IMG/VR virus record: IMGVR_UViG_3300029448_008344
Location: 1-32,512 of that record
From: a virus
Reading direction: 5' to 3' (one strand)
DNA: 32,512 bases
Shown here piece by piece: positions 1 through 32,512 of the stretch (the stretch's first letter is position 1; each line of letters opens with the position of its first letter). A model generated the notes under the pieces. The model was not told where the DNA came from and did no database searches. It saw only the letters and a list, made by a program, of their open reading frames with translations. The position numbers and the translations under genes were made by a program.

Positions 1-1
1 T

Positions 2-406
2 GGAGAAGGAATGACTAAAGATGAGTTTAGGGAAATGGTTCTTCAAGCTGAATCTGAACAAGGAATGTTTGGTTTATCTTCTTCAAATAAAGAAGGTCCT
101 TTTGGAATACTTACTAATGCTACAATAAAAGAACAAAGAGAAAAATTAAGTGGATTTAACAAACTAGTAAGTGGGCAAAACCTCGAGGAAGCTAACGACT
201 TTATTTTGAGACCTGGTCAACCTATTGTTAAATTTAACAAAGGAGACTTAGTAATGGGCGGTACCCAGTTAGGTATGGGCGGTGGTAAAGTAGAACAACT
301 ACTAGAACAATTGCTAGCAGAAACTAAAGCAGGAAAAGTTATTAAAATGGATACTGCAACCGTTGCAAGAAGCTTACAGCTCAATGCTACTAAGATGAGT
401 TATTAA
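2..406 (+). CDS. Tail protein, C-terminal part (tape-measure-like), 5' partial
   Basis: The frame is open through the left edge of the window. The first ATG at 11 is preceded immediately by in-frame GGA GAA GGA with no spacing for a ribosome binding site, so I read this as the end of a longer gene, although a start at 11 (131 aa) cannot be excluded. The middle holds a segment around ILRPGQPIVKFNKGDLVMGG, like the 'predicted to be placed outside the tail' endings that close many phage tape-measure or tail-length proteins: a short beta segment, a GGT turn, then a helical tail rich in LL and KA. It lies directly upstream of baseplate genes, which fits a tail role. The assignment to tape measure is an inference from this ending and from position; the virion role itself is more secure. 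Confidence 0.5.
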   Translation, partial: GEGMTKDEFREMVLQAESEQGMFGLSSSNKEGPFGILTNATIKEQREKLSGFNKLVSGQNLEEANDFILRPGQPIVKFNKGDLVMGGTQLGMGGGKVEQLLEQLLAETKAGKVIKMDTATVARSLQLNATKMSY

Positions 407-438
407 TTTAAAACTATTTATAATAAAAACTTAATATT

Positions 439-639
439 ATGTCAATTTTAAACAACCAAACATTTAATACAGTATTAGGATTAAAAGATACACAACCTTT
501 ATCTAAAGGAGGAAGAGATATAGCATCTCAAACTCATGCTAAAGGAGAAGGTGCAAATATTACTATACCTACTAAAGCTTCTAATCTTGATTTAGACGGA
601 CAAGTTCGTTCTAAATATACTGATAATTTACCTAAGTAA
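439..639 (+). CDS. Small hypothetical protein in tail gene cluster (66 aa)
   Basis: A 66-residue polar protein with no cysteine, no membrane segment and no motif I recognise. It is rich in Asn, Thr, Lys and Gly, and has the loose composition of short structural or assembly proteins. It starts 33 bases after the previous gene and ends two bases before the next structural gene, so it is almost certainly co-transcribed with the tail genes. No Shine-Dalgarno is visible before the ATG (the upstream stretch is AT-only). I believe it is a real gene because it fills the gap exactly and keeps the same AT-biased third positions as its neighbours, but I assign no function. Confidence 0.6.
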   Translation: MSILNNQTFNTVLGLKDTQPLSKGGRDIASQTHAKGEGANITIPTKASNLDLDGQVRSKYTDNLPK

Positions 640-641
640 AG

Positions 642-2363
642 ATGCCAGTAATCAATAGCTTAAAAAATACCACTCTTAAGAGTTTAAGGTATACTGGGTT
701 AGGACCAGCTGTTCAAAAGGATATCAATAATCCACCAGTCTATAACTCTCTTAGCAGAGAGACAGAGGCTCGAGGTGATGATGCCGCTAGGATAGGACGA
801 GCTATTATATTTGGTAGTCCCAAATTTGCAGTTAATTTAGCACAATTAAACGCTATTGATCAAGGAAGAAATCCAACACCAGTTCAAAGATTTGCTGATG
901 ATGTTCCTAGAGGAGTAGAAAGCAATAATATAGGAAGATTTTTTTCAGAGGTAGGAAAAGCTATTCGAAGTATAAGTAATTTTGCAAGAGATGAAATAGA
1001 TCAAGTAGCAAGCTCGGCAGTACAAACTCCTACTATTATAGCTTCTACCTTAGCTCAAGTAGCTGCAGAATCAGGAACTCATTTTGTATATGGTTTTGGT
1101 GTCAAAGGTAAATATATTCCTGGTAGTGCTTCTCCTCATGTATTGGCACAATTACAAGGAAGAATACCAATACCTACTGGATTTGATGAAAATAGAAGTG
1201 AATTAAAAGAAGCATGGTCGTCTTTAACTCCTAAGCCAGGTGCTAATCATCCTCTTGCTGACGGTAATTTAATACTTGGTAGTCAATTAAAAAATCCATC
1301 TAAAGTATCAGCATATGATTTTGTAAAAAGTAAATCTAATGATGCTATAGGAGATGGTGTAATGAGAGATTTTACCAGACCAGAAGATACATCAACTGGT
1401 AAAGCACCACAAAAAATTAGCAATGAAGTAGCAAAAGAAAGCAGAGTAGGGTTATCTAAAAATAGAAAACTAACAAAATATACTGATTCATTTGTAGTTT
1501 TTGATCCACAGTACAGTGATCAAAGAAATATGTTAGAACCTACTAAAGAAGCAGCTAGTGTGGACGATCTCATAAAATTTAAATTTAGTATTATTAACCC
1601 AGATGAAGATGATAATATAAATCTATACTTTAGAGCGTTTTTATCTAATTTTACTGATAATTACCAAGGTTCTTGGAATAGTACTAAATACTTAGGTAGA
1701 GCAGAAGACTTTTATACTTATCAAGGATTTAATAGATCTATAGGTATAGGATTTAAAATAGCTGCTTTTTCTAGAAACGAATTAAAACCTATATACAAAA
1801 AATTAGTTATGCTTGCTTCTACTACTGCTCCTACTTATTCTGGAGATAACGGATTTATGAGAGGCACTTTAGTTACTACAACTGTTGGAGATTATATAGT
1901 TGATCAACCAGGATTTATAAGCACAGTAGATTATTCATGGCAAACGGATTATCCATGGGAAGTGAAGTTATTAGGTAATGAAGATTACGACGTACAACAA
2001 TTACCCCATGTATTAGATGTTAGTTTAGGATTTACACCAATACATAGATTCTCAGTACAGACTGGACAGCAGCACTTTATTACTAATCCAGGTAAAGGAT
2101 TACAAGGAGGGCTTAATAGCTTTTTGGATGGTCTTCCAATAAATCAAAAACAACCGGAACAACCTATTTCAACTGAAGCAGCTATTGCTAAATTAAATGG
2201 AGAAACTGCAGCCCAATCTATATCTAAATTTAACGTTAAACCAACTTTAGATCTTTCTCCTGCTCCAGTTACAGGACTTGGCACTCTCGGTCAGAAGAAA
2301 GCTACTTCAGGATTTAATTCGGTATTAAAAACTGATTTTTTCTCTAACTTAAATAGTGGATAA
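642..2363 (+). CDS. Virion structural protein, probable baseplate / tail-tube initiator
   Basis: 573 aa. The N-terminal third is low in recognisable motifs and rich in Ala, Ser and Gln. Residues about 300-465 form the recognisable part: a beta-rich domain with W-x-x-x-K-Y-x-G-R-A-E, F-Y-T-Y-Q-G-F-N-R, a G-F-M-R-G turn and P-G-F-I-S-T-V-D-Y-S-W, followed by Y-P-W-E-V. This pattern of tryptophans and GR turns resembles tail-tube-fold proteins that start the tube on the baseplate (gp48/gp54-like in T4). The C-terminal 100 residues are linker-like. It lies two bases after a small gene and shares a TAATG junction with the LysM protein that follows, an order that fits a baseplate operon. The tube-initiator assignment is an inference; structural protein is well supported. 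Confidence 0.55.
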   Translation: MPVINSLKNTTLKSLRYTGLGPAVQKDINNPPVYNSLSRETEARGDDAARIGRAIIFGSPKFAVNLAQLNAIDQGRNPTPVQRFADDVPRGVESNNIGRFFSEVGKAIRSISNFARDEIDQVASSAVQTPTIIASTLAQVAAESGTHFVYGFGVKGKYIPGSASPHVLAQLQGRIPIPTGFDENRSELKEAWSSLTPKPGANHPLADGNLILGSQLKNPSKVSAYDFVKSKSNDAIGDGVMRDFTRPEDTSTGKAPQKISNEVAKESRVGLSKNRKLTKYTDSFVVFDPQYSDQRNMLEPTKEAASVDDLIKFKFSIINPDEDDNINLYFRAFLSNFTDNYQGSWNSTKYLGRAEDFYTYQGFNRSIGIGFKIAAFSRNELKPIYKKLVMLASTTAPTYSGDNGFMRGTLVTTTVGDYIVDQPGFISTVDYSWQTDYPWEVKLLGNEDYDVQQLPHVLDVSLGFTPIHRFSVQTGQQHFITNPGKGLQGGLNSFLDGLPINQKQPEQPISTEAAIAKLNGETAAQSISKFNVKPTLDLSPAPVTGLGTLGQKKATSGFNSVLKTDFFSNLNSG

Positions 2364-2668
2364 TGTTCAGACGTTATAATAACATAAAGAAATTAGTTTC
2401 CGATGAAGGAAAAAATTACTATCTTAATCCAGTGTATCCCGATATACCAGATAGTGAAGAGGATATATATGTAATAACTACTGGAGGAGATCGATTTGAT
2501 TCTCTTGCATTGCAGTTTTATGGTGATTCCTCACTTTGGTGGGTAATAGCTTCTGCAAATACATCTGTAAGAGATAGCTTAGTAGTACAACCAGGCGTGC
2601 AGTTGAGAATACCTTTAAGTAAATCAAGGGTTTTAGACTTGTACAGAGCCGCTAATAGTAATAGATAA
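2363..2668 (+). CDS. LysM-type baseplate protein (gp53 / gpX-like)
   Basis: 101 aa. Residues about 40-85 form a LysM-like fold: a G-D-R-F-D-S-L-A core, then F-Y-G-D-S-S-L-W-W-V-I-A-S-A-N, and a closing P-G-V-Q-L-R-I-P strand. The sequence 'YGD..LWWVIA.AN' is typical of the LysM modules in contractile-tail baseplate proteins (T4 gp53, P2 gpX, contractile injection system LysM proteins), where the module works as a structural clamp rather than a peptidoglycan binder. Start and stop overlap by one base with both neighbours (TAATG on each side), which implies translational coupling in a baseplate operon. No catalytic residues or signal peptide. Confidence 0.75.
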   Translation: MFRRYNNIKKLVSDEGKNYYLNPVYPDIPDSEEDIYVITTGGDRFDSLALQFYGDSSLWWVIASANTSVRDSLVVQPGVQLRIPLSKSRVLDLYRAANSNR

Positions 2669-4857
2669 TGGCTAATGCACCTTTATTAGGAGCACCTTTT
2701 AAACAAGACGTAAGACAACAATTACAAATACGTAGTCAAAAAAGAGCTTCTCAAAATTTAACAGATAGAGATTTAGCAGTCCAGCATGGAAGTACTGGTT
2801 GGGCAAGGATATCTTCTGGGGTAATAGTAAAAGGTGATACTGAAAAAGCTAAAAATAATATACTTCAAGGAGGAATATTATCTAAAATAAACAAAGGATT
2901 TTCAGAATCTGGTGAAGATGGATCATATACTAAAGATTCAGCTCAAGGTTTTAAACCTATCCCCGGTATAGACAGTATAGAGATAGTTACTCAAAATGCC
3001 CAAGGTACTATACGAAAAACTGATGTAGCTTTTAAAGTAAACAGTTTAGAACAGTTAGAAGATTTTGAAAGATTATATTTAAGACCTGGATTTTCTGTAT
3101 TATTAGAATACGGTCATAGTGCATATTATGATAACGATGGAAATATCATAAATGACGTTCCATCAGTAGTAGATTTTTTTGGTACTGCCGATCAAGAAGT
3201 TGTAGTAAAAAAAATAATTCAATTACAAAAAGAATCTAATTATAATTACGATGCAATTTTTGGACTTATAATGAATTTCCAATATTCTTTTAATATGGAT
3301 GGTGGTTATGATTGTACTTTTTATATAATAAGTAAAGGATCTTTATTAGAATCTATTTTAGCTATATCATCAGGAGATACTAAAAATTCAACTAAAACTG
3401 CTGACGGCAGTATAGGAGCAGCAGGAGAGTTTTTACAAGGACTGGCACAAAAAACCTCAGAAAAATCAGATCAAGATAATAAATCTGTGGTATTACAGAT
3501 ACTAAACAGAATTTATGAAATAACAGGTCAGCAGGAACCAGTTCTAGATACTTTAAAAACTGACTTTGTTTCCCTTGATCTTAAAAAAGCTGATAGACCT
3601 TATTATCTACATAACATAAGTACCGATAAACCTAATAGTGCTAAAAAAGTATATATTACATTTAGTACTCTTTTAAAAATATTAAATAATACTGTTAACT
3701 TAGTAGTAAATGGTAAAAAAGAATTTATTAACTTAGGGCATAATGATGATTTTACAGTAAATAGTCCATTTTTGACTTACCCTAATCACTTTTCATCTAA
3801 TCCTAATGTTTGTTTACTTGCGAAAACACCTAATGATAAACAATTATCTTTTGCAGCTATAGGAAACGACTTTCCATCAGCATCTGGTAAAGGAAATCAA
3901 ATAAATACTGATATATTTTTAGACATATCTTTTTTAGCTAGAACATTAAATGGTATAGCAAACGGTAGTAAAAAAAATCATTCAATAGTAGATTTTTTAA
4001 AAATTGTATTTGAAAAAGTAAGTATAGCTTTAGGAGGCATAAATGAATTTGACTTTCATTATATAGAATTACCTGAAGAAGGTAAACCTATACCAACTGT
4101 GTATTTAGTAGATAGACGTATTACCCCAACATCTACTGATATTAGAACTAATATTATACCCTGTTACGGTAAAGGAGGATTATTATCTAATATAAGTGTT
4201 ACTTCTAAAATTAGCAATGAACTATCTACTTTAATGGCTTTAGGAGCACAAGCTAGCGGTACGAACTTAAGTAATTATTCAGGTTTAGTTTTAAATTATA
4301 ATAAAGGATTAGAAGATAAATTTAAAAAGACATTTAACGATGGAGTAAATAAATCTAACGATACTGATGGAAGTTCAGATCCTGATGATTATGACAAAAA
4401 AGTTAAAACAATAAAAGATAGTGTAGAAAACTTTATAAAAGGATCTGCTTTCAAGGACTCTGACGGTAAGAGTTTAGAAGAACCTCATAAATTTATAACT
4501 AACTCAGACGTTCAAAAAGCTTTAAATCCTATACAGGGAGTTTTACCTTTTGAACTTTCTTTTACTATGCAAGGTATTGCAGGATTGGTAATTGGACAAG
4601 GATTTAAACTACAGAATGGAATATTACCTAGTCATGTACAGGATACAGCAGGGTTTATTTTAAGATCTGTAAATCATTCAATTCAAGGTAATGTATGGAC
4701 TACTGATATTTCTGCTTATATGACTTTATGTGAACCTGATCCTGAAAAAATAACTAAACAGTTTGAAGATGTGAAGAAATACAAGAACAACTCAATTTGT
4801 CTGGTAACGATAAAACAGCAAAATAACATAGTATGTACGCACCAAAATCCATGTTGA
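2668..4857 (+). CDS. Large baseplate/tail structural protein with probable 3' frameshift
   Basis: 729 aa as read. Residues about 95-150 carry a conserved-looking block (PGIDSIEIV, then LEQLEDFERLYLRPGFSVLLEYGH) followed by beta-rich segments; the rest is Ser/Asn-rich, as in baseplate or hub proteins. I cannot name a T4 equivalent. The last 30 or so codons look wrong: they contain three cysteines and overlap the next gene by 25 bases. Reading one base back from about 4770 gives instead EEIQEQLNLSGNDKTAK and a stop at 4824-4826, seven bases before the next ATG, which is a far more natural end. A missing base near 4771-4773 (for example GTT GAA read as GTG AA) would explain this. Either an assembly error, a real mutation or a programmed shift. 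Confidence 0.65.
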   Translation: MANAPLLGAPFKQDVRQQLQIRSQKRASQNLTDRDLAVQHGSTGWARISSGVIVKGDTEKAKNNILQGGILSKINKGFSESGEDGSYTKDSAQGFKPIPGIDSIEIVTQNAQGTIRKTDVAFKVNSLEQLEDFERLYLRPGFSVLLEYGHSAYYDNDGNIINDVPSVVDFFGTADQEVVVKKIIQLQKESNYNYDAIFGLIMNFQYSFNMDGGYDCTFYIISKGSLLESILAISSGDTKNSTKTADGSIGAAGEFLQGLAQKTSEKSDQDNKSVVLQILNRIYEITGQQEPVLDTLKTDFVSLDLKKADRPYYLHNISTDKPNSAKKVYITFSTLLKILNNTVNLVVNGKKEFINLGHNDDFTVNSPFLTYPNHFSSNPNVCLLAKTPNDKQLSFAAIGNDFPSASGKGNQINTDIFLDISFLARTLNGIANGSKKNHSIVDFLKIVFEKVSIALGGINEFDFHYIELPEEGKPIPTVYLVDRRITPTSTDIRTNIIPCYGKGGLLSNISVTSKISNELSTLMALGAQASGTNLSNYSGLVLNYNKGLEDKFKKTFNDGVNKSNDTDGSSDPDDYDKKVKTIKDSVENFIKGSAFKDSDGKSLEEPHKFITNSDVQKALNPIQGVLPFELSFTMQGIAGLVIGQGFKLQNGILPSHVQDTAGFILRSVNHSIQGNVWTTDISAYMTLCEPDPEKITKQFEDVKKYKNNSICLVTIKQQNNIVCTHQNPC

Positions 4858-6539
4858 AAAAAGTAGGAGTTGATACTAATCTAGACTTAGATCTAGATAG
4901 TATTATAGATAAACTTCTTAATAAAGTATTTGGGGTAGTAGACAAAGCTTTAGGAACTGATAGTAAAAAATCAGGAGTTCCTGGAGTCACATTAAGTACA
5001 AAAGATATAGAAGTATTTCAAACTAGAAATTTGCAAGTTTTTGCAATGACTAAAGAAGACTTTAATAAAAGTAATTTTGATAATGCAGTTTTTGTATCTA
5101 ATGAAGTTCCGATAGATGAAGATGCAGAACCAGTAATAGTTAGATTCAGACCCAGACCTCTTCTAGCTGATTATGAATTAGGTACTATAGATAGATATGT
5201 TTTATATGATATTAGAAATCAAGGTATAATAGAGGTAAGTAAAGATGACTATGTTGAATTTAGATCTCTTAGATATAAAAGGTCATTTGTTATTTCTTGG
5301 TATATATTTGGTAAAGCAGATGATTATCAAATAAAAAAGTATATCTATCCTGGAGTTAGAAATAATAATATAGATGTACTTGCTCAAGCCGAATCTACCA
5401 TTCCAGGTATAACTGATTATTTTGAAGATAAAATTGAATTTCTTTTAGAAAGTTTAGATGATTATTCTGGTGATCCTGAAGTAGTAAATTTACCTGAACC
5501 TGAAGACCCAATATCAGAAGAAAAAGCTGAAGAATTTGAAGATTTAGGTTATGGACCAGAAACTTTAGATGTTCCAGCTCTTCCAAAAATAGATTTAGAT
5601 TTTGCTGATGATCTAGCAGGAGACTTTACTGCCGCAGATGAACTATTAGGAAATGTATCAGCTTCTATTGAAGATATTATAGCTACACAAGATCAAGTTA
5701 CTGCTGAACAAGAAGGCTTGTTGGAAGAAAATGAAAAGAGATTGAGAGAGCTCGAAGAAGATCAGCTTTTACAGGAACGAAAAAATGCATTTAATGAGAT
5801 TATTAATGATATGACTTCTGATACAGGTAAAATGGTTCAAAGTATCGTTGAAATGAGTTCTGGTGCTAAACGTAGAAAGAAAAAAAGAAGATTAGATCAA
5901 GAAAGAGATGAACAAAAGGCTAAGTTATTAATTCCAAGATTACTTAATAAAAAACTATGGAAAAAAGATCTTCCTACTGATGATAAAAATTATGGAACAG
6001 GTTTTTACGAATTTACTCCTGAAGAAGTTGTGGAGTGGGGGAATGAGACAAGATTAAATACTCGTATGAAAATGGCTGTAAATGCTAAAGAACTTTACAC
6101 TACATGGACAAGAGATAATAAAGATTACTACGGAAGGACTGTTCTGTATAGAATAACTCCTGCTGATCCAGTGAAAGAAGATCAAATACCTGACCCTTCT
6201 TTAAATTATGATGCTATAGAATTAACCGGAGCAGAACGTAGAGTTGCTTTATCTATACTTCCAGCAAGAAGCAAAAGAAAAGCATCTTTGAGATCAGCTA
6301 TTCAAAATATATATAAAGAACAAAAGTTAGTCTATAGAGATAATGTTGGTACGTACCCTGAAAACCCTGCGCAAATTAGAAATGATGTACAAGATAGATA
6401 TCAAGAATATAGAAGACTACAATCAGTAAACCAAACTGGGAGATATAGCAAAAGAGGTAGAGCAGCATCTAGAAGAAACTCAAGGAATCTACCTCAGAAT
6501 CCAGGTAGTGGGAGAAATCGAAATAGAAGAGGTAGATAA
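4833..6539 (+). CDS. Virion-associated protein with acidic middle, coiled coil and basic tail
   Basis: 568 aa, not recognised by family. Four parts can be seen. Residues 1-200 look globular and beta-rich (RFRPRPLLADYELG, FVISWYIFGKADDYQIKKY). About 200-270 is very acidic and Pro-rich (PEPEDPISEEKAEEFEDLG). About 275-350 is helical and charged, with heptad-like E/L/K repeats (EENEKRLRELEEDQLLQERK) and then a KRRKKKRR cluster. The final 40 residues are Arg/Asn/Gly-rich and highly basic. It is the last gene of the tail cluster and is followed by a promoter-like region. The position suggests a baseplate or tail protein; the basic tail could bind DNA or another acidic virion surface. Function unknown. 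Confidence 0.6.
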   Translation: MYAPKSMLKKVGVDTNLDLDLDSIIDKLLNKVFGVVDKALGTDSKKSGVPGVTLSTKDIEVFQTRNLQVFAMTKEDFNKSNFDNAVFVSNEVPIDEDAEPVIVRFRPRPLLADYELGTIDRYVLYDIRNQGIIEVSKDDYVEFRSLRYKRSFVISWYIFGKADDYQIKKYIYPGVRNNNIDVLAQAESTIPGITDYFEDKIEFLLESLDDYSGDPEVVNLPEPEDPISEEKAEEFEDLGYGPETLDVPALPKIDLDFADDLAGDFTAADELLGNVSASIEDIIATQDQVTAEQEGLLEENEKRLRELEEDQLLQERKNAFNEIINDMTSDTGKMVQSIVEMSSGAKRRKKKRRLDQERDEQKAKLLIPRLLNKKLWKKDLPTDDKNYGTGFYEFTPEEVVEWGNETRLNTRMKMAVNAKELYTTWTRDNKDYYGRTVLYRITPADPVKEDQIPDPSLNYDAIELTGAERRVALSILPARSKRKASLRSAIQNIYKEQKLVYRDNVGTYPENPAQIRNDVQDRYQEYRRLQSVNQTGRYSKRGRAASRRNSRNLPQNPGSGRNRNRRGR

Positions 6540-6541
6540 GA

Positions 6542-6571
6542 GTTTGTTAGTATAAATAATATTCGTATATT
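6542..6571 (+). promoter_or_regulatory. Promoter-like pair GTTT-N20-TATATT
   Basis: The -33-like box GTTT(G) starts three bases after the preceding stop and the -7-like box TATATT is at 6566-6571, with a 20-base spacer. The same arrangement with an exact GTTG occurs in four other intergenic regions of this window. The downstream gene, the polymerase, starts 19 bases after the second box. Its leader reads ATTAAAAAGGTTAT, closely matching the leader before the helicase gene. Confidence 0.5.
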
Positions 6572-6589
6572 ATTAAAAAGGTTATTTAA

Positions 6590-7915
6590 GTGTTTTATAT
6601 AGTAGAGCAAGAAGAAAAGTTACTTAGCTTAGAAAGATTAGTTAGATTAGGAGTTTATATCGATGTTATTTCTTCTAATGATTTATATCACCCTAAACTA
6701 AGTTCTACAGTAGCAGTTTATATTAGATTAGTAGGATCTGATCACGGTTATATTATACCTATCAATCACGATGAAGGTTTAAACGTTTCAAAAGACCGTG
6801 TCTATGGTATTCTTTCTAAAGCTACTAAGCTATATACTAGAAATAAAAAAGAACTTCTCTATCACTTTAACTTACAGGATGCTATAGATTTATCCCTACT
6901 TTACTCTATGGTAAAATATGATAGATTAGAATATAATAAAGAAAGTACTACTTTAAATTATTTTTATAATAAACATCGAGATTTTGCTAATATAAATCAA
7001 CTTATTCCCATATCTAAACTTTATGAATCTTGTAATAAAGTATACGATCAAATAAAAAGTATTATAAATTATGAAATTCCTTCCGGATTCGATTTTTATA
7101 ATAAAACCGGCACAAACGTATTTTATTTATTAGAACAAGCAGGTTTAGGTGTATTTTACCAAAATTATGTAGATATATTTAAACCTCGTAACCCTATACA
7201 CAACACCATTAATAACTCAGTATTAACTTCATACAATTTATACAATGCTACCTCTAGACCAACTAATGCTTACAATAGCGTTAATTTCGCTGCTATTCCT
7301 AAGTCTGAAGAACATAGAAAATGCTTCAGACCTCAAAACGACTTCTTTGTTGAGTTTGATTTTGACGGTTATCACTTGCGTTTACTTTGTGATCAGATTG
7401 ATTATGCGCTAACTAAAGAATCTGCTCATAAGCAACTTGCAAAACAATATTTTAATAAAGAAGAAATAACAGAAAAAGAATATGACAAAGCAAAACAAAT
7501 TAACTTTCACGCAATTTATGGAAAGATACCCGAAAAATGGGCTAACCTTGAGATCTTTACAAAAATTAAAGATTTTATCGATGCATTATGGGAAGAATTC
7601 GAAAAAAACGGAGCAGTTGTGGCGCCTATTAGTGGAAAAAGCTTTAGCAAACAGTTAAAAGACATGCACCCTCAGAAATTAATGAACTATGTCATGCAAA
7701 GCTTGGAAACTTCAAGAAATATACTTATATTAAAGGATATACTTAGGTATTTAAAAAACAAGAAAACAAACGTTGTTCTTTATACTTACGATGCTTTACT
7801 TTTCGATTTTAGTAAGGAAGACGGTAAAGAAACATTAGAAGACATAAAGGAGATCTTAGAAGAAGATGGGAAATACCCTATAAAATTTAAACACTCGAAA
7901 GATCTTTGTTTATAA
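6590..7915 (+). CDS. DNA polymerase family A, compact polymerase without a working proofreading domain
   Basis: 441 aa with a GTG start chosen because it follows an AAAAAGG leader and no upstream ATG is available. The palm motifs of Pol I-type polymerases are visible. Motif A is DFDGYHLRLL (D257; the Glu of the Pol I steric gate is His here). Motif B is KQINFHAIYG (K302, F306, Y310). Motif C is TYDALLF (D401, where Pol I has HDE). An R-P-T-N-A stretch near 223 matches the template-binding segment before motif A. Residues 40-110 resemble a degenerate 3'-5' exonuclease fold (YIIPINHDEG) without its acidic triad. No 5'-3' exonuclease is fused; that enzyme is encoded separately at 10310-11326. 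Replicates phage DNA with the gp32-, UvsX- and helicase-like proteins downstream. Family A is secure; activity with the altered motifs is inferred. Confidence 0.8.
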   Translation: MFYIVEQEEKLLSLERLVRLGVYIDVISSNDLYHPKLSSTVAVYIRLVGSDHGYIIPINHDEGLNVSKDRVYGILSKATKLYTRNKKELLYHFNLQDAIDLSLLYSMVKYDRLEYNKESTTLNYFYNKHRDFANINQLIPISKLYESCNKVYDQIKSIINYEIPSGFDFYNKTGTNVFYLLEQAGLGVFYQNYVDIFKPRNPIHNTINNSVLTSYNLYNATSRPTNAYNSVNFAAIPKSEEHRKCFRPQNDFFVEFDFDGYHLRLLCDQIDYALTKESAHKQLAKQYFNKEEITEKEYDKAKQINFHAIYGKIPEKWANLEIFTKIKDFIDALWEEFEKNGAVVAPISGKSFSKQLKDMHPQKLMNYVMQSLETSRNILILKDILRYLKNKKTNVVLYTYDALLFDFSKEDGKETLEDIKEILEEDGKYPIKFKHSKDLCL

Positions 7916-7934
7916 ACATGAAAGATATTTATAT

Positions 7935-8393
7935 ATGATACAAGAAGCTATCGCTAGGGAGTTCGATTACGATATTGATCCCATTTATTTAAATGAAGAT
8001 ATGAGCAACAAATTATTTTGTACCTTTGCTACTCAAGATACTTTAGACGAGGTTCTCGAGGAGGTAAAGGAACGCTATAAAATCATATATAATAAAATCT
8101 TTGTACTTTATTCTAAAAGTCAAGATGAGTATATATGTACTTATAATGTAGACTTTGGTAATGTAGGATCCTTCCTGAATAATACTATATTAGTACACCG
8201 TAAAAAAGAATCAAATACCCTCTATACTATTAACGCACTGAATACTCTTATTAAAGAGTTAAACGGAGGTGTATTAGATACATCATATAGAATTAACTGG
8301 CCAGATTATAAAAATTGTATACTATTGACTAAAGGGCCAGAGTTAAAAAGAGTCAATACAAAATTATACAAGATTTTAGAGTTGGAGAATTAA
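7935..8393 (+). CDS. Conserved-looking hypothetical protein between polymerase and SSB (152 aa)
   Basis: A soluble alpha/beta protein that I do not recognise. It has an acidic N-terminus, and its most ordered-looking part is residues 85-140, with ILVHRKKESNTLYTINALN followed by LIKELNGGVLD and an INWPDYKN segment. No Walker, metal-binding or nuclease motif is evident. The start at 7935 lies 20 bases after the polymerase stop with no Shine-Dalgarno. The next gene's promoter-like -33 box lies inside its last codons. Sitting between the polymerase and the SSB gene in the replication block, it may be a replication accessory protein, but that is position-only inference. Confidence 0.6.
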   Translation: MIQEAIAREFDYDIDPIYLNEDMSNKLFCTFATQDTLDEVLEEVKERYKIIYNKIFVLYSKSQDEYICTYNVDFGNVGSFLNNTILVHRKKESNTLYTINALNTLIKELNGGVLDTSYRINWPDYKNCILLTKGPELKRVNTKLYKILELEN

Positions 8394-8410
8394 AATATTC
8401 TTCTTATATT
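8381..8410 (+). promoter_or_regulatory. Promoter-like pair GTTG-N20-TATATT upstream of SSB gene
   Basis: GTTG at 8381-8384, a 20-base spacer and TATATT at 8405-8410, preceded by CT. The pair is 30 bases upstream of the ATG of the gp32-like gene. The spacer contains an imperfect inverted repeat, GGAGAAT (8384-8390) against ATTCTTC (8397-8403). A T4-late-like TATAAATA octamer lies further down at 8422-8429, but it is close to the start codon and could be chance in this AT-rich DNA. Confidence 0.6.
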
Positions 8411-8439
8411 ACAATAAACGTTATAAATAAATTAGTTAT

Positions 8440-9240
8440 ATGGACTTAAATGCAATCCGCGCAAAGCTGGATACGCTAAATAATAGCGGCCAGCAAAAAG
8501 AAAAAACAGATTACTCCAAGATTTTTTGGAAACCGGAATTAGGTAAACAGACGATTCGTATCGTTCCTTCTGCCTATGATCCTGCTTTTCCGTTTAAGGA
8601 ATTAAAATTCCATTACGGTGTAGGAAAATATCCGATGGTAGCTTTATCAAATTTCGGTAAGCAAGACCCTATTGAAGAGTTTGTAAAAGAACTTAGAAAG
8701 ACGAACGATAAAGACAATTGGTCATTATCAGGTAAACTTAACCCTAAAACTAGAATCTTTGCTCCTGTAGTAGTTAGAGGAGAAGAAGATAAAGGTGTTA
8801 GATTATGGGGATTCGGTATTACTATCTATAAAGCATTACTTGCTTTAGCAGAAGATGAAGATATCGGAGACTTTACAGACGTTATTAATGGATGGGATAT
8901 GGTAGTAGAGCAACAAGCTGGTAACCCTTACCCGGAGACTAGTGTTCGAATTAAACCAAAACAAACTCCTTTATCTGATAATAATGATTTAGTAGATACT
9001 TGGTTAAAGACTCAACCTAATCCAATAGAAGTACATACAGAGTATGATTATGACTTCATTAAGAAACAATTACAAGGTTATTTAAATCCTGGAGCTGAAG
9101 AAAGTACCACAGCTACTAAGGATACAGGTACAACTCTGCCAGAAAGCTTAGGTCAACAAAAAACTGACTTTACTTTGGAAACAGCTACGGCTGGCAACAA
9201 AGACACAGTTAGTAAATTTGATGACTTATTTAATGAATAA
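8440..9240 (+). CDS. Single-stranded DNA-binding protein, T4 gp32-like
   Basis: 266 aa. Coats single-stranded DNA during replication and recombination. The N-terminal segment MDLNAIRAKLDTLNN is followed by a core with aromatic and basic residues (KIFWKPELGKQTIRIVP, then FKELKFHYGVG) typical of gp32-type OB folds. The C-terminus is acidic (SKFDDLFNE), as in SSBs that recruit partner proteins through the tail. There is no cysteine at all, so the zinc finger of T4 gp32 is missing; this is also seen in other distant gp32 homologs. It is coupled by TAATG to the UvsX gene. The 5' end of the gene uses GC-richer codons than the rest. Confidence 0.8.
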   Translation: MDLNAIRAKLDTLNNSGQQKEKTDYSKIFWKPELGKQTIRIVPSAYDPAFPFKELKFHYGVGKYPMVALSNFGKQDPIEEFVKELRKTNDKDNWSLSGKLNPKTRIFAPVVVRGEEDKGVRLWGFGITIYKALLALAEDEDIGDFTDVINGWDMVVEQQAGNPYPETSVRIKPKQTPLSDNNDLVDTWLKTQPNPIEVHTEYDYDFIKKQLQGYLNPGAEESTTATKDTGTTLPESLGQQKTDFTLETATAGNKDTVSKFDDLFNE

Positions 9241-10310
9241 TGGCGAAAAAACAAACAACTCAAGAGAAAGCGACCGCTGCAGTACGCAAGTCGTTTAATT
9301 TAGGTAATTTTAAGAAAAAGAAAGGATTTGCTAATGCTTCTGTGAAGTTTAAAGAGCAAGGTTGGATACCTTTATCTAAAGCTTTTCAAGATATTACATC
9401 TCTACCAGGCATCCCTACAGGACATATAACCTTACTTAGAGGTCATTCTGATACGGGTAAAACTACTGCTTTAATCGAAGCGGCAGTAAATGCTCAAAAG
9501 ATGGGTATCTTACCTGTTTTTATTGTAACTGAGATGAAATGGTCTTGGGAACATGCTAAAGAAATGGGATTAGAGTTTGAAGAAGTAAAAGATGATAAAG
9601 GTACAGTTATTGATTACGAAGGTCATTTCTTATACGCAGATAGAGGACAGCTTAATACTATTGAAGAAGTAGCAGTTTATATTGCTGATCTTATGGATGA
9701 ACAAGCTAAAGGTAACTTACCTTATGATATGTGTTTCTTCTGGGATAGTATTGGTTCTGTTCCTTGTGATCTTTCAGTACGTTCTAATAAGAATAATAAT
9801 GAATGGAATGCAGGAGCTATGTCTACTCAGTTTGGTAATAATCTTAACCAAAAGATTCTATTGTCTAGAAAAGAAAACTCTCCATACTGTAATACTTTAG
9901 TAGCTATTAATAAGGTATGGACGATGAAACCTGAATCCCCTATGGGACAACCTAAATTACAGAATAAAGGAGGTATGTCTATGTGGTACGATGCTACATT
10001 AGTAGTTACATTTGGTAATATTACTAATCCAGGTACCTCTAAAATAAAAGCTATAAAAGCTGGTATGCAAGTAGAGTTCGCTAAACGTACTAATGTACAG
10101 GTAGAAAAGAACCATATTGGAGGAGTACAATCAAGAGGTAGAATAGTAATGACACCTCATGGATTTATTCCCGATGATAAAAGAGAAATCGATAAATATA
10201 AGGATGAACATAAAGAACACTGGTTAAAATTAGTTGGATCAGTAGATTTTGATTTGATAGAAGAAGGAGATTTAGAAGAAACTCCTATCACTCCTAATAT
10301 TTTAGATTAA
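9240..10310 (+). CDS. uvsX: UvsX/RecA-type recombinase
   Basis: 356 aa ATPase that forms filaments on single-stranded DNA and drives strand exchange and recombination-dependent replication. Walker A is GHSDTGKT at 68-75, followed by a hydrophobic helix. A Walker-B-like strand ending in FFWD is near residue 168. Before it come EMKWSWEHA-type residues as in UvsX. The N-terminus is basic (KKKK at 24-28) and the C-terminus acidic (EEGDLEETP), giving the polar layout expected for filament-forming recombinases. Position directly after gp32-like SSB and before the exonuclease matches T4-type replication clusters. Both ends share TAATG junctions with neighbours. Confidence 0.85.
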   Translation: MAKKQTTQEKATAAVRKSFNLGNFKKKKGFANASVKFKEQGWIPLSKAFQDITSLPGIPTGHITLLRGHSDTGKTTALIEAAVNAQKMGILPVFIVTEMKWSWEHAKEMGLEFEEVKDDKGTVIDYEGHFLYADRGQLNTIEEVAVYIADLMDEQAKGNLPYDMCFFWDSIGSVPCDLSVRSNKNNNEWNAGAMSTQFGNNLNQKILLSRKENSPYCNTLVAINKVWTMKPESPMGQPKLQNKGGMSMWYDATLVVTFGNITNPGTSKIKAIKAGMQVEFAKRTNVQVEKNHIGGVQSRGRIVMTPHGFIPDDKREIDKYKDEHKEHWLKLVGSVDFDLIEEGDLEETPITPNILD

Positions 10311-11326
10311 TGGCATACGACGATATTCTAAAGAATTTAAAGGAGACCCCACCCCGAGCTGAGAATGATCACATCTTGATCATTGATGCGATGAATACCT
10401 TAATCAGGTCATTCTCGCTGCTCAAAGCGATGAACCCATCAGGCTCCCATATTGGTGGCTTGGTAGGGTTTCTTCGTTCCTTAGGATATGTTACTCGTAT
10501 ATTTGATCCTACAAGAGTAATAATAGTATGGGACGGAAAAGGAGGTTCGGCGAATAGAAAGAATATTGATCCTAATTATAAAGCACAAAGAGCTACTAGT
10601 AGAATTACTCACTGGGGACTTTATGATACTAAAGAAGAAGAAACTGAAGCATTAATAGGACAGTTATATAGAACTCAAGACTATCTAGACTGCCTCCCAG
10701 TGCACCAATTAGTATTAGATAAACTGGAAGCTGATGATATAATGGCATGGATTGCAAAAAAAGCATCTAATTCTAATGTTAAGAAGTGCACTATAGTTTC
10801 TTCCGATAAAGACTTTTTGCAACTAGTAGATAATACAGTTGAAGTATATGCCCCTGTAAAAAAGAAAACCTTTAATAAGGATAATATATTTAACGAACTT
10901 AAAGTATTACCGGAGAATTACAATATGGTAAAAGCTTTATTAGGTGATAATTCAGATAATTTGCAAGGAGTTAAAGGATTAGGAATAAAAACTATAATAG
11001 CTGAATTCCCTAAATTACTTACTGAAAAAACTAATTTAGATTATATCTATAAAATTGCTGAAGAAAAATTAGAAGGTAAAAAAATATTTGCGAAGATAAT
11101 TCATAATTGGGATAAAGTTAATACTAACTTTGAATTAATGAATTTGCATCAAACAGTTTTAGACGAAAAAGAAAAACAATACGTAAACTCAGTTCTTTCT
11201 TCAGTTAAACCAGATCTTCAAATAGGAGCATTTTTACGTTTACTAGAGCAAGATAAAATAGAAGGTATTACTAAAAATACTGAAGGTTGGTTAGAGAACT
11301 TTAGGGGTTTAACTACAGTAAAATGA
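10310..11326 (+). CDS. 5'-3' exonuclease / flap nuclease (RNase H-like, Pol I N-domain family)
   Basis: 338 aa. Removes RNA primers and flaps from lagging-strand DNA. The PIN/FLAP active-site acids are in place: IIDAMN (D26), VWDGKG near 84, EADDIMAW near 144, SSDKDF near 165, and GDNSDNLQGVKGLG near 212, the last with the helix-hairpin-helix that binds DNA. The substrate-threading region NPNYKAQR-like (here DPNYKAQRATS) is also visible. The phage thus splits Pol I into two genes: this nuclease and the polymerase at 6590. It overlaps the next gene by four bases (ATGA). The first 60 codons use noticeably GC-richer codons than the rest of the gene. Confidence 0.85.
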   Translation: MAYDDILKNLKETPPRAENDHILIIDAMNTLIRSFSLLKAMNPSGSHIGGLVGFLRSLGYVTRIFDPTRVIIVWDGKGGSANRKNIDPNYKAQRATSRITHWGLYDTKEEETEALIGQLYRTQDYLDCLPVHQLVLDKLEADDIMAWIAKKASNSNVKKCTIVSSDKDFLQLVDNTVEVYAPVKKKTFNKDNIFNELKVLPENYNMVKALLGDNSDNLQGVKGLGIKTIIAEFPKLLTEKTNLDYIYKIAEEKLEGKKIFAKIIHNWDKVNTNFELMNLHQTVLDEKEKQYVNSVLSSVKPDLQIGAFLRLLEQDKIEGITKNTEGWLENFRGLTTVK

Positions 11327-11679
11327 ATTATAAAACATTAATTTTTGGATTGCTATTATTTTTAGTAGCACAGTCTTTAGCTTGGTTTCAAACCAACGGA
11401 CAATTTTTGAGTACCTGGGTAAAAGAGCATCCTATATTAGTATCAGGTTTAATGGGGATACCGGTAGGAGCATCTTATATCTACGGAACTACTTATATAG
11501 TAGAGTACTTTAATGGTCAATTATGGCCTGCTAGAATAATAGCATTTGCTACTGGAATATTTAGTTTTTATATTTTAACTTTAATTTTTATGAAAGAAGG
11601 AGTGAATATAAAGACTGGTACTATTCTTATTTTAGCAACAATGATAATAATTTTACAAGTATTTTGGAAATATGATTAA
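11323..11679 (+). CDS. Four-helix membrane protein, unknown function (118 aa)
   Basis: Four hydrophobic segments are visible, at roughly 5-22, 37-58, 68-90 and 95-115, separated by short polar loops such as FQTNGQFLSTWVKEHP and EYFNGQLWPAR. It should be an inner-membrane protein. No transporter, holin or lysis motif is clear. The first helix could pass for a signal anchor. It overlaps the exonuclease by four bases and the next membrane protein by eight bases, so the three are translated together. A holin-like role cannot be excluded, but four segments and the position in the replication block argue against it. Confidence 0.65.
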   Translation: MNYKTLIFGLLLFLVAQSLAWFQTNGQFLSTWVKEHPILVSGLMGIPVGASYIYGTTYIVEYFNGQLWPARIIAFATGIFSFYILTLIFMKEGVNIKTGTILILATMIIILQVFWKYD

Positions 11680-11971
11680 ACACTTAAAAAAATATTTAGG
11701 ATGGTATGTGTTAGTACCGTCAGTTTATTTAATATTTAGAGGAGAATCAGAAATGTGGCTAGTTCTTCTTCTTTGTTTATTAAAGATGCCTCCTTTCGAT
11801 TGGGTAGGTAGATACGAAGATTGGTTGGTTAAAAAAATGCAACCAAAAGCTGAAAAAATGAAAACTTGGAGAGATAAACAATCTAAGTTTATAAAAATAG
11901 CATTATCAATAGGAGTTATTATATTACTTATATTATGGTTTCTATATGCACCAGAATGTGAACTATGTTAA
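11672..11971 (+). CDS. Small membrane protein, unknown function (99 aa)
   Basis: Two hydrophobic regions flank a charged middle: residues about 8-40 (tryptophan- and leucine-rich, possibly a re-entrant pair) and 72-93 (a clear single transmembrane helix). The middle (residues 50-70) is Lys/Trp-rich, with KKMQPKAEKMKTWRDKQSK, likely an amphipathic cytoplasmic helix. It ends in PECELC, giving two cysteines at the very end. It overlaps the upstream membrane gene by eight bases and the downstream cytidylyltransferase by seven. No family recognised; partner of the preceding membrane protein is an inference from coupling. Confidence 0.6.
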   Translation: MIKHLKKYLGWYVLVPSVYLIFRGESEMWLVLLLCLLKMPPFDWVGRYEDWLVKKMQPKAEKMKTWRDKQSKFIKIALSIGVIILLILWFLYAPECELC

Positions 11972-12387
11972 AAGGAGTAATTGCAGGAAATTTCGATGTT
12001 ATACATCCAGGATATATTGAGATGTTTAAGGAAATGAAAAAGAACTGTACAGTATTAATAGTTTTACTTCATACAGACCCTTCTATAGAAAGACCTAGTA
12101 AATTAAAACCTATACTTTCTCCTGACGAAAGAAAAGAATTATTAGAAAGTATAAAGTATGTTGATGACGTTATTAGGTATACATATGAAGAACAGTTATA
12201 CGATTTACTTAAAATAGGAGAATTTGACGTAAGATTTTTAGGAGAAGATTATGTTGGTAAACCATTTACTGGCGACGATCTAAGGATACCTATTCATTAT
12301 TTGGATCGTTCACATGGATGGTCAACTACTAAGTTTAAAAAGCTGATAGCTGAAAGTTATAAAAAGAATGAAAATACAGTCAAGTAG
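11965..12387 (+). CDS. Cytidylyltransferase-like nucleotidyltransferase (TagD-like)
   Basis: 140 aa, about the length of glycerol-3-phosphate cytidylyltransferases. The N-terminal strand GVIAGNFDVIHPGYIEMF holds the nucleotide site, but the usual HxGH is HPGY here (H14, Y17), so the second histidine is replaced. The SPDERKELLESIKYVDDVI segment is typical of the family. The C-terminal RSHGWSTTKFK corresponds to the RTxGISTT signature. It probably attaches CMP (or another nucleotide) to a small phosphorylated alcohol or sugar, in the cytoplasm. In a phage such enzymes may feed sugar or lipid decoration; two membrane proteins sit just upstream. Substrate unknown. Confidence 0.7.
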   Translation: MLKGVIAGNFDVIHPGYIEMFKEMKKNCTVLIVLLHTDPSIERPSKLKPILSPDERKELLESIKYVDDVIRYTYEEQLYDLLKIGEFDVRFLGEDYVGKPFTGDDLRIPIHYLDRSHGWSTTKFKKLIAESYKKNENTVK

Positions 12388-12416
12388 TTGGCTATCAGAC
12401 AAATATTTATTATATT
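12387..12416 (+). promoter_or_regulatory. Promoter-like pair GTTG-N20-TATATT upstream of helicase gene
   Basis: GTTG at 12387-12390 begins on the last base of the cytidylyltransferase stop codon. TATATT is at 12411-12416 after exactly 20 bases. The helicase ATG follows 20 bases later, and the leader ATTAAAAGGTTAT resembles the leader before the polymerase gene. Confidence 0.6.
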
Positions 12417-12436
12417 AAAATATTAAAAGGTTATAA

Positions 12437-13774
12437 ATGACATTAAAGAGTTTACAGCAGTACGGCAAGGGGTTTCAATTAAAGGTTTTAGGATCACTAC
12501 TTACAGATAAAGTATTTTTATTAAACGTAAGAGACGTTTTACATGATTTTTATTTTGATGCTGATTCACATAAATGGATAATTAATCAAATTAAAGACTA
12601 CTTCGATAAGTACCACACCAATATTACAATGGATGTACTTAAAGTAGAACTTCAGAAAGTAGATAATGACGTCTTACAAGTTGCTTTAAAAGAAGAATTG
12701 AGAAATTCTTATGAGGCTACTCAAGACGATTTAGAGTATGTGCAAGAGGAATTTCAAACCTTTTGTAAGAATCAAGAAATGAAAAACGCTATACTTAACT
12801 CAGCTGATCTACTTAAAGAAGGAGACTTCGATGGTATTAGAGACCAAGTAGAAAAAGCTATGAAAGCTGGTATGGATAAAAATATTGGACATGAGTATAA
12901 TAAAGATATTGAAACTAGGTATAGAACTGATTACCGTCCTACCATTCCTTCTCCTTGGCCTATTTTTAATGATACTGTACAAGGTGGGTTCGGTCCTGGT
13001 GACCTCGCTATTGTTTTTGGTAATCCTGGTGGGGGTAAGTCATGGACTATGGTTGCTATTGCTGCTCATGCTGTTAGTCTTGGCTATAAAGTTAATTATT
13101 ATACGCTCGAACTCGGAGAGGACTATGTGGGTAAAAGATTTGATTGCTACTTTACAGGATACTCTATTGATGAGGTTAATAAACACCGTAAGGAAGTCCA
13201 AACATATGTAGATAGTTTGAAAGGTAAACTCATAGTAAAAGAATACCCACCAAAAGGAGCTACAGTTAATTCTATTAAGTCCCATATACAGAAATGTATA
13301 GATATGGATCATAAACCTGACTTAGTAGTAATTGATTATGTTGATTATTTAAGAGCTCCAACTAAAAGTAAATTTGCAGAAAGAAAAGATGAAATAGATG
13401 ATGTATTTATTGCAACAAAAGGTTTAGCTAAAAGTCTTAAAATACCAATTCTTACTCCTTCTCAGGTAAATAGAATGGGTGCTAAAGACTCTGTTATAGA
13501 AGGAGATAAAGCAGCAGGAAGTTATGATAAAATGATGGTTGCTGATATTTGTTTATCTTTATCTAGGCAGAAAGAAGACAAGGTACTTGGTACCGGGAGA
13601 GTCCATGTTATGAAAAACCGTTACGGGCAAGACGGTATGACTTATAACGTAAAAATGGACACTAACAACGGACATATTGAATTTGAAGGTAAGGCGGACC
13701 CTGCTGATTTACTTGAAGAAGAAAGTAAACCTAAATTTAATTTGTCACGTGAGCAAGTTGCAAAACTTTTATGA
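12437..13774 (+). CDS. Replicative DNA helicase, DnaB / T4 gp41-like
   Basis: 445 aa. Hexameric 5'-3' helicase that unwinds the fork ahead of the polymerase. The N-terminal 150 residues form a helical domain as in gp41. The RecA-like motor follows: Walker A GNPGGGKS at about 195-202, a YYTLEL strand with the H1a glutamate, Walker B LVVIDYVDYL near 296-305, the SQVNR motif (residue ~345), and GTGRVHVMKNRYGQDG carrying the arginine finger region. The start at 12437 follows an AAAAGG leader. A hairpin terminator comes 43 bases after its stop. The Walker A region (about 12940-13210) uses codons unlike the flanks (ATT, CTC and GGT instead of ATA, TTA and GGA). No primase gene is seen in this window. 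Confidence 0.9.
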   Translation: MTLKSLQQYGKGFQLKVLGSLLTDKVFLLNVRDVLHDFYFDADSHKWIINQIKDYFDKYHTNITMDVLKVELQKVDNDVLQVALKEELRNSYEATQDDLEYVQEEFQTFCKNQEMKNAILNSADLLKEGDFDGIRDQVEKAMKAGMDKNIGHEYNKDIETRYRTDYRPTIPSPWPIFNDTVQGGFGPGDLAIVFGNPGGGKSWTMVAIAAHAVSLGYKVNYYTLELGEDYVGKRFDCYFTGYSIDEVNKHRKEVQTYVDSLKGKLIVKEYPPKGATVNSIKSHIQKCIDMDHKPDLVVIDYVDYLRAPTKSKFAERKDEIDDVFIATKGLAKSLKIPILTPSQVNRMGAKDSVIEGDKAAGSYDKMMVADICLSLSRQKEDKVLGTGRVHVMKNRYGQDGMTYNVKMDTNNGHIEFEGKADPADLLEEESKPKFNLSREQVAKLL

Positions 13775-13816
13775 TAATATCCGGCAGATTGTTGAATATA
13801 TATCATATTTATAATC

Positions 13817-13849
13817 ATGCCCGAAGGATATATCCAACGGGTGTTTTTG
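13817..13849 (+). terminator. Rho-independent terminator after helicase
   Basis: A stem of CCCG (13820-13823) and CGGG (13838-13841), extended by G-U/U-G/A-U pairs to ATGCCCG/CGGGTGT, encloses GGATATATCC, itself self-complementary. Five T residues follow at 13844-13848. It lies in the 114-base gap between helicase and nrdB, the largest gene-free stretch in the window. It would separate the replication operon from the nucleotide-reductase genes. Confidence 0.65.
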
Positions 13850-13888
13850 TCTAAAATATTTTAATATATAAAAATATAAGTATATAAT

Positions 13889-14866
13889 ATGAGTTTATTA
13901 GAAGAACGAGTTGTGTATAAACCCTTTGAATACCCCAAAGCATATGATTACTGGTTAAAACAACAACAAGCACACTGGTTGCATACAGAAGTTCCTATGG
14001 CACAAGATGTCACTGATTGGAAATCTAATATGAAATCCCACGAAAAAAATGTAGTAGGTCAAATCTTAAAAGGATTTGCTCAAACAGAAACTATAGTTAA
14101 TGACTATTGGTCAACTTTAGTTACTAAATGGTTTAGGAAGCCGGAAGTTATTATGATGGGGACTACTCTAGGTTCTTCTGAAACGATTCATGCTGAAGCA
14201 TATTCATTACTAAACGAGCAATTAGGATTAGATGATTTTAGTGAATTTTTAGAAGATGAAGCTACTATGGCTAAAATAGAATCGTTAATGAACGTAAGAG
14301 ATAACCACGATGGTACTGCTAACTGGCATGAAAGAGCAAAATCATTAGCTATTTTTTCTGCATTTACCGAAGGAGTAAATTTATTTAGTTCGTTTGCAGT
14401 TTTATTATCATATAAAATGAGGAACTTACTTAAAGGAGTAGGTCAGATAGTAGAATGGTCAGTAAGAGATGAAAGTTTACATTCAGAGGCAGGGTGTTGG
14501 TTATTTAGAACATTAATGACAGAGCATCCTGAATTTAAAACTAAAAAGTTAGTAAAAGAAATAGAAGATGCAGCTCACCTAGCTCTTAAATTAGAATTTG
14601 ATTTTATAGATAAAGTATTCGAAATGGGAGATTTAGAGAATTTAGGTAGAGAAGAACTTAAAAACTTTATTCGTCATAGAGTAAATACTAAAATGGCAGA
14701 TTTAGGATTAGATCCTATAATACCTGCTGAAGAAATAGATAAAGGAGCATTAAAAACTATGAAATGGTTTGATGCGGTTATAGCAGGTAAACAACAAACA
14801 GATTTCTTTGCTAATAGAGTAACAAACTATAGTAAAGGTCATTTAGATTGGTCTAACGCATTTTAA
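13889..14866 (+). CDS. nrdB: Ribonucleoside-diphosphate reductase, beta subunit
   Basis: 325 aa class I small subunit that carries the di-metal centre and tyrosyl radical needed by NrdA. All metal ligands are visible: E67, E98, H101, E161, E195 and H198. The radical tyrosine is Y105, four residues after H101 (E-x-x-H-x-x-x-Y). The C-terminal residues (KGHLDWSNAF) would form the tail that docks on the alpha subunit. Presence of the tyrosine argues for a class Ia/Ib-like cofactor rather than the tyrosine-free Ic type. The start codon is preceded only by AT-rich DNA with no Shine-Dalgarno. nrdA follows nine bases after the stop, forming an nrdBA operon. Confidence 0.93.
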   Translation: MSLLEERVVYKPFEYPKAYDYWLKQQQAHWLHTEVPMAQDVTDWKSNMKSHEKNVVGQILKGFAQTETIVNDYWSTLVTKWFRKPEVIMMGTTLGSSETIHAEAYSLLNEQLGLDDFSEFLEDEATMAKIESLMNVRDNHDGTANWHERAKSLAIFSAFTEGVNLFSSFAVLLSYKMRNLLKGVGQIVEWSVRDESLHSEAGCWLFRTLMTEHPEFKTKKLVKEIEDAAHLALKLEFDFIDKVFEMGDLENLGREELKNFIRHRVNTKMADLGLDPIIPAEEIDKGALKTMKWFDAVIAGKQQTDFFANRVTNYSKGHLDWSNAF

Positions 14867-14875
14867 CTAAAAGTT

Positions 14876-16591
14876 ATGAGTATAGTAACAGATACTAGTA
14901 ACTGGGAAGCAGGAAAAGACTACCCAGAATGGATGAATGAGGTTTCGATAGCAACTATCTCAAAAGGATATCTGTTATCTGACGAAACTCCTAAAAAAGC
15001 ATATAGAAGAGTTGCTGATAGAATAGCACACAGATTAGATCGACCCGATTTAGCGAATAAGTTTTTTCGTTATATGTGGAAAGGTTGGTTGAACTTAGCC
15101 TCCCCGGTACTTTCAAATACTGGGACAGACAGAGGATTGCCCATCTCTTGTTTTGGTATCGATACACCAGACTCAATTAGAGGAATTGGCCTTACTAACG
15201 CAGAGTTAATGAGGCTAACCTCTCTTGGCGGTGGAGTGGGGATAGGTTTATCTAAAGTAAGAGGTAGAGGTGAAAAAATAGGTAAAGATGATATGGGTCA
15301 ATCTGAAGGAATAGTACCTTGGGCTAAAATATATGACTCAACCATTATAGCTACTAATCAAGGAGCAGTTAGAAGAGGAGCAGCATCAGTAAATTTAGAT
15401 ATTAATCATCCAGACATACATGAATTTTTAGAAATTAGAAGACCAAAAGGAGATCCTAATAGACAGTGTCTTAACCTACATCAATGTATAGCAGTGGATG
15501 ATAACTTTATGCAAAAACTAGAGCATAGAGACGCTGAGGCTATGGAATTATGGGTTAAAATACTTAAATCTAGAGTTGAAACAGGAGAACCTTATGTTAT
15601 GTATAAAGATAATATTAACAATGCTAATCCTCCTGCATATAAAAAAAATAATTTAGAGGTTTCGATGACGAACATTTGTTCTGAAATTACTCTTCATACA
15701 GATGAAGAGCATAGTTTTATTTGTTGTTTATCAAGTGTTAATTTAACAAAATGGGACGAATGGAAAAACACGGACCTTGTCGAAACCGCGATATACTTTT
15801 TAGACGGTGTGTTAGAAGAATTTTTATCAAAAACTTCTGGAAGAGATTCACTTATAAGAGCTCACAGATCCGCTAAAAAAGGTAGAGCTATTGGTTTAGG
15901 AGTACTTGGATGGCATACTTATCTACAAAATGAGAGAATACCTTTCAATTCTATAAGAGCTACATCCTTAACTCATCAAATATTTTCTCAAATACGAACT
16001 CAAGCTGAAAATGCTTCAAGACAGTTAGCAGATGAATACGGAGAACCTGTCTGGTGTAAAGGAACTGGTATGAGAAATACTCACTTATTAGCTATTGCTC
16101 CTACTGTTTCAAATTCTACTATTTCAGGAGGAGTATCAGCTGGTATAGAACCAATACCCGCTAACGTTTATACTTTTAACTCTGCAAAAGGTACTTTTAT
16201 TAGAAAAAATCCTGCGTTAGTTACTTATTTAAACGAAAAAGGAGCTAATACCGAAGAAGTATGGGATCAAATTATGAAAGATAGAGGTTCTATCGCGAAT
16301 TTACCAGAAGATGTAATGCCAGCAGAAGATAAACCTATATTTTTAACGTTTGCAGAAATAAATCAACTACAACTAGTAGAACAAGCTGCTGCTAGACAGA
16401 AATACATAGATCAAACTCAATCATTAAATTTAGCCTTCGATCCAACAGATAGTCCTAAATTTATTAACGAAGTTCATCAAACAGCTTGGAGATTAGGAAT
16501 AAAAACCTTATATTATTTAAGAACCGACTCTGTAATAAACGGAGACATCGGTAGTAGAACAAGCACAGACTGTTTGTCCTGCGATGGATAG
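14876..16591 (+). CDS. nrdA: Ribonucleoside-diphosphate reductase, alpha subunit (short form)
   Basis: 571 aa, clearly shorter than the roughly 750-aa T4/E. coli enzyme: the N-terminal ATP cone is absent, so the usual dATP activity switch is probably missing. The catalytic parts are complete. The redox cysteine is C92 (SCFG). The active-site N266-x-C268-x-E270 is present (NICSEI), and the partner cysteine lies in ICCLSS (C283/C284). The radical-transfer tyrosines are Y546-Y547. The C-terminal reductant pair is C566 and C569 (CLSC). It reduces ribonucleotides to deoxyribonucleotides and is re-reduced by a thioredoxin, one of which is encoded at 22677. Codon use changes around the catalytic cysteines, with GC-richer blocks near 15040-15240 and 15660-15800. 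Confidence 0.92.
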   Translation: MSIVTDTSNWEAGKDYPEWMNEVSIATISKGYLLSDETPKKAYRRVADRIAHRLDRPDLANKFFRYMWKGWLNLASPVLSNTGTDRGLPISCFGIDTPDSIRGIGLTNAELMRLTSLGGGVGIGLSKVRGRGEKIGKDDMGQSEGIVPWAKIYDSTIIATNQGAVRRGAASVNLDINHPDIHEFLEIRRPKGDPNRQCLNLHQCIAVDDNFMQKLEHRDAEAMELWVKILKSRVETGEPYVMYKDNINNANPPAYKKNNLEVSMTNICSEITLHTDEEHSFICCLSSVNLTKWDEWKNTDLVETAIYFLDGVLEEFLSKTSGRDSLIRAHRSAKKGRAIGLGVLGWHTYLQNERIPFNSIRATSLTHQIFSQIRTQAENASRQLADEYGEPVWCKGTGMRNTHLLAIAPTVSNSTISGGVSAGIEPIPANVYTFNSAKGTFIRKNPALVTYLNEKGANTEEVWDQIMKDRGSIANLPEDVMPAEDKPIFLTFAEINQLQLVEQAAARQKYIDQTQSLNLAFDPTDSPKFINEVHQTAWRLGIKTLYYLRTDSVINGDIGSRTSTDCLSCDG

Positions 16592-16605
16592 AGTAAAATT
16601 AAGTT

Positions 16606-17886
16606 ATGGCAAAAAGAGATACTATTTTTATCTCTATAGCAAGTTATAGAGACAAAGAACTAAAACCTACTATAGAAGACTGTTTAAAGCAAGCAAAATA
16701 CCCTGATAGGCTTGTATTTACTATATGCTGGCAGCACAGTAAAGAAGATAAGTGGGATAATTTAGATAAATATAAAAACGATAGAAGATTCAATATTATA
16801 GATATTGATTATAAAGACTCAAAAGGAGCATGCTGGGCTAGACATCAAATTCAAAAGTTTTATGATGATGAAACCTACACACTTCAGTTAGATTCGCATC
16901 ATAGGTTTATAACTAACTGGGATGAGGAGTGTATAAAAATGCACAAACTTGCAATAAAACAAGGATATCCTAAACCCTTACTTACATCTTATATACCTTC
17001 TTACTTTCCTGATAAAGATCCAGAAGGAAGATTAGATGAAGTATGGTATTTATGCTTCGATAGAATAGCACCTCAAGGTCCACTACATACTAAACCACAT
17101 ACTCTAGAGGATTGGAAAACCTTAGAAGGACCAGTACCTAATAGATTCTTTTCAGGTCATTTTGCTTTTACTACTGGAGACTTTAATGTCAAAGTTCCTT
17201 ATGATCCTGCATTATATTTCCATGGAGAAGAGATTACTATGGCAGTAAGAGCATACACTCATGGCTATGATTTATTAACTCCTCATAAAGTTTTAGCTTA
17301 CCATTATTATGAAAGAGACGATGGAGTAAAGCATTGGTCTGATCACGATTTTAAATTAAGAGACGAAGTATCTTTCTCAAGAGTAAGAACTCTTTTAGGA
17401 GTAGGTAAACCTAAATGTAGACCTTGTGTTCTTAAGCAATTAGAACCTTATGCTTTAGGTAAAGAAAGAACAATAGTAGAATACGAACAATATGCAGGTA
17501 TAGATTTTACTACTAAGAGAATACAGCAGCATACTTTAGACAATTTTAATCCTCCTAATCCTACAAATTTTGATACTGTTGATGGATATTCAAATTCATT
17601 TTTAAAGTATAATAAATACGCTGTAGATGTTCACTCTTCTCATTTTAATGAAGACGATTACGAGTATTGTGTTATTTCTTTTGAAGGAAAAGAACCTGAA
17701 GATATTGTATTTAGAGAAGATATAGACGGTAAAGAGTTAATAAAAATGATTAAAGATGCTAAAGACGGGTTTTTAACTATATGGAAAGAATTTTACGGTG
17801 AACCACCATACAAGGTAGTAGTATGGCCTTATTCTAAAAAAGAAGGATTTGTTGAAAGGTACGAAAAAATTCTTAATGAAGAATGA
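16606..17886 (+). CDS. GT60-like glycosyltransferase (GlcNAc-transferase family), copy 1
   Basis: 426 aa. The opening IFISIASYRDKELKPTIED is the hallmark of the Pfam GlcNAc (GT60-type) family, which includes the polypeptide/hydroxyproline GlcNAc transferase of Skp1. The nucleotide-sugar metal site is LQLDSHHRF at about 94-101. The acceptor side is represented by FSGHFAFTTG near 185 and FHGEEITMAVRAYTHGYD near 205. The C-terminal 150 residues are a separate domain that also occurs in the next gene. It transfers a sugar from a nucleotide donor to an unknown acceptor in the cytoplasm. It overlaps the second copy by four bases; the two are tandem paralogs with different tails. Hydroxylated protein or base acceptors are plausible because two 2OG oxygenases lie downstream. 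Confidence 0.8.
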   Translation: MAKRDTIFISIASYRDKELKPTIEDCLKQAKYPDRLVFTICWQHSKEDKWDNLDKYKNDRRFNIIDIDYKDSKGACWARHQIQKFYDDETYTLQLDSHHRFITNWDEECIKMHKLAIKQGYPKPLLTSYIPSYFPDKDPEGRLDEVWYLCFDRIAPQGPLHTKPHTLEDWKTLEGPVPNRFFSGHFAFTTGDFNVKVPYDPALYFHGEEITMAVRAYTHGYDLLTPHKVLAYHYYERDDGVKHWSDHDFKLRDEVSFSRVRTLLGVGKPKCRPCVLKQLEPYALGKERTIVEYEQYAGIDFTTKRIQQHTLDNFNPPNPTNFDTVDGYSNSFLKYNKYAVDVHSSHFNEDDYEYCVISFEGKEPEDIVFREDIDGKELIKMIKDAKDGFLTIWKEFYGEPPYKVVVWPYSKKEGFVERYEKILNEE

Positions 17887-19157
17887 GCAAAGATTTAACT
17901 ATATTTCTACATTTACCAGCTTATAGAGAACCTGAACTTATACCTACTATTGAAGATGCTCTTAAACAAGCGAAGTATCCTAATAGATTACATTTCGGAA
18001 TTTGTAGACAATATGAACCTGAAGATGGCTTCGATGATTTAACTCCTTATAAAGATAATCCTAATTTTCATATACATGAAATGCTTGCTAAAGATGCTCA
18101 AGGTCTACCTTATGCAAGAGCTATTATAAATGAAAAACTTTTAACTGATCAAGATTTTGTACTTCAATTAGATTCTCATCATAGATTCGTAAAAGGTTGG
18201 GATGAGACACTAATTAACATGCATAAAGGGTTAGAACGTAAAGGTTATAGACCAGTTCTTACTGGATACTTACCTGAATATAAACCATTTGAAGAACCTG
18301 AAGGAAGAGCAGATTGTCCTTGGTTAAGTATACCTAATTGTTTTTATCCTCATGGAACTATTTTTATTCAACCTACTAAATTAGAAGGGTGGGAAGACTT
18401 AAAAGAACCTGTTCCATCTAGATTCGTATGTGGTCATTTTGCTTTTGCTAGAAATAAATGGGCTAAAGATATAAAACATGATCCTGATCTATATTTTTCA
18501 GGAGAAGAGATAAACCTTACGGTACGTACTTTTACTCATGGATATGATTTATTTCATCCCCATAAGTTAGTTATATGGCACGCTACTATGAGAGAAGAAA
18601 GAGACGGTATACTAGTATGGGATGATCAATCTAAAGCAGGAAATGATATGTACTGGAAAAAACAAGATTCTGGTAGAGCAAAAATTAGACAGCTTTTTGG
18701 AGTTGAAGATAATGGATATGATTTAACAGGGTATGATTTAGGGACTGAACGTACATTTAGAGATTATGAAATTTATTCCGGATTACATTTTAAAAAAAGA
18801 GCAATGCAACAACATACTCTTGATTGGAAATACCCACCTAATCCTATTATAGGAGAAAATGAAGAAGAATGGGAAGAATCATTTCAGAAATCTCACTACC
18901 ACTTAGTTACTATCTCGCCATCAGATTTTACTAAAAAAGATTATGATTTTATTTTAGTTGCTTTCGATGATGAGAACGGAGAAAGTATTAAAAGTATATT
19001 TATAGATGATAATAGATTAACAAGGTTTTTAAAAGAACAAACTCCAATCCATTACGAACAAACTTTTATGAGTGTAAAGCAACCATCTAGAGTAGTATAC
19101 TGGGCTCATAGTATAAGTGAAGGATGGTCAGAAAGAAAAGAATTTGATTATAAATAA
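17883..19157 (+). CDS. GT60-like glycosyltransferase (GlcNAc-transferase family), copy 2
   Basis: 424 aa. Same architecture as the preceding gene: IFLHLPAYREPELIPTIED at the start, LQLDSHHRF at about 95-102, VCGHFAFARNKW near 180 and FSGEEINLTVRTFTHGYD near 205, then a similar C-terminal domain containing LGTERTFRDYE and AMQQHTLDW. The two proteins share motifs throughout but differ in many positions, so duplication is old rather than recent. The donor-site Asp/His residues are conserved in both, so both are probably active, perhaps adding successive sugars or acting on different acceptors. It overlaps copy 1 (ATGA) and is joined to the carbamoyltransferase by TAATG. Confidence 0.8.
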   Translation: MSKDLTIFLHLPAYREPELIPTIEDALKQAKYPNRLHFGICRQYEPEDGFDDLTPYKDNPNFHIHEMLAKDAQGLPYARAIINEKLLTDQDFVLQLDSHHRFVKGWDETLINMHKGLERKGYRPVLTGYLPEYKPFEEPEGRADCPWLSIPNCFYPHGTIFIQPTKLEGWEDLKEPVPSRFVCGHFAFARNKWAKDIKHDPDLYFSGEEINLTVRTFTHGYDLFHPHKLVIWHATMREERDGILVWDDQSKAGNDMYWKKQDSGRAKIRQLFGVEDNGYDLTGYDLGTERTFRDYEIYSGLHFKKRAMQQHTLDWKYPPNPIIGENEEEWEESFQKSHYHLVTISPSDFTKKDYDFILVAFDDENGESIKSIFIDDNRLTRFLKEQTPIHYEQTFMSVKQPSRVVYWAHSISEGWSERKEFDYK

Positions 19158-20785
19158 TGACAGGATACGATATTGGGTTTTATGGTTCTCATAATGGGGC
19201 TTTTGCTGTTAGTAAAGATGGTAAAATTGTAGAAGTATTAGAAATCGAACGTCTAATAAATGAAAAAAACTGTGGAATAGCCCAATATAAAACTGTTAAA
19301 CCTGCTGACATTTTATATTTTTCTAAATATTTTGGTTCTTATTTAACTCAAAGATACGGTATAGAAAAATTTGATCGATGCTTTCACCAAAATACTGAAG
19401 TCATTATAGACGGAAAAAATCATAATCTACATCAGGATATTCCATCAGAACAATATTACCCAGGGTTTCACCACCAAGCTCATGCTTCAGGTACTTTTTA
19501 CCAATCTGATTTTAAATCAGCTCTTATTTTTTCTTTTGACGGTGGTGGAAATGATGGTTTTTTTAACGTTTATTTAGGCAGAAGACAGTCTGGGGTAACT
19601 TTATTAGGCTCTATATATAATCCAGTTACTAATTCACCCCATTTATACCTAGATTTAGGTTTTCCTTATATGTTATTAGGTCACTATATAGAAGAAATAA
19701 AACAAGAAATAGATATAAGCGCAGGAAATTTAGTTTACCCAGGTAAATTAATGGGGTTAGCTGCTTACGGAGTAGTTCAAGAGAATTGGCTATCTTTTTT
19801 TTATGATTATTACCAATGTATAAATAATGGAGATACATATAAAGATGTTTTAGAAAAACTTGGTAGTAGTATAGGATTAAAATTTAATGAGAAAGAAAGA
19901 TTTAATACTGAAATAGGTAGAAATTTAGCAGCTACTTCTCAAAGAGCATTTGAAGATATATTTATTAAACATGCAAAACCTTTTATAGACCAATATCAGG
20001 ACTTACCCATATGCTTGTCAGGAGGATGTGCTTTAAATATTACTCTCAATACTAGAGTTGCAGAAGAGTTTAACAAAAAAGTGTTTGTTGGACCTAATCC
20101 TAATGATTGTGGGTTAGCTGTAGGAATGTTATTAAACGAAATTAAACCTAAAACTCCATCAATACTTACTTATTCAGGACCTACTTTATTCGATATAGAT
20201 TCTTTAGGAGAGTATATTAATCAAAGTCATTATTCTTGTTCCTCTATTTTAGATATAAATAAACTTGCTGATGACCTTATAGAAGGTAAAATAGTAGGTG
20301 TAGCTAGAGATAGATCTGAACATGGTCCCAGAGCTCTTGGAAATAGAAGTATATTATGTAATCCAGCTATTAAAGATATGAAAGACATATTAAATAGTAG
20401 AGTAAAAAATAGAGAAGCATATAGACCTTTTGCTCCTGTAGTACGTCTGGAAGATGTTAATAAGTTTTTTGAATGGAATACTCCAAGTGCACATATGAAT
20501 TTTAGTCCATTAGTCAAAGAAGAATGGAGAAGTAAATTAGCTTCTATAACTCATATAGATAATACTGCAAGAATTCAAACAGTAACCAGAGAAGAAAATA
20601 GTTTTTTATACGAATTACTTTCTATAATAGATTCTAAAAATGGTGTAGGAATTTTACTTAATACCTCTTTTAATGTTGCTGGTAAACCTATTTTAAATAC
20701 TGTAAAAGATGCATTTACTATTTTTCATAAGACTGAAATGGACAATTTGCTAATCGAAAATAATTATTTAGAAAAATTAACATGA
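19157..20785 (+). CDS. Carbamoyltransferase, NodU/CmcH/TobZ family, copy 1 (divergent)
   Basis: 542 aa, near the usual length. The Kae1-like N-terminal domain has the metal-binding HHQAHA at 105-110 and the FSFDGGGNDG phosphate loop near 126-134, then GKLMGLAAYG near 195. LSGGCALN (near 290) and the NPNDCGLAVG loop complete the ATP/carbamoyl site. The YrdC-like/C-terminal part has SEHGPRALGNRSIL (near 388) and YRPFAPVV, followed by ILLNTSFN. The family makes carbamoyl-adenylate from carbamoyl phosphate and ATP and transfers the carbamoyl group to a hydroxyl of a sugar or antibiotic. The N-terminal segment is more divergent than in copy 2. Placed among glycosyltransferases, a carbamoylated sugar is the likely product. 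Confidence 0.85.
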   Translation: MTGYDIGFYGSHNGAFAVSKDGKIVEVLEIERLINEKNCGIAQYKTVKPADILYFSKYFGSYLTQRYGIEKFDRCFHQNTEVIIDGKNHNLHQDIPSEQYYPGFHHQAHASGTFYQSDFKSALIFSFDGGGNDGFFNVYLGRRQSGVTLLGSIYNPVTNSPHLYLDLGFPYMLLGHYIEEIKQEIDISAGNLVYPGKLMGLAAYGVVQENWLSFFYDYYQCINNGDTYKDVLEKLGSSIGLKFNEKERFNTEIGRNLAATSQRAFEDIFIKHAKPFIDQYQDLPICLSGGCALNITLNTRVAEEFNKKVFVGPNPNDCGLAVGMLLNEIKPKTPSILTYSGPTLFDIDSLGEYINQSHYSCSSILDINKLADDLIEGKIVGVARDRSEHGPRALGNRSILCNPAIKDMKDILNSRVKNREAYRPFAPVVRLEDVNKFFEWNTPSAHMNFSPLVKEEWRSKLASITHIDNTARIQTVTREENSFLYELLSIIDSKNGVGILLNTSFNVAGKPILNTVKDAFTIFHKTEMDNLLIENNYLEKLT

Positions 20786-22488
20786 GTAACTATACCTTAG
20801 TATCCGGATTATGGAATATTGGCAGAGATGAAAGAAACTTTAAAAGTCATTATATAACTAAATTTAAAGAGTTTTTAAAGATAGATGCTAATATGATTCT
20901 TTTTCTTCCTAAAGAGTTAGAAGAATTAACATGGGAAATAAGAAGTAGAGATAATACCTACATAAAGATTACTGAATTAGAAGATTTAAAAACTAATTTA
21001 TATGCCCCACATTGGGATAAAACACAAGGTATAAGGAATAATCCCGAATGGTTAAATATTACTGGTGAAGGAGGTTGGCTACATAGTAGTCCTCAAGCTA
21101 CTTTAGAATATTATAACCCAATAGTTATGTCTAAAATGTTTATGCTTTCAGACGCTAGTCTATATAATATTTTTGATTCTGAATATTTCTATTGGTTAGA
21201 TGCAGGAATAACGAACACAGTACCAGCAACTCACTTAATTGATAATAGAGCATTAGATAAAGTAGTAGATCATACTGAAAATTTTCTTTTTCTATCTTGG
21301 GATTATGTTACTCAAGATGAAATACACGGATTTAAGTGGGATGCTATGAATAGATTTTCAGGTAAAGAAGTTGATATAGTTTGTAGAGGAGGTTTTTTTG
21401 GAGGACATAAAGAAGCTATAAGAGAAGCTAGTTCTACTTATTATTCTTTATTGCAAGATTCTTTATCTGAAGGATTTATGGGGACTGAGGAAAGTTTATT
21501 CGCTATTATGGCTGTAAGTAACCCCGGTAGATATAGGAGATATCATTTAGATAATAATGGATTAATAGTTAAATTTACTCAAGCTTTAATAGATGATAAA
21601 GTAGAATTAGTAGAAGTTAAAGGAAATAATACACCAGAAGTAACTATAAGTCAAAAACAACTTGATAATATTAAAACTAATCTGTATATATTAACTTTTA
21701 ATTTTCCTGATCAATTACTCCATACTATTGATTCTATGAAAAAAACTCCTGAATGGTTAGATAGACCGCATAAAGTTCTCTTAGATAATTCAACTGATAA
21801 TGAAGCACAGTTAGAAAATAAAAAAATAGCAAAAGAGTATAATTTCGAATATATCTGGCTAGAAGGTAATAAAGGTATATGTGGGGGAAGACAAGCAGCA
21901 GCAGATCACTTTGATAAATCAGATGCTGAATTTTATTTTTTCTTTGAAGATGATATGACTTCTAATCCTCCAGATTTAAAAGGAGAGTACTGTAGAAATG
22001 GTTTAAGAAAGTATATACCTAATCTTTATGATAAGCTACATAAAATTATGTTAAAAGATAATTTAGATTACCTTAAACTTTCTTTTACTGAAGTGTATTG
22101 GGATAATAATATTCAAACTAGCTGGTATAATGTACCTCAAAATATAAGAAACAAATTTTGGCCTGAAAATAGTAACCTTCCTAATAGAGGAAGTTCAGAT
22201 AATGCTCCTAAAACAGTATTTAATCAAATAAAAAACGTCGATGGATTAGCTTATATAGATGGAGAAGTAACTTATACTAATTGGCCTATGATTATGTCGA
22301 AAGAAGGTAACAGAAAAGTATTTTTGGATATTAGATGGGAATATCCATACGAGCAAACTTGGATGTCTCATGTATTTCAAAAACAAAAAGAAAATTATAT
22401 TAAAGCTGGTGTACTTTTAGCTTCTCCTATATGGCATGATAGAATTAAATATTATAAACCTGAAGAAAGAAGAGAAAATGCAGGGTAA
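20782..22488 (+). CDS. Fused HtrL/YibB-like and GT2-like glycosyltransferase
   Basis: 568 aa with two recognisable halves. Residues 1-290 resemble the HtrL/YibB family: LVSGLWNIGRDERNFKSHY at the start, YYWLDAGITNTVP near 137, and a GGFFGGHKEAI segment near 212. Residues 295-568 resemble a GT-A transferase: an ILTFNFPDQLLHTIDSM strand-helix, LLDNSTDNEAQ, the GNKGICGGRQAAAD segment and FFFEDDMTSNPPD, whose EDD would bind the metal and nucleotide sugar. The combination suggests two sugar transfers by one chain. It overlaps the carbamoyltransferase by four bases and is the last gene of the decoration block; a promoter-like pair lies just downstream. Confidence 0.65.
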   Translation: MSNYTLVSGLWNIGRDERNFKSHYITKFKEFLKIDANMILFLPKELEELTWEIRSRDNTYIKITELEDLKTNLYAPHWDKTQGIRNNPEWLNITGEGGWLHSSPQATLEYYNPIVMSKMFMLSDASLYNIFDSEYFYWLDAGITNTVPATHLIDNRALDKVVDHTENFLFLSWDYVTQDEIHGFKWDAMNRFSGKEVDIVCRGGFFGGHKEAIREASSTYYSLLQDSLSEGFMGTEESLFAIMAVSNPGRYRRYHLDNNGLIVKFTQALIDDKVELVEVKGNNTPEVTISQKQLDNIKTNLYILTFNFPDQLLHTIDSMKKTPEWLDRPHKVLLDNSTDNEAQLENKKIAKEYNFEYIWLEGNKGICGGRQAAADHFDKSDAEFYFFFEDDMTSNPPDLKGEYCRNGLRKYIPNLYDKLHKIMLKDNLDYLKLSFTEVYWDNNIQTSWYNVPQNIRNKFWPENSNLPNRGSSDNAPKTVFNQIKNVDGLAYIDGEVTYTNWPMIMSKEGNRKVFLDIRWEYPYEQTWMSHVFQKQKENYIKAGVLLASPIWHDRIKYYKPEERRENAG

Positions 22489-22491
22489 AAA

Positions 22492-22521
22492 GTTGGAAAT
22501 CAGCGGTAATTTCCTTATATT
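22492..22521 (+). promoter_or_regulatory. Promoter-like pair GTTG-N20-TATATT with palindromic spacer
   Basis: GTTG at 22492-22495 and TATATT at 22516-22521 with a 20-base spacer, starting four bases after the preceding stop. The spacer contains a perfect six-base inverted repeat, GGAAAT (22495-22500) and ATTTCC (22509-22514), with an eight-base loop. The repeat could be an operator site overlapping the promoter or a weak terminator hairpin for the upstream operon. The next gene starts 20 bases downstream. Confidence 0.6.
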
Positions 22522-22540
22522 ATAGTATAATAATAAACAT

Positions 22541-22699
22541 ATGTCAAAATCATCAAATAAACAAAAAGTTACGCAGTTAAAAGAATGGTTAAAGACTATT
22601 AAAGGTGGTGACACCTCTTCTAATAAAACTCGTAAATTTTCTAAAGCAGATCATTACAAAAAAGTAAATAATAGATATGGCAACAAAAAAAATAATTAA
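22541..22699 (+). CDS. Small basic hypothetical protein (52 aa)
   Basis: An ATG at 22541 opens a 52-codon frame ending at TAA 22697-22699, overlapping the thioredoxin start by 23 bases. The product is strongly basic and hydrophilic, Lys/Asn/Ser-rich, with a helical LKEWLKTIKGG segment near residues 13-23 and no cysteine. I support it because it is the first frame after a promoter-like pair, fills an otherwise empty 188-base gap and is positioned for coupling to thioredoxin. No function is visible; a small nucleic-acid-binding or host-takeover peptide is possible but unproven. Confidence 0.5.
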   Translation: MSKSSNKQKVTQLKEWLKTIKGGDTSSNKTRKFSKADHYKKVNNRYGNKKNN

Positions 22700-22943
22700 A
22701 TTTTACGCCGAATGGTGTGGACCATGTAAGATATACGGTAAAACTTGGGATAAAACAATACCTACGTATTCCGATCAAGTAGATTTTCATTCTATTGATA
22801 TAGATAAAGATAAATCAGGACTAGCTAATAAATACAAAGTAGACTCTATCCCAGCAACCGTATTAATACGAGAAAATGGTACTAGTTTAATTAAAGAAGG
22901 CCGATTATCTAAAGAACAATTAACCGAATTAATTTTATCATAA
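22677..22943 (+). CDS. Thioredoxin
   Basis: 88 aa, slightly shorter than E. coli thioredoxin. The active site is WCGPC (C14 and C17) after the FYAEW strand. The cis-proline loop is SIPAT near 58-62, and the closing strand TVLIRENG with a C-terminal helix completes the fold. No signal peptide, so it is cytoplasmic. The most likely job is to re-reduce the CLSC pair of the phage ribonucleotide reductase at 14876. It is joined by TAATG to the next small gene. Confidence 0.9.
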   Translation: MATKKIIKFYAEWCGPCKIYGKTWDKTIPTYSDQVDFHSIDIDKDKSGLANKYKVDSIPATVLIRENGTSLIKEGRLSKEQLTELILS

Positions 22944-23239
22944 TGTTAAGAAATCCAAATTCAATACCTGCTTCTGATACTATCATAGCAGACCCTGTTA
23001 TGGAACCTTTTTTTATTACTCGATCTCCTAATAATGGTTATACCGTTTATGAGAGAGTAATTAAAGGTGATAATGATACAGAATACATTAAAAATGTTAG
23101 CTACCCATCTAATTTTGGGAATGCGCTACAAACTGTAGCAAGAGAAAAATTAAATGAAGAAGGTAAAACTTTTTCACTAAAACAATATGTAGATCGTTGG
23201 GAAAATGTAAAAGATTCCTTAACTTCTATATTAGAGTAG
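22943..23239 (+). CDS. Hypothetical protein (98 aa)
   Basis: A soluble acidic-neutral protein that I cannot assign. The N-terminal half has a beta-hairpin look (PVMEPFFITRS, GYTVYERVIKG, YIKNVSYPS), and the C-terminal half is helical (NALQTVAREKLNEEG, then SLKQYVDRWENVKDSLTSIL). The layout, a short sheet followed by two helices, is common in small phage accessory proteins. It is coupled to thioredoxin by TAATG and followed by a 49-base gap before queC. No catalytic residues stand out. Confidence 0.65.
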   Translation: MLRNPNSIPASDTIIADPVMEPFFITRSPNNGYTVYERVIKGDNDTEYIKNVSYPSNFGNALQTVAREKLNEEGKTFSLKQYVDRWENVKDSLTSILE

Positions 23240-23288
23240 CGTTAGCCTATACGCTTATAATACCTGGCAAATATTAAATTTTATAAAA

Positions 23289-24083
23289 ATGGCAAAGAAT
23301 GTTGTAATTAGTCTTTCAGGAGGGATGGACTCCTCAACTTTACTACTTAGATGCTTATCAGAGTATGATAATGTAACTGCGATATCTTTTGATTACGGTC
23401 AAAAACATAGAGTAGAATTAAAAAGAGCTCAATCGTTAGTAAATTATTTAAATGATAATGGTCAAAGTATTAAATATCAAGTAATTAAACTAGATGGATT
23501 AGTTAATTTACTAAACTCAGCTTTAACAGAAGGAGGAGAAGATGTACCGGAAGGTCATTATGAAGAGGATAATATGAAAGCTACAGTAGTACCTAATAGA
23601 AACAAAATATTTGCTTCTTTAGTACAAGCAGTAGCTCTATCAGAAGCAATGGCTAATGGAAACGATACTGATATCGCATTAGGTATTCACGCTGGTGATC
23701 ATGCAATTTATCCTGATTGTAGACAAGAGTTTAGAGATGCTGACGATGCTGCCTTTAGAATAGGTAATTGGGAAGCAGATAAGGTAGGGTATTTTACTCC
23801 TTACTTGAAAACTGATAAATTAGGAATATTAAAAGATGGACAAGTACTTATCAAAGAACTCGGAATCCAATTCGATGAGGTATACAAAAGAACAAATACC
23901 TCCTACAAACCCTTTCCTTCAGGTAACTCAGACTACAAGTCGGCTTCATCGGTGGAAAGGATTGAAGCATTTATTGATCTTGGTGTTGATGATCCCGTTC
24001 AGTATGAAGACGAAACTGGACCGGTTGATTACTCAATTGCGAAGGCACATGTTGAAAAACTCTTAGCTGAATTTTCTGGATGA
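23289..24083 (+). CDS. queC: QueC-like 7-cyano-7-deazaguanine synthase lacking the zinc cysteines
   Basis: 264 aa. QueC converts 7-carboxy-7-deazaguanine to preQ0 using ATP and ammonia. The PP-loop SGGMDSS is at 10-16, followed by FDYGQKHRVEL near 38-47 and VVPNRNKIFASLVQAVALSEA near 98-118, with LGIHAGDHAIYPDCR near 137, all typical QueC landmarks. Canonical QueC ends in four zinc-binding cysteines (a TCY plus CxxCxxC). Here the matching positions are S205, D215, S218 and S221, so none remain. The PP-loop is intact, so an active but altered enzyme is likely. The last 200 bases use GC-richer codons than the rest of the gene. It overlaps the next gene by four bases. QueD and QueE lie 5.5 kb downstream. 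Confidence 0.85.
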   Translation: MAKNVVISLSGGMDSSTLLLRCLSEYDNVTAISFDYGQKHRVELKRAQSLVNYLNDNGQSIKYQVIKLDGLVNLLNSALTEGGEDVPEGHYEEDNMKATVVPNRNKIFASLVQAVALSEAMANGNDTDIALGIHAGDHAIYPDCRQEFRDADDAAFRIGNWEADKVGYFTPYLKTDKLGILKDGQVLIKELGIQFDEVYKRTNTSYKPFPSGNSDYKSASSVERIEAFIDLGVDDPVQYEDETGPVDYSIAKAHVEKLLAEFSG

Positions 24084-24409
24084 AAAAGTTAATTTTTATA
24101 CTTTCATTAGTAGTATCTTCTCTTACCTTCGGGCAAGAGGAGGTACCTTATGAAGTACTAGGTACTTGGTATAATCTTGATCAGGAAGTATTAACTATTA
24201 GTAGAGAAAACGAAAAAATTGTATTTGTTAGAAAAAGTAAAACTGCAATTTTAGCTACCGGTGAGATTACGATGGTAGATGGGCGTATGCAGATTAACAG
24301 GTATGATACCGATGATAGTTATAGATTAGCTTGGTTTATAGGTAACGATACTATGGCAATCAATAAACCTCGTTCTATAAGAGCTTGGTTATGGATTAAG
24401 TTACAATGA
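24080..24409 (+). CDS. Small secreted protein with signal peptide (109 aa)
   Basis: The N-terminus MKKLIFILSLVVSSLTFGQ is a clear Sec signal: two lysines, a 13-residue hydrophobic core and a cleavage region ending FGQ|EE, a style very common in Flavobacteriia. There is no lipobox cysteine, so it is likely released to the periplasm. The mature part (about 90 aa) has alternating strands with a VLGTWYNLDQEVLTI start, resembling lipocalin-like or DUF-type small beta barrels of Bacteroidota; I cannot name it. It sits in an ATGA chain between QueC and the kinase gene. A periplasmic phage protein could act in superinfection exclusion or lysis, but this is speculation. Confidence 0.7.
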   Translation: MKKLIFILSLVVSSLTFGQEEVPYEVLGTWYNLDQEVLTISRENEKIVFVRKSKTAILATGEITMVDGRMQINRYDTDDSYRLAWFIGNDTMAINKPRSIRAWLWIKLQ

Positions 24410-24855
24410 TATACTGGTTTACAGGACAACCAGGAGCTGGTAAGACTACTTTAGCTAATATGCTAAAAGAAGAGTTAGAAAAAATTAGAAACTCTGTTTA
24501 TAAAGTTTACAGAATAGACGGAGATGATATGAGAGAATTATTTTCTAATAAAGATTATTCTATTAAAGGTAGGGTAGATAACGTAAGTACAGCTCAAAGA
24601 ATAGCTCATTATTTGCATAATCAAGAAAAAGACGTAGTAGTATCTTTAGTTTCTCCCTATATAGATCAAAGAGAGGATTTTAAAAAATTATTAGGAGATA
24701 ATATTAAGGAAATATATGTATATACCTCAGATAAAAGGGATAGAGACCAATTTAAATCGATTGCTTATACCCCTCCTCAATCTGACTATATAGAGATCGA
24801 TACTACATTTGATAATCCAATACAATCACTTAAAAAGATATTAGAATATATTTAA
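24406..24855 (+). CDS. Adenylylsulfate kinase-like P-loop kinase
   Basis: 149 aa, shorter than the ~200-aa APS kinase CysC. Walker A is GQPGAGKTT at 7-15, followed by LANMLKEEL. The RIDGDDMRELF segment near 36-46 matches the DGDNxR motif of APS kinases. STAQRIAHYL near 65 and VSLVSPYIDQRE near 80 follow the APS-kinase order (where VSFISPY is typical). The usual lid region with FIEV is replaced by IYVYTSDKRDR. It phosphorylates a small molecule, possibly adenylylsulfate or another nucleotide-linked substrate. It overlaps the secreted-protein gene (ATGA) and precedes radical SAM, HAD and nucleotidyltransferase genes. The family is likely, the substrate open. Confidence 0.7.
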   Translation: MIYWFTGQPGAGKTTLANMLKEELEKIRNSVYKVYRIDGDDMRELFSNKDYSIKGRVDNVSTAQRIAHYLHNQEKDVVVSLVSPYIDQREDFKKLLGDNIKEIYVYTSDKRDRDQFKSIAYTPPQSDYIEIDTTFDNPIQSLKKILEYI

Positions 24856-24863
24856 ATTAAAGG

Positions 24864-25907
24864 ATGTTTGATAAAAATGAATATATTTGTTCAGCACCAT
24901 TTAATTATACAGAAGTTTTTGATGATAGACAGTATTTATGCTGCCCTTCTTGGTTACCAGTAGATGTATGGGATGGTAAGTCTATCAAATCTAGTTTTTT
25001 TAGCAATAAAGCTCAGGAAGTAAGAGAGTCTATAATTGATGGTTCGTATAAGTATTGCGATGAAAAGCAATGCCCCTACTTATCAGGTTTAAAGAATAAT
25101 ACTTATTCCGGAAAGTTTGTAAAAAAGACTGATAAATCTATAGAGTTTTTTAGAAATAAAAATGAAATAGAGACAGTAAATTTTTGCTTTGATAGAAGCT
25201 GTAATCTTCAATGTCCATCTTGTAGAAGTGAATTAATTAATTATTACGGTAAAGATAGAGAACAAGTTGAAGATAAGTTAAATCAAGTAAAAGAAGAAAT
25301 ATCACCAACAGTCAAAAGATTATATCTAACCGGTACTGCAGATCCTTTCTACAGTAAATCGTTTAGACAATTTTTAGAAACTTTAGATCCTAATAAATTT
25401 ACTAAATTAGAGTCTATTCATTTACATACTAATGGAAGCTTATGGAATGAAGCAATGTGGAAAAGAGTAAAAGCTATTCATCCCTATGTTAATAGTTGCG
25501 AAGTATCAATCGATGCAGCAACTAAAGAAACATATGAAACCAAAACTAGAATAGGAGGTAAATGGGACGTATTAGTAGATAACTTAGAATTTATTACTAA
25601 AATAAAAACTATTAAATTTTTTAGTTTTTCATTTGTAGTTCAAGATAGTAATTTTAAAGAAATGAAATTATTTTACGATATGATTACTAAATATATGAAA
25701 GGAAGTAAATCTAAATTTGATGTATTTTACAATTCTATTGTAAACTGGGGAACTTATACTAATGAAGAGTATTTAGAAAAAAACGTAACCCTTCCATCCC
25801 ACAAAGACCATAAAGAGTTTTTAGAAATATTAGATAAAATGAAAAATTTACCGTTTTTTACTAATAATTTTAATCACTTATTTACTAAAAAAAGAAATGT
25901 AATTTAA
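24864..25907 (+). CDS. Radical SAM enzyme with N-terminal SPASM-like cysteine region
   Basis: 347 aa. The CxxxCxxC cluster motif is C113, C117 and C120 (SCNLQCPSC), which binds the SAM [4Fe-4S]. LYLTGTADPF near 152 takes the place of the usual GGE motif. SCEVSIDAATKETYE near 212 is the radical SAM SIDG-type strand. Unusually, a cysteine-rich region precedes the core: C9, C26, C27, C65 and C70, starting CSAPF and including LCCPSW, which looks like the SPASM auxiliary-cluster region moved to the N-terminus. It likely modifies a peptide, sugar or lipid by radical chemistry. A ferredoxin that could supply electrons is encoded at 31928. Substrate unknown. Confidence 0.8.
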   Translation: MFDKNEYICSAPFNYTEVFDDRQYLCCPSWLPVDVWDGKSIKSSFFSNKAQEVRESIIDGSYKYCDEKQCPYLSGLKNNTYSGKFVKKTDKSIEFFRNKNEIETVNFCFDRSCNLQCPSCRSELINYYGKDREQVEDKLNQVKEEISPTVKRLYLTGTADPFYSKSFRQFLETLDPNKFTKLESIHLHTNGSLWNEAMWKRVKAIHPYVNSCEVSIDAATKETYETKTRIGGKWDVLVDNLEFITKIKTIKFFSFSFVVQDSNFKEMKLFYDMITKYMKGSKSKFDVFYNSIVNWGTYTNEEYLEKNVTLPSHKDHKEFLEILDKMKNLPFFTNNFNHLFTKKRNVI

Positions 25908-26246
25908 ATGGATAAAAAAAATACTTATTTTGTAGATATAGATGGAACAATATTTATATATAGGAAGTTCGAAACATATGAAACTTCAGAAGCTCAAGTT
26001 ATAAAAAGTACAAAGCAATACTTACAACAAGTAAACGATCAAGGTCATATGATAATACTTACTACGGCAAGGCCTGAATACTTAAGAGAACATACTGAAA
26101 GTGAACTTGCAAAAAATGGTATACCTTATCATAAATTAATAATGCAAATTGAAAGAGGACCTAGGTACCTTATAAACGATATGGATCCTAAAAACCCAGG
26201 TCAAAGAGCAATTGCAATAAATACAAGAAGAGATGAAGGAATATAG
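25908..26246 (+). CDS. HAD-superfamily phosphatase (112 aa)
   Basis: The first HAD motif is FVDIDGTI with D10 and D12. The second is ILTTARP with T52/T53, and the acidic motif INDMDP occurs near 89. With no cap domain and only about 110 aa it is a minimal HAD, close to phosphatases found in capsule or sugar-phosphate pathways. It would dephosphorylate a small phosphate ester. It starts one base after the radical SAM stop and overlaps the nucleotidyltransferase by 14 bases, so the genes are translated together. Confidence 0.8.
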   Translation: MDKKNTYFVDIDGTIFIYRKFETYETSEAQVIKSTKQYLQQVNDQGHMIILTTARPEYLREHTESELAKNGIPYHKLIMQIERGPRYLINDMDPKNPGQRAIAINTRRDEGI

Positions 26247-26586
26247 TTTATTTATAGGTAGATGGCAACCTTGGCATGAAGGTCATAGGTGGTTAATTGA
26301 TCAAAGATTAAAAGAAGGTAAGAACGTTTGGGTAGCTATAAGAGACGTAGAACCAAATGAAAAACAACCTTGGACTCCTCATGAAGTTCTCATGAACTTA
26401 TCTGAAGAGTTAAAAGACCTTTTAGAAGAAGGTAGAATAAAAATCACAATAGTACCTGATATAGAATCTATAAATTATGGTAGAGGAGTAGGATATGAAA
26501 TTATTGAACATGTACCTCCTGAGCAAGTAAAAGAAATATCTGCTACAAAGATAAGAAAACAAATGAGACAAGATGGCAAGTTATAA
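26233..26586 (+). CDS. Nucleotidyltransferase, HxGH family (NMN adenylyltransferase-like)
   Basis: 117 aa. The N-terminal FIGRWQPWHEGH carries HxGH (H15, H18) and the IGRWQPxHxGH form found in NMN/phosphopantetheine-type adenylyltransferases. The C-terminal ISATKIR at 102-108 is the second signature (ISxTxIR). A VAIRDVEPNEKQPWTPHE segment near 34-51 covers the substrate-side loop. It is shorter than usual NMN adenylyltransferases, so the true substrate may be a small phosphate. Together with the kinase and HAD genes upstream it looks like a nucleotide-activation and recycling set. It overlaps the DUF2061 gene by 14 bases. Confidence 0.75.
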   Translation: MKEYSLFIGRWQPWHEGHRWLIDQRLKEGKNVWVAIRDVEPNEKQPWTPHEVLMNLSEELKDLLEEGRIKITIVPDIESINYGRGVGYEIIEHVPPEQVKEISATKIRKQMRQDGKL

Positions 26587-26764
26587 GACTACAATAGTAA
26601 AGACTCTTATATGGAGGGTAATAGCTACTTCTATTACTATCTTAGCAGGATGGGCAGTTTCCGGAAATTGGAAATTTGGATTAGCAGTAGGAGGTATAGA
26701 TACAGTATTAAAAACCATAGGATACTTTAGTTACGAAAGACTATGGATAAAATATAACAAATGA
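26573..26764 (+). CDS. DUF2061 membrane protein (63 aa)
   Basis: The sequence contains TLIWRVIATSITILAGWAVSG and GGIDTVLKTIGYFSYERLW, which match the DUF2061 pattern: two short membrane helices and a conserved GGxDTxxKTxxYxxxERxW end. It should sit in the inner membrane with its C-terminus facing the cytoplasm. Function of the family is unknown. It overlaps the nucleotidyltransferase gene, and the next small gene starts four bases before its stop, so it belongs to the same translational unit. Confidence 0.85.
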   Translation: MASYKTTIVKTLIWRVIATSITILAGWAVSGNWKFGLAVGGIDTVLKTIGYFSYERLWIKYNK

Positions 26765-26919
26765 TTAAAATAAATGTAAAAGAAGGTGATACTATATTAG
26801 TAGGTCGCTTTAAAAATAAACGAACTAAAGTTAAGAGTATAGAATATGATGAGTTTGGTATGCCAATAATAAACGGAAGACCTGCTTGTACTTTTAGATT
26901 AGTTGCTAACCCTAGATAA
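26761..26919 (+). CDS. Small hypothetical protein, beta-rich (52 aa)
   Basis: An ATG overlapping the DUF2061 stop (ATGA) opens 52 codons ending at TAA 26917-26919, which in turn overlaps the next start (TAATG). The product is basic with alternating strand-like segments (INVKEGDTILVGRF, TKVKSIEYDEFGMPIING, CTFRLV), a layout like small SH3/OB-type barrels. The overlap at both ends is strong support for a real gene even though it is short. No function assigned. Confidence 0.7.
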   Translation: MIKINVKEGDTILVGRFKNKRTKVKSIEYDEFGMPIINGRPACTFRLVANPR

Positions 26920-28571
26920 TGATCAAATTAGGTATATCAGCTTTTTATCATGATTCAGCTGCAGCACTTATAATCAACGATAAAGTAATAGCAGCTGTAG
27001 AAGAAGAAAGATTTACAGGTATAAAGCATGATTATTCTTTTCCAATCAATTCTATAAACTATTTACTTTCAATACTAAATAAAACTATAAATAAAATAGA
27101 TGAAGTTCATTGGTATGAAAGTCCTGAAAAGAAACACGATAGAGTTCGCACAACGTTTGCAAAAAAACCTATAAGGACGTTTTTTCTCAATCGTAAATAT
27201 AAAAAAGCAAAAAAACTACAAGATCCTAAAACTATTTTAGAATCGATAGGATATACTGGCAAGATTATTTACCACGATCACCATAATAGCCATGCCGCTT
27301 TTTCCTACTATACTAGTAATTTTGATAATTCAGCTATACTTACTGTTGATGGAGTTGGTGAATGGGAAACTACTACTATTTCAGTCGGGGATGGTAATAC
27401 TATTGAGAAAAAAATATCTATAGATTTTCCTAATTCATTAGGTATGTTATATTCTACTATAACTGCATACTTAGGGTTCAAACCTAATGAAGGAGAATAT
27501 AAGGTTATGGGGTTAGCACCTTATGGAGATCCAAGAGTTTATACTGATAAATTGTTAGAAGTATTTACTAATAGTTCTAATAAATTTTATATAAATCAGT
27601 CTCCTTTTACATGGGAATATTCTGATAAAATAATGTATAATAAAAATTTATTAAAAATTCTTAATATACAACCTAGACTACCTAATGAAGAACTTAAGCA
27701 GCAACATAAGGATTTAGCAGCCGGCTTACAAAAGGTGTATGAAATTCAATTTACTAAACTCTTAAATACTGCTAAAAATATTACTGGTAGTAAAAATATA
27801 TGTATAGGAGGTGGATGTGCTTATAATGGAGTAGCAAATACTTTAGCATATAAATACTTTGACTCAGTTTACATACCATTTGCTCCATCAGATGCTGGTT
27901 CAGCTATTGGAGCATGTTTAAATAAGAAAACTTATATTAATCCTTATCTTGGACCTGAATTTACTGATATACAGATTAAGAAGCAAATTGATAGCTTTAA
28001 GTCAAAAATATTCATATTTAAATTATCTGAAGATAAATTAATAAATAAAGTTGCTAAGTTAATAAACGGTGGGTGTATAGTAGCATGGTTTCAAGGTAGA
28101 ATGGAATTTGGAGCAAGAGCATTAGGAAATAGAAGTATATTAGCTACTCCAATTGATCCTCGTATGAGAGAAAAACTAAATTATGTCATTAAAAAAAGAG
28201 AAGGATTTAGACCATTTGCTCCTTCAGTAACAGAAGAAAGATATAAACAGTTTTTTGACTCCAAGGAAACTTCACCTTATATGTCTAAAGTTGTTAAAGT
28301 AAGAACCAATCTTATACCTTCAGCAACTCATATAGATGAAACTTGCAGAATTCAGACAGTTTCTAAAAAACAAAATTTAAAATTTCATAAACTTATTACT
28401 GAGATAGGAAGTCAAACAGGAATTCCGGTTGTATTAAATACCTCTTTCAACTTAAAAGATCAAACTATAACCTTAAGCCCATTACAAGCTATCAAAAGAT
28501 ATTTAAATTCTTCTATAGATTTTTTAGTAATTAATAACTACTTAATACAGAAAAAAAATGAAAATAATTAA
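26919..28571 (+). CDS. Carbamoyltransferase, NodU/CmcH/TobZ family, copy 2
   Basis: 550 aa with canonical motifs. The N-terminal GISAFYHDSAAALI and EEERFTGIKHD match the family start. HHNSHA near 124 binds the metal, ILTVDGVGEWET near 141 is the phosphate loop, EYKVMGLAPYGDP near 192 and IGGGCAYNGVAN near 292 follow. The C-terminal half has GRMEFGARALGNRSIL near 395 and EGFRPFAPSV near 430, and ends with VVLNTSFNL. It transfers carbamoyl groups via carbamoyl-adenylate to a hydroxyl on a sugar or related acceptor. It is a clear paralog of 19157-20785, but closer to cellular NodU-type enzymes, so the two may have separate origins. A tiny basic gene and a 2OG oxygenase follow without gap. Confidence 0.9.
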   Translation: MIKLGISAFYHDSAAALIINDKVIAAVEEERFTGIKHDYSFPINSINYLLSILNKTINKIDEVHWYESPEKKHDRVRTTFAKKPIRTFFLNRKYKKAKKLQDPKTILESIGYTGKIIYHDHHNSHAAFSYYTSNFDNSAILTVDGVGEWETTTISVGDGNTIEKKISIDFPNSLGMLYSTITAYLGFKPNEGEYKVMGLAPYGDPRVYTDKLLEVFTNSSNKFYINQSPFTWEYSDKIMYNKNLLKILNIQPRLPNEELKQQHKDLAAGLQKVYEIQFTKLLNTAKNITGSKNICIGGGCAYNGVANTLAYKYFDSVYIPFAPSDAGSAIGACLNKKTYINPYLGPEFTDIQIKKQIDSFKSKIFIFKLSEDKLINKVAKLINGGCIVAWFQGRMEFGARALGNRSILATPIDPRMREKLNYVIKKREGFRPFAPSVTEERYKQFFDSKETSPYMSKVVKVRTNLIPSATHIDETCRIQTVSKKQNLKFHKLITEIGSQTGIPVVLNTSFNLKDQTITLSPLQAIKRYLNSSIDFLVINNYLIQKKNENN

Positions 28572-28674
28572 TTGGATTAAAGATAAAATTCGTACATTTA
28601 AGAGAGAAAAAGATTTTAAAAAAAGACTTAAAGAAATGAAAAAACGAGATCCTTTTACTTATAAGAATCTTTAA
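28558..28674 (+). CDS. Tiny basic protein (38 aa)
   Basis: A 38-codon frame from ATG 28558 to TAA 28672-28674. It begins 14 bases inside the end of the carbamoyltransferase and its stop overlaps the next start as TAATG. Half of the residues are charged and most are Lys or Arg (FKREKDFKKRLKEMKKRDPF), predicting one amphipathic basic helix after a short WIKDKI start. The exact fit between two overlapping genes supports expression. A nucleic-acid- or membrane-surface-binding peptide is possible; no family is claimed. Confidence 0.55.
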   Translation: MKIINWIKDKIRTFKREKDFKKRLKEMKKRDPFTYKNL

Positions 28675-29213
28675 TGATGATTATAGAAATTGAAAACTTT
28701 CTAAGTAATAATAAATGTGAAAGTTTGATAAATAAATATGTTAATAAAGTAACTCCGATTTCTTCAGGAGAAAGAATAGATAGAGATGGTAATCTAATAG
28801 TCCAGGATATAAGAGATTATCACAGAAAAACTGATTGGGTAATATTTAGAGATAAGCTTTTAAGAGATCAAATACTAAACGCACTGGTTATGAATTCTAA
28901 TTTAGTATTAGAAACTATTAAAAAAGAAGAATCATTTCAATTTTTGAGATATAAAGAAACTGGTCATTTTACTTGGCATCATGATTTAACTGAAAGTAAA
29001 GAATTTATGACTGCAATACTTCTTCTTAACGATAACTTTACAGGAGGAGATCTTTTATACAAACAAAATAAAAAAATAGTTAACTTTAAAAGAACAGCAG
29101 GAACTTTATTATTATTTCCAGCAACACTTCAACATAAAGTTTCAGAAATAACTAAAGGAACAAGGTATTCTATAGTAACATGGATATATAAAAAACCTAA
29201 TTTAATATTTTAG
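28674..29213 (+). CDS. 2OG-Fe(II) dioxygenase, prolyl-4-hydroxylase-like
   Basis: 179 aa double-stranded beta-helix enzyme. The iron triad is H102-x-D104 (WHHD) and H154 (LQHKV), and R164 (GTRYSI) would bind 2-oxoglutarate. The LLLNDNFTGGDLLY segment between them is typical of the P4H-like 2OG-FeII_Oxy families, in which a substrate carbon is hydroxylated with O2 and 2-oxoglutarate. It would act in the cytoplasm on protein, nucleic acid or a small molecule. It follows the second carbamoyltransferase directly. A hydroxyl created here could be the acceptor for sugar or carbamoyl groups. Confidence 0.85.
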   Translation: MMIIEIENFLSNNKCESLINKYVNKVTPISSGERIDRDGNLIVQDIRDYHRKTDWVIFRDKLLRDQILNALVMNSNLVLETIKKEESFQFLRYKETGHFTWHHDLTESKEFMTAILLLNDNFTGGDLLYKQNKKIVNFKRTAGTLLLFPATLQHKVSEITKGTRYSIVTWIYKKPNLIF

Positions 29214-29216
29214 AAA

Positions 29217-29246
29217 GTTGTTTAGTTTAAAGTTTTTTCTTATATT
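29217..29246 (+). promoter_or_regulatory. Promoter-like pair GTTG-N20-TATATT upstream of queDE operon
   Basis: GTTG at 29217-29220, four bases after the preceding stop, and TATATT at 29241-29246 after 20 bases. The first gene of the operon starts 47 bases later, giving the longest leader of the five sites; the leader ends in ACACGCAAAATG and shows no clear Shine-Dalgarno. Confidence 0.6.
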
Positions 29247-29293
29247 TATTAATATGACTATAGTGTCGTAGCACCACTTTAAAAACACGCAAA

Positions 29294-29569
29294 ATGGTAA
29301 ATGTAAATTTGAAAGAAGTCGAGAGTGATCTATATAACGTAGAGTCTCGCAAAGAACTAAACGATGAATATCTCTATAATCGTCGTACTAATATTCCACT
29401 ACCCAAAGAACCGTTAAATTATCCAGATGCTAGAAAGCACCAGATAGTTTCATTTATTAAGTCTGCTATCCGTATTACAGGGTATGTTTTTATACCGTTT
29501 AATTTGGTAATTGCAGCAATTCTTCTTATCTTATCAGAAATAGTAGGTATAATCGAAGAATTAGTATAA
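29294..29569 (+). CDS. Small membrane-anchored hypothetical protein (91 aa)
   Basis: Residues 1-50 are polar and charged (EVESDLYNVESRKELNDEYLYNRR), and 58-88 hold one or two closely spaced hydrophobic helices (IRITGYVFIPFNLVIAAILLILSEIVGII). It is likely an inner-membrane protein with a cytoplasmic N-terminal tail. It is the first gene after a promoter-like site and shares a TAATG junction with queD. No family recognised; a link to deazaguanine synthesis rests only on operon position. Confidence 0.65.
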   Translation: MVNVNLKEVESDLYNVESRKELNDEYLYNRRTNIPLPKEPLNYPDARKHQIVSFIKSAIRITGYVFIPFNLVIAAILLILSEIVGIIEELV

Positions 29570-30036
29570 TGGCAAATTATCAATCAACAAAAATATTTGA
29601 CGGATTCTCAACTGTATTTCGTCAATGGAAAGCTGAAACTACTCACTGTAGGTTTTTGCATGGATACGGTATATCTTTTAAACTATGGTTTGAAGGTGAT
29701 CTAGACGATAGAAACTGGGTATGGGATTTCGGAGGTATGAAAAGAGCAAAAGGTAAGATAGATGGTATGTCTGCTAAAGAGTGGATGGATTATATGTTTG
29801 ACCATACTTTTGTAGTAGCTGAAGATGATCCTTTCTTAGAATCGTTTAAAAAAATGGATGAAGCAGGTGTAGCTCAAATAAGAGTAGTACCAGCAACAGG
29901 AGCAGAAAGATTTGCTCAATTTATTTACGATAAACTTAATCCTTTTATAGCAGAAGAAACTGGAGGAAGAGTTAAGGTAGCTAAAGTAGAATTTAGAGAA
30001 CACGGTAAAAACTCAGCAATATATGAGCCTAGGTAG
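29569..30036 (+). CDS. queD: QueD-like 6-carboxytetrahydropterin synthase, variant zinc site
   Basis: 155 aa. QueD turns 7,8-dihydroneopterin triphosphate into 6-carboxytetrahydropterin, the second step to preQ0. The catalytic cysteine C27 and H31 are in THCRFLHGYG, D78-H79 (FDHTF) form the proton relay, and E144 (REHGKNSAIY) would hold the pterin. The canonical zinc site is one N-terminal His plus HGH. Here HGH is HGY (Y33), and the N-terminal His is not visible (FSTVFRQW). Two of three zinc ligands thus appear changed while the rest of the active site is kept, suggesting a subfamily with different metal binding rather than decay. It overlaps queE by 14 bases. Confidence 0.85.
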   Translation: MANYQSTKIFDGFSTVFRQWKAETTHCRFLHGYGISFKLWFEGDLDDRNWVWDFGGMKRAKGKIDGMSAKEWMDYMFDHTFVVAEDDPFLESFKKMDEAGVAQIRVVPATGAERFAQFIYDKLNPFIAEETGGRVKVAKVEFREHGKNSAIYEPR

Positions 30037-30802
30037 AATAGAAGATTACGATAAAAATTTACCTATTGTAGAAATCTATACTGCTGTTCAATCTGAAGGT
30101 TCAAGGGCTGGTTATCCTACCGTAGTCATTAGAACTACCGGATGTACTCATAGATGTTACTTCGGTGAAGGAGGCTGGTGTGATAGTTGGTATACTTCAA
30201 TACATCCTGAAAAAGGTAAATATACTTTTAACGATATTATTAAAGCATATGATGATAATCCTCATATATCAGAGATGATGTTGACTGGAGGTTCTCCTTC
30301 AATGCATAAGAAACTTGTAAATGAATTAACACATCTAGCAAATGAACGAGACATTTTTATCACGATGGAAAACGAGGGTAGCCATTTTCTTCCTACCGAT
30401 TACCCTATTGATTTGCTTTCTATTAGTCCCAAATTTAGTAATTCAATACCTGTCTTGGGGGTGGAAACGCCTGAAGGCAAAATTACGGATGAAAGGATGA
30501 TTAAGCAGCATAATAAATTTAGGCTTAATTATCCTGCAATTAAAGAAAGTATAGCATATCATTCAGATTATCATCTTAAACCTGTATGGGACGGTAGAGA
30601 TGAAAAAGCTTTAGATGAGATTATGGACTGTATAGATCAGTTAGATGCACCTAAAGATAAAGTTTGGTTTATGCCAGCTGGTGATACTAGAGAAGCATTA
30701 CAAAAGTCTTATCCAGTTATGTTTGATTGGGTAAGAGATAATGGGTATCGTTTAACCTGGAGGCCTCATATTATAGCTTTCCAAGATCAGAGAGAGGTTT
30801 AA
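30023..30802 (+). CDS. queE: QueE-like 7-carboxy-7-deazaguanine synthase, unusual cysteine spacing
   Basis: 259 aa radical SAM enzyme for the third step to preQ0, contracting 6-carboxytetrahydropterin to 7-carboxy-7-deazaguanine. The opening VEIYTAVQSEGSRAGYPTV is typical of QueE. The cluster cysteines are C41, C45 and C53, giving CX3CX7C instead of the usual CX3CX2C; the insert is FGEGG before WCD. MLTGGSP near 85-91 is the SAM-binding GGE equivalent and LLSISPKF near 130 the QueE SPK motif. The start at 30023 lies in the end of queD. A segment around 30340-30530 uses ATT/CTT-type codons unlike the ATA/TTA-rich flanks. The ferredoxin at 31928 could reduce its cluster. Confidence 0.88.
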   Translation: MSLGRIEDYDKNLPIVEIYTAVQSEGSRAGYPTVVIRTTGCTHRCYFGEGGWCDSWYTSIHPEKGKYTFNDIIKAYDDNPHISEMMLTGGSPSMHKKLVNELTHLANERDIFITMENEGSHFLPTDYPIDLLSISPKFSNSIPVLGVETPEGKITDERMIKQHNKFRLNYPAIKESIAYHSDYHLKPVWDGRDEKALDEIMDCIDQLDAPKDKVWFMPAGDTREALQKSYPVMFDWVRDNGYRLTWRPHIIAFQDQREV

Positions 30803-30963
30803 TGAAGGAAACGTGGAGCGAAATAGAAGAACATCTATCGGTTATACACGGTAATTTAGGTATATGCTGTCAGGAGTACTGTGATGCTCCTAATGCTATA
30901 CATAGTTTAGAAAAGTTAACGGAATTATTAATTAAAATTAGAGAAAAAGATGGCACAGTTTAG
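30802..30963 (+). CDS. Small hypothetical protein (53 aa)
   Basis: An ATG overlapping the queE stop (TAATG) opens 53 codons ending at TAG 30961-30963, overlapping the next gene by 14 bases. The product is acidic and helical, with an N-terminal WSEIEEHLSVIHG helix, a GICCQEYC segment with three cysteines and a final amphipathic LEKLTELLIKIREK helix. The CCxxxC group could bind metal, but no known pattern is complete. The overlaps at both ends support a real gene. No family assigned. Confidence 0.6.
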   Translation: MKETWSEIEEHLSVIHGNLGICCQEYCDAPNAIHSLEKLTELLIKIREKDGTV

Positions 30964-31162
30964 AGTTATTACTATGCTTCGTAAAATATTCGAGGCACAA
31001 AGAGAAAAAGCTTTGATGACTTTAGAGCTTCTTACTGAAAATCCAGCAGGTATCGGAGATCATTCGACTGAAGATTTTTATAAAAATGCTGAAGAAGCAA
31101 TCAGAGCATTAGCAGAGTCTGAAGATGTTTTAGAGACTATCGAAAGACATTTTGCGGAATGA
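30950..31162 (+). CDS. Small helical hypothetical protein (70 aa)
   Basis: An all-helical-looking, mildly acidic protein. Helices can be drawn at about 9-30 (LRKIFEAQREKALMTLELLTE) and 40-68 (DFYKNAEEAIRALAESEDVLETIERHF), joined by a short NPAGIGDH turn. No motif or membrane segment. It overlaps the previous small gene by 14 bases and the next by four (ATGA), so it belongs to the queDE operon. Function unknown. Confidence 0.65.
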   Translation: MAQFRVITMLRKIFEAQREKALMTLELLTENPAGIGDHSTEDFYKNAEEAIRALAESEDVLETIERHFAE

Positions 31163-31401
31163 AACTACCAGTAATTAGAAAATTAAGTGACTTCACACTG
31201 TCACAGCTAAACGACTCAGTAGCGGTATTAGAAACTGTTACTGAATCAAGAGGAGTTACTGAAGAAGAATTAGATGTATTAGGAGAGGTTTTATCTAACC
31301 TTTATGGAGCAGTCGAAGTAAGAGAATCCATAATGAGAGGAAAGAGCAGAACTGATGCTTTAAATAATTTTATGAAAAAAGTTACATCAATAGGTAAATG
31401 A
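31159..31401 (+). CDS. Small protein resembling a Flavobacteriia family (DUF6952-like)
   Basis: 80 aa. The start MKLPVIRKLSDF and the blocks TEEELDVLGEVLSNLYGAVEV and ALNNFMKKV closely resemble, from memory, a small family in Flavobacteriia genomes (DUF6952) of unknown function often near redox genes; this recall needs a profile search. The protein looks entirely helical and cytoplasmic. ATGA overlaps join it to both neighbours. If the match holds, it is one of the clearest single pointers to a Bacteroidota host. Confidence 0.65.
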   Translation: MKLPVIRKLSDFTLSQLNDSVAVLETVTESRGVTEEELDVLGEVLSNLYGAVEVRESIMRGKSRTDALNNFMKKVTSIGK

Positions 31402-31931
31402 AAGGAGTTTTTACTAGTTACAATTTTTTCAATGAAACTGTCTATAATGAAATACTTACAGATATAAATCAAACATTAAAAGAAGAATTAAATTTGTTTG
31501 ATAATAAAGGTTGGGGAGAAACAGTTGTGGAATATAGTAAACCTATTAAAATAAGACAGTTAAGTAGTAATGAAAAAAATTACCATTCTATTAGACAATC
31601 TATCTATGAGTTACTAGGTAGATTCCCAGATGGTATATATTATTACCTTTGGGGTCCAGGATCGTATATTCCTTGGCATTCAGATGAAATTTATTCTTCT
31701 GCTTTCAGTATCTATATGAATGAAAACTGGAACTATGAAGACGGAGGTTTATTTCAGTACTATGCTAATAATAAAGTAGAAACTATAATACCAGAAGCTA
31801 ATACTGCTGTTTTACAAACTGGTAATGTTCCTCATAGTACAACTATACTATCAAAACATGCTCCTATACGTAAATCTATTCAAGTTTGGTTTGAAAAAAG
31901 TAATAGTATACCTAAAAAATCATTACTATGA
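31398..31931 (+). CDS. 2OG-Fe(II) dioxygenase-like protein, second copy
   Basis: 177 aa. The iron triad is H94-x-D96 (IPWHSDEIY) and H146 (VPHSTTIL), with R158 (IRKSIQVWF) for 2-oxoglutarate. [16 protein letters not shown] between them is the typical loop of phage and bacterial 2OG-FeII_Oxy proteins. It is not closely similar to the oxygenase at 28674, so the two probably have different substrates. It lies between the small helical genes and the ferredoxin, with ATGA overlaps on both sides. A hydroxylase of protein, base or sugar is likely; substrate unknown. Confidence 0.8.
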
Positions 31932-32236
31932 GTTATATTATAGGTAAACCTTGTGAAGCTACTTGCGATACAGCATGCGTTTCGGTTTGTCCAGTAGATT
32001 GTATTCATGGACCTATAGATATAGAAGGAGCAGGTGCGGAAGTACCTGGTATGACAATAGGTCCGAAAGATATGTTATATATCAATCCAGATGAGTGCAT
32101 TGACTGTGGAGCTTGTCTTCCAGAATGCCCTGTTGAAGCTATTTATGAAGATGAAGAAGAGGCTATTGAAAAAGATGGTACTGATGAGTACGTAAAAAGG
32201 AATTATAAATTTTTTGGATTGGAGTATAATGGTTAG
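31928..32236 (+). CDS. Two-cluster ferredoxin (7Fe/8Fe type)
   Basis: 102 aa. The first cluster region has cysteines at 9, 13, 17, 21 and 25, spaced exactly every four residues, ending [14 protein letters not shown] as in seven-iron ferredoxins. The second has C57-x2-C60-x2-C63-x3-C67 ([13 protein letters not shown]), a classical [4Fe-4S] site. An insert of about 25 residues separates them. It is a cytoplasmic electron carrier. In this genome it could feed QueE, the radical SAM enzyme at 24864 or another host-derived reductase. ATGA overlap with the oxygenase gene; the next gene starts eight bases before its stop. Confidence 0.9.
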
Positions 32237-32512
32237 AATGTATTTAACATGGTTATTAGTATTAATTACATCTTGTATATATGCACAAGATCTGAGAAAA
32301 CCTACAACTCAAGTACAGCTTAGAGAAGAAGTTATAATAAAAACTGATATTTTTACAGTTACTTATTCCGAAACTAAAGAACAACCTCTATCACTTACTT
32401 ACAGATCGTCAAATAGAGTTAAAAATGTAGACAGAGGATCTATGGATTTTCATACTGAGGACCAGTACCACACTTCAGATAAACATGATTATTATGCAAA
32501 CGTATGGGATAA
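32229..32512 (+). CDS. Secreted protein, probable DNA/RNA non-specific endonuclease, 3' partial
   Basis: 94 codons are visible before the right edge. The N-terminus [20 protein letters not shown] is a Sec signal with a Flavobacteriia-style YAQ|D end; the cysteine at 16 could in principle be a lipobox but the context (ITSC) is weak. The mature part has [21 protein letters not shown], then RGSMDF, and ends with [13 protein letters not shown], which matches the region just before the KGH catalytic motif of NUC1-type DNA/RNA non-specific endonucleases. The catalytic His lies beyond the window. A secreted nuclease could salvage host DNA or protect against other phages. The family is a likely but unconfirmed match. 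Confidence 0.6.

Follow-up and report, generated by a model that had tools for sequence, protein, structure and literature searches.

A zinc-less QueC and variant QueD and QueE in a probable DpdA-dependent DNA-modification pathway of an Immutovirus-like phage

The presence of queC, queD and queE genes in a viral DNA fragment raises the question of whether the phage carries a complete pathway for deazaguanine modification of its DNA or only a part of one. The window, i.e., the whole stretch of DNA that was analysed, is a virus record of 32,512 bp. All three que genes and the whole queC-queE region are on the + strand. The queC gene (23289..24083) encodes a zinc-less variant of 7-cyano-7-deazaguanine synthase of 264 aa, which matches PF06508 (E=1.3e-38) and phrog_1550 (E=1.5e-45), and the best Foldseek matches of this protein are the QueC of B. 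subtilis and Erwinia. The queD gene (29569..30036) encodes a 6-carboxytetrahydropterin synthase with HGY in place of HGH (phrog_2389, E=2e-42; PF01242, E=3e-14). The queE gene (30023..30802) encodes a 7-carboxy-7-deazaguanine synthase with the radical SAM motif CX3CX7C (phrog_2076, E=8e-52; B. subtilis QueE, PDB 5tgs, E=2.6e-9). The open reading frames and the Pfam and PHROG profile matches confirm that the three genes reported in the first-pass annotation are real and correctly placed. All three proteins missed the NCBIfam equivalog cut-offs because they are divergent, and annotation based on family cut-offs will miss such QueC, QueD and QueE proteins.

The nearest isolate is Flavobacterium phage vB_FspM_immuto (hereafter immuto), which has a complete 160-kb Immutovirus genome (NC_055915). 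The replicative helicase of the window is 78% identical to that of immuto, QueC 69% and QueE 80%, and the polymerase, recombinase, exonuclease, helicase and ribonucleotide reductase genes are collinear in both. The window is therefore a fragment of the genome of an Immutovirus-like phage of Flavobacteria. Immuto has the same gene set and order (queC ... queD, queE), with 69-80% protein identity for queC/D/E, and the same structural and replication neighbours. It differs from the window in that its listed annotation shows no carbamoyltransferase cassette, that tRNA genes are located between queC and queD and that the genome is complete, hence folE, dpdA and queF are visible. Hoetzinger et al. 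2021 had already pointed out modified-nucleotide genes in the immuto genome, as related in PMC11500664.

The first-pass annotation had found no folE and no insertion gene inside the window, and this was the case in any frame. A six-frame search with profiles built from relatives detected no DpdA, FolE, QueF or PurN-like formyltransferase in the window, while the same profiles picked up all four in one relative (L002). The absence of folE and dpdA from the window is uninformative because the record has 32,512 bp versus 160 kb for the complete relative. The immuto folE gene begins about 1 kb past the end of queE, and dpdA, a PurN-like formyltransferase gene, a kinase gene and queF come next; folE, dpdA, the formyltransferase gene and queF are all located at most 5.6 kb from queE. 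We compared the surroundings of the 80 closest QueE contigs and the 80 closest QueC contigs, and this block recurs there. The usual order after queE in long relatives is folE, a MazG-like gene, dpdA, the PurN-like formyltransferase gene and queF. All 11 relatives of at least 105 kb carry dpdA, as does immuto, and QueF is present in 8 of these 11 and in immuto. Since folE and dpdA belong to the same gene block in long relatives and the window stops 1.7 kb after queE, the description of the pathway as partial or alternative does not hold. The que genes and the block found in relatives do support the assignment of this gene set to deazaguanine DNA modification.

An exact DNA pattern taken from the right end of the window identified no overlapping viral contig. 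Two genes precede this end on the + strand, a ferredoxin gene (31928..32236, Fer4 matches) and a secreted-type nuclease gene (Endonuclease_NS, 32214..32512), of which only the start is present before the window cuts it. Contig L001 shows 90% DNA identity over window positions 27114-32512 and extends 1.4 kb beyond the edge, with the complete nuclease gene (5095-5748 of L001; PF01223, E=2e-20) and then a TonB receptor gene. A second, syntenic contig, L004, carries a QueE at 96% identity and a TonB gene at 91% identity. Its order onward from the TonB gene is PRT, folE and a MazG-like gene, and it ends within dpdA, of which it retains 54 N-terminal residues; this DpdA is of type A and 81% identical. 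Together, L001 and L004 link the window edge to folE and to the start of dpdA. The genes beyond the edge of the window's own genome are thus predicted from relatives, in a group whose modules recombine. The insertion gene, which had been expected elsewhere in the genome, would be located there according to the long relatives and the L004 bridge; judged by the distances in L004, folE would be expected some 5-6 kb and dpdA some 7-8 kb beyond the edge. A truly partial pathway, in which a genome without DpdA would use these genes to raise host preQ0 for tRNA queuosine, would agree with the lack of any TGT or DpdA within the 32.5 kb. Such a pathway is very improbable, given the presence of DpdA in every long relative and in immuto, the bridge to dpdA, and the lack of QueA, QueG and QueH in such viruses in Hutinet et al. 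(PMC6884629).

The loci of relatives were grouped into type A, with a DpdA more than 55% identical to that of immuto (37 loci), and type B, with a DpdA about 35% identical (56 loci). FolE is encoded in 37 of 37 type-A loci; in type B, dpdA is located about 1 kb upstream of queC and QueF is lacking. The type-A arrangement can be recognised by a thioredoxin-like gene that precedes queC (34/37 type-A and 0/56 type-B loci), and the window carries this gene at 22677..22943 on the + strand (PF00085, E=4e-17). Were the window phage of type B, with a 35%-identical DpdA but lacking both QueF and the formyltransferase, its DNA would hold preQ0 or ADG and not a preQ1 derivative. Some of the 56 known type-B loci have a QueC 82-90% identical to that of the window, and therefore modules have been exchanged. 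We nevertheless consider a type-B arrangement quite unlikely. The type-B dpdA site upstream of queC is occupied in the window by the type-A thioredoxin and 22943 genes, with no DpdA, and the contigs with the highest DNA and QueE identity belong to type A or to no assigned type.

The DpdA protein of the relatives corresponds to phrog_19058, annotated as "unknown function", and has no Pfam match. We modelled its structure with AlphaFold from 60 sequences (pLDDT 95), and 50 of the 50 PDB matches listed by Foldseek are tRNA-guanine transglycosylases. Residues that are invariant or nearly so include the HLLGC and DTSNP blocks. The model thus gives the relatives' DpdA a predicted tRNA-guanine-transglycosylase fold. 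The QueF of relatives (PF14819 and PF14489) keeps the ESKSxK (NADPH) and CxVTxQPD (catalytic Cys/Asp) motifs in 28/28 sequences and therefore should be a preQ0 reductase yielding preQ1. The CSHH motif is kept in all FolE sequences (113/113) and the NxHP motif in all PurN-like formyltransferases (35/35). Cui and colleagues reportedly gave the name DpdN, in 2023, to a dPreQ1 formyltransferase, in connection with fdPreQ1. From this and the conservation of NxHP, a formylated preQ1 base is probably the end product.

Gene content, synteny, motifs and the predicted fold make us quite confident that the window phage carries a complete standard preQ0 to preQ1 DNA-modification pathway with insertion by DpdA, run by a distinct QueC/D/E lineage. 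FolE, encoded past the edge, would convert GTP to dihydroneopterin triphosphate, from which QueD, QueE and QueC, encoded in the window, would produce preQ0. Three further enzymes, all encoded past the edge, would complete the pathway: QueF would reduce preQ0 to preQ1, DpdA, as a TGT-fold transglycosylase, would replace guanines of the phage DNA by the deazaguanine, and the PurN-like formyltransferase would probably formylate the preQ1 amine. Phage DNA modified in this way should be shielded from guanine-recognising restriction enzymes. We infer the actual base, this protection and the functions of the window phage's unseen genes. The MazG-like and kinase-like genes in the same block of relatives could instead point to synthesis of deaza-dGTP as a free nucleotide, which the phage DNA polymerase rather than DpdA would insert. 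This route is highly improbable, as the block encodes a conserved TGT-fold protein and as DNA modification requires dpdA in phage CAjan, in which its knock-out abolishes modification and restriction resistance (PMC6884629).

The DNA-modification gene set itself is real but ordinary, a cut-off view of a kind of system already known from Immutovirus, and what is new is the variant of the enzyme set. The systems described by Hutinet et al. 2019 (PMC6884629; CAjan/9g, Rosebush; preQ0/G+) likewise use FolE, QueD, QueE and QueC with a TGT-like DpdA to modify DNA guanine. Unlike the present clade, the QueC of CAjan and of the Rosebush-type phage Lars keeps the zinc motif, and the present DpdA belongs to the divergent family phrog_19058, unannotated in those systems. 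Cellulophaga phage phiST (NC_020842) is closer, with a QueE 74% identical and of the same CX3CX7C spacing, a QueD of the HGY type, FolE, a MazG-like protein and a DpdA of the same family. It differs in that no queC is annotated and no queF or formyltransferase gene was found in the 29-kb stretch examined.

Between queC and queD, the window carries a cassette of variable content on the + strand (24406..29213), outside the core pathway. Domain matches identify APS-kinase-like, radical SAM, HAD, nucleotidyltransferase, carbamoyltransferase (26919-28571) and 2OG-Fe(II) oxygenase (28674-29213) genes in it. The neighbours previously reported around the que genes were confirmed by domain matches as two each of GlcNAc-type glycosyltransferases, carbamoyltransferases and 2OG-Fe(II) oxygenases. 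The proposed split of the que genes into two operons is not demonstrated, as everything is on the + strand with this cassette in between. Among relatives, the queC-queE spacing varies from 1.6 to 12 kb and the gene content of the cassette differs. The carbamoyltransferase gene adjacent to queC occurs in 12 of the 37 type-A loci and in none of the 56 type-B loci. Relatives of the carbamoyltransferase were found in 144 phage records, mostly of cyanophages; the 50 phage records that match QueE include none from a cyanophage. We therefore rejected the carbamoyltransferases, oxygenases and glycosyltransferases as core decorators of the deazaguanine, because the carbamoyltransferase of this optional cassette has mostly cyanophage kin. 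A better interpretation is that the genes of the cassette, with metabolic or surface-modifying roles, form an independent set that can be exchanged. On the other side of the que genes, a ferredoxin gene is present in 12 of the 37 type-A loci, directly after queE in L002, and L004 has a ferredoxin-reductase-like ORF immediately 3' of queE; ferredoxin may possibly act as electron donor to QueE.

We analyzed the zinc-less QueC within a set of 140 sequences, comprising 133 immuto-like QueC and 7 from other phages. The motifs SGGxDS (140/140), YxQxHxxE (136/140), VPxRN (139/140) and YPDC (137/140) are conserved, and the window protein has all four. These motifs and the QueC fold are shared with canonical QueC (PF06508 cluster 1; Libby et al. 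2026, PMC13329287), which has the zinc motif C(x)8CxxCxxC where every member of the present clade has S/D/S/S. The zinc motif is found in none of the 133 immuto-like QueC and in 7/7 of the other phage QueC. In a representative alignment, the four zinc Cys columns read S/D/S/S in 26/26 zinc-less and C in 17/17 canonical sequences, and the zinc-less sequences group in a single clade (support 0.85). With all four zinc Cys lost, this QueC might no longer be a preQ0 synthase, and might stop at ADG or have another role, like QatC/Cap9, with host QueC supplying preQ0; the zinc motif is a hallmark of QueC and altered paralogues lose activity (Libby et al. 2026, PMC13329287). We regard this as rather unlikely. 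The remaining catalytic motifs are kept, as is the Tyr next to the first zinc-Cys position, and the corresponding tyrosine is essential in E. coli (Libby et al. 2026, PMC13329287). The stretch that takes the place of the zinc motif, TSY...SDYxSASS, is nearly invariant too and therefore under selection.

QueD and QueE also depart from the canonical enzymes. The radical SAM motif of canonical QueE is CX3CX2C, or CX14CX2C in Burkholderia. In 141/141 phage relatives, including phiST, QueE has CX3CX7C in the form CTHRC[YFW]FG[ED]GGWC, with five extra residues separating the second and third cluster Cys in each of them. Our literature search found no specific report of this stretched cysteine motif. 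Canonical QueD, a PTPS, has the zinc histidines FSAxH and HGH and its catalytic Cys in CxxxHGH. The phage QueD has HC..xHGY in 134/134 sequences, HGH and FSAxH in none (0/134 each), and keeps the catalytic Cys. The conserved THC histidine is one of the other residues that could stand in for those lost. At the sequence level, the QueC/D/E variant thus appears as a distinct lineage, in which the zinc ligands of QueC and QueD are gone and the [4Fe-4S]-binding motif of QueE is stretched.

A few bacteria also appear to rely on this variant. A scan of 84,980 genomes identified 21 loci with a zinc-less QueC, of which nine lie on contigs of isolates: Cysteiniphilum (four), Thiotrichales (two), Facilibium, Fangia and Legionella gresilensis. 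In 8/8 isolate genomes checked, it is the sole PF06508 protein of QueC length; the other PF06508 matches there are frames of 358-629 aa that match over the first 55-70 positions only. Each of the ten bacterial genomes with a zinc-less QueC also has TGT, QueD and QueF, QueA was positive in 8/8 checked, and no other full-length QueC was found in nine of the ten, although a second copy may be absent from a draft assembly. As the zinc-less protein is the sole QueC beside TGT and QueF, and QueF needs preQ0, the simplest reading of this comparative genetic evidence is that it still makes preQ0, which argues against the loss of synthase function considered above. These bacteria could, instead of synthesising preQ0, salvage it.

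The variant QueE and QueD accompany the zinc-less QueC in 7/8 isolate genomes checked, and bacterial QueE relatives mostly have CX3CX8C, CX3CX7C or similarly stretched spacing. L. gresilensis combines the zinc-less QueC with a QueE of ordinary motif (GCPLRCQYCD), which also argues for a working synthase. Within Legionellaceae, 3 of 112 genomes carry the zinc-less form, as sole QueC in two and beside a canonical copy in the third; the zinc motif is kept in 17/17 canonical Legionellaceae copies read. It is therefore likely that a separate lineage of preQ0 enzymes, with a QueC working without zinc, a rebuilt QueD metal site and a stretched QueE iron-sulfur motif, is common to marine Flavobacteria phages and a few gammaproteobacteria. 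It would have replaced the canonical QueC in L. gresilensis and one other Legionellaceae genome, and the whole QueCDE set in Cysteiniphilum, Facilibium, Fangia and Thiotrichales. The zinc site has been called a hallmark of QueC, but every member of this large clade lacks it, and bacteria have apparently run a natural swap test; the role of zinc in QueC is thereby directly testable by complementation. The Legionella genomes with a zinc-less QueC also show two TGT-family matches.

In the type-B loci (for example L046, L067 and L077), a DpdA only 35% identical to that of Flavobacterium phage immuto is encoded upstream of queC, and QueF and the formyltransferase are absent from this arrangement. 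A different DNA base is therefore predicted in these closely related phages, namely preQ0 or ADG.

Besides QueE, the window encodes another radical SAM protein (24864-25907), whose gene lies in the cassette separating queC from queD and which resembles NF033640 with a score below the cut-off. A ferredoxin gene (31928-32236) lies near queE, and a ferredoxin-reductase-like ORF (8556-9269) comes after queE in L004, a related phage contig bridging the right edge of the window. The products of these genes could deliver electrons to QueE, itself a radical SAM enzyme.

In related phage contigs, a TonB-dependent receptor gene adjoins an Endonuclease_NS gene and would fall just beyond position 32512 of the window. 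This receptor gene was located in L001, another bridging contig (5902-6831, with a Plug domain), in L004 (11385-13952, 855 aa) and in contig L089 (14841-16673). An ORF resembling S1/P1 nuclease was also found in this neighbourhood in L004. Perhaps these genes form a secreted-nuclease and uptake cassette, or the receptor copy acts on superinfection.

All three Legionella genomes with the zinc-less QueC variant (L242, L243, L247-L252) contain two TGT-family matches, one full-length and weaker-scoring, the other partial and in a frame of about 300 aa, which in L. gresilensis is adjoined by queA.
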